A stretch of DNA of 64,000 nt from NCBI GenBank assembly GCA_947474435.1, contig CANJII010000003.1, positions 62,001 through 126,000 on the forward strand, given 5' to 3'. Shown piece after piece: positions 1-64,000 of this stretch. The stretch's first letter is position 1. Each line of letters starts with the position of its first letter. The translations under genes were made by a program, and so were the position numbers. The notes under the pieces were generated by a model. It was given only the letters and a program-made list of their open reading frames with translations. It ran no database searches and had not been told where the DNA came from. The stretch comes from Chitinophagaceae bacterium. Its GTDB lineage: Bacteria > Bacteroidota > Bacteroidia > Chitinophagales > UBA10324.

Positions 1-394
1 ATTTCAAATCAGTAAAACCATAATTTAAAACAGCAGTCATAGCTTCCTGCATAATTCCCTTCTGATGAAAATCTGCATGAAGCATGTATCCTATTTCGCT
101 TCGTTCGTTTTCCAATTGTAATTTCCAGAAGCAAATTGTTCCGAGCAATCTTGAATCACCTTTCAATGTAATTCCCCAATTGATTCCTTCATTTTTTATC
201 CTATTGTCTTCAAAAACCTGAATCAGTTTTTCGGCATCTTCAATTGTTTGCGCTCTGGGTCGATCAAGGTATTTCATCATTCGCTCATCAGACCGGAGAA
301 TGAATAAATCCTTTGCATCACTCAATTCAATTTTCCGCAATAGCAATCGCTCATTAGTAATTGTTGGGAATGGATTAAAGTTTGGAGTTAACAT
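1..394 (-). CDS. GNAT-family N-acetyltransferase (RimJ/RimL-like), 3' end truncated by window edge
   Basis: Reverse-strand reading from ATG at 394 gives MLTPNFNPFPTITNERLLLRKIELSDAKDLFILRSDERMMKYLDRPRAQTIEDAEKLI..., open to position 1; typical GNAT start. Confidence 0.82.
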   Translation of the reverse strand, partial: MLTPNFNPFPTITNERLLLRKIELSDAKDLFILRSDERMMKYLDRPRAQTIEDAEKLIQVFEDNRIKNEGINWGITLKGDSRLLGTICFWKLQLENERSEIGYMLHADFHQKGIMQEAMTAVLNYGFTDLK

Positions 395-418
395 TATTCT
401 TACAAGCTATTAAACCAC

Positions 419-790
419 TTAGCTCTTCTTTAAAAAATCCATTGATCTTCTTCGCAGCCAGATTGAAACATAGGCAATGGTTCCTGCTGCATCAAATATG
501 ATGTCGAGCCATTCAAAATGTCGAGTGGTTGTATACTCATTCTGAATAATTTCAATTGCAGTTCCGAATAAAACACAAATGAAGAAAACAATAACAGATT
601 TTAAAATGAATGAATTACCCGACTTCCAGGAATAAAAAATCAAGAGCGCAAGTATGAAATAAAAAAATAAATGAATCCATTTGTCAACAAACAACAAATG
701 AAATAAATCATAATCCGGAAGATCGTTCGCGGGCATCAGCGAGAGATAGGAAATTATCCCTGCCCATATCAAAGGAAACAGCCAGCGCAT
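419..790 (-). CDS. VanZ-like family membrane protein
   Basis: ORF 123 aa, multiple TM segments, 'LMPANDLPDYDLFHLLFVDKWIHLFFYFIL...EIIQ' VanZ-like pattern; next to gcvH. Confidence 0.75.
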   Translation of the reverse strand: MRWLFPLIWAGIISYLSLMPANDLPDYDLFHLLFVDKWIHLFFYFILALLIFYSWKSGNSFILKSVIVFFICVLFGTAIEIIQNEYTTTRHFEWLDIIFDAAGTIAYVSIWLRRRSMDFLKKS

Positions 791-803
791 TTGGTTTTTA
801 AAA

Positions 804-1184
804 TTAATGACCTACTAATGCAGCATATGCAGCGGCATCCATCAACTGATTGGCGTCAGCAGGATTACTCATTTTAACTTTCACCATCCAGCCTCTTGCA
901 TATGCATCTTGATTAACTAATTCAGGATTGGCGTTTAAGTCAGCATTGAGTTCGAGTATTGTTCCGGCAACGGGAAGAAATAAATCGCTTACAGTTTTTA
1001 CTGCTTCTACAGTTCCAAAAACTTCTTCGGCCTTCAAAGTTTTTCCTATAGTGTTTACATCCACATAAACAATATCACCCAATTCGCTTTGTGCGAAATC
1101 GGTGATGCCAATTACTGCTGTGTCGCCTTCCACACGAACCCATTCGTGATCTTTAGTGTAACGGAGATTGTCAGGAAAATTCAT
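804..1184 (-). CDS. gcvH: Glycine cleavage system H protein
   Basis: 126 aa; [35 protein letters not shown]...[18 protein letters not shown], classic lipoyl-domain H protein. Confidence 0.97.
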
Positions 1185-1264
1185 TGAATAAATTTTTTGA
1201 GGGCGGAAAAATAATATCTGAATGCGGAAACTCTAATGAGAAATTATTTTAACTTTTTTACCAA

Positions 1265-1303
1265 TTAAAAAAAGAGCACATCATTTAAGAGAATGTGCTC
1301 TTT
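1265..1303 (-). terminator. Rho-independent-type terminator downstream of sprA
   Basis: AAAGAGCACAT (1271-1281) / ATGTGCTCTTT (1293-1303), followed on the minus strand by a T-run. Confidence 0.75.
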
Positions 1304-1319
1304 GTGTATTGTTTTAAAA

Positions 1320-4300
1320 TTATTGTGCAAGCGTAAATCGAATTGTTACACCTGCATTGGTATATCGAATAGGATATGATGCTGATGTGGCTGGTATGCT
1401 GTATCTTTTATCAACAAACAAACGAATGTTTAACCGGCTGCTTACCATGTATTCAGCTGATGGCGCAATGCTGATGGTTTTCATTCCCTGAGTTGGTGTG
1501 CTTACCGCCTGATCTAATTTGTAGTTTGTTGTTATGTTGTTTGAAACAGAAACATCGCACTTCAGATTCAAATCATTTTTCAATCGTTTTTTCTTCCCTT
1601 TAATTTTAAAAGGGATTGGTGCATTTTTCCATTTGTAACCAAGACCAATAGTAATTTCAGATGTGCGCGATTCCACCAATTGATAATCGAGAAAACTCAT
1701 TTGTAGATTTCTTCCTTTTTTATATTCAAACTTTGTGCTCAGGTTATTTTTCCATTGTGCATCAACTCCAATTAAAGGAGAAAACTGTTCGGTTATGCCT
1801 ATACTTGGAATATCGTAATAGCTGATGAAGTTTCCGGAAACAGAATCAATTTGACTTGGAATATTTATTCCATTTTTATTTTCACCATTAAAATCAAGAG
1901 CAGAGCTGAATGAATTTATGGTAAGTGTTGAAGTATAACCGTGAGAAATATTCAGTGAGTTCCAGATTTTATGAGCCCATTTCATTTTTGTTAAACCATT
2001 GTAAGTTATTCGCCAGTTAGGAGCCGGGATACCTTTGAAGTATTGATACAACCCAACAGAATTCACATCTTTTCCGGCATATGCTGCAAGGAATGATGGG
2101 ATTAATACATCCTGAGAATATGGACCATAACCATAAGCATAATTCGGATTGTTTGATTCACCGGTTGTATCAGAAGGATTAACAAAGATTCCTTGTGAAT
2201 TGGAATTGTTTAACTGTAGGCGACCAGAAACAGTTTGGCGATAAGCCTCAAACAAATCGAATGTTGGTGACTTTCCATTGGTATCAGGTTTTTGAAATGC
2301 AGTATTCCATGCAATGAAAGAAACAGTGTACTGGCCAAAAGCCTGTTGGTTTAAATGCTGGTAACCAAAATCAGTATTCTTGAAAAATTCAGTTGTGTTG
2401 TATGAATAATTTTTCATGAAGTTGATATCTACATTCACATCTTTCAGGGGTTCAAACTGTGCGCGTGCCGTTATGTTTCGGCTGAAGTTTTGAATGAACT
2501 GATAATTCATTGCAGTATCATTTGTAATCCATCCTTTGTTTGCTGCATCGTTCAACCAATTGGTATCAGGCTGCATTCCGAAAACAAAATCCCAACCGGG
2601 AGCAGTCTTTTTTAAATCCTGTCCGAAATTTTTCGCCTTATAAATAAAGCCCGGAAGTGTGGTACCCTTTGTTTGAGTATAAGTAAAAGTGATTTTCTTT
2701 AAACTGATAATCGGACGAATAATAAATGATAAGCCTCCTTTTGCTGTTGGCTGATTATTTTTCTTTTGATCCTTTGTGACTACTTTGTTGTCTTTATCAT
2801 CTTTCCCATCCTTATCACCACTTTTCTGCTGGGTTTGTGATGAGGTGTTCGTGTTATAAGGTTTCAGAAATTTCCACTTATTATAAAGATTTCTGAAGTT
2901 CAGATCACTGTTAAAATTGATGTTCTGGTCGTTGTTTAATTTATTGCCAAGCGGGTTTTCTTTCAACCTGATTTTTTCAAAGGCAGTTCCTTTGCCGGTG
3001 GTATCACTGACTAATGGCATGGCTTCCCATTCGTATTGAGCACCATACTTTACAGTTCCTGTTATCCAGTCTAAAATCGGAATTTTATTTATCGGCAGGG
3101 TATAAGCAAGATTTGCAGAATGATTGTAATGAGTGGTGCGCCCGAAATTTTTAATGTTGTTCATGACCGAATCTTTTTCAAGTTTGGTATCAATACGACC
3201 AGTGTCTTCATCAATTCTGGTATTTGTTATTGCATTAAAATCAAGATTCAGTGATTTAGCCAATTCGAATTTCACACCGTAAAATCTATCCCATGTCCAG
3301 AACTTATTATAAGTCGGATCGGCCGGTGGAGATAGCGGATCGGTTTCACGCATGCGCGATTGACCGTACTGTCGGTCCATTACATTCCGGAATGAAATGT
3401 TAGTAGGTAAGAAATTGAAATTGATATCACGAACAGCTTTCAGGTATTTTGGTTTTGTTCCAATCAGTTTATTGAATGGTGAAATGAATTTTGATTTTCC
3501 GGGATACACATAACCTAACTCACCATGATATTTTTTTATCAGATCACTTTCAATAATCGGATTGTGCTTAAAAGTTTGCGTATATGCATAAGTAGCATTC
3601 CAGTTTTCGATTCCATAAATGTGTGGCTTAGCACTTTTGTTGGTGTTCATGCGGCGCACATTTGTAAAATTCAAACTCTTGATGCTGGTGAAATCCTGGG
3701 CAACACTTCTTAGGGAATCGCGTTCTTTCGAACTGTAATTCGGATTATTCAATTTATCTTTCAATAAAACATCCAATTCATATGGATCATATTTCGGATT
3801 ACTCATAGAGTTAGAAATGCCGAGATACATCGGAAGCTGAAGTCCAATACTCTTTGGTAAAAATTTTCCGAGTTGAAAGGTTCCGGAAGCGTCGTACTGA
3901 AAGAAATTATCTTTAAATCGTTCGTTTAATTTTTGTTCCAATTGACCGAAACCTATAGAGTGCATGGTTCCGCTTAATGAAATGTTTCCAAGGTCGGCGA
4001 GTTTCACATCTACCCTTCCGAGAGCTGCATAACCACCCTCTTCGTCGAAACCGCTTAATCGTAATTCGTTGAACCAAAGTTCTGCACACTTTGAAGTTCC
4101 ATCATCGGCATCGCCAAGCGGATATCCACTGCTTTGTTTTGGATTACGAATACCAAGCATGGCAACTTTTGCCAATCCTAAATCCGGATTTCCGACAATT
4201 GTAATTCTATCTCCATTTGATAACACAATAGAGAAGGGAGAACTGAAAGATGCGCCAGCAGCATCTCTAGCTTGTTTAATATCAGTTAGGTCAGTCAGTT

Positions 4301-7300
4301 TTATTTCAAAGTTGTTTGCAGTTGGCCACACATTAACGCCGGTGCTGTCATAAAAAACAGAAGGAGTTAAAGGTTTTTCATATTCATAATAATTGCCAAC
4401 GAAGTCGGAACCTAAGCGCATAAAAGCAGTAAGGTCGCCGTAATTAAAAGTGTATCCGTTACCAGCATTCTCAGCATGCACAAACATTTTCAATACTTTA
4501 AATGTTCGTAAATCAAGATTCAGGCTTTTATAAACCGCTCTTGAATCACCATCCTGAAGATTACACGCTTGTATACTCAATGACTGCTCATTTTGTAAAA
4601 GTGTTTGTACCGAACCGAGCTGTTGTTCGCGTTGAATTCCCGGGGGCATTACATAATTAATCGGAGTCCGTTGTGAATTTTCTTCCAATGAAACAGAGCC
4701 CACATTAAAATAGGTTGACCCGTTATTATCATCCGGAATATACTCACCTGGTGTTTGCATGCTGAACTGGTACTTGCGCCATTGATTGCGCACGAACTCA
4801 AGTTTAGCAAAGCGCAGCGTTACTGCTGTATCAAAACCTGCCATATAAATTCTGATGAATCGTATAGATTTAAAATCCTGAATGCCCCCGACTTTTTTAT
4901 AGTATTCTTCAATTGGAATTTTTACCTGAATCCATGTTTCATCGCCGATTATTTGATTGTTACAACTAATATCTTTTGCTGTTACAATATCGGTAATGTA
5001 ATTGTTGCCGGTAGTTCCTAAATCATTTGGGTTCAGCGAAACTTTATATTCAAAATATTCTTCCGTTTCACTTAAGGTATTATCACGATTCAAATCTTCC
5101 GATTCAGGAATATTTGTGGCTGCATCAGAAACCGGATCACCAGGTTGAGAGATTGGCGAATTGCCATCAGGATTATTATATTTTTTATACCGGTTAAGAA
5201 TTCCCGGTTCATTGTTATTAAAATTCTGGCTTAAATAATATTCGTAATTATCTCCGGCCGGATCAGCCAAAGCAGCTAAGTAGTATGGTGAATTTATTCC
5301 ATAGTTCAGTGCAATTTGTGCAAGATATGCAGAATCAAATTTTACTTCAGTCATGGTATTTGCGCCAGGATTTAACGGAGCACCAACACCATCATATCCA
5401 ACATCCTGAAATTGCCTTGCTGCTTCGTTATTATCAAATGAATTTGTCGGAGGAATGTTTACCGGAATGATGGACCAGTTAGAGGTATCTAAATTTGCAT
5501 TTGCTGGGTCTCCGTCGGGAGGCAAACCGTTTTCAGTAAATAAGCGACCATCCTTTAAAATGTCTTCCGAAATATTTCCAAGGTCAACATAAATATTTCC
5601 GTACTTATTTCCACCATAACCTTCAATATACGGATCAAGAACCCAGAATTGTATGTACTCAATATTGGCTTGTTCAAAGTCATTGTAATCAATGCTGCGC
5701 ATAATACCGGCCCAGTTTTTATCCGGATTTTTCAGGTGTATTCTTCCTAAATCATCCACCCCGTTAAATGTGTTTGCATCTGCCTGAAAATTATATGGGC
5801 CTTTTACATTGGGCTCAAAATTCAAATCAAAGGTTGGAAGATTACTTGCTATAGGGTTATTGTTTTGTTTGTTTGGAAACAATTCTTTTTCTATAATTTC
5901 TCTGGTGTAAAATGAACATTGTTCATCAGAATTTCCTGAAATACCTGCCGGAGTAGAAGAAAGGTCTCTGAGAAATAAAGGATCAATTGCATACCACGAA
6001 AGTTTGGCGCGGTGAATTCCGTAAATGAGATTGTTTATTGAATCTGCCTCCTGAAACAATCCGGTTGAAGATCTTGACGGAGTACTTGCAAGAACCCAGC
6101 TGCTGTAAGGAAATTTTAAATCGTAAGTGCTTTGTGTTCCTTCAAAATCATCAATGTAAACCTGTCCGGCATCTCCTTTTCCAATGGCTTTACTGTGACC
6201 GGGATCCAGTCGGGCAACTTCACCGCTAATTGTTATTGTTGATTTTTCTTTCGTATCAAGTAACGGAAGTTTATCAACCAGGCGAGTGATAAAACCTGAT
6301 TCGGTTTGCCAGCTTCCGTCTAAACCGTAAATGGCATTACTGATTGGGTCATCACCAACCTGAAGTTTTCTTGTATAAGGTCTTTCTGATAAATGAAGAT
6401 AGGTTCCACCTAATTTAAAATGATCGTTTATGTAGTAATCTGCGCGTGTGCCAAATAAAGTTTTTGTAGTGAATCCGAATGTTGCATTGTTTTCAAACGA
6501 AACATTTATTGGAGCCCCTGAATTCATAATTCCCTGATTGATAATTTTCAATCTTCCTAAATTATAATCGACTGTGTAATCTACATTTTCCTGCAATACT
6601 TGCCCGCCGGCAGTAACTTTAACAGAGCCTTGTGGTATGTTGAATGCACCAAGAGAAATATCAGAAGAAGAAGAACCTTTGTACGAACCTTTAATCGTGT
6701 ACCTGTCAAACTCCGGAAACTGCAGTGCAATGGTTTTTGTGGAATCATACAACACCTGATAAACATATTTTGAAGCTACATTCGGATCGGTAAATTTTGA
6801 GGCCAAATCTTTTCCAAAGGGTTCTAACACGGGAAAAATAACTTTTCCGTTATTTGGATTGATGGTTAAACCCGGAATAAAATCAAACATACCATCGGGT
6901 TGCGGATCCTGATTGTTATTCAGACGATCTAACCCAAGCAAACGAATGAGGGGAATGCTGTTTACATTACCGGCAGGAATAAATCTTCTTGAACCACCTG
7001 CAGGGTCTAAGTAATAAACATCTAATCTGAAATCAGAAGGATTCACCTGATATGCTCCCAATGAATACACATTCTTCATCATCAGTTTCCAGATCGGAAG
7101 TTTCGGGCGAACTGAGGTACTCTTCAGCATTTTTAAAAACAAAACATTAGGCTGATCGGCATTGGTTGGAAGGTCTTCGGCAAATTCACCTACCTGGTAA
7201 ACTTTTCCATTGTAGGTATATTGATAAGCAACAGCGAGTATATCATCCGGATTCAATTGCTGATTTAACAAAATAAATCCAAGTTGTGGTTGCAAAGTAT

Positions 7301-8663
7301 ATTCAGTTGATGATAGCTGGCGTGCATAGGTTTTTTCAAAATCCTGAACTGGCTGCAATAAAAAATTTCCGCCTGTTAATTCCTGAATGGTTGAACTGAG
7401 TGAACGGACATTTTGATTTTGTGATAATTTATAATACAAATCGTTAGAGGCGGCCTGTGAGGGAAATTTATTCATGGAAGAACCTGCCGGTAAAGCTCCG
7501 TTTGTATAGGGAAGAATCTGCGGACTGTATGGTTGATTTTCTCCTAAATCCTGAAAGGCAACAATATCACGAGTCATTGTAGTTGCACCGTTTTTATTGG
7601 TGACCCAAACCTGAATTTTATTGATCTGCGCACCAGTGTTCAACACAGGAATCTGCGCCATGTTTTTGTTGTAATTATCACGGAAAAACTGAGCGAGAAA
7701 ATAGTTTCTGTTTTCATCATACTGGTCAGCATTTACTTCAAAGGTTTGAGTTTGTGCGCCACCTTGAATGGTTATGCTTTGTGCCTGTGATTTTTGTTGT
7801 GAGATAACCGTGGTCAACATCAACCGACCGAATTGCAATTGTGTTTTTAAACCGAACAAACTCTGACTGCCTTGAATTAAAGTAGTGTTCAATGGAAGGC
7901 TCACATTTCCTGCTTCAATCTTTTTAATAATTTCATCCTGGTAGCCGGTGTATTCGAGCTTCACCTGATTTTCAAAATCGAATGAACTTTGTGTGTTGTA
8001 GTTGGTGGTGAGTTTTAATTTATCGCCGATTTTTCCAACCACATTCATTTGAATATTCATATCGAATTGAAAACCTCCTTGCTTGCGTTGTTGTTCAGTC
8101 AATGTTGGGTTCTGAATATTCTGACGGTTGTAACCGAATGTTAAATCAATGTTTCCATTGGGGCGAATGTCAACTGCGGTTCCGCCGAATAATCTATCCG
8201 CTAACTGGCCACCAACATTTACTTTCGGAATTAATCCTTTGTGGGTGAGCAGCGAATTTGAATTACTGAGTTGTTCGAAATTTTCTTTTTGTGTTTTATC
8301 GTATTCATATTTTAAAAACTCTTCGAAACTCATGTAGGTCGGGTTGCGATAAAACTGATTACCGATTGTTTCAGTTAAAATGTATTGATTGGTTTCGGGA
8401 TCATACTCTACAGTTTGTTGAATGTTGGATGGATCAGTTAAATCCATTGGATTATTATTCTGATCATTTGCACTTCCGTCATTATCCTGAATGGGATAGG
8501 GTAAATCAATTTCAGGTGGCGTATCAATTGCAGCAGTAGAATTTGCAGTATTATTACTTGTGTTGTTGAATTTATTCAATTCATTTTTTCCTATTGCTGA
8601 TAATACAGTGAGCACCGCAAATGCAGATACAATGATGAATGCGGGATTAAAATTGCGTTTCAA
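1320..8663 (-). CDS. sprA: Cell surface protein SprA/Sov family (T9SS outer-membrane translocon)
   Basis: 2447 aa beta-rich protein matching the SprA family by size, N-terminal features and neighbours ruvA/maeB/gcvH. Confidence 0.93.
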   Translation of the reverse strand: MKRNFNPAFIIVSAFAVLTVLSAIGKNELNKFNNTSNNTANSTAAIDTPPEIDLPYPIQDNDGSANDQNNNPMDLTDPSNIQQTVEYDPETNQYILTETIGNQFYRNPTYMSFEEFLKYEYDKTQKENFEQLSNSNSLLTHKGLIPKVNVGGQLADRLFGGTAVDIRPNGNIDLTFGYNRQNIQNPTLTEQQRKQGGFQFDMNIQMNVVGKIGDKLKLTTNYNTQSSFDFENQVKLEYTGYQDEIIKKIEAGNVSLPLNTTLIQGSQSLFGLKTQLQFGRLMLTTVISQQKSQAQSITIQGGAQTQTFEVNADQYDENRNYFLAQFFRDNYNKNMAQIPVLNTGAQINKIQVWVTNKNGATTMTRDIVAFQDLGENQPYSPQILPYTNGALPAGSSMNKFPSQAASNDLYYKLSQNQNVRSLSSTIQELTGGNFLLQPVQDFEKTYARQLSSTEYTLQPQLGFILLNQQLNPDDILAVAYQYTYNGKVYQVGEFAEDLPTNADQPNVLFLKMLKSTSVRPKLPIWKLMMKNVYSLGAYQVNPSDFRLDVYYLDPAGGSRRFIPAGNVNSIPLIRLLGLDRLNNNQDPQPDGMFDFIPGLTINPNNGKVIFPVLEPFGKDLASKFTDPNVASKYVYQVLYDSTKTIALQFPEFDRYTIKGSYKGSSSSDISLGAFNIPQGSVKVTAGGQVLQENVDYTVDYNLGRLKIINQGIMNSGAPINVSFENNATFGFTTKTLFGTRADYYINDHFKLGGTYLHLSERPYTRKLQVGDDPISNAIYGLDGSWQTESGFITRLVDKLPLLDTKEKSTITISGEVARLDPGHSKAIGKGDAGQVYIDDFEGTQSTYDLKFPYSSWVLASTPSRSSTGLFQEADSINNLIYGIHRAKLSWYAIDPLFLRDLSSTPAGISGNSDEQCSFYTREIIEKELFPNKQNNNPIASNLPTFDLNFEPNVKGPYNFQADANTFNGVDDLGRIHLKNPDKNWAGIMRSIDYNDFEQANIEYIQFWVLDPYIEGYGGNKYGNIYVDLGNISEDILKDGRLFTENGLPPDGDPANANLDTSNWSIIPVNIPPTNSFDNNEAARQFQDVGYDGVGAPLNPGANTMTEVKFDSAYLAQIALNYGINSPYYLAALADPAGDNYEYYLSQNFNNNEPGILNRYKKYNNPDGNSPISQPGDPVSDAATNIPESEDLNRDNTLSETEEYFEYKVSLNPNDLGTTGNNYITDIVTAKDISCNNQIIGDETWIQVKIPIEEYYKKVGGIQDFKSIRFIRIYMAGFDTAVTLRFAKLEFVRNQWRKYQFSMQTPGEYIPDDNNGSTYFNVGSVSLEENSQRTPINYVMPPGIQREQQLGSVQTLLQNEQSLSIQACNLQDGDSRAVYKSLNLDLRTFKVLKMFVHAENAGNGYTFNYGDLTAFMRLGSDFVGNYYEYEKPLTPSVFYDSTGVNVWPTANNFEIKLTDLTDIKQARDAAGASFSSPFSIVLSNGDRITIVGNPDLGLAKVAMLGIRNPKQSSGYPLGDADDGTSKCAELWFNELRLSGFDEEGGYAALGRVDVKLADLGNISLSGTMHSIGFGQLEQKLNERFKDNFFQYDASGTFQLGKFLPKSIGLQLPMYLGISNSMSNPKYDPYELDVLLKDKLNNPNYSSKERDSLRSVAQDFTSIKSLNFTNVRRMNTNKSAKPHIYGIENWNATYAYTQTFKHNPIIESDLIKKYHGELGYVYPGKSKFISPFNKLIGTKPKYLKAVRDINFNFLPTNISFRNVMDRQYGQSRMRETDPLSPPADPTYNKFWTWDRFYGVKFELAKSLNLDFNAITNTRIDEDTGRIDTKLEKDSVMNNIKNFGRTTHYNHSANLAYTLPINKIPILDWITGTVKYGAQYEWEAMPLVSDTTGKGTAFEKIRLKENPLGNKLNNDQNINFNSDLNFRNLYNKWKFLKPYNTNTSSQTQQKSGDKDGKDDKDNKVVTKDQKKNNQPTAKGGLSFIIRPIISLKKITFTYTQTKGTTLPGFIYKAKNFGQDLKKTAPGWDFVFGMQPDTNWLNDAANKGWITNDTAMNYQFIQNFSRNITARAQFEPLKDVNVDINFMKNYSYNTTEFFKNTDFGYQHLNQQAFGQYTVSFIAWNTAFQKPDTNGKSPTFDLFEAYRQTVSGRLQLNNSNSQGIFVNPSDTTGESNNPNYAYGYGPYSQDVLIPSFLAAYAGKDVNSVGLYQYFKGIPAPNWRITYNGLTKMKWAHKIWNSLNISHGYTSTLTINSFSSALDFNGENKNGINIPSQIDSVSGNFISYYDIPSIGITEQFSPLIGVDAQWKNNLSTKFEYKKGRNLQMSFLDYQLVESRTSEITIGLGYKWKNAPIPFKIKGKKKRLKNDLNLKCDVSVSNNITTNYKLDQAVSTPTQGMKTISIAPSAEYMVSSRLNIRLFVDKRYSIPATSASYPIRYTNAGVTIRFTLAQ

Positions 8664-8749
8664 ATTCGCGTAAGTTTATTCTGCTAAAAAATTAAAATCT
8701 TCCTCTGAAAATAGATGAAGGCTAAAATAGCCCGCACCCTTATCGCTTA

Positions 8750-9343
8750 TCAAATTGTTTTCAACACTTGTTTGATAATGTCCTCCACTGTCATAGACGG
8801 ATTGGAAGCCACTGCGCGCTGCACTGCTTGCTCGGCAGGTGCTCGTGAGAAACCCAACATGATGAGTGCGCTTAACGCTTCGTCATTCACTTTATTATGC
8901 GATGTAAATCCATCGGCCTTGGTTGCCACTTTTGCTACCTTATCTTTTAACTCTAAAATAATTCGCTTTGCGGTTTTTGGGCCGATGCCTTTAATGCGCT
9001 CGAATGCGTGAGCGTTCTCAGTTAAAATAGCGTTGCGCAAATCGTTTGGTGATAATGCTGACAACACCATGCGAACAGTGGATGCACCCACTCCTGAAAT
9101 ATTTAATAACTCGGTAAACATGCTTCGCTCCTCTTCTTCAGCAAAACCATACAACGAAACTATCAATGGACTTTGTGTTCCGCCGGTGATGTGTAAGTAG
9201 GTATGTAATTTTCCGGAATCATCGTGCTGAATTTTACTCCAGGTGTTCATCGATATATTTACATGGTAACCCACGCCCCCGTTTTCAATAATTATATGCG
9301 TGGGACTTTTGAAAGAAAATTTTCCCTGTAAGTATGAAATCAT
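8750..9343 (-). CDS. ruvA: Holliday junction branch migration protein RuvA
   Basis: [30 protein letters not shown]...[19 protein letters not shown]...[20 protein letters not shown]. Confidence 0.96.
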
Positions 9344-11703
9344 TTGCGTCCGCTTTTTACCTGTGCATCTACCACTGCAATGTTCACCATGTTTACTATT
9401 TCGCGCACGCTGCTGCCGAGTTGTAGAATGTGAACAGGCCGTTTTAATCCCAATAAAATTGGCCCGATGGTATCGGCTAATCCTAATTCCTGTATGAGTT
9501 TGTAAGCAATGTTTCCGGAGGCAAGGTTTGGAAAGATGAGTGTGTTGGCTCCACCATTTACTAATTCAGAGAATGGATAATTATCGCGCAACAAATCACG
9601 ATGCAAGGCAAAGTTCGCCTGCATTTCACCGTCCACTATTAAGCCGGGATAGCGTTGTTTTAAAATTTGAACTGCCTTGCTTACTCTTTCAGGCTCTTCG
9701 CCGGCGGTGCTTCCGAAATTGGAATAGGAAAGCATGGCCACCCTTGGTTGCACATTAAATTGCTGAACGGCTTTTGCTGTTACAGCTGTTATCTCCACTA
9801 AATCTTCGGCGGTCGGGTTTACATTCACTGTGGTATCGGCAAAAAATAACGGGCCGCGCTTGGTGAGCATAATGTACATACCGGCAACTTTACTTACTCC
9901 TTCTTCGGTTCCGATAATTTGTAAGGCAGGTTTTATTGTTTGCGCATAGTTACGGGTGAGTCCGCTGATGAGCGCATCTGCTTCACCCAACTCCACCATC
10001 ATTGCACCAAAATAATTCCGCTCGTACATGAGCTTCTTCGATTCGTACAATGTAACTCCTCTTCTTTTTCTTTTATCGAAAAGAATGGCTGCATACTCGT
10101 GGCGCTTGATATCCATTTCGTGCGAGCGAGGATCAACAATCAGGCAATCGCCAAGGTCTAATCCGTTTTCGGCAATGATGCTTTGAATTTTTTCTTTATC
10201 GCCGAGTAGAATTGGTTTTGCCACTCCTTCGTCGCGAACAATTTGTGCGGCCTTCAGAATTTTATAAGTATCGGCTTCGGCAAACACCACGCGTTTCGGA
10301 TTTCGTTTTGCTTTGTTGGTGATTACGCGCATCACATTATCATCGCGACCTAACCGTTTTGATAATTCATTTTCATACGCTTCCCAATCTGTAATAATGT
10401 GTTTCGCCACACCTGATTGAATGGCAGCTTTTGCAACAGCCGGGGAAACAGTAGTGAGCAATCGCGGGTCAATTGGTTTTGGAATGATGTATTCTTTTCC
10501 GAATGAAATATTTTTTTCGTTGTAAGCAAGGTTCACTAAATCGGGAACAGGTTTTTTTGCTAACTCTGCCAAAGCCTTAACGGCAGCCAGTTTCATGGCT
10601 TCGTTAATTTCTGTGGCACGAACATCCAGCGCGCCGCGAAAGATGAATGGAAAGCCTAAAACATTATTTACCTGGTTGGGATAATCGCTTCGGCCGGTTG
10701 CCATAATAATATCGTTGCGCGATGCAATGGCTAACTCATAACTTATTTCAGGATCGGGATTGGCCAATGCAAATACAATTGGTGTATCGGCCATTGACTG
10801 AATATGCTTTTGCGATAAAATATTTCCTTTCGATAAACCAAGAAATACATCGGCATCCTTCATGGCTTCTTCAAGGGTGAAAATATTTCTTGCAGTTGCG
10901 AATTGTTTTTTTGTTCCATCTAATCCTTCACGGTCGGCGCGGATAACTCCGTTGCTATCCACCATCACAATGTTTTCGCACAATACACCAAGTGCGACAT
11001 ATAACTTTGCGCAACTGATGGCTGATGCACCTGCACCATTCACTACCAATTTTATTTTATCAATTTTTTTATCTGCAACTTCCAAGGCATTTAACAATGC
11101 GGCTCCTGAAATAATTGCAGTTCCGTGCTGATCATCGTGCATCACCGGAATTTTCATTTCCGCTTTCAGTCGCGCTTCTATTTCAAAACACTCGGGTGCT
11201 TTTATATCTTCTAAATTAATTCCACCAAAAGTTGGCTCGAGTACTTTAACTGCTGCAACAAATTCATCGACATTTTTAGTATTTATTTCTATATCGAATA
11301 CATCTATGTCAGCAAAAATTTTGAAGAGCAATCCTTTTCCTTCCATCACCGGCTTTGATGCTTCAGGTCCAATGTCACCGAGACCAAGCACCGCGGTTCC
11401 GTTGGTTATTACACCAACTAAATTTCCTTTCGCTGTGTATTTATAGACATTCTCAACATCACGCGCAATTTCCAAACAGGGTACAGCCACTCCGGGTGAA
11501 TAAGCGAGTGCTAAATCGCGTTGTGTTTTTGTTTCCTTGGTTGGAACAACTTCAATTTTTCCGGGGCGGCCCTTCATGTGATATTCGAGAGCGTCTTCGT
11601 TGCTCACTTTGTTTTTTGAAGGAGTTTCAGATTTATGATCTTCTTCCGTTGCCGGAATATTTTTTTTCTTTTTTCCTGCGGTCGTCACTGGTTCAGTACT
11701 CAT
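9340..11703 (-). CDS. maeB: NADP-dependent malic enzyme with C-terminal phosphotransacetylase-like domain
   Basis: 787 aa; malic enzyme motifs ([35 protein letters not shown]) plus PTA-like C-terminal half; 4-nt overlap with ruvA. Confidence 0.95.
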
Positions 11704-11987
11704 GATTGGTTTGCTGTATGTTTTGCGGTTCGCTAAAATAATTATTTAGTAATTAATTATTTTTTACTGTCACAGCTCTTTAGCAGTTAAAATTCCAGAG
11801 AATTAATTGAATAGAACTTTTTAAAGCAAAAGAAGTTGTGATTGATTGGTCAAATGTAATTTTTTTGACTTTGTATAAACGATTGATTGAATAAAAATGT
11901 ATTGTGTAATTATTTATTCTGAGTGATTCAGAAATGCATTCATAAAAATTAATTCGCTGTTAATAATTGCGTGTGTATGTAAAACAC

Positions 11988-12025
11988 AAATTGCTTTCAC
12001 GCATTAAGTGCATCATTACATTTGC
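11988..12025 (+). promoter_or_regulatory. Bacteroidota-type sigma promoter (TTTG-like ... TANNTTTG)
   Basis: ATTG-N23-TACATTTG just upstream of the preferred ATG at 12042. Confidence 0.4.
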
Positions 12026-12041
12026 AAAAAAATTATTTGTT

Positions 12042-12497
12042 ATGACGCTCGAAGAAAAAATAATGAGTGAAATGAAACCCGCCATGCTCACGAAAAACGA
12101 AGGTGCATTGCGCGGATTGCGCGCCATTAAGGGCGCTATCATTTTAGCAAAAACTGAAAAGGGATCTGACGGAACAGTGAGTGAAGAAACCGAAATAAAA
12201 ATTTTACAAAAGCTCGCCAAACAGCGCAAGGAATCAATTGAAATTTTTCAAAAGGAAAACCGGGATGATCTCGTGAAAAAAGAAATGGAAGAATTAGCGG
12301 TGATAGAAAAATTTCTTCCGCAACAAATGAGTGCTGATGAACTGAAAGATATTATTAAAAACATTATCTCACAGGTTGGTGCTGTTACACCGCAGGATAT
12401 GGGGAAAGTTATGGGAGTTGCCAGTAAGCAACTCGCCGGAAAATCAGATGGCAAATCAATTAGCGAAATGGTGAAGCAACTTTTAACCGGCGGATAA
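12042..12497 (+). CDS. GatB/YqeY domain-containing protein
   Basis: MTLEEKIMSEMKPAMLTKNEGALRGLRAIKGAI...FLPQQMSADELK...MGKVMGVASKQLAGKSDGK; the ORF track extends to 11967 but the promoter and homology favour 12042. Confidence 0.9.
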   Translation: MTLEEKIMSEMKPAMLTKNEGALRGLRAIKGAIILAKTEKGSDGTVSEETEIKILQKLAKQRKESIEIFQKENRDDLVKKEMEELAVIEKFLPQQMSADELKDIIKNIISQVGAVTPQDMGKVMGVASKQLAGKSDGKSISEMVKQLLTGG

Positions 12498-12546
12498 ATT
12501 CTAATCTAACTCTTCGACAAACTAAGAGTGACATCGACTCTAATCT

Positions 12547-12581
12547 TCATCAAATTATCAAAACGAAGTTTCATGAGTTCC
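12547..12581. repeat. Dispersed intergenic repeat copy A (CATCAAATTAYCAAAACGAAGTTTCAYGARTTCC)
   Basis: 32/35 identical to 41075-41109 by hand alignment. Confidence 0.75.
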
Positions 12582-12637
12582 TTTTAAAATAAAAAATTAG
12601 CAACGAACTTAAATCACCAAACCATCAAATCAGTATT

Positions 12638-13180
12638 TTGTTAATCGACATCGCTTTCCTTTTATTCATTGGCTTCGGTTTCTGGCGCGGATTCACACGC
12701 GGAATCATAGTTGCAATTTTCAGTTTTCTTGCCTGGTCAATTGGTTTGTTGGGGGCTTTAAAATTTTCTTCATGGGGTGCATTTTTTCTTCGCGATAATT
12801 TAGGAATCAAAACCAATTACAATCCCATTATCAGTTTTGTTTTAATCATGATTGTAATTTCCCTTATCATTTATTTTATGGGAAAAATTCTTGAGAAAAT
12901 GATACAGGTGGTGCAAATGGGATGGTTGAATAAAACGCTCGGCGGGTTGTTAAAGGCCTCCATTTATTTTCTGATGTACTGCGTCATTATCTGGTTGTTC
13001 AATAAAGCGGGCTCTATTAGTCCCGAAGTAAAAGCACAGAGTAAACTATTCGATTACATCAATCCCGTTGCGCCTGCGGTGTTCGATTGGCTGGGAAGAA
13101 ATGTTCCTGCAATGCAGGGACTGTTACAAGACATCAGCCGATACTACGACCAGATTCGTTTCCCTGATATTTTCCGATAA
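12638..13180 (+). CDS. CvpA family membrane protein
   Basis: 180 aa, TTG start; IDIAFLLFIGFGFWRGFTRGIIVAIFSFLAWSIGLLGALKFS, typical CvpA N-terminus. Confidence 0.88.
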   Translation: MLIDIAFLLFIGFGFWRGFTRGIIVAIFSFLAWSIGLLGALKFSSWGAFFLRDNLGIKTNYNPIISFVLIMIVISLIIYFMGKILEKMIQVVQMGWLNKTLGGLLKASIYFLMYCVIIWLFNKAGSISPEVKAQSKLFDYINPVAPAVFDWLGRNVPAMQGLLQDISRYYDQIRFPDIFR

Positions 13181-13183
13181 CCG

Positions 13184-13783
13184 GTGATTCTTCTTTTAGA
13201 TAATTTTGATTCGTTCACCTACAATTTGTGGCATTACCTGTTACAGTTGAATGAAGAATGTATTGTAAAACGCAACGACGAAATCACCATCAAAGAAATT
13301 GAAAAGCTGAATCCAAAAGCAATTGTTCTTTCTCCCGGACCAGGAAGACCTGCTGATTCAGGAGTGATGAATGAAGTGATAAAACATTTTCATAAAACCA
13401 CACCGCTGCTGGGAATTTGTTTGGGGCATCAGGCACTTGGCGAGTTTTTCGGTGCTAAACTGTTACATGCCGACAAGCCTATGCATGGAAAAACTTCAGA
13501 ACTATTATTTCAAAAACATTTTCTGTTTAAAAATATGCCATCGCCATTGATGGTGATGCGCTATCATTCTTTAGTACTCAAAGAAACTGAACACACTCCG
13601 TTGAAAATAATTGCAACAGCAAAAAGCGGTGCAGATGAAGAAGACCAGCAAGAGCATGAGATAATGGCAATTGAACATCCTGATTATAAAATCATCGGAT
13701 TGCAATTTCACCCTGAAAGTATTTTAACACCGGATGGAATGATGATTTTAACAAACTGGTGGCGGTGGATTGAAGAAGAATAA
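13184..13783 (+). CDS. pabA: Aminodeoxychorismate/anthranilate synthase component II (glutamine amidotransferase)
   Basis: GTG start; MILLLDNFDSFTYNL, LSPGPGRPADSG, LGICLGHQALGEFFG, MRYHSLV, GLQFHPESILT; PabA versus TrpG not resolvable here. Confidence 0.9.
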   Translation: MILLLDNFDSFTYNLWHYLLQLNEECIVKRNDEITIKEIEKLNPKAIVLSPGPGRPADSGVMNEVIKHFHKTTPLLGICLGHQALGEFFGAKLLHADKPMHGKTSELLFQKHFLFKNMPSPLMVMRYHSLVLKETEHTPLKIIATAKSGADEEDQQEHEIMAIEHPDYKIIGLQFHPESILTPDGMMILTNWWRWIEEE

Positions 13784-13823
13784 TACCATTAGTCAAAATA
13801 AAACAGTCTTTTTCTTTTTTCTT

Positions 13824-13860
13824 CCTCACCCCCAACCCCTTTCAAAGGAGAGGGGAGTTT
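13824..13860. repeat. Short palindromic dispersed repeat (CCTCACCCCCAACCCCTTTCAAAGGAGAGGGGAGTTT)
   Basis: CCCCT...AGGGG inverted-repeat structure just after pabA; matches a repeat type known from many bacterial genomes; the overlapping ORF 13770-13979 is a by-product. Confidence 0.7.
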
Positions 13861-14033
13861 TGGTCTATATTATATTGGCTGTTGGTATAAGTTCAGTTTT
13901 TTTGAGTTTAAAACCAGAGTTTGCAATTAGATTAAAAGTTCCAAAATGGAAAGCGAATCAGCTTCATAAAACATTTTAATATTCAGTTAACCTTTTGTAT
14001 TTACTATTTATTTAAACCTGATAGATTTTTAAT

Positions 14034-15155
14034 TTACTCCAATTTAAATTGTACAGGTAAATAAACCCTCGATTTTACCGCAATACCCATTTGTAGTGCC
14101 GGTCGCCAGTTGGGCATATTTTTTATAAGGTATTCTGCTTCTTCATCGCAACCTTCGCCAATGCGGTTATAAATTTTAACATCATGTATATGCCCGATTT
14201 CATCCACTTCAAAATTCAGCCAAACCGTTCCTTCAATTTTAAGTTTTTGGGCACTATCGGGGTAAATAAGGTTTGTAAATAAAAAATCTTTAAATAATTT
14301 TTCTCCGCCTGGATATTGAGCAGGAGTAAAAATGGATTTGTTGGTAGAGTCGAAACTCATATTAGAATCAAACGGAGAAGTAGTTTTTCCATAGGGTGAA
14401 AAAGGTATTTGTGTGCCATCATAATTCAAATAATTCCAGGTATCGGTTTTTACATTCTCGCTAAATGAACCAAATGCTTTTTTTAAACCATCGATATTTA
14501 AATATTTTGCTTCTCCATTTAAACTTCCACCGGAATATTGTTCCATTGAATAGATCTGTCCGTATGGATAGTATTTCACCAAGGTTCCTGTTCCGAATTT
14601 AAAGTCGCCGCTTTCAACTGGGTTTCCGTATAAATCCCACTGACCGATTACAGAATAAGGTGTTCCATTGAGGTAAATCATTTCCAGATATTTCATTCCA
14701 CTTTCATGAAAAGTTTTTAATGTATCTGTAATACCACCATATTTATATTTTGCTATGTAAATCGGGAGTTTATAAATTGAATATCCGGTCCAGAGACTAT
14801 CTGCATATCCTGACTTATAATAAATTTCACACCTCAATATTCCTTCTGAATTAAAATATTCCCACTTGCCGGTTTTTAATCCATCCTTATAATGACCTCG
14901 AAACATCAATCCACCTTTCACATCAAAAAAATACCAGTCGCCTGTTCGTTGACCGTGAAAGACAGTTCCGGTTTCGGTCACATTATCAAAAAAATAGCGA
15001 GAGAATACACCCGTCTTGTTTGTGTCATCGTCTTCATATATAATGCTCTCGGAAAGCATGGGAGGTCGGATTTGCTCTTCAGGTTTATATTGCGCATTGG
15101 CTGAAAAATTTACAAGAAAAAAAATTATTCCCGCTAAAAGATTTTTTTTATTCAT
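14034..15155 (-). CDS. Secreted protein with MORN/YwqK-like repeats and TonB C-terminal-like domain
   Basis: Signal peptide MNKKNLLAGIIFFLVNFSANAQ; repeats such as GQRTGDWYFFD/GHYKDGLKTGKWEYFNSEG; C-term EGTVWLNFEVDEIGHIHDVKIYNRIGEGCDEEAEYLIKNMPNWRPALQMGIAVKSRVYLPVQFKL. Confidence 0.82.
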   Translation of the reverse strand: MNKKNLLAGIIFFLVNFSANAQYKPEEQIRPPMLSESIIYEDDDTNKTGVFSRYFFDNVTETGTVFHGQRTGDWYFFDVKGGLMFRGHYKDGLKTGKWEYFNSEGILRCEIYYKSGYADSLWTGYSIYKLPIYIAKYKYGGITDTLKTFHESGMKYLEMIYLNGTPYSVIGQWDLYGNPVESGDFKFGTGTLVKYYPYGQIYSMEQYSGGSLNGEAKYLNIDGLKKAFGSFSENVKTDTWNYLNYDGTQIPFSPYGKTTSPFDSNMSFDSTNKSIFTPAQYPGGEKLFKDFLFTNLIYPDSAQKLKIEGTVWLNFEVDEIGHIHDVKIYNRIGEGCDEEAEYLIKNMPNWRPALQMGIAVKSRVYLPVQFKLE

Positions 15156-15177
15156 GATGAGTGTTGTATTTAATTTT

Positions 15178-16386
15178 TTATTCTACATAGTTTAAATCCT
15201 TGCCAAAAGTTTCTTCAATTAAGTAGGTAGCAATTAAAGCAAGCAAGATTACAACTGAACCAACAATAATTGCAGAACTCCAAATACCAATTGATACTGC
15301 CATTGCGTTCCAGCAGAGAGTCATTATTACTGTTGATCCGCGCACAAAATTAGGAACAGTAGTGGTGACTGTTGAGCGAATGTTTGTGCCAAACTGTTCT
15401 GAAGCTACTGTTATAAAAACCGCCCAATATCCCATTGAAATTCCAAGAATAAAAACTATAAAATAAAATACATTGGCTGAAACATTGAAGCAACAGAAAT
15501 AACCAAATGAAAATATCAATAAAGAAATCAATGAAATATTTAATGCCTTTTTTCGTGAATGAAAAAGCTGGCTCAGCAAGCCGGTTAGCAGGCTTCCGAT
15601 TGAAGCTCCGATATAATGAAACATAACGGCTTTGCCGGGGCTTATCGGACTTTTAATTGATAAATATTCGCCAAATTCTTTAGAAAAAGTTATAAGTATT
15701 CCAATGACAAACCAAACCGGGAGACCAACTAATATGCAAAGAATAAACTTTATAAAACTTTTTTTCACCCTGAATATTCCAAGAAAATCGCCTCGTTTAA
15801 CGGCTTGTGTTTTAATGTTTTGATACATACCCGATTCATGTAAATAAATCCGTAATCCTAAAAGGAATAATCCTATAAAACCTCCAAACCAGTATGCTTC
15901 GCGCCACCCCCATTGTGAAACAAAGAACGCAAGCGCTGCTCCGGCTATACCAACCCCTGATACTATAGCTGTTCCCCAACCCCTTTTTTCTTTTGACATT
16001 ACCTCAGAAACCAGTGTTATTCCCAAGCCTAATTCACCTGCCAATCCAAACCCGGCAATAAACCTCAACCAAAAATATTGATCAATTGTTTGCACAAATC
16101 CATTGGCAATGTTTGCAACCGAATATATTAAGATTGTTAAAAACAAGGAGGTCATTCTTCCTTTTTTATCTCCAAGTATTCCAAAAACAATTCCACCTAA
16201 TAACATCCCTATCATCTGTATGTTTATAAGCTGAATTCCAATTTCGCGTACTTGATTATCTGCCACCCCTAAATCAGTTAAGCTTGAAATACGAACAATT
16301 GAAAATAAAATCAAATCATAAATGTCAACGAAGTATCCAAGGGCAGCAACAATTACAGATATGTTGAGGATTTTATTTGTAGTCAT
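15178..16386 (-). CDS. MFS transporter
   Basis: 402 aa, about 12 TMs, GILGDKKGRMTSLFLTILIYSVAN MFS signature. Confidence 0.92.
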   Translation of the reverse strand: MTTNKILNISVIVAALGYFVDIYDLILFSIVRISSLTDLGVADNQVREIGIQLINIQMIGMLLGGIVFGILGDKKGRMTSLFLTILIYSVANIANGFVQTIDQYFWLRFIAGFGLAGELGLGITLVSEVMSKEKRGWGTAIVSGVGIAGAALAFFVSQWGWREAYWFGGFIGLFLLGLRIYLHESGMYQNIKTQAVKRGDFLGIFRVKKSFIKFILCILVGLPVWFVIGILITFSKEFGEYLSIKSPISPGKAVMFHYIGASIGSLLTGLLSQLFHSRKKALNISLISLLIFSFGYFCCFNVSANVFYFIVFILGISMGYWAVFITVASEQFGTNIRSTVTTTVPNFVRGSTVIMTLCWNAMAVSIGIWSSAIIVGSVVILLALIATYLIEETFGKDLNYVE

Positions 16387-16480
16387 TTTTATTAAATAGT
16401 ATTCTGCTGATTTTTTTACAATCTTCGTAATTCTTGTTTAACAACACAACTTTATTATCTGATAAATTTGTTAAAAAAAA

Positions 16481-17278
16481 TCACCCTTCCTTTTTTAATT
16501 GAAGCTTCATCAATAAATTAATCATGGTACCTTGTTCTGATGTGGATGCCTGCAGTTTCCAGTTTTTTTGTTCAGCAATTTGTGCCGCAATTCGTATTTC
16601 TTTTTTATTTATCGAAAAATTATTTGCTGATTTGAATGTTGCAATCATTTCAGCAGGCATCATCCAATTGCGAAAATAGATCTGATGGTTAATGGCAACT
16701 TCGTTAGTAGTTTCTAAAACCAATTTGAATCGGGATGTAGTTTGTTCAATATCAGAATTCAGATTTATTAATAAATAAATAAGGCGATGATAATTTCGAT
16801 GGTCGAGTAAAGCTGATTCAGGAATTCTTTTGTCCCAATCCGATTCAGTTAGTTTTTTATTTAATAAAATTTCGGTGAACAGAAACAAATGTTCTTTAAG
16901 GTTAGAAACTGATTCTTCATATCTCGTTACTTCAATTTTCTTTTCCTCAGTTGGTTGTTTTAACTCCTGAATAACTGTGACTAAAGAATTTATTTCTATT
17001 GAAGGAGTGTTTTTTTCTTCTTTTATCTCTGTACTTATTTCAGAAATTTTTTCATTCGATTTTTCTTCCTGAATTTTGGCTTTAACAACTTCAATAGTTT
17101 TATCAGGAATTATTTTATCGGGAGAAATTTTTATTTGTATTTTTTTTCTTCCGGAAATCCAATTGATTATAATGGCAATTAAAAAACAGGAGAAAATTAT
17201 AAACAGCACAGCACCCAGCGCGTGATGAAACATGTATAAAGGAGAATCGGTGGCGCCGAAAAAAAATTGCTTAATCAT
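16481..17278 (-). CDS. Hypothetical protein with N-terminal TM segment
   Basis: 265 aa, TM followed by Lys/Glu-rich linker; no family recognised. Confidence 0.6.
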   Translation of the reverse strand: MIKQFFFGATDSPLYMFHHALGAVLFIIFSCFLIAIIINWISGRKKIQIKISPDKIIPDKTIEVVKAKIQEEKSNEKISEISTEIKEEKNTPSIEINSLVTVIQELKQPTEEKKIEVTRYEESVSNLKEHLFLFTEILLNKKLTESDWDKRIPESALLDHRNYHRLIYLLINLNSDIEQTTSRFKLVLETTNEVAINHQIYFRNWMMPAEMIATFKSANNFSINKKEIRIAAQIAEQKNWKLQASTSEQGTMINLLMKLQLKKEG

Positions 17279-17447
17279 ATTATTTCTTCAGGGAGCGAAC
17301 ATAGGAAATTCAATTTGATGATTTACTCTTACGACACAATTTCATTCAATTGTGTTGGTGTGCTTTGCTTTCTAATTTGATGATGTGAAAAATCTTTTTT
17401 ATAGAAGAATTATTGATGAAGTGCAGGTGTTGCTTAGTTTTACTGCG

Positions 17448-18548
17448 ATGAAAAAAATGTTTCTCTCTTCTGTTTTGTTGTTGTTGTTTGTTTCCGGAAA
17501 TGCGCAACCATTGTCGGCTTATGTAAATCAAGACGGGCGGTTTTTTGTTTTCGATAATTTTAATATTCATCAAGCCGATTATTTGGAACCAAAATATTTT
17601 TTAGTTGGACAAACTTGTGTCCCGTTCATTGACAATACGAAGAACTTTAAAATTTATTACAACGGAAAACCGCAACAGATAAATGAAGGCTACACCACCG
17701 ATTTTTATGTGACCAATAACATTGTGATTTTTAAAAATCAGGCAACTCTCTGTGTGTTCGACAATGGAAAAATCACCAAGCTGGCAGATTACAATACCAG
17801 CTTTGCTTACGGCGATAGCATGGTCGGATATTTTGACGATCGCCAGTATGTTTACAATTTATACTGGAACGGAAAAATTGTTCGCCTCGAAGAAAACAGT
17901 TTAGGAAATCCGGTGACTGTGAGTTCTGCCGGCAGTAATGTTTTTGCATGGGTTACACAGTACAACCAGTTCAATATTTTTTATGATGGTGATATTTTTG
18001 AACAGGAAAGTCAGGCGCCGCAAATGATAAACGCCGGCAGGAACATTGTGATTTACCGCGATTACTACAATGACCTAAAAGTTTTTTACAAAGGAGAAAC
18101 TTTTGAATTAGGAGCCGTGCCCATAGGAACCGGAACAAAGAAAATGGCCTCGGCATTAGTTGGTAATGACATGGCCGCTTACCTCGATGGTACAGGAGAA
18201 TTAAAAATATTTTATGCAGGAAAAATTATTGAAACCGGTGTAATGAACCCACAATTAATTCGCTTAAAAGATAATGTACTGATATTTGAAGATGGCACTG
18301 GTGGTCTGTCTGTTTTTTATATGGGACAAATATCCAGACTCGAAAATTTTATTCCGCTGAAAATGGAATTGAGTCAAAATTCATTGTACTACTTTACTCA
18401 ATCAAACGAAATTCGGTTTTTTACTTTTGGAAAAACGGTGGAACTACCGGCACAAATTTACAATGATATCAGATTGGATTTTGATGTACTGCAAGTTAAA
18501 ACCGGCTTTAATTCATACAGCTTTTATTACAAAGACAAGAAGTTATAA
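17448..18548 (+). CDS. Secreted hypothetical protein with about 8-9 degenerate beta-repeats
   Basis: Signal peptide MKKMFLSSVLLLLFVSGNAQP; repeats NFKIYYNGKPQQI, YNLYWNGKIVRLEE, DLKVFYKGETFELG, ELKIFYAGKIIETG, GLSVFYMGQISRLEN; preferred start 17448 rather than 17385. Confidence 0.8.
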   Translation: MKKMFLSSVLLLLFVSGNAQPLSAYVNQDGRFFVFDNFNIHQADYLEPKYFLVGQTCVPFIDNTKNFKIYYNGKPQQINEGYTTDFYVTNNIVIFKNQATLCVFDNGKITKLADYNTSFAYGDSMVGYFDDRQYVYNLYWNGKIVRLEENSLGNPVTVSSAGSNVFAWVTQYNQFNIFYDGDIFEQESQAPQMINAGRNIVIYRDYYNDLKVFYKGETFELGAVPIGTGTKKMASALVGNDMAAYLDGTGELKIFYAGKIIETGVMNPQLIRLKDNVLIFEDGTGGLSVFYMGQISRLENFIPLKMELSQNSLYYFTQSNEIRFFTFGKTVELPAQIYNDIRLDFDVLQVKTGFNSYSFYYKDKKL

Positions 18549-18567
18549 CTGATAAAGTATTATGGAA

Positions 18568-18629
18568 AAAGTATAAAACTTGTCGTGATAGTGTTTATGC
18601 TTTCAACTTTATACTTTATTATTTTTTTC
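18568..18629 (+). terminator. Possible hairpin terminator after the repeat protein
   Basis: AAAGTATAAA (18568-18577) / TTTATACTTT (18608-18617) followed by a T-rich run; AT-only stem. Confidence 0.35.
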
Positions 18630-18697
18630 AATTGCATCAAATGAATCGACAGGATTTATGCTCTCGGCTTTATTATTTATTCAGGCAATAAAGTCGG

Positions 18698-18732
18698 TTT
18701 TTGTTCGTCACAATTCAAACGCATTACATTTG
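18698..18732 (+). promoter_or_regulatory. Bacteroidota-type promoter TTTTTG-N21-TACATTTG
   Basis: TACATTTG at 18725-18732 with TTTTTG upstream, 25 nt before ATG 18757. Confidence 0.5.
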
Positions 18733-18756
18733 CCTTTCTTAAAAAAAATAAAAAAC

Positions 18757-19437
18757 ATGACCGCCCCATTCATTTTACTTTCTCTCGTTTTTTTAGTTAT
18801 CGGATTAATTGTCGGTGGATTATTGAAACGCCGAATGGCTGAGTATTCTCAAATCCCGGTTGAGAGCGGGCTCAGTGGAAAAGAAATTGCTCAAAAAATG
18901 TTGCGAGACAGTGGAATAACCGATGTTGAAATCACATGTGTTGAAGGTCACCTCACTGATCATTACAATCCGCAAAACAAAACAGTTAATTTATCAACGG
19001 ATGTATACAATGGCAGAAGCGTGGCAGCGGCTGCAATTGCAGCACATGAATGCGGACATGCTGTACAACACGCACATGCGTATATGTGGTTGGGCTTAAG
19101 AAGTGCTTTGGTTCCGGTTGTAAGTTTTTCTTCACAATGGGTGCAGTGGGTTTTATTTGCCGGTGTAATGATGATAAATGCATTTCCCTGGTTATTAGTT
19201 GCAGGAGTTATCTTGTTTGCATTGACAACTATTTTCAGCATCATTACATTGCCGGTTGAGTTTGATGCAAGTCGTCGTGCTCTAATTTGGTTAGACACCA
19301 CAAACATAATGAGTCGTGAAGCCCACGACAAAGCCCGTAATGGTTTAAAATGGGCTGCTTCCACATATGTAATTGCAGCACTTGCTTCAATTGCAACTCT
19401 TTTATACTATCTGAGTTTTTTAAACAGAAGAAATTAA
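18757..19437 (+). CDS. Zinc metallopeptidase, membrane-bound (YugP-like)
   Basis: HECGHAVQHAHAYMWLGLRS, VNLSTDVYNGRSVAAAAIAAHECGH, EFDASRRAL; start 18757 preferred over 18658. Confidence 0.9.
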   Translation: MTAPFILLSLVFLVIGLIVGGLLKRRMAEYSQIPVESGLSGKEIAQKMLRDSGITDVEITCVEGHLTDHYNPQNKTVNLSTDVYNGRSVAAAAIAAHECGHAVQHAHAYMWLGLRSALVPVVSFSSQWVQWVLFAGVMMINAFPWLLVAGVILFALTTIFSIITLPVEFDASRRALIWLDTTNIMSREAHDKARNGLKWAASTYVIAALASIATLLYYLSFLNRRN

Positions 19438-19545
19438 TTCAGTAAGGAATAAAAGTTAAACTCCCGTTAATTATTATTCCATCCACACTGTTTCAGAAAA
19501 AGTATTTTGAAATTTGCAGTCATTAATTCTGAATTTAAATAAATT

Positions 19546-20541
19546 ATGCAAGCCATTATACCTGTTGCCGGTGCCGGCACCAAACTTCGCCCTCACACTT
19601 ACACGCAGCCTAAAGCTTTAATCCCTGTTGCCGGAAAACCGATTCTCAGTTTCATTATGGATGAGCTGATTGCGGCAGGTATTACAGAATACATTTTTGT
19701 GATTGGTTATCTTGGAGAAAAAATTCGTGATTATGTAGGGAAGAAATATCCGAATCTGAAAGTCTCGTTTGTGGAGCAGGAAACCCGTGAAGGAATTGGT
19801 CACGCTATCTGGCTCACGAAGGAAGCGGTGAGCATGAAGGAAGAAATAATTATTGTCCTTGGCGATTCGGTGTTCGATGCAGATATGAAAACAATTATTG
19901 CATCAGAATTTTCATTGCTCGGTGTGAAAAAAGTAGATGACCCGCGAAGCTTTGGTGTGGCAGAAATAAGCGATGATGATTTAATTGTCCGCGTGGAAGA
20001 AAAACCGCAGATACCTCGCAGCAATCTGGCGCTCGTTGGTTTGTATAAAATAAAACAAACAAGTGCGCTGTTTGAATCACTGAATTATCTGATAGAAAAT
20101 AATATCCGCACCAAAAATGAATTTCAGTTGACCGATGCCATCATGCGCATGATTGACATCGGTATTCCGTTTCAACCATTTAAAATCAACAACTGGTTCG
20201 ACTGCGGAAAAAAAGAAGTGTTGCTGGAAACCAATGCTACACTTTTGCGCAAGGTAGGATTTGCCACACTGCGCAATCCGCGTTTTGAAAAAACAATCAT
20301 TATTGACCCGGTTTTCATTGGCGAAAATTGTAAAATTCAAAACAGCATTATCGGACCGAATGTAACAGTCGGTGATAATGCCACTATTCAAAATTCAATT
20401 ATCAAGGAAAGTATCATCGGCACTTTCACGCATTTGGAATCGGTGAGTTTGCACGGCTCGGTGATTGGAAGCGATGCGCTCATTCGCGGTCACAGTCAGA
20501 GTTTAAATATTGGTGATAATACTGAGATTGATTTGAGTTGA
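19546..20541 (+). CDS. Sugar nucleotidyltransferase with C-terminal left-handed beta-helix repeats
   Basis: MQAIIPVAGAGTKLRPHTYTQPKALIPVAGKPILSFIMDEL; hexapeptide-like C-terminus. Confidence 0.92.
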   Translation: MQAIIPVAGAGTKLRPHTYTQPKALIPVAGKPILSFIMDELIAAGITEYIFVIGYLGEKIRDYVGKKYPNLKVSFVEQETREGIGHAIWLTKEAVSMKEEIIIVLGDSVFDADMKTIIASEFSLLGVKKVDDPRSFGVAEISDDDLIVRVEEKPQIPRSNLALVGLYKIKQTSALFESLNYLIENNIRTKNEFQLTDAIMRMIDIGIPFQPFKINNWFDCGKKEVLLETNATLLRKVGFATLRNPRFEKTIIIDPVFIGENCKIQNSIIGPNVTVGDNATIQNSIIKESIIGTFTHLESVSLHGSVIGSDALIRGHSQSLNIGDNTEIDLS

Positions 20542-20572
20542 AGAAAAAATTTATCTGAGCTACATTTCGCTC

Positions 20573-21514
20573 GTGCAAAACAGAATCACAAAACTTTTCG
20601 GAATAAATTATCCAATCAATCAGGCGGGAATGATTTGGTGTTCGGGTTGGGAACTGGCTTCGGCTGTCAGCAATGCAGGCGCACTTGGTATCATTGGTTC
20701 TGGAAGTATGTATCCGGATATTCTACGCGAACACATTCGCAAATGCAAAACTGCAACTGCAAAACCTTTCGCAGTAAATGTTCCGTTGCTGTATCCCGAT
20801 ATTGATAAGCACATTCAGATAATTATTGATGAAGGAGTAAAAATTGTTTTCACTTCCGCCGGCAATCCGAAAACATGGACTTCTATTCTGAAAGAAAAAG
20901 GGGTAACAGTAGTACATGTGGTGAGCAGCGCACTATTCGCACAAAAATCTGAAGCTGCCGGTGTGGATGCAGTGGTTGCTGAAGGTTTCGAAGCAGGCGG
21001 ACACAACGGACGGGAAGAAACAACCTCCATGGTTTTAATTCCTTTGGTGAAGGAAGCTGTAAAAATTCCGGTGATTGCTGCAGGTGGAATTGCCAATGGA
21101 AAAAGTATGCTCGCCGCATTTGCACTCGGAGCTGATGGCGTTCAAATCGGAACACGATTCGCAGCAAGCGTGGAATCATCCGGTCACGATTCATTTAAAA
21201 AAATAATTACCGAAACTCCTGAGGGCGGCACCATGCTGTCCATGAAAAAAGTAGTTCCTGTTCGATTGATAAAAAATAAATTCTTCAATCAGATAAATGA
21301 AGCGGAACAAAAAGGCGCAAGCATTGATGAGCTAAAAAATATTCTCGGTCGTGCTCGTGCAAAGCGAGGAATGTTTGAAGGCGATCTGGAAGAAGGCGAA
21401 CTGGAAATCGGTCAAGTAAGCGCGCAGGTGCATGAAATAAAACCAGCGGCAGAAATTGTAAAAAATATCTGGGAAGAATTTTTAGCAGCGAAAAAATCGC
21501 TTGCTGAATTATAG
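20573..21514 (+). CDS. Nitronate monooxygenase / NPD-type FMN enzyme
   Basis: GTG start; RITKLFGINYPINQAGMIWCSGWELASAVSNAGALGIIGSG, EGFEAGGHNGREETT, PVIAAGGIANGKSM. Confidence 0.92.
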   Translation: MQNRITKLFGINYPINQAGMIWCSGWELASAVSNAGALGIIGSGSMYPDILREHIRKCKTATAKPFAVNVPLLYPDIDKHIQIIIDEGVKIVFTSAGNPKTWTSILKEKGVTVVHVVSSALFAQKSEAAGVDAVVAEGFEAGGHNGREETTSMVLIPLVKEAVKIPVIAAGGIANGKSMLAAFALGADGVQIGTRFAASVESSGHDSFKKIITETPEGGTMLSMKKVVPVRLIKNKFFNQINEAEQKGASIDELKNILGRARAKRGMFEGDLEEGELEIGQVSAQVHEIKPAAEIVKNIWEEFLAAKKSLAEL

Positions 21515-22225
21515 ATGATTGCCTTTTACCAGATCAGCAGTTTTTTCCCAACCGCAATTCATCACCACATCAATCACACTCAATCCTTTTATAAACTCGC
21601 CATGCAACTGCGGATATTCAGCAGGGGAAAATGAAGTGTAATGGAGTTTAATATTATTTGTAGCAAATAAATTTTCGTCGTTGTACTTGCGCGCACCATT
21701 ACCACTTTGATAAATGGTTGCGTCCAATGATTTGCAGATTTCAATGATGCGGTTGTTCTTTTCATCAGCTGATAAATTCATTTCAGATGCAAGAACAATT
21801 GGTGTTGTAATATTTAATTTTTCGCAAAACAATTTTATCAATTCAACATTCATTGCAGAAAGCAATTCATGTTTAGCGCTCAGCACATTTTCAATCAACG
21901 GGAAAAACACAGAAAAGAATTTTGCTTTTGAATAATTGAGTTGAATGGTCTTCAGCATTTTTTTTTGCCACGGTTGCTGATTGTCTATGGCAATATCCCT
22001 TATCAGTTTGCTCTCTGCATTTTTTTTCACGGGCACCGAAATAAATAATTCGCCTTGCGCTGTTTTAATTTTTGTCCGGTTAGTAATTGAATTCGAATTA
22101 CCACTCTGATAATCCACATTATCCAGAATCACAAAAACATCAGCCGAATAAATTTTATTAAAATATCCAAGCCACGGAATAAAATTGGGTTGATGAATAC
22201 CGATTACTTTTTGCATGCGCAACAA
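21509..22225 (-). CDS. WbqC family protein
   Basis: VIGIHQPNFIPWLGYFNKIYSADVFVILDNVDYQSGNSNSITNRTKIKT, WbqC N-terminus. Confidence 0.9.
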   Translation of the reverse strand: MLRMQKVIGIHQPNFIPWLGYFNKIYSADVFVILDNVDYQSGNSNSITNRTKIKTAQGELFISVPVKKNAESKLIRDIAIDNQQPWQKKMLKTIQLNYSKAKFFSVFFPLIENVLSAKHELLSAMNVELIKLFCEKLNITTPIVLASEMNLSADEKNNRIIEICKSLDATIYQSGNGARKYNDENLFATNNIKLHYTSFSPAEYPQLHGEFIKGLSVIDVVMNCGWEKTADLVKGNHL

Positions 22226-22268
22226 ATATCAAATGAACTGATGAATGAAAAGAGTATTAGTTGTATTT

Positions 22269-23537
22269 TCATTTATTATCTGATCCAATTTGATTTAAAA
22301 AACTGACAAGACCATTTGTTTGATTATTAAAAGAATAGGTTGATTTTATTTTTTGATAAGCTTTCAGTCCTATTTCAGCATATTGATTTTTTAATGAGAA
22401 AACTTTTTCAAAATAAATTTCCCAATCAGCATCGGGCGGAACAAGAAAACCATTTTCACAATCATCTATTATATCATTGTTAGCAGTTAATGCTGTTGCC
22501 ATGCTTACCACACCACATCCCATGTATTGAATTAATTTGAAGCCACATTTTCCTTTTTGCGTTTTTGAATTAGCTAACGGCATAATTCCAATGTCAATTA
22601 AATGTATTTGTTCAACTTCATATTTCTGATTCCACTTTATAAATTCTATTGGAAATTCAGCCTGAGTATCAAGTGGTCGGTCGCAAATGACCAGTAACTT
22701 AAAATTATATTTTCTAATCAGGTTATTCAATGCGGGGATTAAGGGCAATAAACTTTTCAGATTTCCTTTTGCCCCTACCCACCCAATAATTAATTGATTT
22801 TTTATTTCAGAATAATTTTTTGGTTGGTATTTATCATAGTCAACACAAGTAGGAAGAATTAAAATTTGCTCTTCTTTTATTTCGGGCCTCCATTCAATTA
22901 ATAAATTTTTCAGGTAACCGGAGCCCGGAAAAAAGGCAGTATAATATTTTAACGATGAAGAAAATTTTCGAGGCGATTCAAGTATTAATTTTCCAAAAAA
23001 AGAAATTTGTTTAGGTTCATTTTTAGCAGCGGCAATGTCATCGTCAAAATCAAGAATCCGCTTATTGTGAACTGCTGAAAGAAATTTTTCGAAGAACGAA
23101 TTTCCATAATCGTTAAACTGCAATAATTCCCGGCGCACAATTACTATATCATAAAATGATGACTGAAGAATCTGCAAAAACCGAAACCACATAAAGCCCA
23201 TTAAAAAAAAAGGCATCGAACTTTTATGCGAAGTCAATTGCAGGTATTCGCGATAATCAAAAACATGAACCGATTTTGCTTTGAAATTATTTGCATTTAA
23301 AATTTCAACCCATTTGTGCGATCGATATTTATTGCCTGCGCTTTCAGGACCGAAAACTTCAAAATAAAAAACACTGCATTTTCTTTTTGGAAAAAAAGTT
23401 TTCTTAATAAATAATTTTATCTCTTTAAAAAATATTATTCTGAAAATGAGAATAAAAATCCAGATGGCTAAAAACCAAAACCAGAAGAAAATGAAAAAAT
23501 AAAAGTTCAGTAACGCCCCCGAAACTTTACTCATCAC
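22269..23537 (-). CDS. Glycosyltransferase (GT4/GT-B-like) with N-terminal TM
   Basis: 422 aa; IGWVGAKGNLKSLLPLIPAL..., GIMPLANSKTQKGKCGFKLIQYMGCGVVSMAT. Confidence 0.85.
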   Translation of the reverse strand: MMSKVSGALLNFYFFIFFWFWFLAIWIFILIFRIIFFKEIKLFIKKTFFPKRKCSVFYFEVFGPESAGNKYRSHKWVEILNANNFKAKSVHVFDYREYLQLTSHKSSMPFFLMGFMWFRFLQILQSSFYDIVIVRRELLQFNDYGNSFFEKFLSAVHNKRILDFDDDIAAAKNEPKQISFFGKLILESPRKFSSSLKYYTAFFPGSGYLKNLLIEWRPEIKEEQILILPTCVDYDKYQPKNYSEIKNQLIIGWVGAKGNLKSLLPLIPALNNLIRKYNFKLLVICDRPLDTQAEFPIEFIKWNQKYEVEQIHLIDIGIMPLANSKTQKGKCGFKLIQYMGCGVVSMATALTANNDIIDDCENGFLVPPDADWEIYFEKVFSLKNQYAEIGLKAYQKIKSTYSFNNQTNGLVSFLNQIGSDNK

Positions 23538-24302
23538 TCAGAGATAATTAAGTTTATGCATCCATTCACTTTGCTGAGCGAACTCCAGTAAATCGCGATG
23601 CTCATCATTAGTATATCGTGCGGTTCGTTCGCTGTCAATTTCCGCTTTTATGAATTCAGAAAGTTTACAATGAACGAATGATTCCAGTTGCAATATTGAA
23701 ATTTCATCACCCGAAATCAATTTCTCAAAACAAACATGCAACACCTGGCCGGGAAATAAATAATCGCAACTGAATGCCTGTGTTGCATATTCTTCCCATA
23801 GCGTCAAACCTTGCAATTTATTATCTAGCCGCGGTGAATGCCATTTGTCGCTGTAATCAAAATTCAGGTTGCGCCGGAATAAACTAATTGCCACATCCAT
23901 TCCGTTCCGGTAAATGTGAATGACTTTTGCCTTCGGAAAAATTTTCATCCACTGCGAAATGGTGAATGTGTTTCGTGGATCTTTCCAACCCCAGCTATCA
24001 GAACTTAAAAATGAAAATGGTTTGAAAGGTTGTTTTGTAACCCGTGCATAGTGCCGGAGAAAAGAATAGGAATTGAACAATTTTATATCAGCATTTTTCG
24101 GAACACCCGGATTGTCCCAGGTAAATTTTTCCTTTTCCATCCACGCTGCATTTATTCTTTGAAAATACAACGACTCATAATTTTTTGTTAAATCATGCCC
24201 CATGTAAATCCCGGCCCGGTCGAGAATTCGTGCAAGCATGCTCGTGCCTGAGCGATGCATACCAATAATTATTACAGGAGGAGAAATTAAATTCATCAGC
24301 AA
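23538..24302 (-). CDS. Sulfotransferase family protein
   Basis: PVIIIGMHRSGTSMLARILDRAGIYMGHD (5'-PSB-like loop); WKDPRNTFTISQWMKIFPKAKVIHIYRNGMDVAIS (3'-PB-like). Confidence 0.9.
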   Translation of the reverse strand: MLMNLISPPVIIIGMHRSGTSMLARILDRAGIYMGHDLTKNYESLYFQRINAAWMEKEKFTWDNPGVPKNADIKLFNSYSFLRHYARVTKQPFKPFSFLSSDSWGWKDPRNTFTISQWMKIFPKAKVIHIYRNGMDVAISLFRRNLNFDYSDKWHSPRLDNKLQGLTLWEEYATQAFSCDYLFPGQVLHVCFEKLISGDEISILQLESFVHCKLSEFIKAEIDSERTARYTNDEHRDLLEFAQQSEWMHKLNYL

Positions 24303-24380
24303 ATTTCAATCACAAATTAAATCAGCAATTTCATATTCTGTTGTTTGAAGTTTGCGCAATTCATTTTCCTTTGCGGTTAC

Positions 24381-24920
24381 ATGAACAGAAAAACTCTTTT
24401 ATTAATCGGCGTTTTTATTTTACTTGCAATAATCGGATTCATTGGGTGGAAAATTTACAGCTCATATACTCAGCTTGAATTCACCAATGGAAATTACATA
24501 CCTGATATCCGATTGCCAGATCAAAACGGCGACACCCTTTCACTTTATTCATTGAAAGGAAACATTGTGTTGGTGCAGTTCTGGGCTTCGTGGTGCGGCC
24601 CTTGCCGAATGGAAAATCAAAACCTGGTTAAATTGTATTCTGTATTTCAGAATGTTGAAATGAAGGACGGTGGCTCTTTTAAAATTTTCAGTATCTCGGT
24701 TGATAAAGATAAATCGAACTGGAGGCAAGCACTCGAACACGATAAAATGATATGGCCCGATCAGGTAAATGATTCGCTTGAATTTGAAAAAAGTATTTCA
24801 CAGGTTTTTAATGTTCATTCCATACCAACCACTTTTTTAATTGATCAAACCGGAATGATTATCGGTGTAAATCTTTCAGCCATGCAATTGGAAAGTGTGT
24901 TGGAGAAAAGGTTGAAATAA
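24381..24920 (+). CDS. TlpA-family thioredoxin-like disulfide reductase
   Basis: QFWASWCGPCRMENQNL active site; TM N-terminus; start 24381 preferred. Confidence 0.92.
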   Translation: MNRKTLLLIGVFILLAIIGFIGWKIYSSYTQLEFTNGNYIPDIRLPDQNGDTLSLYSLKGNIVLVQFWASWCGPCRMENQNLVKLYSVFQNVEMKDGGSFKIFSISVDKDKSNWRQALEHDKMIWPDQVNDSLEFEKSISQVFNVHSIPTTFLIDQTGMIIGVNLSAMQLESVLEKRLK

Positions 24921-25038
24921 TATCAAATCATTCCCTTTTGTCAATTCATATACATTTGACGGCCTTTGCAGTGCCTCATTGTCATAAATTTTTTGATGGC
25001 AAATGGTTTGACAAATGCACTAATCTCAAATACTACTA

Positions 25039-25701
25039 ATGGAAAACCAGGAAAAAGACATTCACGCTGACAATAACGACTTAAATCTTCAACCTCCCGC
25101 TGAAAAATCGGCTGAAGAAATTATGAATGAAATTGAAAATGCAGCAACCGAAAATTCTTCAACCGAACCCAGCAAATCATTTGAAGAACTGGAAGAAAAA
25201 GCCGAAGGTTTATTAGAGAAAATTGGTTTCGGAAAAAAATCAGCTCACAAGAAAGAAGCACAGGAACTGAAAGAGAAACTGGAAGAAATGAACGACCGAT
25301 ATCTTCGCCTCGTTGCTGAGTTCGATAATTTTAAAAAGCGCAACGCAAAAGAAAGGTTGGAGTGGATGAAAAATGCAGGACAGGATATCATTCAATCAAT
25401 ACTACCAACGCTTGATGATTTCAATCGTGCAGTGAAACAAATGGAAACTTCAAAAGACATTGCTTCGGTAAAAGATGGAGTGCAACTCATTCACAATAAA
25501 TTAAAATCTACACTCGAAGGACGCGGACTGAAACAGTTGGAATCAATTGGTCAGGAGTTCAATCCCGAACTGCACGAGGCAATAACCGAAATTCCTGCAC
25601 CAACCGAAGAACTAAAAGGCAAGGTGGTTGACGAAATTGAAAGCGGATATTCACTCAACGATAAAATGCTTCGCTACGCAAAAGTGATTGTTGGAAAATA
25701 A
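25039..25701 (+). CDS. grpE: Nucleotide exchange factor GrpE
   Basis: DRYLRLVAEFDNFKKRNAKERLEWM...ILPTLDDFNRAVKQ...FNPELHEAITEIPAP; upstream of dnaJ. Confidence 0.96.
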   Translation: MENQEKDIHADNNDLNLQPPAEKSAEEIMNEIENAATENSSTEPSKSFEELEEKAEGLLEKIGFGKKSAHKKEAQELKEKLEEMNDRYLRLVAEFDNFKKRNAKERLEWMKNAGQDIIQSILPTLDDFNRAVKQMETSKDIASVKDGVQLIHNKLKSTLEGRGLKQLESIGQEFNPELHEAITEIPAPTEELKGKVVDEIESGYSLNDKMLRYAKVIVGK

Positions 25702-25702
25702 T

Positions 25703-25770
25703 ACTTCGACAGGCTCAGTATGACAGTCGTTGAAAATAAAAGTGCTATGTCAGTCAGAGCTTGTCGAAGA
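25703..25770. repeat. Inverted-repeat pair between grpE and dnaJ
   Basis: ACTTCGACAGGCTCAGTATGACA (25703-25725) and TGTCAGTCAGAGCTTGTCGAAGA (25748-25770) are near-inverted copies. Confidence 0.85.
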
Positions 25771-25791
25771 CTGAATTGAATAAAAACAGAA

Positions 25792-26976
25792 ATGGCAAAA
25801 AGAGATTACTACGAAATTTTAGGTGTCAGCCGAAACGCAACACCCGATGAACTTAAAAAAGCTTATCGCAAGGTGGCTATGCAGTTTCACCCCGACCGCA
25901 ATCCCGGCGATAAAGAATCGGAAGAAAAATTTAAAGAAGCAGCCGAGGCTTATGATGTGCTGACTGATAAAGAAAAGAAAGATCGTTATGATCGGTTCGG
26001 TCATCAGGGCATGAGTGGCAATGGCGGCGGACAAGGCGGAGGATTCAGTGGTGGTGGCATGAACATGGAGGACATTTTCTCACACTTCGGCGATGTGTTC
26101 GGTGGTCATGGTGGCGGAGGTGGTAGCCCATTTGAAGGTTTCTTTTCAGGCGGACGAAGTAGCGGTGGTCAACGAAGTCGTGGTGTTCGTGGTGGAAATC
26201 TTCGGATAAAAATTTCACTCACTCTAAAAGAAGTTGCTGAAGGCGCACAAAAAAAACTCAAGGTAAAAAAATACATTGCCTGCGATACCTGTCATGGCAA
26301 TGGTGCAAAAGATAAATCGTCGTTCAGCACCTGCAATACCTGTAAAGGTTCTGGGCATGTGCGCCGCGTAACCAATACCATTCTCGGGCAAATGCAAACC
26401 ACCACCACTTGCCCAACCTGCAATGGCGAAGGACAATCAATCACCGCAAAATGTACTACTTGTAAAGGTGAAGGCCGAATGTGGGGTGAAGAAACAATTA
26501 CAGTTGATATTCCGGCAGGAGTAACTGAGGGCATACAACTCAGTATGGGTGGCCGTGGCAATGCCGGTGAACGCGGTGGTCCAAATGGTGATTTGGTAAT
26601 TCAGATAGAAGAAATTCCGAACGAAGATTTAAAACGCGACGGCATAAATATTATTTACGACCTGCACATCAGTTTCATGGACGCAGCATTGGGAACAAGT
26701 ATTGAAGTTCCAACCATTGATGGCAGAGCTAAAATCAAAATAAAACCAGGCACGCAGGCAGGCGAAATTTTCCGTTTGAAAGGAAAAGGTCTTCCTAATT
26801 TAAATGCTTATGGAAAGGGTGATGAATTAATTTATGTAAACATCTGGACACCTAAAACGCTCAATGGCGAAGAAGAAAAAATATTAGAGAAACTGAAAAC
26901 ACATCACAACTTTCAACCGCACCACAACAAAAGCGAAAAATCTTTCTTCGAAAAAATGAAGGATTATTTTAATTAG
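25792..26976 (+). CDS. dnaJ: Molecular chaperone DnaJ
   Basis: J domain with [25 protein letters not shown]; Gly-rich linker; four CxxCxGxG-type zinc repeats. Confidence 0.98.
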
Positions 26977-27035
26977 AAAATAAAATAGAGATGAAGTTTT
27001 GTTCAGTGAATTAATAAATAGTTCTTTCAGAATTA

Positions 27036-29501
27036 TCAGAATCCAATTTGCATACTTGCCCTCACTCCGAATTTGGTTGCGTTCGTTAAATCGCGATAAG
27101 TCAATCGCCAGAAAGCATCTACTCTCAACACACGAAAAATATTTTCAATACCAACACCTGATTCTAAGTAAGGAGTTGAATCGGGAATATGAAGCTCATT
27201 TTTCAGATTGGCCGTTTTATTTGCGGCGCTCATTCCGCCCCATAATATTTTGGTGGTTGCAACCGAACGCCATTTCAGTTTTTGCAGCAATGGAAAATAC
27301 CTGAACGGAAATGTACCGAAGTGTTCGGTAATCATTGCACTTACATAATGGTCGGTAACGAATTCATAATTATTCATTCCGTTGAAGGCAAAGTTGCTGT
27401 AGTAATAAGTTTCGTTTCCGCGCGCCACATTTAAAGCCGGATACGGCAGCGTACCGAAAGTTTTTCCTGCAGCTATATTGTATTCCAATCTTCCGAAAAA
27501 ATGCAAATTGATTTTATCATTCACTTCAAAATATAATTTCTGGTATTCAAAATTGCTGCTCATTATTCCTTTTATGGCTCTGGTATATTTTAATTCTACA
27601 ATGGGGAATTTGCTTCCCATGCTGGTACGCAAAAATTCGCCGGTATAAAATTTTTCCTGCCAGGCAAAGCGAGCTGAGTAAGTTATTTCAGCAAGAGAAA
27701 TCGGAGCATTTATTATTTCATAGGATTCAGTTGAAGGTTGAAATGAATAATTCCAAGAAGGCAACAGGGTGCGGTGTTGTAAAATAATTTTGTTGCTGAA
27801 ACCAATGAGCCATTCTTTTTCATACATGAATTTTTCGCTTTGCAGCCAAACTGTTTTCAGCGGAATGTTTTTTCTGAAAAAACCTGCGAATACATTATCG
27901 CTTCCCAATTCGTTAAAGTGGTCGCTGCCATACGCATAGTCGCGAACAAAATCGGCACTGATTGTTTGCCGAGGAGTTTTACCAAGCATGTATAACATTC
28001 CGCCATTGTACTTCCATCTGTTATCAGCGGTTCCATACGCACCATAACCATACAACATTAAATTTTTGCTGAACTTGTTGCTAGTTCGCAAACCAAAACG
28101 ATAGCGAGTTCCTTCAATGTTATTTTTTGTGAAAAAATTATAGAACGGACCAATCTCGAATAATCCGGTTGTTAAGTATCCGGTGCCAAGAGTGTTTAAA
28201 ATGGTATGATAGCGTTTGTATGCTTTACTTTTGAGCAGTGAGTCCATCATTTTATAAGTGCGCTCTTCACTTGCACTCAATTGCGTGTGTCGTGCACCTG
28301 CCCAATATTCATCACTCTTCTGAAAAACTTTTCCATCCAGCTTCACTGTAATTTTATCATCAAATATTTTATGAATGGCATTTTCATTTACCGCAATGTT
28401 TTTGTATGAGGTATATTTTTTTGCCTCCACACCAAACATTTTTTCTGGCAAGCGGAAATGAACCACCATTTCATCCACTCTCATCATTGTTTTTCCGCCG
28501 CGCACTTTTTCAAATTGCTGGTGAATGGAAAAATCTTTTACAAAATTCAGATTCGATTTTGCTGAAAGATTCATTTCAATATCGGTTAACGCGAACGAAG
28601 CACTATCCACCCAAAAGCTGCCAACAAAAGTATTTTCGCTTGGTCGGCGCGGTTTAAATTTTACTTTGAAGGATTTATTGTTTTGTGCAACACTGCTGTC
28701 AACAATATAATATTTGTAATAAGCTAATCCGTTATCGGAAACAGGACTGATAAAATTGGTTTTGAATAACGAAATATAATTTTCATAAACATTCACCTGC
28801 TCGTACATGCTGCCGGTAAACTGTGCCATACTTTGATTTTTTACACCGGTAATTTTACTTGAACGGATAATTTCTTTTTCGGCTTTCGGTTCTTGTGTGA
28901 AATAATAATCAGAAATAGTTTCGGATAAAAACAACGGCAACAGCGAATGACCATCGGCACTGTCGGTGTTATCAAAAACAAATTCAAACGACTTCAATAT
29001 TTTTTTGTGCTGTAGTTTTTCGCTCACATCTTCCATGCAAAACTGCAACTTGTTATATACTTCGTAGCTGTATGATTCTAAATTCTTCTTGTTGTTCTGC
29101 AGTTTGTGGTCAATAATTTTTTTGAATAAAATATCAGCAGGGTTTTTTCCGGCAAAAACCATTACTTCTTTCAGATTATAATCTGATGGCGTTAAAATAA
29201 TTTCTATTGGAAATTTTGAGCGTTCGGTAATTTCCTGTTTGATGGTTTTAAAACCAACTGAAGAAACAATTAGTGTATCAACTCGATAAGCGGATGACAG
29301 GTAAAAATTTCCTGAAGAATCAGCAGTGATTCCGGTTTTAGATTTAGATAAATAAATGGTGGCGTATGAAACAGGTTCGGCTGACGAATATTCCGTCACT
29401 TGTCCATTGAATGAAAATAGTTGTGCCTGTACATCAATAGAAAATACTGAAACAGAAAACACAAATGCCAGAAAGCGTAGTAATTGGGGCGAAAAAATCA
29501 T
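27036..29501 (-). CDS. Outer-membrane protein with N-terminal carboxypeptidase-like regulatory domain (DUF5686-like)
   Basis: 821 aa; FNGQVTEYSSAEPVSYATIYLSKSKTGITADSSGNFYLSS then NPADILFKKIIDHKLQNNKKNLESYSYEVYNKLQF. Confidence 0.88.
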   Translation of the reverse strand: MIFSPQLLRFLAFVFSVSVFSIDVQAQLFSFNGQVTEYSSAEPVSYATIYLSKSKTGITADSSGNFYLSSAYRVDTLIVSSVGFKTIKQEITERSKFPIEIILTPSDYNLKEVMVFAGKNPADILFKKIIDHKLQNNKKNLESYSYEVYNKLQFCMEDVSEKLQHKKILKSFEFVFDNTDSADGHSLLPLFLSETISDYYFTQEPKAEKEIIRSSKITGVKNQSMAQFTGSMYEQVNVYENYISLFKTNFISPVSDNGLAYYKYYIVDSSVAQNNKSFKVKFKPRRPSENTFVGSFWVDSASFALTDIEMNLSAKSNLNFVKDFSIHQQFEKVRGGKTMMRVDEMVVHFRLPEKMFGVEAKKYTSYKNIAVNENAIHKIFDDKITVKLDGKVFQKSDEYWAGARHTQLSASEERTYKMMDSLLKSKAYKRYHTILNTLGTGYLTTGLFEIGPFYNFFTKNNIEGTRYRFGLRTSNKFSKNLMLYGYGAYGTADNRWKYNGGMLYMLGKTPRQTISADFVRDYAYGSDHFNELGSDNVFAGFFRKNIPLKTVWLQSEKFMYEKEWLIGFSNKIILQHRTLLPSWNYSFQPSTESYEIINAPISLAEITYSARFAWQEKFYTGEFLRTSMGSKFPIVELKYTRAIKGIMSSNFEYQKLYFEVNDKINLHFFGRLEYNIAAGKTFGTLPYPALNVARGNETYYYSNFAFNGMNNYEFVTDHYVSAMITEHFGTFPFRYFPLLQKLKWRSVATTKILWGGMSAANKTANLKNELHIPDSTPYLESGVGIENIFRVLRVDAFWRLTYRDLTNATKFGVRASMQIGF

Positions 29502-29595
29502 TAAGTAAAATTGTTTCCATCACGGTAGAGGCGTGTTTAGTATTGTTACTAATGAATTGGAGAAATGTTTCTCAGCATTCATGATAAGCATATTC

Positions 29596-29613
29596 AGTGA
29601 ACTATAGTTCACT
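29596..29613. promoter_or_regulatory. 18-bp perfect palindrome AGTGAACTATAGTTCACT, candidate operator
   Basis: Self-reverse-complementary; about 95 bp upstream of the start of the minus-strand gene 27036-29501. Confidence 0.45.
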
Positions 29614-29654
29614 TGCTATTATAGATAGGCGAAATTGAAAGGTATTTATTCGTG

Positions 29655-30329
29655 CTATTCAGGTGGCTGAACAGTAACCGAATTGTTTTCTGTTTCAGAG
29701 TCTGTGTTCTGAATTTCAGTTGATTCTTCCTTTTTAAAAAACCGCTTCTGAAAAATAAGTATAGCTATTACTCCTGATGAAATTGAAAAGTCGGCCACAT
29801 TAAAAATAGGGCGAAAAAAAACAAAGTATTCGCCTCCCCATAGTGGAACCCATTGAGGAAATGTTCCTTCCATTAATGGAAAATAAAGCATATCAACCAC
29901 CCGACCGTGCAGCCACGAACCATAACCACCACCATTCGGAAACAATTGTGCAACAGGACCGCCCGGATGACTTTCAGAAAAAATAACCCCATAAAAAACC
30001 GAGTCAAAAATATTTCCCATAGCGCCGGCAATAATCATAGCCACACTTATTATTAATCCCCAGTGTGCATTCTTCTTTACCAAGCTCCATAACCAATAAC
30101 TGAAAAATGAAACCGCAGCAATACGGAAAAGTGTGAGTAATAATTTACCGCCATCGCCTCCCCATTTCATACCAAAAGCCATTCCTTCATTCTCAATAAA
30201 ATAGAGATAAAACCAAGGAGTAATTTTTATGCTGTCGGTAATGGGCATGTGCAGTTTCACCCAGAACTTTAAAGTCTGGTCAACTGCAAGTATTAATAAA
30301 ATAAGGAGTAAAGGTTTAAGAAACTTCAA
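29655..30329 (-). CDS. lspA: Lipoprotein signal peptidase (signal peptidase II)
   Basis: DQTLKFWVKLHM...YFIENEGMAFGM..., AGAMGNIFDSVFYGV, RGRVVDMLYFP, FNVADFSIS. Confidence 0.95.
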   Translation of the reverse strand: MKFLKPLLLILLILAVDQTLKFWVKLHMPITDSIKITPWFYLYFIENEGMAFGMKWGGDGGKLLLTLFRIAAVSFFSYWLWSLVKKNAHWGLIISVAMIIAGAMGNIFDSVFYGVIFSESHPGGPVAQLFPNGGGYGSWLHGRVVDMLYFPLMEGTFPQWVPLWGGEYFVFFRPIFNVADFSISSGVIAILIFQKRFFKKEESTEIQNTDSETENNSVTVQPPE

Positions 30330-30331
30330 TG

Positions 30332-31054
30332 TTACTTGCCCTGCATCATTTTAGCTTCGATACTTAAAGTAGCATGGGGTACAGCGCGCAATCTTTCTTT
30401 ATCAATTAACTTTCCGGTAACACGACAAATACCATATGTCTTGCTTTCAATTCGCATCAATGCTTTTTCCAAATGATCTATATAAGTAGACTGGCGGGTT
30501 GCCATTTGCGACATATACTCGCGCTCCATTGCTACTGAACCATCTTCTATTGAACCAAATTTGTTTTCAGTATCGTCGGTTCCATTATCGTCTTTTCGGT
30601 TTATTTGGTCCTGTAAATATTTTAATTCATTGCGCGCCGCTTCTAATTTTTCGTCAATAAGGTTTTTAAATTCCAACAATTCCTTATCACTATAACGAGC
30701 GCGATTGTCATCTGATTTATGAGCTCTGGGTTGAGCTACTAAATTAGTTGCATGTCGAATTACCTCAGTTTTTTGTTTTTCTGGTTTATGAGAAACCTGT
30801 TTTACGGCAGCCGGTTTTGCAGTCACTTTTTTAGTAACCAATTTTTTCGCCTCCGGTTTTTTTGTGACCGGCTTTTTGACAACCGCTTTTTTAACAACCG
30901 GTTTTTTTGCTTTCGACGATGGTTTAGCAGCAGGTTTACTTGCTTTTTTAGGAGCCGCTTTTTTTGCAACGGGCTTTTTCGCTTTAGGGGCAGCTTTTTT
31001 CACAGCCTTTTTTGGGGCTGGCTTCTTTGCAGTTTTGCTTGGTTTTTTTGCCAT
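30332..31054 (-). CDS. TraR/DksA-family transcriptional regulator with Lys/Ala/Pro-rich N-terminal extension
   Basis: C-terminal half LEFKNLIDEKLEAARNELKYLQDQI...RIESKTYGICRVTGKLIDKERLRAVPHATLS; N-term KKPAPKKAVKKAAPKAKKP repeats. Confidence 0.9.
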   Translation of the reverse strand: MAKKPSKTAKKPAPKKAVKKAAPKAKKPVAKKAAPKKASKPAAKPSSKAKKPVVKKAVVKKPVTKKPEAKKLVTKKVTAKPAAVKQVSHKPEKQKTEVIRHATNLVAQPRAHKSDDNRARYSDKELLEFKNLIDEKLEAARNELKYLQDQINRKDDNGTDDTENKFGSIEDGSVAMEREYMSQMATRQSTYIDHLEKALMRIESKTYGICRVTGKLIDKERLRAVPHATLSIEAKMMQGK

Positions 31055-31062
31055 AACCTGCT

Positions 31063-34000
31063 CTATTTTTTTTGTTTGAGAATAATTTTTATTGGAAAAT
31101 CATTGACCTCAACCACCTCTGCATCTGATAATTGCTCTACCATTTGCAAATCATCCGCTAAAATTTCGGCGCAAATATAATTTTTAAAATGATGTATGGT
31201 AGCGTTTATAAAATCTTGTTTTTCAATGGTTAATTCTACTCGGTCGGTAATATTAAAACCACCCTCTTTTCGCATTTTTTGCAGTTTATTTACCAATTCG
31301 CGGGCATTGCCCTCTTCCTGTAATTCATCAGTAATTGTTATATCCAGAGCAATGGTTAATTCGTTTTTATTGGTCACTTGCCATCCCGGAATGTCTTCCG
31401 AAATAATTTCAACTTCTTCTAAAAGCACTTCGACAAGCTCAGTATCAATTGTAATTTGAATGTATTTGTTCTTTTCCAGCTCAGCTATTTGATTTTGACT
31501 GAAAACGGCAATTATATCGGCTGCGGCTTTCATTTTCTTTCCAAGTTTCTGACCAAGCAATTTGAAATTTGCTTTCGCTTTTTTCTTTATCACTCCTTCC
31601 GTTTCGATAATGAATTCAATTTCCTTCACATTCACTTCCGAAAGTATCAGGTCTTTTACGGCTTCCACCTGAGATTGAAAATTTTCATTTAAAACCGGAA
31701 TCATTATTTTATTGAGTGGCTGTCGAACCTTGATATTTACTTTTTTGCGAAGCGATAGCACTAATGATGAAATATCCTGTGCAATCTGCATTCGCTCTTC
31801 CAATGATTTATCAATTTCATTTTCATTAACAACCGGCCAATCACTTATGTGAACTGATTCTGAATTTTCCTTTTTGCTTACCAGATTCAAATCGCGAAAC
31901 AATTTATCGGCGAAAAACGGCGAGACAGGAGCCATAAGTTTTGAAATGGTGAGCAGGCAGGTATAAAGAGTTTGATAAGCAGCAATTTTATCTTCAGTGT
32001 ATTCGCCTTTCCAAAACCGTCGGCGGCACAACCGTACATACCAGTTACTCAGATGTTCATCTACAAATTCCTGAATGGTTCGTGCGGCATGAGTTGGTTC
32101 GTAATTATCAAAATCATTCTGAACAGTTTTTACCAGACTATTCAGCAATGAAATTATCCATTGGTCTATTTCCGGTCTTTTGTTCAGTGGAACTTCATTT
32201 TCTTTATATATGAATTTATCGATGTTGGCATAAACCGCGAAAAAATTGTAGGTATTATATAGCGTACCAAAAAATTTCCGTTTTACTTCATCAATTCCGG
32301 CAATGTCAAATTTCAGATTATCCCACGGTTGCGAATTTGAAATCATGTACCAGCGTGTAGCATCCGCTCCGTATTTATCTAAAGTTTCAAACGGGTCAAC
32401 GGAATTGCCCAATCGCTTTGACATTTTATTTCCACTCTTATCGAGCACTAATCCGTTGCTCACTACATTTTTATATGCAACAGAATCGTACAACAAAGTT
32501 GCTAGTGCATGCAATGTGAAAAACCAACCACGGGTTTGGTCAACTCCTTCGGCAATAAAATCTGCTGGAAAATTTTTGGCAAATAAATCTTTGTTCTCAA
32601 AAGGGAAATGCCATTGGGCATAAGGCATAGCGCCGCTATCGAACCAAACATCAACCAAATCAGGAGTACGCGAAAGTTTTTTTCCTGATTTAGAAATCAG
32701 AAATATTCTATCAATGAACGGACGATGTAAGTCTTTCAGGTTTTCAGAAATGCTTTGAGCATCGTATTTCAAATTAAACAGTTTTGCATTTTGAGAAGAA
32801 AGTTTTATCTGCTCTTTCAATTCTTCAATTGAACCAATGCAAACCACTTCACTATCGTCTTCTGATTTCCAGAGTGGAAGTGGTGTTCCCCAAAATCGTG
32901 ATCGCGATAAATTCCAATCCTGCAAATTCTCCAACCAGTTTCCGAACCGGCCTGTGCCTGTTGATTCAGGTTTCCAGTTGATGGAATTATTCAACTGCAT
33001 CATTCGCTCTTTCGCAGCAGTTGTTTTTACAAACCACGAATCGAGCGGATAATAAATTACAGGTTTATCAGTGCGCCAGCAATGCGGATAATTATGTTCG
33101 TACTTCTCAACTTTAAAAGCTTTGTTTTCTTTTTTCAGTTTAATACATATAAGTACATCAGGCGATTCATACTTCGCATCATCTTTATAATTCTTCACAT
33201 ACATTCCTGAAAACTCACCTACACCATCAATAAATTTTCCTTGCTTGTCAACGAGTGTGAGCGACCCGAGTCCGTATTTTTTTGCCATCCGAAAATCATC
33301 AGAACCAAAACTCGGAGCGGTGTGAACAATTCCGGTTCCATCTTCAGTAGTGACAAAATCACCTAAAACAACAACCCCTCCAGCCTCCCCAAAGAAAAGG
33401 AGTTGGCCGTTGCGTTCAACCATTTTATTTGCTTCGAATGGTATAAGCTGTTCGTAGTGAATTCCTTCTAAATCTTTTCCTTTGAAAGTTGAAATTATTT
33501 TCCAGGGCAATTCCTTTTTGCCCGCTTCAAATTTCATTTCAGCATTTTCGAAATTGTTATCGAAATATTTTCCTATTAATGTTTTTGCAAGAATGACATT
33601 GATTGGAATGGCTGTATATGGATTGAAAGTTTGAACCAAACTATATTCAATTTCCCCACCAATTGTCAATGCAGTGTTTGATGGAAGTGTCCATGGTGTT
33701 GTTGTCCACGCAAGAAAATAAACGGGAACATCATCACGAAAAAGAAATTTTGATTTTTCATCATTCACCACTTTGAATTGTGCAACCACAGTTGTGTCCT
33801 TCACCAAACGATAACAACCAGGCTGATTTAATTCATGGGTGCTTAATCCGGTTCCTGCTGCTGGTGAATATGGTTGAATGGTATATCCTTCGTACAATAA
33901 TCCCTTATCAAATAATTGTTTCAGCGCCCACCAAAGTGTTTCGATGTAATTATTTTCGTAAGTGATGTATGGATTTTTCAAGTCAACCCAGTAACCCATT

Positions 34001-34413
34001 TTATGAGTGAGTTTTTCCCACGCATCTTGATATTTTAAAACTTCGCGACGGCATTCGGCATTGTATTCTTCAATCGAAATTTTTTTTCCGATGTCTTCCT
34101 TCGTGATGCCTAAATTTTTTTCAACACTTAATTCAACAGGTAAACCGTGTGTATCCCAACCGCTTTTTCTGTTTACCTGAAAACCTCTTTGTGTTTTGTA
34201 TCGGCAGAATAAATCTTTAATAGCCCGTCCCATCACATGATGAATGCCGGGCATTCCATTGGCCGAAGGCGGACCTTCATAAAAAACAAAGGGGGTTTTT
34301 CCTTCGCGGGTTGAAATACTTTTCTCAAAAATTTTTTCGTCCACCCAGAATTTTCCCACCTCATTTTCCAATGAAGGCAGGTCGAGTGATTTATATTCGT
34401 TGTAGGCGCTCAT
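31063..34413 (-). CDS. ileS: Isoleucyl-tRNA synthetase
   Basis: 1116 aa; GPPSANGMPGIHHVMGRAIKD (HIGH-type), KMSKRLGN (KMSKS), DLVDVWFDSGAMPYAQWH. Confidence 0.98.
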   Translation of the reverse strand: MSAYNEYKSLDLPSLENEVGKFWVDEKIFEKSISTREGKTPFVFYEGPPSANGMPGIHHVMGRAIKDLFCRYKTQRGFQVNRKSGWDTHGLPVELSVEKNLGITKEDIGKKISIEEYNAECRREVLKYQDAWEKLTHKMGYWVDLKNPYITYENNYIETLWWALKQLFDKGLLYEGYTIQPYSPAAGTGLSTHELNQPGCYRLVKDTTVVAQFKVVNDEKSKFLFRDDVPVYFLAWTTTPWTLPSNTALTIGGEIEYSLVQTFNPYTAIPINVILAKTLIGKYFDNNFENAEMKFEAGKKELPWKIISTFKGKDLEGIHYEQLIPFEANKMVERNGQLLFFGEAGGVVVLGDFVTTEDGTGIVHTAPSFGSDDFRMAKKYGLGSLTLVDKQGKFIDGVGEFSGMYVKNYKDDAKYESPDVLICIKLKKENKAFKVEKYEHNYPHCWRTDKPVIYYPLDSWFVKTTAAKERMMQLNNSINWKPESTGTGRFGNWLENLQDWNLSRSRFWGTPLPLWKSEDDSEVVCIGSIEELKEQIKLSSQNAKLFNLKYDAQSISENLKDLHRPFIDRIFLISKSGKKLSRTPDLVDVWFDSGAMPYAQWHFPFENKDLFAKNFPADFIAEGVDQTRGWFFTLHALATLLYDSVAYKNVVSNGLVLDKSGNKMSKRLGNSVDPFETLDKYGADATRWYMISNSQPWDNLKFDIAGIDEVKRKFFGTLYNTYNFFAVYANIDKFIYKENEVPLNKRPEIDQWIISLLNSLVKTVQNDFDNYEPTHAARTIQEFVDEHLSNWYVRLCRRRFWKGEYTEDKIAAYQTLYTCLLTISKLMAPVSPFFADKLFRDLNLVSKKENSESVHISDWPVVNENEIDKSLEERMQIAQDISSLVLSLRKKVNIKVRQPLNKIMIPVLNENFQSQVEAVKDLILSEVNVKEIEFIIETEGVIKKKAKANFKLLGQKLGKKMKAAADIIAVFSQNQIAELEKNKYIQITIDTELVEVLLEEVEIISEDIPGWQVTNKNELTIALDITITDELQEEGNARELVNKLQKMRKEGGFNITDRVELTIEKQDFINATIHHFKNYICAEILADDLQMVEQLSDAEVVEVNDFPIKIILKQKK
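31426..31447. repeat. CACTTCGACAAGCTCAGTATCA, repeat-like sequence inside ileS
   Basis: Near-match to the 25703-25725 arm; read in frame on the minus strand as DTELVEV. Confidence 0.55.
33370..33407. repeat. Palindromic-repeat-like segment inside ileS (AACAACCCCTCCAGCCTCCCCAAAGAAAAGGAGTTGG)
   Basis: Similar layout to the 13824-13860 repeat (CAACCCCTcc...CCAAAGaaaAGGAG); encodes GQLLFFGEAGGVVV on the minus strand. Confidence 0.5.
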
Positions 34414-34502
34414 AATTCGGGCGCAATATTCGGAAAAAGAATTTTAAGAAGGAGTTTTTATAATGAAACCATTTGTTAATTTTATCAAAATTTTTAATCC
34501 CC

Positions 34503-35519
34503 ATGAAAAAATCAATTACATTTTTAGGTTTAGTTTTTCTTTTAATAAATTATCAGAATTCCTATAGTCAGGTAGCAAAAACCCCTTTGCTTGAAGAGTT
34601 TACAAGCAGCACTTGCGGTCCTTGTGCAGCAAACAATCCAACCTTTGATGCAATGTGTGATGCCCATGCCGGAAATTTTGTTTGTGTTAAATATCAAATG
34701 AATTGGCCTGGAAGCGGCGATATTTATTATAATTCTGATGGAAGTATAAGAAGAAACGCTTATGCAGTAACCGGAATACCTGAATTGGCGGTTAATGGTA
34801 CTGTTCAGGCTACACAACCTGCAGGATATATATCTTCAGATTTAACGGCTGATCAAAATTTAACCACTAATTTAATAATTGATGCGCAGTTTACTTTGGA
34901 TGATTCAATGCTTACTGTTTTTGGTGAGTTACATTCTCAACAGGATTATACCGGAACAATTCGCCGATACATTGCAATAGTTGAAAGGCATACCTATGAC
35001 AATGCAAGTAGTAATGGTGAAACTGAATTTTCATATGTTGAGCAAAAAATGCTTCCGAATGGAGCAGGTGCTTACACGACCGGACTTATAAACGGAGCAG
35101 AAATTCCATTCACCCAAACTATTAATCTAAATTCAATAGCTAATATTGAAGACAAGAACAATTTGATGTTTGCAGTTTGGGTGCAGAGTTCCACAACCAA
35201 GGAAGTACTGCAATCAACATGGGCTACTTTTCCTTCCGGCATTCAGGAGCCAACTGTAACAGCAAGCGGAATTGTAAAACTTTTTCCAAACCCGTCTTCC
35301 GGTCAGGCAACTATTGATTATCAATTACAGGATAATTCTTATGTATCAATGAAAATTATTAATGCCGTTGGTCAGATTGTTGGAGAAAAAAATATTGGGA
35401 ATATCGCATATGGACTTCATCAGGAAACAATAAATACTGTTAATTTAACAGAAGGAATTTATTTCATTGATTTACAAATCGGGGATAATCATTATCGTCA
35501 GCCACTGATGGTTCAGTAA
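34503..35519 (+). CDS. Omp28-like secreted protein with T9SS type A C-terminal sorting domain
   Basis: Signal peptide MKKSITFLGLVFLLINYQNSYSQ; LLEEFTSSTCGPCAANNPTFDAM; C-term LFPNPSSGQATIDY...GLHQETINTVNLTEGIYFIDLQIGDNHYRQPLMVQ. Confidence 0.9.
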   Translation: MKKSITFLGLVFLLINYQNSYSQVAKTPLLEEFTSSTCGPCAANNPTFDAMCDAHAGNFVCVKYQMNWPGSGDIYYNSDGSIRRNAYAVTGIPELAVNGTVQATQPAGYISSDLTADQNLTTNLIIDAQFTLDDSMLTVFGELHSQQDYTGTIRRYIAIVERHTYDNASSNGETEFSYVEQKMLPNGAGAYTTGLINGAEIPFTQTINLNSIANIEDKNNLMFAVWVQSSTTKEVLQSTWATFPSGIQEPTVTASGIVKLFPNPSSGQATIDYQLQDNSYVSMKIINAVGQIVGEKNIGNIAYGLHQETINTVNLTEGIYFIDLQIGDNHYRQPLMVQ

Positions 35520-35534
35520 AAAAATTAGAGAGAA

Positions 35535-35573
35535 TAAAAAAGGGAGCGGTTTACTTAACCGCTCCCTTTTTTA
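35535..35573 (+). terminator. Rho-independent terminator
   Basis: AAAAAAGGGAGCGGTT-TACTT-AACCGCTCCCTTTTTT, perfect stem, 15 nt after the stop. Confidence 0.93.
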
Positions 35574-35865
35574 TTAAAATCTCTCTGTTAAATTTATTTG
35601 ATCATGGACAATGCATGATATTTCTAAATTTGCTTCTTCTAACAGCCATGCCAGGTAAAAAAATTTGAAAACGCATTTTCAGTAAAATAGTTAATGAAAA
35701 TTTCATTGTTAAAAAAAGACACGAAAAGCTTTTTTTATGATTTTCAAAACAGAGTTGGAAATAGAATTGAATTCTATGGAATCTGGGATAAGCTTATGAC
35801 GAAAAATTAAATTGTTACTTCACAAGTGAAAAGTAAAGTTGGAACCAATAGAAAGCTGAACATAA

Positions 35866-36291
35866 ATGATAAAGCAGTATAAAAATATTTTTTCTGTGAC
35901 CTCCATCCGAAATTTATTATTGGCAGTTATAATTCTCTTTACTTCCTGTACTCAATTCTGGTTTGGTGGCATTCAGGATCAGGCTGATGAGCTGGTGATT
36001 CAGTTTTATTCGCACGATAAAAACAAACCTGATCCTGCTCCAATTGACATCACGGATAAAAACACCATCGATAAAATTTCAGCATACATTGAAAAAACAG
36101 AACCTGAAAAAAAAGATTGCGGTTACGATGGAGTTTTAAAATATAAATCGAAAGGCAAGGATTTACTGGATGTGGAATTTGCTATTGCTGATACTTGTAA
36201 TTATGTGGCCTTCGTTCTAAATAGTAATGTGAACTACAGAAAACTGAATGCTGAAGGTGTAAAGTATCTGAAAGATTTGAATCAATATTAA
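35866..36291 (+). CDS. Hypothetical lipoprotein
   Basis: 141 aa, lipobox-like LLLAVIILFTSC. Confidence 0.7.
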   Translation: MIKQYKNIFSVTSIRNLLLAVIILFTSCTQFWFGGIQDQADELVIQFYSHDKNKPDPAPIDITDKNTIDKISAYIEKTEPEKKDCGYDGVLKYKSKGKDLLDVEFAIADTCNYVAFVLNSNVNYRKLNAEGVKYLKDLNQY

Positions 36292-36293
36292 TC

Positions 36294-36926
36294 ATGAAAG
36301 ATTTAAGAGAAAATTATTCGAAAGGAGAATTGCTGGAAACAATGATTGACAAAAATCCAATCGTTCAGTTTCAGCAGTGGTTTGATGAAGCGGTGAAAGA
36401 AAAAATTCCGGAACCAAATGCATTTATACTTTCAACTGCCATGGTTGATTTTAAACCATCAGCAAGAGTGATGTTATTGAAAGGAGTAGAAAATAATTCG
36501 TTTGTTTTTTTCACCAACTACGAAAGCCGCAAGGGAAAAGAACTCACATGGAACCCGTATGCGGCAATGGTTTTTTTGTGGTTGCCAATGCAGCGACAAA
36601 TCAGGATTGAAGGACGGGTAGAAAAAATTTCAACAGAAGAATCACAAAATTATTTTCGCTCCCGCCCGCGCGAAAGTCAGTTGGGTGCATGGTGTTCTGC
36701 TCAAAGTTCTGTTTTAAAAAACAGAAGTGAACTGGATAATAAATATGCTGATCTCGAAAAAAAATATGAGGGAAAAGAAATTCCAAAACCACCATACTGG
36801 GGCGGCTTTAAAGTAATTCCATCGTCAATAGAATTGTGGCAGGGAAGAGCCTCGCGCCTGCATGATCGCCTGCGATATACTTTTATGAATGAAGGTGATT
36901 GGAAGTTGGAGCGTTTATCTCCATAA
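36294..36926 (+). CDS. pdxH: Pyridoxamine 5'-phosphate oxidase
   Basis: SARVMLLKGVENNSFVFFTNYESRKGKEL, RIEGRVEKIS, SRPRESQLGAWCSAQSS, ELWQGRASRLHDRLRYTF...WKLERLSP. Confidence 0.96.
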   Translation: MKDLRENYSKGELLETMIDKNPIVQFQQWFDEAVKEKIPEPNAFILSTAMVDFKPSARVMLLKGVENNSFVFFTNYESRKGKELTWNPYAAMVFLWLPMQRQIRIEGRVEKISTEESQNYFRSRPRESQLGAWCSAQSSVLKNRSELDNKYADLEKKYEGKEIPKPPYWGGFKVIPSSIELWQGRASRLHDRLRYTFMNEGDWKLERLSP

Positions 36927-36927
36927 A

Positions 36928-36963
36928 ATAAAAACCCCTAAAGTATTTTCTTCAGGGGCTTCA
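36928..36963 (-). terminator. Terminator hairpin downstream of the bTHX-like gene (possibly bidirectional with pdxH)
   Basis: AAAAACCCCTAAAG...CTTCAGGGGCTT; T-run on the minus strand. Confidence 0.75.
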
Positions 36964-36970
36964 ATTGATA

Positions 36971-37171
36971 TTATTCAGCTTTCTTTTTTGCAGCAGCTTT
37001 TTTAGGAGCAGCAACTTTTTTTGGTGCAGCAGCAGGTGCAGCAGTTTTCTTGGCAGCAGCAGGTGCAGCAGTTTTTGCAGCAGCAGATTTCACTGCTTTT
37101 TGTGGTCGGCTAATTCCGTATGAACCTTTGAAGCGCTTTCCTTTTGCTGTTCTTTTATCTCCTCTTCCCAT
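36971..37171 (-). CDS. bTHX (30S THX)-like ribosomal protein with Ala/Lys-rich C-terminal tail
   Basis: MGRGDKRTAKGKRFKGSYGISRPQK matches the Thx core; followed by about 40 aa of A/K/P repeats. Confidence 0.82.
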   Translation of the reverse strand: MGRGDKRTAKGKRFKGSYGISRPQKAVKSAAAKTAAPAAAKKTAAPAAAPKKVAAPKKAAAKKKAE

Positions 37172-37256
37172 AATTATTTTTTTAAATTGTTTTTTTATTG
37201 GTGCGCAAACTTAACTGAAATAACGCACTCTCAAAAGTCATTCATAAAATCAGATT

Positions 37257-37300
37257 GCTATAAAAGAAAAGAAGCAAGACAATGTGCCTTGCTTCCTTTC
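37257..37300 (-). terminator. Terminator downstream of HU gene
   Basis: GAAGCAAG (37271-37278) / CTTGCTTC (37288-37295), followed on the minus strand by TTTTCTTTTA. Confidence 0.75.
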
Positions 37301-37321
37301 CTGGTTTTGGTTTAGATTTTA

Positions 37322-37594
37322 TTATCTCACTTTGGTAGCGAACTCTTTTCCGGCTTTAAATTTCACTACTTTTTTCGCTGCAATTTTTATTGCCTTTCCG
37401 GTTTGCGGATTGCGACCCATGCGTGCTGAGCGTTTGTTCACCGAGAATGTACCGAAGCCAACCAAGGTCAGCTTATCGCCTTTCTTTAATGAAGTCATAG
37501 TAGTGCCGATGAATGCATTCAATGCAGCACCTGCCTGTGTCTTGTTGATCTTCGCTTCTGCGCTGATCTTGTTAATTAAATCTCCTTTGTTCAT
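37322..37594 (-). CDS. hup: HU-family DNA-binding protein
   Basis: [71 protein letters not shown]. Confidence 0.97.
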
Positions 37595-37987
37595 GATTAA
37601 AAATTTTGGGTGATTAAAAATTTACCCTTTAAATGTAAAATAGTTTTCGGTTTTTCAAATGATTATTTTATAAGCATTCGCTGTAAACCCCTCTGGCTGT
37701 GGATAACAGCGGAGTGCTTGTTTTATCGATTTGTACAATCGGTCGTGTTTCAAATAAATTAAAAATTAGAAATAAGAAATTTAATATCCATTCATCCCTT
37801 AAAGTTCAATGCCTGCAAGAGTTTCGAAGAATTATAAATTTTTACTCTTTAGAAATTGTAACAGAAACAGGTTCATGGAACTATTATTGATTGCAATACA
37901 TTAACAATATGCATCGTTATCAACAGAAATTTTTTAAGCACAGAAACTTTCTATTTTTGAATCGTAACAGAATAAAAAAATAACAGC

Positions 37988-38179
37988 ATGCCCATCATAA
38001 AAAAACAACGCAGACTATTTTGGTTACTCATTATCATTTTCATGAGTTCAGAATTTATTGCATGCAGTCCAAAGACTACTTGTCCTGCTTATATGAATGG
38101 CGCAGTAACCGGAACCAGTGGTTCGTCAGCAAAAGGCAAACCGCTCTGGCCTAAGAATATGAAGAAGCAGAAAAATTAA
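37988..38179 (+). CDS. Small lipoprotein-like protein
   Basis: 63 aa; lipobox-like SSEFIAC then CPAYMNGA...KGKPLWPKNMKKQKN, a pattern I associate with short Bacteroidota proteins. Confidence 0.6.
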   Translation: MPIIKKQRRLFWLLIIIFMSSEFIACSPKTTCPAYMNGAVTGTSGSSAKGKPLWPKNMKKQKN

Positions 38180-38270
38180 TTTGATAAAATATAATTGAAA
38201 AATATTTCAATGAATTTATAAAGAATAAATCGAGCTCATCAAAATTTATACTTTATCATTTATAATATTC

Positions 38271-40385
38271 TTAAGAAATTTTGCTCCATCCACCTTTTCG
38301 TTGTTGCTGATTCAACAGAAATGTAGCGAGCGATTGATGTTCGGGTAATTGCAGATGGTCATCTTTTTCTAAAATAATTTCTGCTTCTGTTCTTGCAGCC
38401 AGCAATATTTTTTTATCGTGCACCAAATCTGCAATCCGCAAATTCAATATTCCGCTTTGTTGTGTTCCTTCCAAATCGCCGGGACCGCGGAGTTCCATAT
38501 CCACTTCGGCTATTTTAAATCCATCAGTTGTTTCCACCATGGTTTGCATTCGTTTGCGCGCAACCTGATTTAATTTCCGTTCAGTCATTAAAACACAATA
38601 CGATTGGTCGGCGCCTCTTCCTACTCTTCCTCGCAATTGATGCAATTGCGATAAGCCAAACCGTTCAGCACTTTCAATCACCATCACACTTGCATTCGGA
38701 ATATTCACTCCTACTTCTATTACTGTTGTTGCAATCATGATTTGTGTTTCGCGTTTTATAAAGCGACGCATTTCAAAATCGCGATCTTCGTTTTTCATTT
38801 TACCATGCACAATACTCACAGCAAATTGAGGCAATGGAAATTCGCGAGATATACTTTCAAATCCATCCATTAAATACTTGTAATCTAGTTTCTCTGATTC
38901 TTCAATGAGCGGATACACCACATAAATCTGTCGGTCCTTCATTATTTGTTCGCGCATGAAACCGAATACTCGCATGCGCGCACTGTCGTCGTAGTGAACA
39001 GTTTTAATAGGCTTTCGTCCGGGAGGTAATTCATCAATGACTGATACATCCAAATCACCATACAAAGTCATGGCAAGTGTTCGCGGAATCGGAGTAGCGG
39101 TCATGACTAATATGTGTGGGGGATTATTATTCTTCGTCCACATTTTTCCGCGCTGTTCAACCCCGAACCTATGCTGTTCATCAATAATTACCAAACCCAG
39201 ATTTTTAAACTGAACAGTATCTTCAATTAACGAATGAGTGCCGATGAGCAAATGAATTTCTCCTGATAAAATTCCTTCATGAATTTTTTTTCGCTCCTTT
39301 GTTTTTGTAGATGAGGTAAGCAGGGAAATATTTATTCCTAATCCTTCAACCAATTCTTTAATGGATTGAAAATGTTGTTGGGCTAAAATTTCTGTCGGCA
39401 CCATAAAGCACGATTGCATTCCGTTATCGAGAGCAAGAAGAATAACACTGAGTGCCACAACTGTTTTTCCGCTGCCAACATCACCCTGCAACAACCGATT
39501 CATTTGTTTTCCTGAAACAAGGTCGGATCTTATTTCTTTAATCACTTTTTTCTGCGCATCGGTGAGCGCAAATGGAAGTTTCTCTTTATAAAACCGATTG
39601 AAAAAATCTCCGACTTTATTAAATACAAAACCAACTGAACTTTCTTTGCGTCCGATTTTTACCTGTAATAATTTCAGTTGAATAAAAAATAATTCTTCAA
39701 ACTTCAATCGTTGACGAGCGCGTTCCAATTCATATTCGTTAGATGGAAAATGCACTTGCTGAAATGAATCGTAACGGGAAGGCAAGCGAAATTTTTCTAA
39801 AATATTTTGCGGAATAATTTCTTTAAGGTCAGATGGTGCTACTTGTTGAAAGAGTGTTCGCGTGAGTTTAGAAATTCCTCTGCTATCTAAACTTTTTGCT
39901 TTTAGTTTTTCAGTTGAGGGATAAAATGGTTGCAATATTCCTGCAGGAGATTTTTTTTCGTCTTCAGTAGAAGTGATATCCGGATGAACAATGTTCATTT
40001 TTTTTCCGAACACAGTCGGCTTACCAAACACGATGTATTCTTTTCCTTCCACCAATGATTCCTTCATCCATTTCACTCCGGCAAACCAAACGAGTTCAAT
40101 GCTTCCAGTTTCATCCACCAGATTTGCAATCATTCGCTTCTTGTGTTTATCGCCTGCAACATCAATGTCTTTTAATATTCCTTTCAACTGCACATATTGC
40201 GAAAGCGGATTCACTTCGCGCACTTTATAAATTTTTGTGCGGTCAACATAACGAAACGGTATGTGCATGAGTAAATCGCCGAAGGTGAATATTTCCAATT
40301 CCTTCTTTAAAGTTTCGGCGCGCGAAGGCCCCACTCCTTTCAGATATTCAATTGGTGTTTCGAGTAAATTATATTGGCCGGGCAT
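38271..40385 (-). CDS. recG: ATP-dependent DNA helicase RecG
   Basis: LLQGDVGSGKTVVALSVILLALDNG, IIDEQHRFGVEQRG, MTATPIPRTLAMTLYGDLDVS, LHQLRGRVGRG. Confidence 0.98.
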   Translation of the reverse strand: MPGQYNLLETPIEYLKGVGPSRAETLKKELEIFTFGDLLMHIPFRYVDRTKIYKVREVNPLSQYVQLKGILKDIDVAGDKHKKRMIANLVDETGSIELVWFAGVKWMKESLVEGKEYIVFGKPTVFGKKMNIVHPDITSTEDEKKSPAGILQPFYPSTEKLKAKSLDSRGISKLTRTLFQQVAPSDLKEIIPQNILEKFRLPSRYDSFQQVHFPSNEYELERARQRLKFEELFFIQLKLLQVKIGRKESSVGFVFNKVGDFFNRFYKEKLPFALTDAQKKVIKEIRSDLVSGKQMNRLLQGDVGSGKTVVALSVILLALDNGMQSCFMVPTEILAQQHFQSIKELVEGLGINISLLTSSTKTKERKKIHEGILSGEIHLLIGTHSLIEDTVQFKNLGLVIIDEQHRFGVEQRGKMWTKNNNPPHILVMTATPIPRTLAMTLYGDLDVSVIDELPPGRKPIKTVHYDDSARMRVFGFMREQIMKDRQIYVVYPLIEESEKLDYKYLMDGFESISREFPLPQFAVSIVHGKMKNEDRDFEMRRFIKRETQIMIATTVIEVGVNIPNASVMVIESAERFGLSQLHQLRGRVGRGADQSYCVLMTERKLNQVARKRMQTMVETTDGFKIAEVDMELRGPGDLEGTQQSGILNLRIADLVHDKKILLAARTEAEIILEKDDHLQLPEHQSLATFLLNQQQRKGGWSKIS

Positions 40386-40467
40386 GCATCACTTTCTTCT
40401 TCACAAAGTAAATTGACGAATCACAGAAATAGTTGTGTTGAATAAAAAGGGTTTCAACATTTATAAA

Positions 40468-41073
40468 TTACTTCCACTTCAATGTACTGATCAGGTGCTG
40501 AATATCTTTTTCTACAAAATGAATAACCGGCCCGAGTGAATCAACATTTGGTGTGTTGTTGAAATACAATGAGCCGCGAATAAAATGATTTACACTGTCG
40601 GTTGCAAAGAACTGAATATTGGATGCAGCATTGCCTTCAATGTTGTAATATAAACCATACACATTGTTTTTTGAATTGATAATACTTTCGTCAATACCCG
40701 AGGCTTTCACAGTATGTTTGAATGCAAGCACATGAAAATCTTCAATGAGTTTTGCCAAACCATGATCAGCATTTATTTCTTTATAACTTAAAAAAAGTGC
40801 GCCGTTGAAATCCGGAAAATTCACATTCATCCAGCAGGGATTTTCGGGAACTGTATCTAAAAAAACAGTGTCGCGCGAAATGTTTGCATACACCGGATAC
40901 TCAAATGAGAATGGACAATATTCAGGATTGTATAATTTATAAGCATGTTCAGGAAATGAAATCCGGAAATATCCTTTTGGTTTCGGAGTGTATTCATCAT
41001 TGCATGCAACAATGAAAATCACAGCCAGAAAAATAAAACTATTCGCAACTATTTTTTTTATCTCTATCATCAA
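40468..41073 (-). CDS. gldD: Gliding motility lipoprotein GldD
   Basis: 201 aa; lipobox IVAC, NDEYTPKPKGYFRISFPEHAYKLYNPEYCPFSFEYPVYA; adjacent to gldE. Confidence 0.92.
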   Translation of the reverse strand: MMIEIKKIVANSFIFLAVIFIVACNDEYTPKPKGYFRISFPEHAYKLYNPEYCPFSFEYPVYANISRDTVFLDTVPENPCWMNVNFPDFNGALFLSYKEINADHGLAKLIEDFHVLAFKHTVKASGIDESIINSKNNVYGLYYNIEGNAASNIQFFATDSVNHFIRGSLYFNNTPNVDSLGPVIHFVEKDIQHLISTLKWK

Positions 41074-41074
41074 A

Positions 41075-41109
41075 TCATCAAATTACCAAAACGAAGTTTC
41101 ACGAATTCC
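41075..41109. repeat. Dispersed intergenic repeat copy B
   Basis: TCATCAAATTACCAAAACGAAGTTTCACGAATTCC, 32/35 with 12547-12581. Confidence 0.75.
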
Positions 41110-41141
41110 ATTAAAACAAAAAAAGTAAAAAGAGTAAATCA

Positions 41142-42497
41142 TCAAATCGGCATTTCTTCTTCTAACAAAGTAACTTTTACTCTTCTTATTCTGTGATTAT
41201 CCATGTTCAGCACTTTGAAACGAAATTTTTTGAAATCAATTTCTTCGTTCACTTCCGGAATTTTTCCACTTAGTTCCAGTATCAATCCACCAATGGAATC
41301 AACATCTCCTTTTATTTCTTCAAAGGGCTGGTCTTTAATTCCCATGGCTCTATACATATCGTTGAGTAATGTTTTTCCTTCGAACACAAAATTATTTTTA
41401 TCAATCTGTGCGAAATCAAATTCTGTTTTCTCATCCAGTTCATCACGAATTTCTCCGATGATTTCTTCCAGAATATCTTCCAGTGTTACAATGCCTGCGG
41501 TGCTTCCGTATTCATCTATCACCACAGCAATGTGCAGCATCTTCGCCTGAAACTCTATGAGCAAATCTGAAATCCGTTTTCCTTCAGGAACAAAAAAAGC
41601 GGGACGCAAAATTTTCAACCAGCTTACTTCACTGTTTGCCTGTAAAAATTGCAACAAGTCCTTCGTGTATAAAATACCAATGATATTATCAGCTGAATTC
41701 CGATACACCGGAATGCGCGAGTAACCGGAATCTTTTACCACCTTTAAAATTTCTTCGAAAGATATATCAGCATCCAATGCCACCATATCAAAGCGCGGTT
41801 TCATCACTTCTTTTACCTGCGTGCTTCCGAATTTTAAAATGCCTTTTAAAAATCGGGCCTCCTGTTTTTCGGTAGTTTGCTCCCCGGTATTTTCATTAGT
41901 GCCAAAAATTTTTACTTCACCTTTTTTTGTTTCTTCATTGTGATGTGCAACAACTGAAACTCCGCGAATTGCAAGCATTGTTAAGGGACTGAAAACTTTT
42001 TCCAGAAAAAACAAACCAGGTAAAGTCCACAAAGTCCAGGTTACATTATTTCGCTCAGCAAAAGTTCTTGGTATGATGTGTTGCAACACAATCATTAAAG
42101 TAGTGAGCAAAATAATTTCAGGTATGAGCAACCATAAATGCATGTCAGTAAAGTTTATTATGGCAACTTCCACCAATACATAACCAATGAGCAACACTAA
42201 TAACACAGTGAAAAAAGTTTGTAGCACATCAATGGTTGCCAATAAATATCGCGGCTTCTCCATCATGCGCAACAAGTATTGATATTGCTTTGGTGAGCGA
42301 AGCTGTAATTCTTCAAGGTCTTTTGAGCTCAACGAAAATATGGCTGTTTGAGCACCCCCAAGCAATGCGATGGATACAGTAAAAAATACTGCCAAAAGAG
42401 AGAGAAAGATTAAATAAAGAGTGAGCGGTTGAGAACCAAGGGAGAATAACACAATCATCAACCGCCCACAACTATCAGAATCGAAATTTATTTCCAA
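41142..42497 (-). CDS. gldE: Gliding motility-associated protein GldE (CNNM/CBS transporter-like)
   Basis: DUF21-like N-terminus, CBS domains (VKEVMKPRFDMVALD, IGILYTKDLLQFL), CorC C-term; gldD-gldE-ssb-mutY order. Confidence 0.92.
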   Translation of the reverse strand: MEINFDSDSCGRLMIVLFSLGSQPLTLYLIFLSLLAVFFTVSIALLGGAQTAIFSLSSKDLEELQLRSPKQYQYLLRMMEKPRYLLATIDVLQTFFTVLLVLLIGYVLVEVAIINFTDMHLWLLIPEIILLTTLMIVLQHIIPRTFAERNNVTWTLWTLPGLFFLEKVFSPLTMLAIRGVSVVAHHNEETKKGEVKIFGTNENTGEQTTEKQEARFLKGILKFGSTQVKEVMKPRFDMVALDADISFEEILKVVKDSGYSRIPVYRNSADNIIGILYTKDLLQFLQANSEVSWLKILRPAFFVPEGKRISDLLIEFQAKMLHIAVVIDEYGSTAGIVTLEDILEEIIGEIRDELDEKTEFDFAQIDKNNFVFEGKTLLNDMYRAMGIKDQPFEEIKGDVDSIGGLILELSGKIPEVNEEIDFKKFRFKVLNMDNHRIRRVKVTLLEEEMPI

Positions 42498-42528
42498 TTA
42501 GAATTTTCACAATTTGATTGAAGTAAAA

Positions 42529-42963
42529 TTAAAATGGCAAATCATCTGCTACTTCATTGTCAGATGAACCAGGCTCAACCGGAGATTCAACAGGAACTGC
42601 AGTGTTTGCAGTATCACTTCCGGTTTTAACACCGTTTTCTTTTCTTGTATGAATGTTTATTGTGTCAGCAACTACTTCAGTTTTATAATGTTTGTTGTTG
42701 TTTGCATCGGTCCAGCTGTGAGTGCGCAAGCGGCCTTCAATAAAAATTAAATCGCCCTTGCGAACATACTTTTCGCAGAATTCGCCAAGAAACCTCCAGG
42801 CCACAATGTTGTGCCATTCAGTTATGCGATTTCCATTTTTGTCCTTGATGCCTTCGGTAGTGGCCAACCGGAATTTTGCGAGCTTAATTCCGCCGTCAAG
42901 CGTTTGAATTTCGGGGTCGCTCCCGATGTTGCCCATAAGGATTACTTTGTTTACTCCTCTCAT
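42529..42963 (-). CDS. ssb: Single-stranded DNA-binding protein
   Basis: VNKVILMGNIGSDPEIQTLDGGIKLAKFRLATTE; acidic tail ending DDLPF. Confidence 0.97.
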   Translation of the reverse strand: MRGVNKVILMGNIGSDPEIQTLDGGIKLAKFRLATTEGIKDKNGNRITEWHNIVAWRFLGEFCEKYVRKGDLIFIEGRLRTHSWTDANNNKHYKTEVVADTINIHTRKENGVKTGSDTANTAVPVESPVEPGSSDNEVADDLPF

Positions 42964-42986
42964 AGTTTTGGTGTTTTATGATGACA

Positions 42987-44054
42987 CTAATGTATATTAT
43001 TTTTTAAGTAGTGCTCAATTATTTTAGGAACGGCTAATTTTTTTAAGTGTGTGTTTTTTATAACGATGTAATTTTCTGTATTGATGTTATTGGAAAAAAG
43101 AATAAAAAATTTTGCATGAATTTTTTGGTGGGAGAGGAGGTAAATAAATTCTTCGCTCGCTTTCAGTTTAATTTTTTTTTTAAGTGAAATATTTTTTAGT
43201 GCTGGATGAAGAATCAATTTTTCTGGCGATAGAAATTTTTCAGCTTCAATCAACGGGAACTGATATAGACCTTTCCATATATCGTTGCCTTTTCGTTTCT
43301 CCATTAAAAATCCATTTTCATTTTCAGCTATTATGTAATGAAAAAATCTATTCTTCAATAAAATCTTTTTTCCTTTTATGGGAAGTGATGTGATTAAATT
43401 TTTTTTCAACGCCACACAATTTTCATGAACTGGACAGGTATTACACAATGGAGAAAAAGGTTTGCAAACGGTTGCACCCAAATCCATAATTGCCTGATTA
43501 AAACGACCGGCTTCTTTTTTAGCAATGAGTTCATTGGCCAGAACAGAAAATGTTTTTTTTCCTTCTGTTGAATCTGTAGGTGTTTCAATTCCGAAACACC
43601 GGGAAAGCACTCGATAAACATTTCCATCAACAACAGCGTGAGGCAAATTATAGGCGAACGAAACAATTGCAGCAGCAGCATACGGACCCACTCCATTTAC
43701 TTTTAACCAGCCATCATAATCTTCCGGAAATTTTCCTTGCAATTCATCAACAATGTATTTTGCAGCCGCCTGCAAATTTCTTGCTCGGGAATAATATCCC
43801 AATCCCTGCCATGCTTTTAATACTGCATCTTCTTTTGCTTTTTCCAAATGCTGAACAGTTGGAAAAAGTTTTACCATTTTTAAATAATATGGCAGGCCTT
43901 GTTCCACTCTTGTTTGTTGCAGTATAATTTCCGATAACCAGATTTTATATGGGTCTTTGGTTTCTTTCCATGGAAACGACCGTTCGTTATTCCGGTGCCA
44001 CTTCAATAAATTTTTTGTGAATGAAATTTTTGCGTCTTGATTATTCATTAACAA
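42987..44054 (-). CDS. mutY: A/G-specific adenine glycosylase
   Basis: FPWKETKDPYKIWLSEIILQQTRVEQGLPYY, GVGPYAAAAIVSFAYNLPHAVVDGNVYRVLSR, C-X6-C-X2-C-X5-C Fe-S cluster. Confidence 0.97.
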   Translation of the reverse strand: MLMNNQDAKISFTKNLLKWHRNNERSFPWKETKDPYKIWLSEIILQQTRVEQGLPYYLKMVKLFPTVQHLEKAKEDAVLKAWQGLGYYSRARNLQAAAKYIVDELQGKFPEDYDGWLKVNGVGPYAAAAIVSFAYNLPHAVVDGNVYRVLSRCFGIETPTDSTEGKKTFSVLANELIAKKEAGRFNQAIMDLGATVCKPFSPLCNTCPVHENCVALKKNLITSLPIKGKKILLKNRFFHYIIAENENGFLMEKRKGNDIWKGLYQFPLIEAEKFLSPEKLILHPALKNISLKKKIKLKASEEFIYLLSHQKIHAKFFILFSNNINTENYIVIKNTHLKKLAVPKIIEHYLKNNIH

Positions 44055-44114
44055 ATTTGAAAAAGGCTATTTCTTGATATTTAAAATACGATCTGTATGA
44101 ATTAGAAGAAATAA

Positions 44115-44897
44115 TTATTCCCCCTTAAAAACCGGTTTTCTCTTTTCAATAAAAGCTGTTACACCCTCCTTGTTGTCATAGCTGTTACCGGCAATTTCCT
44201 GGCAGTAACTTTCGTATTCCAACATGGATTCTAAATCAGAATTGTAAGAACGGTTAAGCATTTTCTTTATTAAGCCAATTGCTTTTGTAGGAGCACTTGC
44301 ATAATAATCTGTGAATTTTTTTACTTCATTGTCTAACTCTTCTGATTTCACTACTCGGTTTACAATTCCCATTTGCAGGGCTTCCGATGCTGTGATTTTT
44401 GTTCCCATAGTGGAATATTCAAACGCTCTTGCCAATCCAACCACTCTCGGTAAAAAGAAAGATGAACCCGAATCAGGAACCAAACCAACATTTATAAATA
44501 CTTCAATAAGTGTTGCGTTTTCAGCCGCCACAATTACATCACAAGCAAGTGCGAGAGAACAACCTGCACCAGCCGCTACACCATTCATGCGACAGATAAT
44601 TGGCTTTGGCATATTGCGCATTGCACGAATTATCGGGTTGTATCTTTTGTCGAGTGATTCTTTAAAACTCCGGTTACCCGCAGCTGCAGCAGCTTTCAAA
44701 TCCTGCCCGGAACAAAATGCTTTTCCGGCACCGGTAAGCACAACTACTCTCACTTCTTTAGTTTTTTCTGCTTCCTTCAAAGCATCCTGCAATTCAAAAC
44801 TCATTTCATCATTGAATGCATTATATACATCTGGGCGGTTGAGTGTGATGGTTCCAACTCCATCTTTTATTTCAAGTAGTATTGTATTGAAAGCCAT
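44115..44897 (-). CDS. Enoyl-CoA hydratase/isomerase family (PaaG-like)
   Basis: VGTITLNRPDVYNAFNDEM, AGKAFCSGQDLKA, GVAAGAGCSLALACDVIVAAENA. Confidence 0.94.
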   Translation of the reverse strand: MAFNTILLEIKDGVGTITLNRPDVYNAFNDEMSFELQDALKEAEKTKEVRVVVLTGAGKAFCSGQDLKAAAAAGNRSFKESLDKRYNPIIRAMRNMPKPIICRMNGVAAGAGCSLALACDVIVAAENATLIEVFINVGLVPDSGSSFFLPRVVGLARAFEYSTMGTKITASEALQMGIVNRVVKSEELDNEVKKFTDYYASAPTKAIGLIKKMLNRSYNSDLESMLEYESYCQEIAGNSYDNKEGVTAFIEKRKPVFKGE

Positions 44898-45005
44898 TGT
44901 AAAAATTTTTCGTGGTCGAAAATAAGTTGAAAATTGTCACATCCATTCTGAATAAATTATTTCCAAATTAAATTTCAGTAGTTACATTCGTTTAAAATAA
45001 ATCAA

Positions 45006-45896
45006 ATGAATATTTCACCATCATTGGCAAAAAAAATTTCCGCTTACTCAACACTTGCTGCAGCTTTTCTTGCAGGCAGAAGTGAAGCAGATGCGCAAAT
45101 CATTTATACTGACATAAATCCCGACACCACATTCTCTCAGAACAATAGTTTGTATAGTCTTGATTTAAACAACGACGGACAACCAGATTTCAAAATAGGA
45201 ATGATAAAATATGCTGGTTTTATTTCAGCTGTTGCCGGTGAGGGACCAGCTGGAAATTCAATGATGGGTTATGGTTCCACTTTTGGGTCTTCAACAATTT
45301 ATTTAACGAAAGCTTTGTTGAATGGAGATACCATTAATGCCAATGAACAATGGGCGCCTTGTAATGCTTCAAGTTTTTCGGCAACAAGCGCTTCAAGTTT
45401 CAGTGCCTCAATGGTGCTTGCTGCTGATGTGCAGGTTTATTCAACAGTTATTGGAAACTGGCTTGGCGTACAGGATAAATTCCTTGGTTTAAAATTTAAA
45501 ATTGATACATCAACTTATTACGGATGGGCTCGTTTAGATGTTGACACGGTTAACTGGGCTTTCACGGTAAAAGATTATGCATACAATGCAGAGGCGGACA
45601 GTGAAATTTTAGCTGGTCAAATGTTTCCGGCTTCGGCCACTGAAATAAAAACTGCTGATATCGATTTGTACAAAATAAAAACCGTTAACAACTCACTTTA
45701 TCTTTCATTAAACAGCAATGAATTCATTGGTTCGAAGCTTTCTATTTATAATATTTCAGGAGCAGAAATAAGAACCGAAGAATTATTGGATATTGAAACT
45801 GCTTTGAAATTAAGAACCTTTGGCAAAGGTGTTTATTTAATTAAAGTAGTGAAGGGAGAAAAACAGCAGGTAAAAAAAGTGGTTGTCAATTACTGA
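45006..45896 (+). CDS. Secreted protein with T9SS type A-like C-terminal domain
   Basis: C-term LYLSLNSNEFIGSKLSIYNISGAEIRTEELLD...GKGVYLIKVVKGEKQQVKKVVVNY. Confidence 0.82.
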   Translation: MNISPSLAKKISAYSTLAAAFLAGRSEADAQIIYTDINPDTTFSQNNSLYSLDLNNDGQPDFKIGMIKYAGFISAVAGEGPAGNSMMGYGSTFGSSTIYLTKALLNGDTINANEQWAPCNASSFSATSASSFSASMVLAADVQVYSTVIGNWLGVQDKFLGLKFKIDTSTYYGWARLDVDTVNWAFTVKDYAYNAEADSEILAGQMFPASATEIKTADIDLYKIKTVNNSLYLSLNSNEFIGSKLSIYNISGAEIRTEELLDIETALKLRTFGKGVYLIKVVKGEKQQVKKVVVNY

Positions 45897-45898
45897 TA

Positions 45899-46519
45899 TC
45901 AGAACGACAACCGGAACGCAACTACCTGCAACATAAAGCCAACAAAATATCCGAGATACACATCTGCATCTTTGTGTGCGTTAAGTATTAAGCGACTGGT
46001 GCCAACAATCCCTGCAATAATTGCTATGAGCATTAATGATGGAATAAGATTGTGCGCCGAAAAAAATGCGTTGCCAAAAGCCAGACCGAGTAAAGCACCC
46101 ATGCCCGTTGCATGCAAACTTATTTTCCGAAAAAGATTTATCACGAATGCAGCACTTGCTGATAAACAGGCGCCGAGCATTATTACACTTAACAGCAATG
46201 GATCGCCACTGTTACGGAAAACAGAAAAAGTCCAGATGTAAAAAACCAATGTGCTGATGTAAGGAATGATTCGCTCCTTCGCATCGTCCATGATAAATGA
46301 TTTTATAAATCCGAGCTGATACATCATCAGTAAACTGAAAACCGGAAAAAGAAATGTGTTCAGAAAAACTTTGAGTATCGGAATCCAGGTATAAGAGCCA
46401 TAGTTGCCAAACAAAAACGGATTGGTATAAATGACTAATGCAAACGAATAAGTCGGAAGCAACAGTGGATGAAATGCATAAGTAAAAAATTTAGCTGCAG
46501 CTTTTATCGGGGTAGTCAA
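45899..46519 (-). CDS. Integral membrane protein, PAP2-superfamily-like
   Basis: 206 aa, about 6 TMs; C-term GTSRLILNAHKDADVYLGYFVGF resembles a degenerate PAP2 motif. Confidence 0.65.
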   Translation of the reverse strand: MTTPIKAAAKFFTYAFHPLLLPTYSFALVIYTNPFLFGNYGSYTWIPILKVFLNTFLFPVFSLLMMYQLGFIKSFIMDDAKERIIPYISTLVFYIWTFSVFRNSGDPLLLSVIMLGACLSASAAFVINLFRKISLHATGMGALLGLAFGNAFFSAHNLIPSLMLIAIIAGIVGTSRLILNAHKDADVYLGYFVGFMLQVVAFRLSF

Positions 46520-46520
46520 T

Positions 46521-46540
46521 GTGAATTGTCAATGGTGAAT
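46521..46540. repeat. 20-mer GTGAATTGTCAATGGTGAAT
   Basis: 20/20 identical to 50259-50278; inverted near-copy at 50350-50369. Confidence 0.85.
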
Positions 46541-46607
46541 TGTGAAAAGCAAATTGTAAATAATGAATATTAAATTTTGAAATTTAAAACTGTGTATGGT
46601 CAAACAA

Positions 46608-46638
46608 ACTGCATACTGCCTACTGTAAACTGCTTACT
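46608..46638. repeat. Degenerate 7-bp tandem repeat (ACTGCNT)x4.4
   Basis: ACTGCAT ACTGCCT ACTGTAA ACTGCTT ACT. Confidence 0.75.
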
Positions 46639-46656
46639 AACATCTGCCAGCTGACT

Positions 46657-48204
46657 TCAAAGTTCTCTCCGCAACCTTGCAACCGGAATATTTAACTGCT
46701 CACGATATTTTGCAACGGTGCGGCGTGCAATGTTGTATCCTTTTTCTCTAAGCAATTCGGTCAGTCGCTCATCAGCCAACGGTTTCTTTTTATCTTCTAA
46801 ATCAATCAGGTCGCTCAGAATTTTTTTCACTTCGCGTGTGCTTACTTCTTCGCCACTGTCAGTACTTAATGATTCGCTGAAAAAGAATTTCAATTTGTAA
46901 GTAGCAAATTCGGTTTGCACATACTTGCTGTTTGCCACGCGACTGATAGTTGAAATATCCATTCCGATTCGCTCAGCAATATCTTTCAATATCATCGGTC
47001 GCATTTGTGTTTCATCACCTGTGATAAAAAATTCGTACTGGTATTCCATGATGGTGTGCATCACCGAGTAAAGTGTATTGTATCGTTGCGTGATGGCATC
47101 TATAAACCATTTTGCTGAATCCATTTTCTGCTTAATGAAGATGAGCGCCTCCTTTGATTTTTTATCGCCGCTCTTTTTATAATCCTTCATCATTGCCTTA
47201 AACCCATTGCTGATTCGAAGCTCAGGAATGTTCATGTTGTGCAATGTAATTTCCAGTTTGCCATCGTTATTCGTTATAAAAAAATCAGGAACAATAAACG
47301 ATTGTGTGTTTATGCTTTCAGCAAACGCGCTTCCGGGTTTCGGATTCAGGTGAATGATTTCATTCATCACCAATTTAAATTTCTTATCGTCTATCTCTAA
47401 ATGTTTTTGAAGTTTGTCGTAATGTTTTTTTACAAACTCATCAAAATAATCGGTGACCACGCGAATGGCGAGCGTATCAATTTCAGTATGTGTTTCGGCT
47501 TGTTTTCTTTTCAGTTGCAACAACAAACATTCTTTTAAATCTCGAGCGCCCACACCCGGAGGATCGAGCAGATGAATAATTTTTAAAAGTTCATCTAACT
47601 TTTCGAAAGAAGTAGAAATGTTTTGAGAGAAACTTAAATCATCCACCATCGCATCAATGGGCCGGCGCAGGTATCCATCTTCATCAATGCTACCGATGAT
47701 GTAATGCACTAACTCCAAATCTTCATCGTGCAACTCTAACATGCCTGCTTGCTCCTCTAAATATTCATGAAAACTCCGCTGAACAGGTATTGGCACTCCT
47801 TGTTTTTCTTCATCTTCAGAATAAGCATCACCACGAGTACTGTAATCAGCCACTTCATCTTCATCCATGTAATCACTTATATCAACATCATTGTCGTCAA
47901 CAGATGTGTCAGTTATATCTTCTGTTGAATCATCATCTATTGTATCGTCCTTCTCCGCTTTTTCTTCAGCTGCAATTTCCGGAATTTCTTCTATTGGTTC
48001 TTCCGGCACATCATCTTCACTGTTTACCGATTCTTTTTCATCCGCTTCTTCAGGGACGCCTTCTTCCAATGCTGGATTAGCTTCCAACTCTTCTTTAATC
48101 CTTTCTTCCAGATTAGCCGCAGGAATCTGCAACAGTTTCATCAGCTGAATCTGCTGCGGCGACATTTTTAAAAACATCTTCTGATGCATTCCTTGTTTAA
48201 GCAT
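46657..48204 (-). CDS. rpoN: RNA polymerase sigma-54 factor RpoN
   Basis: MLKQGMHQKMFLKMSPQQIQLMKLLQIPAANLEERIKEELEANPALEE; RpoN box ARRTVAKYREQLNIPVARLRREL; ORF track start 48378 too long, ATG 48204 preferred. Confidence 0.95.
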   Translation of the reverse strand: MLKQGMHQKMFLKMSPQQIQLMKLLQIPAANLEERIKEELEANPALEEGVPEEADEKESVNSEDDVPEEPIEEIPEIAAEEKAEKDDTIDDDSTEDITDTSVDDNDVDISDYMDEDEVADYSTRGDAYSEDEEKQGVPIPVQRSFHEYLEEQAGMLELHDEDLELVHYIIGSIDEDGYLRRPIDAMVDDLSFSQNISTSFEKLDELLKIIHLLDPPGVGARDLKECLLLQLKRKQAETHTEIDTLAIRVVTDYFDEFVKKHYDKLQKHLEIDDKKFKLVMNEIIHLNPKPGSAFAESINTQSFIVPDFFITNNDGKLEITLHNMNIPELRISNGFKAMMKDYKKSGDKKSKEALIFIKQKMDSAKWFIDAITQRYNTLYSVMHTIMEYQYEFFITGDETQMRPMILKDIAERIGMDISTISRVANSKYVQTEFATYKLKFFFSESLSTDSGEEVSTREVKKILSDLIDLEDKKKPLADERLTELLREKGYNIARRTVAKYREQLNIPVARLRREL

Positions 48205-48319
48205 ACTGTCGTTTAATAACCCGACAAAAATATAAAGCAGAAGCCAACCATTTATGCTTTGGTAATAATGTTGGCAGAAAGAATTGGAATTCATTTGGCA
48301 ATAGTTTCTTTTGCAAAAC

Positions 48320-50254
48320 ATGAAGAGATGGTTATCACTTGCAATTAACTGGCTGGCTGTTTTAGTGCTTCTTTTCATACTGGAGAAAGGAATATTTCTC
48401 CTGTACTTTTTTCACAAGACTTCACAACTTTCGATTGCTGATATCATTGGTGTTTTCACTCATGGGTTGTGGTTGGATATTTCTTTAACCTCCTATCTGA
48501 TAACGATACCACTAGTTTTCTTTTTAATTCAATTGCTATTTGAAAAGAGAATAATGAGTTTGAATAGCCTCGGTTCGTTTCCTCATGAACCGAAATTTTC
48601 GGAGCGTGAAGACACGCGCCGAGGTAAAATGATGAGTTTGTTTTTCAAAATTTATTTGCCAATTATTTTTTTCATCATCGGATTATTGTTCGTGGGTGAT
48701 TTGGGTATTTATGAAAACTGGAGCACCAAGTTGAATGTGCGCGCCATTCAAAATATTTTAAATCCGAAAGAGATGATGGCATCAGCAGGTGCATCACCGG
48801 TTTGGCTCTACATATTGATAATTATTGCGCATGTAATTTATGGTTGGTTTGCTGCGAAATTTTTAAGCAACAAAAAATTTGCAACCGCAGTTGGCGGAAT
48901 AAGGTGGTTGAACATTCCATACTTTTTTCTGATGAGCGGATTTGCTTTTCTTGGAATCAGAGGAGGATGGCAGGTGGCCCCCATGAATGAAAGCAGTGCC
49001 TACTTTTCGCAAAATGCTTTTGCCAATCATGCAGCAATTAATACAACATGGTATGCCATTCAATCCATAATCAACATAAAAAAATATGATACGCACAATC
49101 CATATAAATTCATGAGTGATGAAAAAGCAAAGGAGTTGGTTGCTGATTTATATAAATCAAAAATTGATTCTTCATTAAAAATTTTTAAAACTGAAAAACC
49201 CAATGTTGTTTTTATTCAGATTGAAAGTTATGGTGCCGATGTGGTGAAGGAGTTGGCTGGTATAGAAGGACTTACTCCCAATCTTTCAAAAATTATAAGT
49301 GAAGGATTGTTGTTCGAAAATATTTATGCAAGTGGTTTCCGTACCGACCAGGGATTGGTTTCCATGCTTTCAGGTTTTCCGGCGCAACCAAATGTGTCCA
49401 TCATCTGGAATACAGAGAAGCAGGAAAAGCTACCAACAATCACACAAAAAATAAAACAGAAAGGTTACAACACACAACTGATTTATGCAGGCGATATTTT
49501 ATTCAGCAACATGAAGGCATTTGTGGTGCACAACGGTTTTGAAAAAATAATTACTGAAAACGATTTCGCCATTTCAGACCGCACATCAAAATGGGGTGTT
49601 TATGATGGTGTTATGTTTCAACACGCGATAAAAGAAATCAATGAAATAAAACAACCATTCTTCACTTACATCATCACACTCACAAGTCATGAGCCGTATG
49701 ATATTCCATCGCAACCAAAATTTCCGGGAGAGGATGCAGCAGAAAAATTTAAGAGCGCCTGTTATTATACTGATGAAACACTTGGTGAGTTTTTTACAGA
49801 AGCAAAAAAACAATTGTGGTATGCAAACACCATTTTTATTCTTTGTGCTGATCATGGTCATCGCTATCCTTTTAACAGAGAAGCTTACATGCCCGCTGTT
49901 CATCACATTCCATTGATTATGGTTGGCGGCGCATTGAATGATAGTTTAGCTGGAAAAAGAATTTTATCCATCGGATCCCAAACTGATATTGCTTCAACTC
50001 TGCTTCACCAATTGGAAATTAATTCGGAAGATTTTATCTGGAGTTCTGATTTGTTAAATCCATCAACAAAAAATTTCGCTTACTATTCATTCGATGATGG
50101 TTTTGGTTGGGTGAGCCGGTATGATACCATTGCATACAGCAACACTTTTAAATGTTTATCGTGGCCATATAATTCAACCGATTCGTTGCACTCTTCTATT
50201 GACACCGCCAAAGCCTACCTGCAAACATTATTTAATGCATATCTGAAATATTGA
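48320..50254 (+). CDS. LTA synthase-like sulfatase-family membrane enzyme
   Basis: N-terminal TMs then PNVVFIQIESYGADVVKELAG...GFRTDQGLVSMLSGFPAQP, FILCADHGHRYP. Confidence 0.92.
   Translation: MKRWLSLAINWLAVLVLLFILEKGIFLLYFFHKTSQLSIADIIGVFTHGLWLDISLTSYLITIPLVFFLIQLLFEKRIMSLNSLGSFPHEPKFSEREDTRRGKMMSLFFKIYLPIIFFIIGLLFVGDLGIYENWSTKLNVRAIQNILNPKEMMASAGASPVWLYILIIIAHVIYGWFAAKFLSNKKFATAVGGIRWLNIPYFFLMSGFAFLGIRGGWQVAPMNESSAYFSQNAFANHAAINTTWYAIQSIINIKKYDTHNPYKFMSDEKAKELVADLYKSKIDSSLKIFKTEKPNVVFIQIESYGADVVKELAGIEGLTPNLSKIISEGLLFENIYASGFRTDQGLVSMLSGFPAQPNVSIIWNTEKQEKLPTITQKIKQKGYNTQLIYAGDILFSNMKAFVVHNGFEKIITENDFAISDRTSKWGVYDGVMFQHAIKEINEIKQPFFTYIITLTSHEPYDIPSQPKFPGEDAAEKFKSACYYTDETLGEFFTEAKKQLWYANTIFILCADHGHRYPFNREAYMPAVHHIPLIMVGGALNDSLAGKRILSIGSQTDIASTLLHQLEINSEDFIWSSDLLNPSTKNFAYYSFDDGFGWVSRYDTIAYSNTFKCLSWPYNSTDSLHSSIDTAKAYLQTLFNAYLKY
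48568..48624. repeat. 57-bp palindromic, cloverleaf-like element in frame in the sulfatase gene
   Basis: Outer CCTCGG (48568-48573)/CCGAGG (48619-48624) enclosing GGTTC..GAACC, CGAAATTTTCG and GCGTGaagaCACGC. Confidence 0.75.
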
Positions 50255-50258
50255 TTCT

Positions 50259-50369
50259 GTGAATTGTCAATGGTGAATTTTCTTTGGTGAATACGCAATG
50301 GTGAATTGTGAATTCTTACTCCATAATTTTTTACTATTCAAAATTGACTATTCACCATTGACCATTCAC
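50259..50369. repeat. Intergenic inverted repeat upstream of asnS
   Basis: GTGAATTGTCAATGGTGAAT (50259-50278) and ATTCACCATTGACCATTCAC (50350-50369), 19/20 as inverted copies. Confidence 0.85.
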
Positions 50370-50407
50370 TATTACTTTAGCGCCGCAAAAAATTTAACAG
50401 AAAAATC

Positions 50408-51931
50408 ATGACATCAGTTTTCATTAAAGACCTTGCAAAGTATGAAGGTCAGGAAGTGCAATTGCAGGGGTGGGTTTACAACAAGCGTTCCGGCAAGGGA
50501 TTGTTTTTTATTGTGCTGCGCGATGGCTTCGGGTACTGCCAGTGTGTGGTGGACGAAAAAATTGTGAATTCCGAATCGTTTGAAGCATCGAAAAATTTAA
50601 CCCAGGAAAGCTCGTGCACCATAGTTGGTATAGTGGTGAAGGACGAACGACAAATGGGTGGATATGAAATTCAAGCAACGAGTGTTGAAGTAATTTCTAT
50701 TGCAGAGGAATTTCCGATTTCAAAAAAAGAACATGGAGTTGATTTTCTGATGGATGAGCGGCACTTGTGGTTGCGCACGCAACGGCAATGGGCAATCATG
50801 CGCATTCGTAACAAGATGATTTTTTCCATTCACAAATTTTTTCAGTCGAATGATTTTGTGCAAATGGATGCTCCGATTTTCACAGGCAATGCAGTGGAAG
50901 GAACGAGCACATTATTCGAAACAGATTTTTACGGACAAAGCGCATACTTGAGTCAGAGTGGACAATTGTATGGCGAAGCGATGGCAATGGCGTTCAACAA
51001 GATTTACACTTTCGGTCCTACTTTCAGAGCAGAGAAATCGAAAACGCGCCGACACTTATCAGAGTTCTGGATGATAGAACCCGAAATGGCTTTTCATGAT
51101 TTAGACATGAACATGAATGTGATTGAAGCGATGATGAAATTTGTAGTGAATGAATTAGTAGTGGTGTGCGCAGAAGAATTTAAAATCATTGGTCGCGATG
51201 TATCTATTCTTAAAAATATTAATCGTCCGTTTCCTCGCATTGCTTATGATGATGCTGTGGATATGATTCTCGGGAAGAAAGATGTGGATGGAAAAAACAG
51301 TATTGCATTATTAGAAGGCGATTTGAAAAAAGTGCAGGACAGAATTGCTGAAGTGAAAAAAGAAACTGAAGAGCGCGAAGCAAAACTGAAAGATGCCGGA
51401 ATGAAAAAAGGCGAAATTGCTTTCAACCAAAACAAAATTGATTCACTGAAAAATGAATTGAAAGATTTGGAAGAAGATGAGCGCAACATTCCGAATTGGT
51501 TGAACTCGGCAAAGAATTTTCAGCGCGGAGATGATTTCGGTGGCTCCGATGAAACTGTGCTCACACGATTATTTGATATTCCGATTATGATTTACAACTG
51601 GCCTCACGAAGTGAAAGCATTTTATCTGAAGCGCGATAAGAATGCACCGCATTTAGCGAAAGGTGTTGATGTGTTAGCACCCGAAGGATACGGAGAAATT
51701 GTTGGCGGCGGCGAAAGAGAAACAGATATTAATTTACTGAAAGAAAAAATTATTGAACACAAATTACCAATGGAAGCATTCGAATGGTACCTCGATTTGC
51801 GTCGCTATGGTTCAGTGAAACACGCGGGCTTCGGATTGGGCTTGGAAAGATTGGTAGCTTGGGTTTGTAAGTTGCCGCATGTACGCGAGACCATTCCGTT
51901 TCCACGGATGTATGGAAGGTTGTTTCCATAG
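50408..51931 (+). CDS. asnS: Asparaginyl-tRNA synthetase with coiled-coil insertion
   Basis: GNAVEGTSTLFETDFYG, TFGPTFRAEKSKTRRHLSEFWMIEPEMAF, GFGLGLERLVAWVCKLPHVRETIPFPRMYGRLFP. Confidence 0.97.
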   Translation: MTSVFIKDLAKYEGQEVQLQGWVYNKRSGKGLFFIVLRDGFGYCQCVVDEKIVNSESFEASKNLTQESSCTIVGIVVKDERQMGGYEIQATSVEVISIAEEFPISKKEHGVDFLMDERHLWLRTQRQWAIMRIRNKMIFSIHKFFQSNDFVQMDAPIFTGNAVEGTSTLFETDFYGQSAYLSQSGQLYGEAMAMAFNKIYTFGPTFRAEKSKTRRHLSEFWMIEPEMAFHDLDMNMNVIEAMMKFVVNELVVVCAEEFKIIGRDVSILKNINRPFPRIAYDDAVDMILGKKDVDGKNSIALLEGDLKKVQDRIAEVKKETEEREAKLKDAGMKKGEIAFNQNKIDSLKNELKDLEEDERNIPNWLNSAKNFQRGDDFGGSDETVLTRLFDIPIMIYNWPHEVKAFYLKRDKNAPHLAKGVDVLAPEGYGEIVGGGERETDINLLKEKIIEHKLPMEAFEWYLDLRRYGSVKHAGFGLGLERLVAWVCKLPHVRETIPFPRMYGRLFP

Positions 51932-51958
51932 CGCATATTGCAAAGATTTTTAGGTTAA

Positions 51959-52007
51959 AAAAGCAACACCAGGTTCATTTCCAGTTAAATCTCTTTCCGT
52001 TGCTTTT
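51959..52007 (+). terminator. Possible terminator after asnS
   Basis: AAAAGCAAC / GTTGCTTTT, 9-bp stem with a large loop of about 30 nt. Confidence 0.45.
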
Positions 52008-52078
52008 CATAAAAATGATTTTTATTTATGTGATTCGACTCGATTACAAAAAGGTGTTTTTATTTATAAGAAAAGATA

Positions 52079-52855
52079 TTACAGTTTAATTTTTAAAAGT
52101 ACCGGACAGTGATCGCTGTGTCTTACTTCAGGTAAAATTTCTGACGATACTAAATCTTTTTCCAATTCCTTAGTTGCATTGTGATAATCAATCCGCCATC
52201 CTTTGTTGTTTGCGCGGGCATTAAAAAAATTACTCCACCAGGTGTATTGATGAGGTTCTTGATTGAAGTGGCGGAAAGTATCTATCCATCCGGTCTCAAA
52301 AAATTTTGTCATCCATTCCCTTTCTTCCGGAAGAAAGCCTGATGAGTTTTTATTTCCTTTCGGGTCGTGAATGTCAATGGGCTGATGGCAGATATTGTAA
52401 TCACCTGATAGAATAATTTTATTTCTGGTCTTCTTCAATTTGATTAAATAATCCAGGTAATCATTGAGGAAATTATACTTAAACCCCTGACGAATTTCTC
52501 CTGTTGTTCCGCTTGGAAAATAAGTGTTGATGAAAGTGGTGTCGCCAATATCCATTCGCAATACTCTTCCCTCGCTGTCATATTGATTCAGACTTATTCC
52601 TAATTTAATCTGGTCGGGTTTTAATTTAGTGAGAATACCCACGCCGCTGTATCCTTTCTTCTCTGCTGAAAACCAGAAGTGATGGTAACCAAGATTTTCA
52701 AATTCTTTCACATCAATTTGTTCCGGCTGCGCTTTTGTTTCCTGAAACATAACCACATCATACTTGTTTTCTTTCAGCCAATCCACCAATCCTTTTTTCA
52801 TGGCAGCGCGAATGCCATTGACATTGTATGTGATGAGAGAAATTTGTGAAGACAT
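52079..52855 (-). CDS. xth: Exodeoxyribonuclease III
   Basis: LITYNVNGIRAAMKKGLVDWLKENKYDVVMFQETKAQ, SGDYNICH, WRIDYHNAT, EVRHSDHCPVLLKI. Confidence 0.95.
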   Translation of the reverse strand: MSSQISLITYNVNGIRAAMKKGLVDWLKENKYDVVMFQETKAQPEQIDVKEFENLGYHHFWFSAEKKGYSGVGILTKLKPDQIKLGISLNQYDSEGRVLRMDIGDTTFINTYFPSGTTGEIRQGFKYNFLNDYLDYLIKLKKTRNKIILSGDYNICHQPIDIHDPKGNKNSSGFLPEEREWMTKFFETGWIDTFRHFNQEPHQYTWWSNFFNARANNKGWRIDYHNATKELEKDLVSSEILPEVRHSDHCPVLLKIKL

Positions 52856-52912
52856 TTTTTTTATTTAATTTTTATTCAGACAAGAATAAAGAGAATCATT
52901 TATAAAAAGCAA

Positions 52913-52949
52913 TTGGACAAATTTGCAATTGGATTGCAAATTTGTCCAA
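52913..52949 (-). terminator. Perfect 17-bp-arm hairpin downstream of the amine oxidase gene
   Basis: TTGGACAAATTTGCAAT-TGG-ATTGCAAATTTGTCCAA; minus strand continues TTGCTTTTTAT. Confidence 0.7.
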
Positions 52950-52964
52950 CATTACGAATAGAAA

Positions 52965-54644
52965 TTAATGTGTAAGAATTCTTCTTCCCTCACTTTCTTC
53001 TTCTATTCTGTTACCACCACAAAATGTTTCCATGATTTTTCCAGCTGCTTTTTTTCCTGTTTCTGCTGCACCATTCATGTAACCTTGATACCAAAGCGAA
53101 CAATGTTCTCCGGCAAAATGCAGGTTGCCAATACTTTTTCTCTCAGCTCCTGCAATGGTTGTAAACTGACCCGGGCGATAGCACGCATAACTTGCAAGTG
53201 TGTGAGGATGACTTGGCCAGTGCATTCGCTGAACATTTCCATTGTAATGAGTTGTAACACCATTCCAGATTTGTTCCAACTTCGGCAGATAAATATCTTT
53301 TTGTGATTGCGGTGTTCCGCTGCCTAAATCATTCCCCAGATTTCCTCCAACGAAAACAGTAAATCCTCCATTTGTTCCTCCTTGCAATTGACTGTTATCC
53401 CAGCCGGTTTGCAAACCATTATCTGAAAAAGTATATCCTGTATAACCCTGTGTTCGCCAATAGCGGTTATTGAATCCCATCATCAGTTTTGCATTGGAGC
53501 CATAACCAAGATTCTGTATCGCATATGTTTTCCATGAAGGGAGTGTTAAATCTAGAATCACATTTTTAAGAATAGTAAATGGTATAGCAAGCACCACTAC
53601 ATCAGCACTTACTTGTTCAGTTGCTCCGTTCGGTTTTTCAAACCATAGTTTATAAGTACCATTTGCCAATTGCTGCAGCTTCACTAATTTTCGTTCAAGT
53701 ATTACACGGTTTTGCACCTGCTCGTAAATCTTATTTATCAGGCGTTGATTACCTCCCTGAATTTTATATCGCTCATCACTTTCACCGAAAATATCGAATG
53801 TGCCTTGTGATACATCAGCAGAAAATAAATACAGGAAGTTGATTGAAGATTGATCATCCACTTCTCGGCCGTATTCAGTAAGGTAGGCAACTTCCAATGC
53901 TTCGCGAATCCATCCGCTCATTCCAATCGAATCAAAATATTCGGAGATGGATTGGTTATCGTAAAAATCTGCGTTGCCATAATTATTGTAAACCATCACA
54001 TTTGGCAACGCATCAATATCAGATTGAATTTGTGTGGCATAAGGAAGAAATGCATTTATTACTTGAGTGAGCGAATAATGTTGACCGTTGAAATAATAAT
54101 CCTGCATGTTCAATGCGGTTTCACTTGGAAGAAATGTATCAATCAATGGAAGATTAAATTCATTCGCAAGATGAATCATATCGGTATGAATACTGTCAAT
54201 AAATTCTCCACCTAATTCAGTGGTAAGACCAGGCGCCATAATATTATTTGAGGTGTAAATACGACCACCAACTCGTGTACTGGATTCATACACTTTTGCC
54301 ATAACTCCTTCCTTCTTCAATTGATAGCAACAATTCAATCCGGCCATTCCTCCTCCGACAATCACAATGTTTGTATCACAACTTTTCTTTTCACTTGAGC
54401 CTGTTGCCGCCAAAATTTCATTTCCTTTTTTACAAGAAGCAACTAAACCTGCGGCGCCAAAAACTAATCCTGCTTTTGCAGTAGTAGATAAAAAATTTCG
54501 ACGCGAAGCACTTCGTGGTTGCGAAATCATATCAGCTAATTCATCAACCGGTGGTGCTGATTTATTTTTTGAAAGCAGTGCTAATTGAAATGCTTTTTTT
54601 AAAGTGCGAAGCAGTTCGGTGCGAGATTGTAAGTGACGACTCAT
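52965..54644 (-). CDS. FAD-dependent flavin amine oxidase with Tat-like N-terminus
   Basis: RRNFLSTTAKAGLVFGAAGLVASC; NIVIVGGGMAGLNCCYQLKKEGVMAKVYESSTRVGGRIYT. Confidence 0.92.
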   Translation of the reverse strand: MSRHLQSRTELLRTLKKAFQLALLSKNKSAPPVDELADMISQPRSASRRNFLSTTAKAGLVFGAAGLVASCKKGNEILAATGSSEKKSCDTNIVIVGGGMAGLNCCYQLKKEGVMAKVYESSTRVGGRIYTSNNIMAPGLTTELGGEFIDSIHTDMIHLANEFNLPLIDTFLPSETALNMQDYYFNGQHYSLTQVINAFLPYATQIQSDIDALPNVMVYNNYGNADFYDNQSISEYFDSIGMSGWIREALEVAYLTEYGREVDDQSSINFLYLFSADVSQGTFDIFGESDERYKIQGGNQRLINKIYEQVQNRVILERKLVKLQQLANGTYKLWFEKPNGATEQVSADVVVLAIPFTILKNVILDLTLPSWKTYAIQNLGYGSNAKLMMGFNNRYWRTQGYTGYTFSDNGLQTGWDNSQLQGGTNGGFTVFVGGNLGNDLGSGTPQSQKDIYLPKLEQIWNGVTTHYNGNVQRMHWPSHPHTLASYACYRPGQFTTIAGAERKSIGNLHFAGEHCSLWYQGYMNGAAETGKKAAGKIMETFCGGNRIEEESEGRRILTH

Positions 54645-54808
54645 AAGTAATTTTTTTATTGGGATGGAATGTAGGAGAATAAATTTGAACTCAGTTCTTT
54701 TTTTTGTTGATCGTATTTTTTATTGCTTTAACAATAATAATTTGGGTACCTGATTTTTAAAATAGTTGTATCCATGAATATTAATTTCCAATTCATTTTC
54801 ACTCTAAC

Positions 54809-54838
54809 CTTGAAAATTCAATTGTTGGGTTACATTTG
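54809..54838 (+). promoter_or_regulatory. Bacteroidota-type promoter (CTTG-N18-TACATTTG)
   Basis: TACATTTG at 54831-54838 with TTG at -33-like spacing, upstream of HU-like gene. Confidence 0.5.
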
Positions 54839-54883
54839 CACCCCTCATAATTAAAAAGCTAAAAGGCTGTAAATCATACTTGA

Positions 54884-55192
54884 ATGAGAAAAGCTGACCT
54901 GATAAATAAGATTTCGGAAAAAACCGGATTACCAAAGAATGATGTTTTGATTTCAATGGAGGCATTTTTTAAAGAAGTGAAAGAATCATTGAAGCAAGGG
55001 GATAATGTGTACATCAGAGGCTTCGGAAGTTTTGTTGTAAAGAAGCGTGCTTCTAAAATCGGTCGCATTATTACTCGCAATGAAAGCATCGTGATTCCTG
55101 AACATTACATTCCTGCATTTAAACCTGCAAAGGTTTTTACTGACAGAGTGAAGAGCGCGAATGCGAAGAAGGCATTAGCTGAAAAAAAATAA
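54884..55192 (+). CDS. HU/IHF-family DNA-binding protein (second paralogue)
   Basis: MRKADLINKISEKTGLPKNDVLISMEAFFKEVKESLKQGDNVYIRGFGSFVVKKRASKIGR. Confidence 0.94.
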   Translation: MRKADLINKISEKTGLPKNDVLISMEAFFKEVKESLKQGDNVYIRGFGSFVVKKRASKIGRIITRNESIVIPEHYIPAFKPAKVFTDRVKSANAKKALAEKK

Positions 55193-55198
55193 TTTGCA

Positions 55199-56053
55199 TT
55201 GAGTAAAACCGGAATACAACAAGTTCTTTTAGTGCTCATTGGAGTGGGATTGGTGCTTGCGCTGTTTTTTTTTGGTGATACAAAAACCCGACTGGTTGCA
55301 GAAGCGAAAGGTCCGATGCAGGGAGGTGAAATGCCAAGCAGAACAAGCACCATGTCGTTCGATAAATTGCTTGAACTGGCAAGCGGCACTTTAACCAAGG
55401 AGCAAAAAGATTCCGTTTCAATGCTTCAGCAGTTGGTTGATAAATCATCAACAACTGAAAAAGCAAAGTCGCTCGAAAATCTGGCGAATCTTTGGGCACG
55501 CACACAAAATTTAATTGTGAGTGCGCATTATTTTGAAGAGGCCGCTAAACTGGACTCAACAAAAGATAAATGGAAAACAGCGGGCGATTATTATTTCGTG
55601 GGTTTGCAAAACACAGGAGATACAGCAGCTAAACTGTTTGCAGGTCAGCGATCGTTTGAATGTTATGCTGCGGCATCGAGGTTTGATACTTCAGACACCA
55701 AATTGAAAGTGCTGGAAGCAGTGAGTTTGATTGATGGGGTTGGAAATGTGATGAGCGGAGTTTTACTTTTAAAAGAAGTAGAAAAAACAGACCCCGACAA
55801 TGAACTGATGAATGTGACTTTGGGCCGTCTCGCCATCGTTTCAGGTCAGTATCCGAAAGCAATCACCCGATTGGAGCGAACGATTAAGTTGTATCCGAAA
55901 AACACGGAAGCTTACTTTCACCTCGGAGAAGCATACAGGGCAACAGGACAAAAAAATGAAGCAATAAAAATGTTTGAGAAGTGTAAGGAACTTGAAAAAT
56001 CACCTTCGTTTCAAAAACAGTTAGACGAATACATTAACCAAATAAAAAATTAA
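55199..56053 (+). CDS. Tetratricopeptide repeat protein with N-terminal TM
   Basis: TTG start; TPR-like KAITRLERTIKLYPKNTEAYFHLGEAYRATGQKNEAIKMFEKC. Confidence 0.85.
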   Translation: MSKTGIQQVLLVLIGVGLVLALFFFGDTKTRLVAEAKGPMQGGEMPSRTSTMSFDKLLELASGTLTKEQKDSVSMLQQLVDKSSTTEKAKSLENLANLWARTQNLIVSAHYFEEAAKLDSTKDKWKTAGDYYFVGLQNTGDTAAKLFAGQRSFECYAAASRFDTSDTKLKVLEAVSLIDGVGNVMSGVLLLKEVEKTDPDNELMNVTLGRLAIVSGQYPKAITRLERTIKLYPKNTEAYFHLGEAYRATGQKNEAIKMFEKCKELEKSPSFQKQLDEYINQIKN

Positions 56054-56059
56054 AAATCT

Positions 56060-56155
56060 ATGCCAAGCGGTAAGAAAAGAAAGCGTCATAAAATGGCGAC
56101 CCACAAGCGCAAAAAAAGATTACGCAAGAACAGACATAAAAAGAAAAACAAGTAG
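56060..56155 (+). CDS. 31-aa highly basic conserved-type small protein (AURKAIP1/COX24-like, candidate ribosome-associated)
   Basis: MPSGKKRKRHKMATHKRKKRLRKNRHKKKNK, 6 nt after the TPR stop; not in ORF track because of length. Confidence 0.75.
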   Translation: MPSGKKRKRHKMATHKRKKRLRKNRHKKKNK

Positions 56156-56287
56156 TCATTGTTTTTTTTGAAAAGTTTCTCTGATAATTTTTCATCTTAC
56201 TTTTCTATTTGATTAGTGTATGTGAAAAAGAAATACTCATTAACAGAGTTGCTTTTTAATCAAACATAAAATTTGAAAATCTTAATG

Positions 56288-56325
56288 CCCGGCTGCCATT
56301 TATTGTGGTCGGGTCTGTTTTATTT
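56288..56325 (+). terminator. Weak terminator-like hairpin before rng
   Basis: CCCGgctgCCA...TGGtCGGG followed by TCTGTTTTATTTTT. Confidence 0.4.
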
Positions 56326-56354
56326 TTAAGGTATTTAAGTAGCACAAAAGTTTA

Positions 56355-57992
56355 ATGGCAGACGAGATCATCACCAACAAGCCACCCGAATTAGTTGACA
56401 AGACTGAAAAAAAACAGCCTGCTCAGGTAACAAGGGAATTGTATGTGAACACTGCAACAGGTGGCGGAATAGAAATAGCTTTACTCGAAGACAAAAAATT
56501 AGTTGAGATACAACAAGACCAACTCAACTCTTCATTCTCTATTGGTGATATTGTACTAGCGAGATTGCAAAAAGTATTGCCCGGTTTGAATGCGGCATTT
56601 GTTGATATTGGTTTTCAGAAAAATGGTTTTCTGCATTACTCCGACCTTGGTTCGCAAATTCGTTCGGTACAGAAATACACCAACATGGCAATTGCCGGTC
56701 AGGCAACAGGTGATTTAGCCAACTTTAAAATTGAACCTGAAACTTATAAAACCGGTCGCATCGGAAATGTATTCAGCAAGCGCGATCCTGTGTTGGTTCA
56801 AATTACAAAAGAACCCATCAGCACAAAAGGCCATCGCCTCAGCTGCGATATTTCATTGGCAGGAAGATATGTGGTGCTCATTCCTTTTAAGAATGAAATT
56901 AATATTTCGAAAAAAATTACTTCAGGCGACGAGCGCAAACGGTTGTTGCGATTGGTAGAAAGCATTCGACCAAAAAATTTCGGTGTGATTGTGCGAACAG
57001 TGGCTGAAGGAAAAACTGTTGCTGACTTGCACGAAGACATTGAAACAATGAGCAAGAAGTGGAACGAAATGTCAACCGCTTTGAAAGATGCAACTTCTCC
57101 GAGAAAAGTATTAAGTGAGATGGATAAAACTTCCACCATGCTTCGGGATATGTTGAATCCTTCGTTCAACAAAATTGTGGTTACCAGCAAGGAGATGTTT
57201 GATGATATCCGCACCTATATCAGCCGCATTGCTCCCGATAAAGAAAGTATTGTTCAGTTATACTCGGGCAAAACTCCGCTCTTCGATCAGTTTGATATTA
57301 CTCGACAGATAAAATCAACTTTCGGAAAAACAGTAAACCTTGATAGTGGTGCTTATTTAATTATCGAACACACCGAAGCACTGCATGTGGTGGATGTGAA
57401 CAGCGGCCACAAAATGGGCAACGACGATAACATGGAAGGCAACGCCATGAAGGTGAACATGGAAGCGGCCGAAGAAATTGCACGGCAACTTCGCCTTCGT
57501 GATATTGGCGGAATTATCGTGATTGATTTTATTGATGTTCGCAATCCTGAAAACAAACGGATACTCAACAATGCAATGATGAATTTTATGAAGGCCGATA
57601 AAGCCCGTCATACCATTTTACCATTGAGCAAATTCGGCATCATGCAAATCACACGGCAGCGTGTGAAGCCGCAGATAAATATTGTTACGAGTGAAACCTG
57701 TCCTACCTGTAATGGCACCGGATTAATTGGTCCTTCTATTTTATTATCAGATGATATTGAAAAGAAACTTGAGCACCTGATTACCAAACAGAATCAGAAA
57801 AAAATTACACTCTTTGTTCATCCGTATCTTGAATCGTATTTCAAACAAGGAATTTTATTTTCATCCATACAATGGAAGTGGCGCCGCAAGTATGGTCAGT
57901 GGGTTACCATTGACAGCAGTGAATCGAACCCCATTAACGAATATCATTTTTATGATAAGAACGGGGAAGAGATTGAAGTGGAAGCGAAGTAA
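56355..57992 (+). CDS. rng: Ribonuclease E/G
   Basis: S1-like VLPGLNAAFVDIGFQKNGFLHYSDL; DVNSGHK; GGIIVIDFIDV; CPTCNGTG zinc link. Confidence 0.96.
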   Translation: MADEIITNKPPELVDKTEKKQPAQVTRELYVNTATGGGIEIALLEDKKLVEIQQDQLNSSFSIGDIVLARLQKVLPGLNAAFVDIGFQKNGFLHYSDLGSQIRSVQKYTNMAIAGQATGDLANFKIEPETYKTGRIGNVFSKRDPVLVQITKEPISTKGHRLSCDISLAGRYVVLIPFKNEINISKKITSGDERKRLLRLVESIRPKNFGVIVRTVAEGKTVADLHEDIETMSKKWNEMSTALKDATSPRKVLSEMDKTSTMLRDMLNPSFNKIVVTSKEMFDDIRTYISRIAPDKESIVQLYSGKTPLFDQFDITRQIKSTFGKTVNLDSGAYLIIEHTEALHVVDVNSGHKMGNDDNMEGNAMKVNMEAAEEIARQLRLRDIGGIIVIDFIDVRNPENKRILNNAMMNFMKADKARHTILPLSKFGIMQITRQRVKPQINIVTSETCPTCNGTGLIGPSILLSDDIEKKLEHLITKQNQKKITLFVHPYLESYFKQGILFSSIQWKWRRKYGQWVTIDSSESNPINEYHFYDKNGEEIEVEAK

Positions 57993-58236
57993 CTGAAATG
58001 TTTTCCATATTAAATTTTCAGGGCATAAGAAATTTACATTCGTGTTACGCAAAAAATTCACCGGTAAGTTTTTGAAAAAATTCTCTGAGTAATAATTTGA
58101 ATAAGAAAACAAGTTGGTTTTCAGAACAATCAATCAATCTGTGAATCTCTGCTTGATGCAGCTATATCTGACTATACTTTTTCTGAGATCAATTTCCTCT
58201 AATGGTCAAAAATTGTTTTGTTGATTTACTCCCTGA

Positions 58237-59877
58237 ATGAAAAATATTTTTCAATCACCATACATACTCATCTTTATTCTCTGCTTGTGTTCAGTTGCAA
58301 TCAGAGTTCCACAATTAAATCGTCCGCTGAGCAAGCATCATGAATTTGTAACGGCTCATGCTTTGCGCACAATGGAAATATGGAATATGCAAGGCGCATC
58401 ACACTTTAATTTTAATCCGGTAATGAGTTATGCGGGCAATGAAAATAAATTCATCAATAACCAGACAACAGAAAATTATGATGCTGCAGGAAACTCTTAT
58501 TACCTGAGTTATCCTCCTTTTGCTTACATACTACCATACTTTGTTTTAGGTGGGTGGATGAATGCACCAACTGTTTTATCACTTCAGTTATTTAATATGT
58601 TGTTGCATTTGATTGAATGTTTTTTTTTGTATCAAATCTGTTTTTTGTTATTGCCTCGGTTCGTGTCCACACGAACCAGAATAAATAAAATCGGAATCAT
58701 TGCCGTGCTCGTTCATTTATTTTCTCCATGCTTATTGTGGTTTCATGGGAATGTTTATTTCACTGATATGCCGGCGCTCACCTTTTTTCTGTTGAATGTT
58801 TGGTTGTGGTTGAAGTATAGTGTTGAGGTGGTTCGAGGGGACACGAACCATGGCGCAGGCGAGGTAGTTCGTGATGACATGAACCTCGGCGCAAATAATA
58901 AACTGCCTCAGTTCGTGTCTCCACGAACCGAAACAAATGCATTGATGCTTCTTGCCTTTTTTATCAGCTCATTTTTATTTTCATACACTGAATATCTCGG
59001 GGTCACTTATGCAATTATCATTTTCATTTATTCACTTTTCAACCGAAAATATTTATTCAAAGCAATCAGTATTTGTGCCGGCTCAGTTTGTGCCATTGCA
59101 TTAATGCTTTATCAATATTCATTAATCGGTGGTTGGGAAAAACTGATGGCGTTTATGCAACTTCGATATTCCGTTAGAGGAGCAAGTCCACATTCTTCCA
59201 TCACACAATTATTTCTGAGTTGGAAAATTATTGCAATGAATTACTTAACCGGATTTGCGCCATGGATTTTATTATTAGTGATTTTAATTTTTATAAACCG
59301 AAGGAAATTTTTCAAACAAAAATTTTTCAGTCACTCAATCATTTCCCGACTTGAGGTCTGGGATTTCAGCTTCGCTTCAACAAGCATTAAAATTTTTATT
59401 CTGTTGCTCGCTCCGGTTTTGTTGCATCACATTTTATTTCTCAATGCAACAGGTCACGATTTTCAGCAGATGAAAGCCTCACCATTTCTTGCAATAGCAA
59501 TTGCGATGGGTTTTGTTGCGGTCAATAAAAATTGGATGAAAATTATTTTTTCAATTGTTTTAGTTTCGAATATTTTTCTTTTCTATATGATAAACCCCCC
59601 GGGAAAAATTTCTTTAACAGGTGATAATTATAATTTGTTTTTGCAGCAAGGAAAATTTATTCATGAAAATGCAAGTGCCGATGAAGTTGTTTTTCTCAAT
59701 GGAATTTTGGATGAACCTCAATTGGTTTGGTATGCGCAGCGGAATCTTCGTACCATTCAATCAACTGATGAAGCGTATAATTTTTTAAAACAACACAACC
59801 TGACGAAAGGAATTATTTTCACATTTGACCGCAAACAAATTATAAGGGTTGAACAACACATTGAACTCGCGCACTAA
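58237..59877 (+). CDS. Polytopic membrane glycosyltransferase (GT39/GT83-like)
   Basis: 546 aa, many TMs; LNRPLSKHHEFVTAHALRTMEIW, YLSYPPFAYILPYF, WFHGNVYFTDMPAL. Confidence 0.82.
   Translation: MKNIFQSPYILIFILCLCSVAIRVPQLNRPLSKHHEFVTAHALRTMEIWNMQGASHFNFNPVMSYAGNENKFINNQTTENYDAAGNSYYLSYPPFAYILPYFVLGGWMNAPTVLSLQLFNMLLHLIECFFLYQICFLLLPRFVSTRTRINKIGIIAVLVHLFSPCLLWFHGNVYFTDMPALTFFLLNVWLWLKYSVEVVRGDTNHGAGEVVRDDMNLGANNKLPQFVSPRTETNALMLLAFFISSFLFSYTEYLGVTYAIIIFIYSLFNRKYLFKAISICAGSVCAIALMLYQYSLIGGWEKLMAFMQLRYSVRGASPHSSITQLFLSWKIIAMNYLTGFAPWILLLVILIFINRRKFFKQKFFSHSIISRLEVWDFSFASTSIKIFILLLAPVLLHHILFLNATGHDFQQMKASPFLAIAIAMGFVAVNKNWMKIIFSIVLVSNIFLFYMINPPGKISLTGDNYNLFLQQGKFIHENASADEVVFLNGILDEPQLVWYAQRNLRTIQSTDEAYNFLKQHNLTKGIIFTFDRKQIIRVEQHIELAH
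58658..58677. repeat. Perfect palindrome GGTTCGTGT-CC-ACACGAACC inside the GT gene
   Basis: 9-bp perfect arms, 2-nt spacer; in frame, encodes RFVSTRT. Confidence 0.85.
58825..58930. repeat. Cluster of three palindromic elements, two as a 36-bp tandem repeat, inside the GT gene
   Basis: Units 58825-58860 and 58861-58896 (26/36 identical) plus inverted core GTTCGTG-TCTC-CACGAAC 58911-58928. Confidence 0.85.
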
Positions 59878-60976
59878 ATTATTTTTTCCGAACCTTGATG
59901 CACTTCGGTTCATTGCGTTCTTCATGGTGTTTCTTTCACATGCATTACTGCTTCGTTATCCAACAGGAACCTGTTTTGGATACATAAATTTCATTCGCAA
60001 GCATGCGCACACAGGAGTACTTGGCGTCAATTTCTTTTTTGTTCTCTCCGGTTTTCTCATCACTTATTTATTAATGAAAGAAAAAAATGAAATCGGAACC
60101 TTCAGTGTTTTAAAATTTTATGGGCGCAGAATTTTAAGAATATGGCCCGTGTATTTTGGTATTGTTATTTTCTCTTTTATTGTTCTTCCATTGGTGTTTC
60201 CATTGTTCAACAAAGTTTTTTTCGAACCAAGTCCGGTGATATTTTATTTAACTTTCACAGCAAATTTTGCATTCATCATTGGGTATTATCCGCACTCATC
60301 AATGCTGGCGATGCTTTGGAGCATTGCTGTGGAAGAACAATTTTATTTTTTCTGGCCTTGGTTACTAAAGTTTTTCAAACGAAATATTTTTCTGCTTTTA
60401 ATTCTGATAATTGTTGTGAATGTAATTGCCCGATTTCTTTTACTCGATTATCCAAAAGCACTTTACTTCAATACACTCAGCATCATCAGCGATTTTGGAA
60501 TTGGTGGGCTGATTGCATATTTCTCTTTGTATAAAACCGAAAAACTGATTCGCCTGTTTTCTGTTTCAAAAATTTACTGGCTGTTGTTTTATGCAGTATT
60601 AATTCTTGGTTATTTTAATTACGAAAAAATTTTCACCGGAAATTTCATGACTGTGATTGAGCGGCCGGTACTCGGATTATTTTTTGGTTTAATAATCATT
60701 GACCAATGCTTCAACACCGAACGGATTTTTAATGCAGGACGATTTGTGTTCATTAATTACCTTGGAAAAATTTCTTACGGATTGTATTGTTTTCACCCCT
60801 TAGGAATCATTATTGCAAAAGATGTTTTAGAACAATTTAATTTTTTCATTACACCATTTCAATCCTTTATTGTTTTTCCGTTGCTTGCACTTTCATTCAC
60901 TGTTTTAATTGCCACTATCAGTTATTTCACTATCGAAAAATTTTTCCTTCAACAAAAACAAAAACTTGCTGCTTAA
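59849..60976 (+). CDS. Acyltransferase family 3 membrane protein (OafA/YrhL-like)
   Basis: TTG start overlapping the upstream GT; FPNLDALRFIAFFMVFLSHALLL...GVLGVNFFFVLSGFLITYLLMKE, SIAVEEQFYFFWPWLL. Confidence 0.93.
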   Translation: MNNTLNSRTKLFFPNLDALRFIAFFMVFLSHALLLRYPTGTCFGYINFIRKHAHTGVLGVNFFFVLSGFLITYLLMKEKNEIGTFSVLKFYGRRILRIWPVYFGIVIFSFIVLPLVFPLFNKVFFEPSPVIFYLTFTANFAFIIGYYPHSSMLAMLWSIAVEEQFYFFWPWLLKFFKRNIFLLLILIIVVNVIARFLLLDYPKALYFNTLSIISDFGIGGLIAYFSLYKTEKLIRLFSVSKIYWLLFYAVLILGYFNYEKIFTGNFMTVIERPVLGLFFGLIIIDQCFNTERIFNAGRFVFINYLGKISYGLYCFHPLGIIIAKDVLEQFNFFITPFQSFIVFPLLALSFTVLIATISYFTIEKFFLQQKQKLAA

Positions 60977-61036
60977 AAATCAGCAATGTTTTGAGAGAGT
61001 TCCTTCTATTTTTACCACCCCAAAATTTAAAACACC

Positions 61037-61993
61037 ATGAATTTTATTCCAGTCATTGACCTCGCTGATTATTCAAATGATAAACCTGAAAAGAAAGTTG
61101 CTTTTATAAAAGCAATCGGCGATGCGTATCGCGAAGTTGGTTTTGTATCAGTGAAAAATCATGGAATTACTGACGGACTGATTGAAGATTTTTATCGCGA
61201 GGTAAAGGCATTTTTCAGTTTGCCTGATGAAATAAAATATAAGTACGAGAAGGCCGAACTCGCCGGTCAGCGTGGTTATACTTCGTTCGGAAAAGAACAT
61301 GCAAAGGGAAGTACGAAGGGCGACCTGAAAGAATTCTGGCAGTTCGGACAAACAGTAATTGACAATGACCCCATTCGTTCCGAATATCCTGATAATGTTT
61401 GGGTTGATGAGCTGCCCGGTTTTAATGAATCAGGATTACATACTTATCGCAGCTTTGAAAATTGCGGACGAACAATTCTTCGCGCCATTGCCATGTATTT
61501 AAAGCTGACAGAAAATTATTTCGACGAAAAAATTCACAACGGCAACAGCATTCTTCGCGCAATACATTATCCGCCTATAACTGAAGATCCGGATTCAGCA
61601 ATGAGAGCGGAAGCGCATGAAGATATTAACCTCATCACTTTATTAGTTGGTGCATCAGCAGATGGTTTGCAGGTGCAGAAAAAAAATGGTGACTGGATAA
61701 ATGCCACTGCCCAACCTGGAAATATTATTGTGAATGTAGGTGACATGTTACAACGGTTAACCAACGATTATTTAAAAAGCACCACCCATCGTGTTGTTAA
61801 TCCTTCGCGGGAAATGTGGGGAACATCGCGTTACAGTGTTCCGTTCTTTTTGCATCCGCGTTCCGAAATGTCATTGAATTGTTTGCCATCGTGCGTAAAT
61901 TTTGATAACCCCAAAAAGTATGATGATATAACTGCAGGCGGATATCTTGATCAGCGATTAATTGAAATTGGTTTGAAGAAACCTCAGACCTGA
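61037..61993 (+). CDS. Isopenicillin N synthase-family 2-oxoglutarate/Fe(II) dioxygenase
   Basis: IPVIDLADYSN...YREVGFVSVKNHGI; HEDINLITLLVG; STTHRVVNPSREMWGTSRYSVPFFLHP. Confidence 0.92.
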   Translation: MNFIPVIDLADYSNDKPEKKVAFIKAIGDAYREVGFVSVKNHGITDGLIEDFYREVKAFFSLPDEIKYKYEKAELAGQRGYTSFGKEHAKGSTKGDLKEFWQFGQTVIDNDPIRSEYPDNVWVDELPGFNESGLHTYRSFENCGRTILRAIAMYLKLTENYFDEKIHNGNSILRAIHYPPITEDPDSAMRAEAHEDINLITLLVGASADGLQVQKKNGDWINATAQPGNIIVNVGDMLQRLTNDYLKSTTHRVVNPSREMWGTSRYSVPFFLHPRSEMSLNCLPSCVNFDNPKKYDDITAGGYLDQRLIEIGLKKPQT

Positions 61994-61999
61994 TAGGGA

Positions 62000-63196
62000 A
62001 TGCGGAAAGGAAAAAATTTACTTTTCCTCAAAGACACTTTCCTGCTTGGCATCACTGCATTCGGCGGACCACAGGCGCACATTGCTATGATGTTGCAACA
62101 GTTTGTTCGCAAAAGAAATTTTCTTACTGAAGAGGAATTAATGGAGGCACTTGCTTTCAGCTCCATTCTTCCGGGGCCAAGTTCCACACAAACACTTTTA
62201 ACAATAGCCATGAGGCGCGGCGGAACATTGCTAGCGGTTCTTTCATTATTAGTTTGGGTTTTACCCGCAGCAATTTTAATGACCGCGCTCACTCTTGCAT
62301 TCACCTTATTTGAAGCGCGTGGTTTTTCATTGGAGTTTTTATTATTCGTGCAGCCAATGGCAATCGGAATAATTTTATTTGCCGCGTTCAGAATAGGAAG
62401 AACTGTTATAAAAAATGTTTATGGAGTTGCTATTTTAATTATTGCATTACTGTTTACCATTTTCTTTAACTCGCCATTGGTATTTCCAATTGCATTATTT
62501 GCAGGCGGATTTATCACTAACATTAGTAACCGTCATATTCTTCCTCCATTAAAAACAAGACTGCCAATTGACTGGAAAAAATCTTCGTTCAATTTATTTC
62601 TTTTGATTTTAATTTTGGTTGGAGCAGCCGTTGCGGGAGCCATCACAAAGCATCGGTCAGTTGTAATTTTTGAAAATTTTTTACGATTCGGTTCCATCAC
62701 ATTCGGTGGCGGCAGCGTGTTGGTGCCAATGATGTTCGAACAGTTTGTAAAACACCGTCACTATTTAACCGCTAATGAATTCATCAGTGGTTATGCATTG
62801 AATCAGGCTATACCTGGACCTGCATTTGCATTTGCAACATTTACCGGGGGCATGGCGCTAAAAGAATTCGGTTTGAATTACCAGGTGCTCGGTTGTTTTT
62901 TAGGAACAGTTGGAATTTTTTTACCAGGCGCATTAATTGTTTTTTTTCTGTATCCGCTCTGGGAATATTTAAAAAGTTATCGTTTCATACAACGCTCATT
63001 GGAGGGAATAAATGCCGCAGCCACAGGAATGGTGCTGGGCGCAGCGGTTATTTTATTTAACAATCTTGAATTTCACTTGATAAATATTTTTGTTATTGCT
63101 GCAACTTTTTGTTTGTTGAAATTCACAAAACTGCAAACACCGGTTTTGATTTTCCTTGGCTTAATTGCCGGGTTTGTTTACACACACTTTTTCTGA
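62000..63196 (+). CDS. chrA: Chromate transporter (long-chain CHR family)
   Basis: Duplicated halves with GITAFGGPQAHIAMMLQQFV and FGSITFGGGSVLVPMMFEQFV; SSILPGPSSTQ / NQAIPGPAFAF. Confidence 0.93.
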   Translation: MRKGKNLLFLKDTFLLGITAFGGPQAHIAMMLQQFVRKRNFLTEEELMEALAFSSILPGPSSTQTLLTIAMRRGGTLLAVLSLLVWVLPAAILMTALTLAFTLFEARGFSLEFLLFVQPMAIGIILFAAFRIGRTVIKNVYGVAILIIALLFTIFFNSPLVFPIALFAGGFITNISNRHILPPLKTRLPIDWKKSSFNLFLLILILVGAAVAGAITKHRSVVIFENFLRFGSITFGGGSVLVPMMFEQFVKHRHYLTANEFISGYALNQAIPGPAFAFATFTGGMALKEFGLNYQVLGCFLGTVGIFLPGALIVFFLYPLWEYLKSYRFIQRSLEGINAAATGMVLGAAVILFNNLEFHLINIFVIAATFCLLKFTKLQTPVLIFLGLIAGFVYTHFF

Positions 63197-63337
63197 AAAA
63201 GATTTTTTATTCGCATTGATGTTAACTCATTGTTAATCATTTGCTACTAACCATTAATACCTTGTTCTTATATTGATAATAAAGTTAGTTTTGACACGCA
63301 ATAAAATTTCAATCACAAACACCAAAATTTTTTGCTT

Positions 63338-64000
63338 ATGAAAAAATTTTACACACTCGTAATTCTTACTGGTTTATTTTTTTTGAATTCAACTATAAGT
63401 ATCGGGCAAACTTTATATGATTCATTTACTGATGCAAATTTTACCGCGTCGCCAGTTTGGGGAGGAAATACTACAAATTGGGCGATTGTGGCAAACAGTG
63501 ATGTTGCTGCCGGGGCTACTGGTTCTAGCACAGTTCGTTTAGCCGCACCTGCATTAGCTCAAACAGATTATTTAAGCAGTCAAATTAGTACATGGCAATC
63601 TGCCCAAGAATGGGGTTTCTTTATTGGAAGAAGAGGGCAAGCGTTTACTGCTGCTAATCAAATGTATATTTGGTTGTATGCAAATGAAGCAACACTCACA
63701 AGTGGAACTGTAGATGGATATCGAATAGCAATTGGTGATGATGTAACTACTGATGAAATAAGACTTGAATATATTGTAAATGGCGCGTTAAGCGCAACAG
63801 TAATTGCATCATCTGGAGCAATTACAAATGCTATAACAGATATTGGTTTTTTATTAAGAGTAACAAGATCTAACTCGGGAGTTTGGGAAATATTTACTTC
63901 AACTTTACCAACAGCTAATGGTACAGGAGCAATAGCTTCTGATATTCCAAATGCAGCAAATGCAAGTATAAGTCAGGGAACTGCAACACATAATACAATT
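63338..64000 (+). CDS. Secreted hypothetical protein, 3' end truncated by window edge
   Basis: ATG 63338; MKKFYTLVILTGLFFLNSTISIGQTLYDSFTDANFTASPVWGG..., open to 64000; T9SS cargo likely but C-terminus not visible. Confidence 0.8.
   Translation, partial: MKKFYTLVILTGLFFLNSTISIGQTLYDSFTDANFTASPVWGGNTTNWAIVANSDVAAGATGSSTVRLAAPALAQTDYLSSQISTWQSAQEWGFFIGRRGQAFTAANQMYIWLYANEATLTSGTVDGYRIAIGDDVTTDEIRLEYIVNGALSATVIASSGAITNAITDIGFLLRVTRSNSGVWEIFTSTLPTANGTGAIASDIPNAANASISQGTATHNTI

Follow-up and report, generated by a model that had tools for sequence, protein, structure and literature searches.

GTAG-type REPs are linked to RAYTs, and both GTAG and CGTC REPs were described in 2013 within ORFs, where they encode 20-30 aa and include the Rickettsia elements RPE-4 and RPE-6 (PMC3733652). 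In the Bacteroidetes, the TnpA-REPs of subclass 2.6 (Bertels group 5) were presented in 2018 as proteins of about 180 aa with the hallmarks NHIH, WQ, YIHNNP and SS, accompanied by atypical REPs that lack GTAG and are copied elsewhere in the genome (PMC6006769, in the portion of that article used here).

The window, that is, the whole stretch of 64,000 nucleotides from a Chitinophagaceae bacterium that was analyzed, carries palindromes that very probably form a REP family moved in trans by a Bacteroidetes-type RAYT (TnpA-REP, an HUH/Y1 single-strand transposase of subclass 2.6). This reading is based on the dispersal of the copies, the filled and empty sites in sister species, the RAYT genes bracketed by inverted copies, and the REPIN-like doublets. 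As described for subclass 2.6 in the same portion of PMC6006769, the host is of the Bacteroidetes type, the RAYT of ~180 aa has the same motifs, the flanking hairpins lack GT[AG]G and copies occur elsewhere; however, the hairpin is strong here, compared with the weaker structures reported there, and the in-gene, in-frame insertions and the series of filled and empty sites are undescribed in that portion. Like the GTAG and CGTC REPs (PMC3733652), our elements are palindromes of 20-40 bp that form dimers and are mostly intergenic, with a minority in frame within genes, but they have a conserved GTGTCC tip instead of a GTAG or CGTC tag, and their host genes are not the DNA-repair genes emphasized in that work. 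The likeness to Pseudomonas REPINs is one of description, not of sequence: both are dispersed, RAYT-linked, inverted two-hairpin doublets, whereas the present family differs from those in the relevant part of PMC3116915 by its low copy number, its motif and its occurrence also within genes. Rickettsia RPEs are likewise palindromes that are read in frame as part of conserved proteins and often tolerated; they span 105-146 bp (PMC2229807), unlike the 29-bp units and 62-63-bp doublets found here, which fall short of that length. The shorter RPE-4 and RPE-6 are CGTC REPs (PMC3733652), and hence closer to the present family. The kind of element is thus already known, from the atypical REPs of subclass 2.6 (PMC6006769, same portion) and from REPs within ORFs (PMC3733652). 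Our literature search did not find the full palindrome in print; it may be listed in the supplement of REP sequences of PMC6006769, which lay outside that search. The palindrome family, its entry into genes, the series of zero, one, two and three copies, and the fixed GTGTCC tip with its covarying stem are the new parts, with no earlier description found in the portions of the literature covered.

The initial annotation had reported, in a glycosyltransferase gene, a 36-bp tandem unit followed by an inverted copy. Both 36-bp units (58825-58860 and 58861-58896, identical at 26/36 positions), each with its GTTC...GAAC palindrome, and the inverted copy (58911-58928) are present, and all three keep the frame of the 546-aa ORF between two predicted helices (residues 177-200 and 232-251). 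These three copies are real, but the count was incomplete, as a fourth, perfect palindrome upstream of site B (58659-58676, at site A) had been missed. Similarly, the tandem repeat stands, but not as a fixed 36-bp unit: it consists mostly of two head-to-tail elements of ~29 bp, and the 36-bp length is not fixed elsewhere. A second site in the window, an in-frame inverted doublet in another gene (48565-48627), was also absent from that annotation. The coordinates of all these features are collected in the table below.

Features of the window that host or constitute palindrome copies, with encoded peptides and scores against covariance model R1
Feature	Position	Strand	Details
Sulfatase gene, the other host gene of the window; its 647-aa product is an LTA-synthase-like membrane protein of the sulfatase family	48311..50254	+	PF00884, 1.2e-37
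REP doublet, first half; in frame, inverted pair (REPIN-like)	48565..48595	-	encodes SLGSFPHEPK; R1 36.7 bits
REP doublet, second half; GGAGCGTG/CACGCGCC stem variant	48597..48627	+	encodes SEREDTRRG; R1 24.4 bits
GT gene: 546-aa membrane protein ORF with GT-C glycosyltransferase-like fold; hosts four REP copies	58237..59877	+	
REP copy, site A; perfect palindrome GTTCGTGTCCACACGAAC	58651..58681	-	encodes LPRFVSTRTR; R1 44.5 bits
REP copy 1, site B	58826..58856	+	encodes VVRGDTNHG; R1 38.0 bits
REP copy 2, site B; head-to-tail after copy 1	58862..58892	+	encodes VVRDDMNLG; R1 33.5 bits
REP copy 3, site B; inverted	58903..58933	-	encodes LPQFVSPRTE; R1 46.4 bits

Although searches of Pfam and NCBIfam returned zero families over cut-off for the GT gene product, its AlphaFold model (mean pLDDT 84) matches GT-C enzymes, among them ArnT and STT3 (E about 1e-6), which makes the label "glycosyltransferase" given to it earlier reasonable. 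Residues 198-229, in the loop between the two helices, have a pLDDT below 50, and the site B insert is predicted to be disordered.

Alignment of the copies yields the consensus TTTCGGTTCGTGrgGACACGAACCGAGGC, with 29 conserved positions and sharp boundaries on both sides. The element of ~29 nt folds as a 10-bp hairpin (-12 kcal/mol as DNA) with a fixed tip, GTG-TCCn-CAC. No GTAG or CGTC foot was found in it; the foot is GCC (reverse complement GGC), often YGCC. Because the REPs of subclass 2.6 also lack GT[AG]G (PMC6006769, in the portion used), we file the element with them and not with classic REPs. The covariance model R1 detects 25 full-length copies in the genome of the window (G000) and gives 45, 21 and 8 matches, strand duplicates included, in the congeners G005, G004 and G002, respectively, so that an imperfect palindrome of 20-40 bp is repeated many times per genome, as in REPs. 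Ten of the 25 copies lie in four confirmed genes, while the other 15 lie between genes or at gene starts that are ambiguous, the intergenic calls being based on ORFs and not on annotation. The copies are therefore mostly extragenic, a bias less marked than most REP families show, and the suspicion that a genome-wide palindrome family enters protein genes in frame proved correct. Many of the copies belong to doublets of 62-63 bp, in which two stem variants are inverted relative to each other and the outer ends read GCC...GGC; this arrangement resembles REPINs. The palindrome is present in its exact form in 13 of 61 relatives, and a broader palindrome pattern is rare in a sample of the phylum (6/149 genomes by tool tally). 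Two candidates were set aside: a GCGCGTG type considered as a large sub-family has two copies only in the window genome, both of them doublet halves, and a palindrome at C7:92028 (L011), whose flanks are unmatched, was treated as chance.

Other repeats were observed in the relatives. Loci L039 and L040 (G044 and G056), from another family of the order, hold doublets of GTTAGTG and GTTCGTG hairpins, REPIN-like with mixed stems, whose ends are TTTCG/CGAGGC and CTCGGC. Another RAYT of G002 (L126 1097-1728) is flanked by a palindrome of a second family, GTTGTTGGTCGCCTGACCAACAAC. In the VWA gene of G002 and G004, this palindrome is read in frame as AVVGRLTNN within the N-terminal region, beside the GTTCGTG element (L190 485-502; L182 2570-2587). 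Coding segments for TLSLSK(S), perhaps a third dispersed repeat, recur beside palindromes in the N-terminal regions of VWA genes (L190, L182, L171).

Comparison with orthologues showed that the extra residues are an insertion, as the initial annotation had supposed, since they are missing from orthologues outside the genus and, at site B, from one inside it. Site B of the GT gene holds three, two, one and zero copies in G000, G005, G002 and G004, respectively, and is empty in the outgroup G010, outside the genus. The empty site in G004 could be a precise loss instead of an ancestral empty site. Site A is filled in each of the four congeners in which the gene occurs and absent in other genera; in G002 its copy is decaying and has lost the palindrome. 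The doublet of the sulfatase gene, translated as SLGSFPHEPKFSEREDTRRGK and flanked by AATAATGAGTTTG and AATGATGAGTTTG, a 13-bp near-repeat of target sequence, is absent in all five congeners (G001-G005), each of which has the gene. A gene for a metallo-beta-lactamase fold on contig C72 of the window genome contains two inserts, of 39 bp and net 21 bp, and both sites are empty in 5/5 congeners and in G010. In adenine deaminase, the linker that joins the Amidohydro_1 domain to Adenine_deam_C carries a doublet in the window genome and G005 only; the other four of the five congeners (G001-G004) lack it, and the matches of G008, G012 and G033 skip it. In addition, a VWA-domain protein has one copy near its N-terminal signal region in G002, G004 and G005. 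A Por_Secre_tail domain, which is typical of Bacteroidota, was detected in a congener and agrees with an assignment to that phylum.

Several observations count against the REP/RAYT reading. At GT site A and at the second lactamase site, sequence was replaced and not simply added. A copy number of 25 is low for REPs, and the element lacks the GTAG/CGTC foot of the classic ones. Furthermore, 13-bp direct repeats flank two copies, a feature not expected under the standard HUH single-strand model; an exact one, AAAAGTAAAATTT, surrounds a single REP copy on contig C58 of the window genome (L152 around 2472-2502). The flanks of 57 sites contain 4 good direct repeats versus 0.7 expected, but a general target-site duplication was rejected, as one of the four is the element itself duplicated and another a stretch of T, leaving two 13-bp cases and no rule.

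The link to a transposase comes from the relatives. In G004, of the same genus, inverted palindrome copies bracket a 183-aa RAYT gene whose product scores 80.7 bits against NCBIfam NF047646 (REP-associated tyrosine transposase; cut-off 80) and carries the motifs PNHIH, FWQRD, YIHNNP and YRYSSAQFY, in agreement with the subclass 2.6 pattern (NH[LIV]H, WQ, YIH[QN]NP, SS, ~179 aa). The RAYTs of G033, G044 and G056, from two other families of the order, are 50-53% identical and likewise bracketed by inverted copies. In the window genome no intact close RAYT was found, only a relic between two copies (39 C-terminal codons, 72% identical, with two stops). Because the cognate RAYT is a relic there, the family is probably no longer moving in this genome. 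As a close full-length RAYT is missing both here and in G050, which has 11 palindromes, the RAYT link is indirect in these two genomes. The RAYT encoded on contig C86 of the window genome was rejected as the cognate transposase. It falls in a distant clade, and a palindrome copy accompanies it on just one side, at a distance of about 330 bp, which is probably a coincidence. The C86 gene (L154), which adjoins tandem repeats, and one on C11 (L158) are two closely related, intact RAYT-like genes of that distant clade.

The motifs, the length of ~180 aa and the atypical REPs point to a RAYT/REP pair of the subclass 2.6 type, the tree presented here comprising our own sequences only. Judging from homology and from the bracketing, the RAYT would recognize the hairpin in single-stranded DNA and would paste single copies or doublets into new sites. 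Copies within genes would persist only if their net length is a multiple of three, if the frame is open, and if they are located in a loop, a linker or an N-terminal signal region, where they would drift as neutral ballast.

The flanking hairpins of other RAYTs of the clade (G026, G029, G012, G025) share the tip GTGTCCnCAC and differ in their stems. Among 12 tip-type hairpins, which were chosen for near-perfect stems, so that the percentage paired is biased and the variety of pairs less so, five of nine stem pairs change on both sides, while the four others, including the three GTG/CAC pairs that close the tip, are invariant; the covariation score of the stems exceeds that of all 500 shuffles. 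Flanks of the tip type appear in 8/14 rows of the RAYT clade in the tree and in 6/7 of its inner group. We offer as a tentative proposal, rather doubtful at this stage, that a Bacteroidota RAYT clade came to recognize the apex of the hairpin in place of the GTAG foot, with the tip fixed and the stem co-varying with each RAYT, and that gene entry is routine because five of six frames are open.

A different explanation holds that the hairpins are kept for a role in RNA or DNA, such as mRNA stability, termination or protein binding. Functions of this kind have been suggested for REPs (PMC3733652), and the RNA of site B folds strongly (-58.5 kcal/mol, z -5.8); however, the in-gene copies are partly degenerate, copy number varies between sister species and many orthologues have no copies, which makes this role improbable. 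The consensus is open in 5/6 frames, and four of these are used within genes (LPRFVSSRTE, LGSCPHEPK, SVRVLTNR, SVREDTNRG); a DNA element read in four of five open frames argues that no particular peptide is selected. The retention of GT site A and of the adenine deaminase linker insert among species would fit peptides that are useful, for instance because they change the length of loops in membrane proteins, and that came under selection once inserted. Against this, the inverted palindrome of site B reads LPQFVSPRTE in the window genome and TSVRVLTNRN in G005; be it the result of one ancestral insertion or of two, it does not preserve any one peptide. The predicted disorder of the GT insert, the decay of site A in G002 and the lack of site B in G004 also argue against useful peptides, which are quite unlikely. 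We infer that the inserts are tolerated, not selected, and that the palindromes apparently add tolerated, useless loops to their host proteins. Nothing supports protein diversification as a function, as first suggested, given the four frames, the predicted disorder and an old copy without palindrome.

Very unlikely, too, is a coding palindromic element in the strict sense of Rickettsia RPE-1, specialized for ORFs and diversifying proteins. The in-frame insertions across several gene families of the genus and their placement in loops, linkers or signal regions agree with it, but most copies in the window genome lie outside confirmed genes, no frame is preferred, the family is linked to RAYT genes, and RPEs are longer (PMC2229807). 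The initial annotation was therefore right about a palindrome family that inserts in frame, while its primarily coding, RPE-like element is wrong or unproven and gives way to a REP family tied to a RAYT transposase. Chance palindromes or convergent codons, which only the short length of the motif favors, can be dismissed: the window has seven palindrome matches where 1.46 are expected, dinucleotide shuffling of the GT gene produced none in 1000 trials, the reversed control is absent from all 61 genomes, and orthologues have empty sites.

Understood as a REP family of a Bacteroidetes-type RAYT, these elements provide a clear case history of a transposase-linked palindrome that enters genes and is tolerated there, as sister species show one and the same site empty or filled with one, two or three copies. 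They connect a Bacteroidetes RAYT group that has received little study with a concrete family of substrates, whose fixed tip and covarying stem make a testable prediction on recognition without GTAG. Annotators are warned that such stretches of 10-40 residues are mobile-element debris and not functional repeats.
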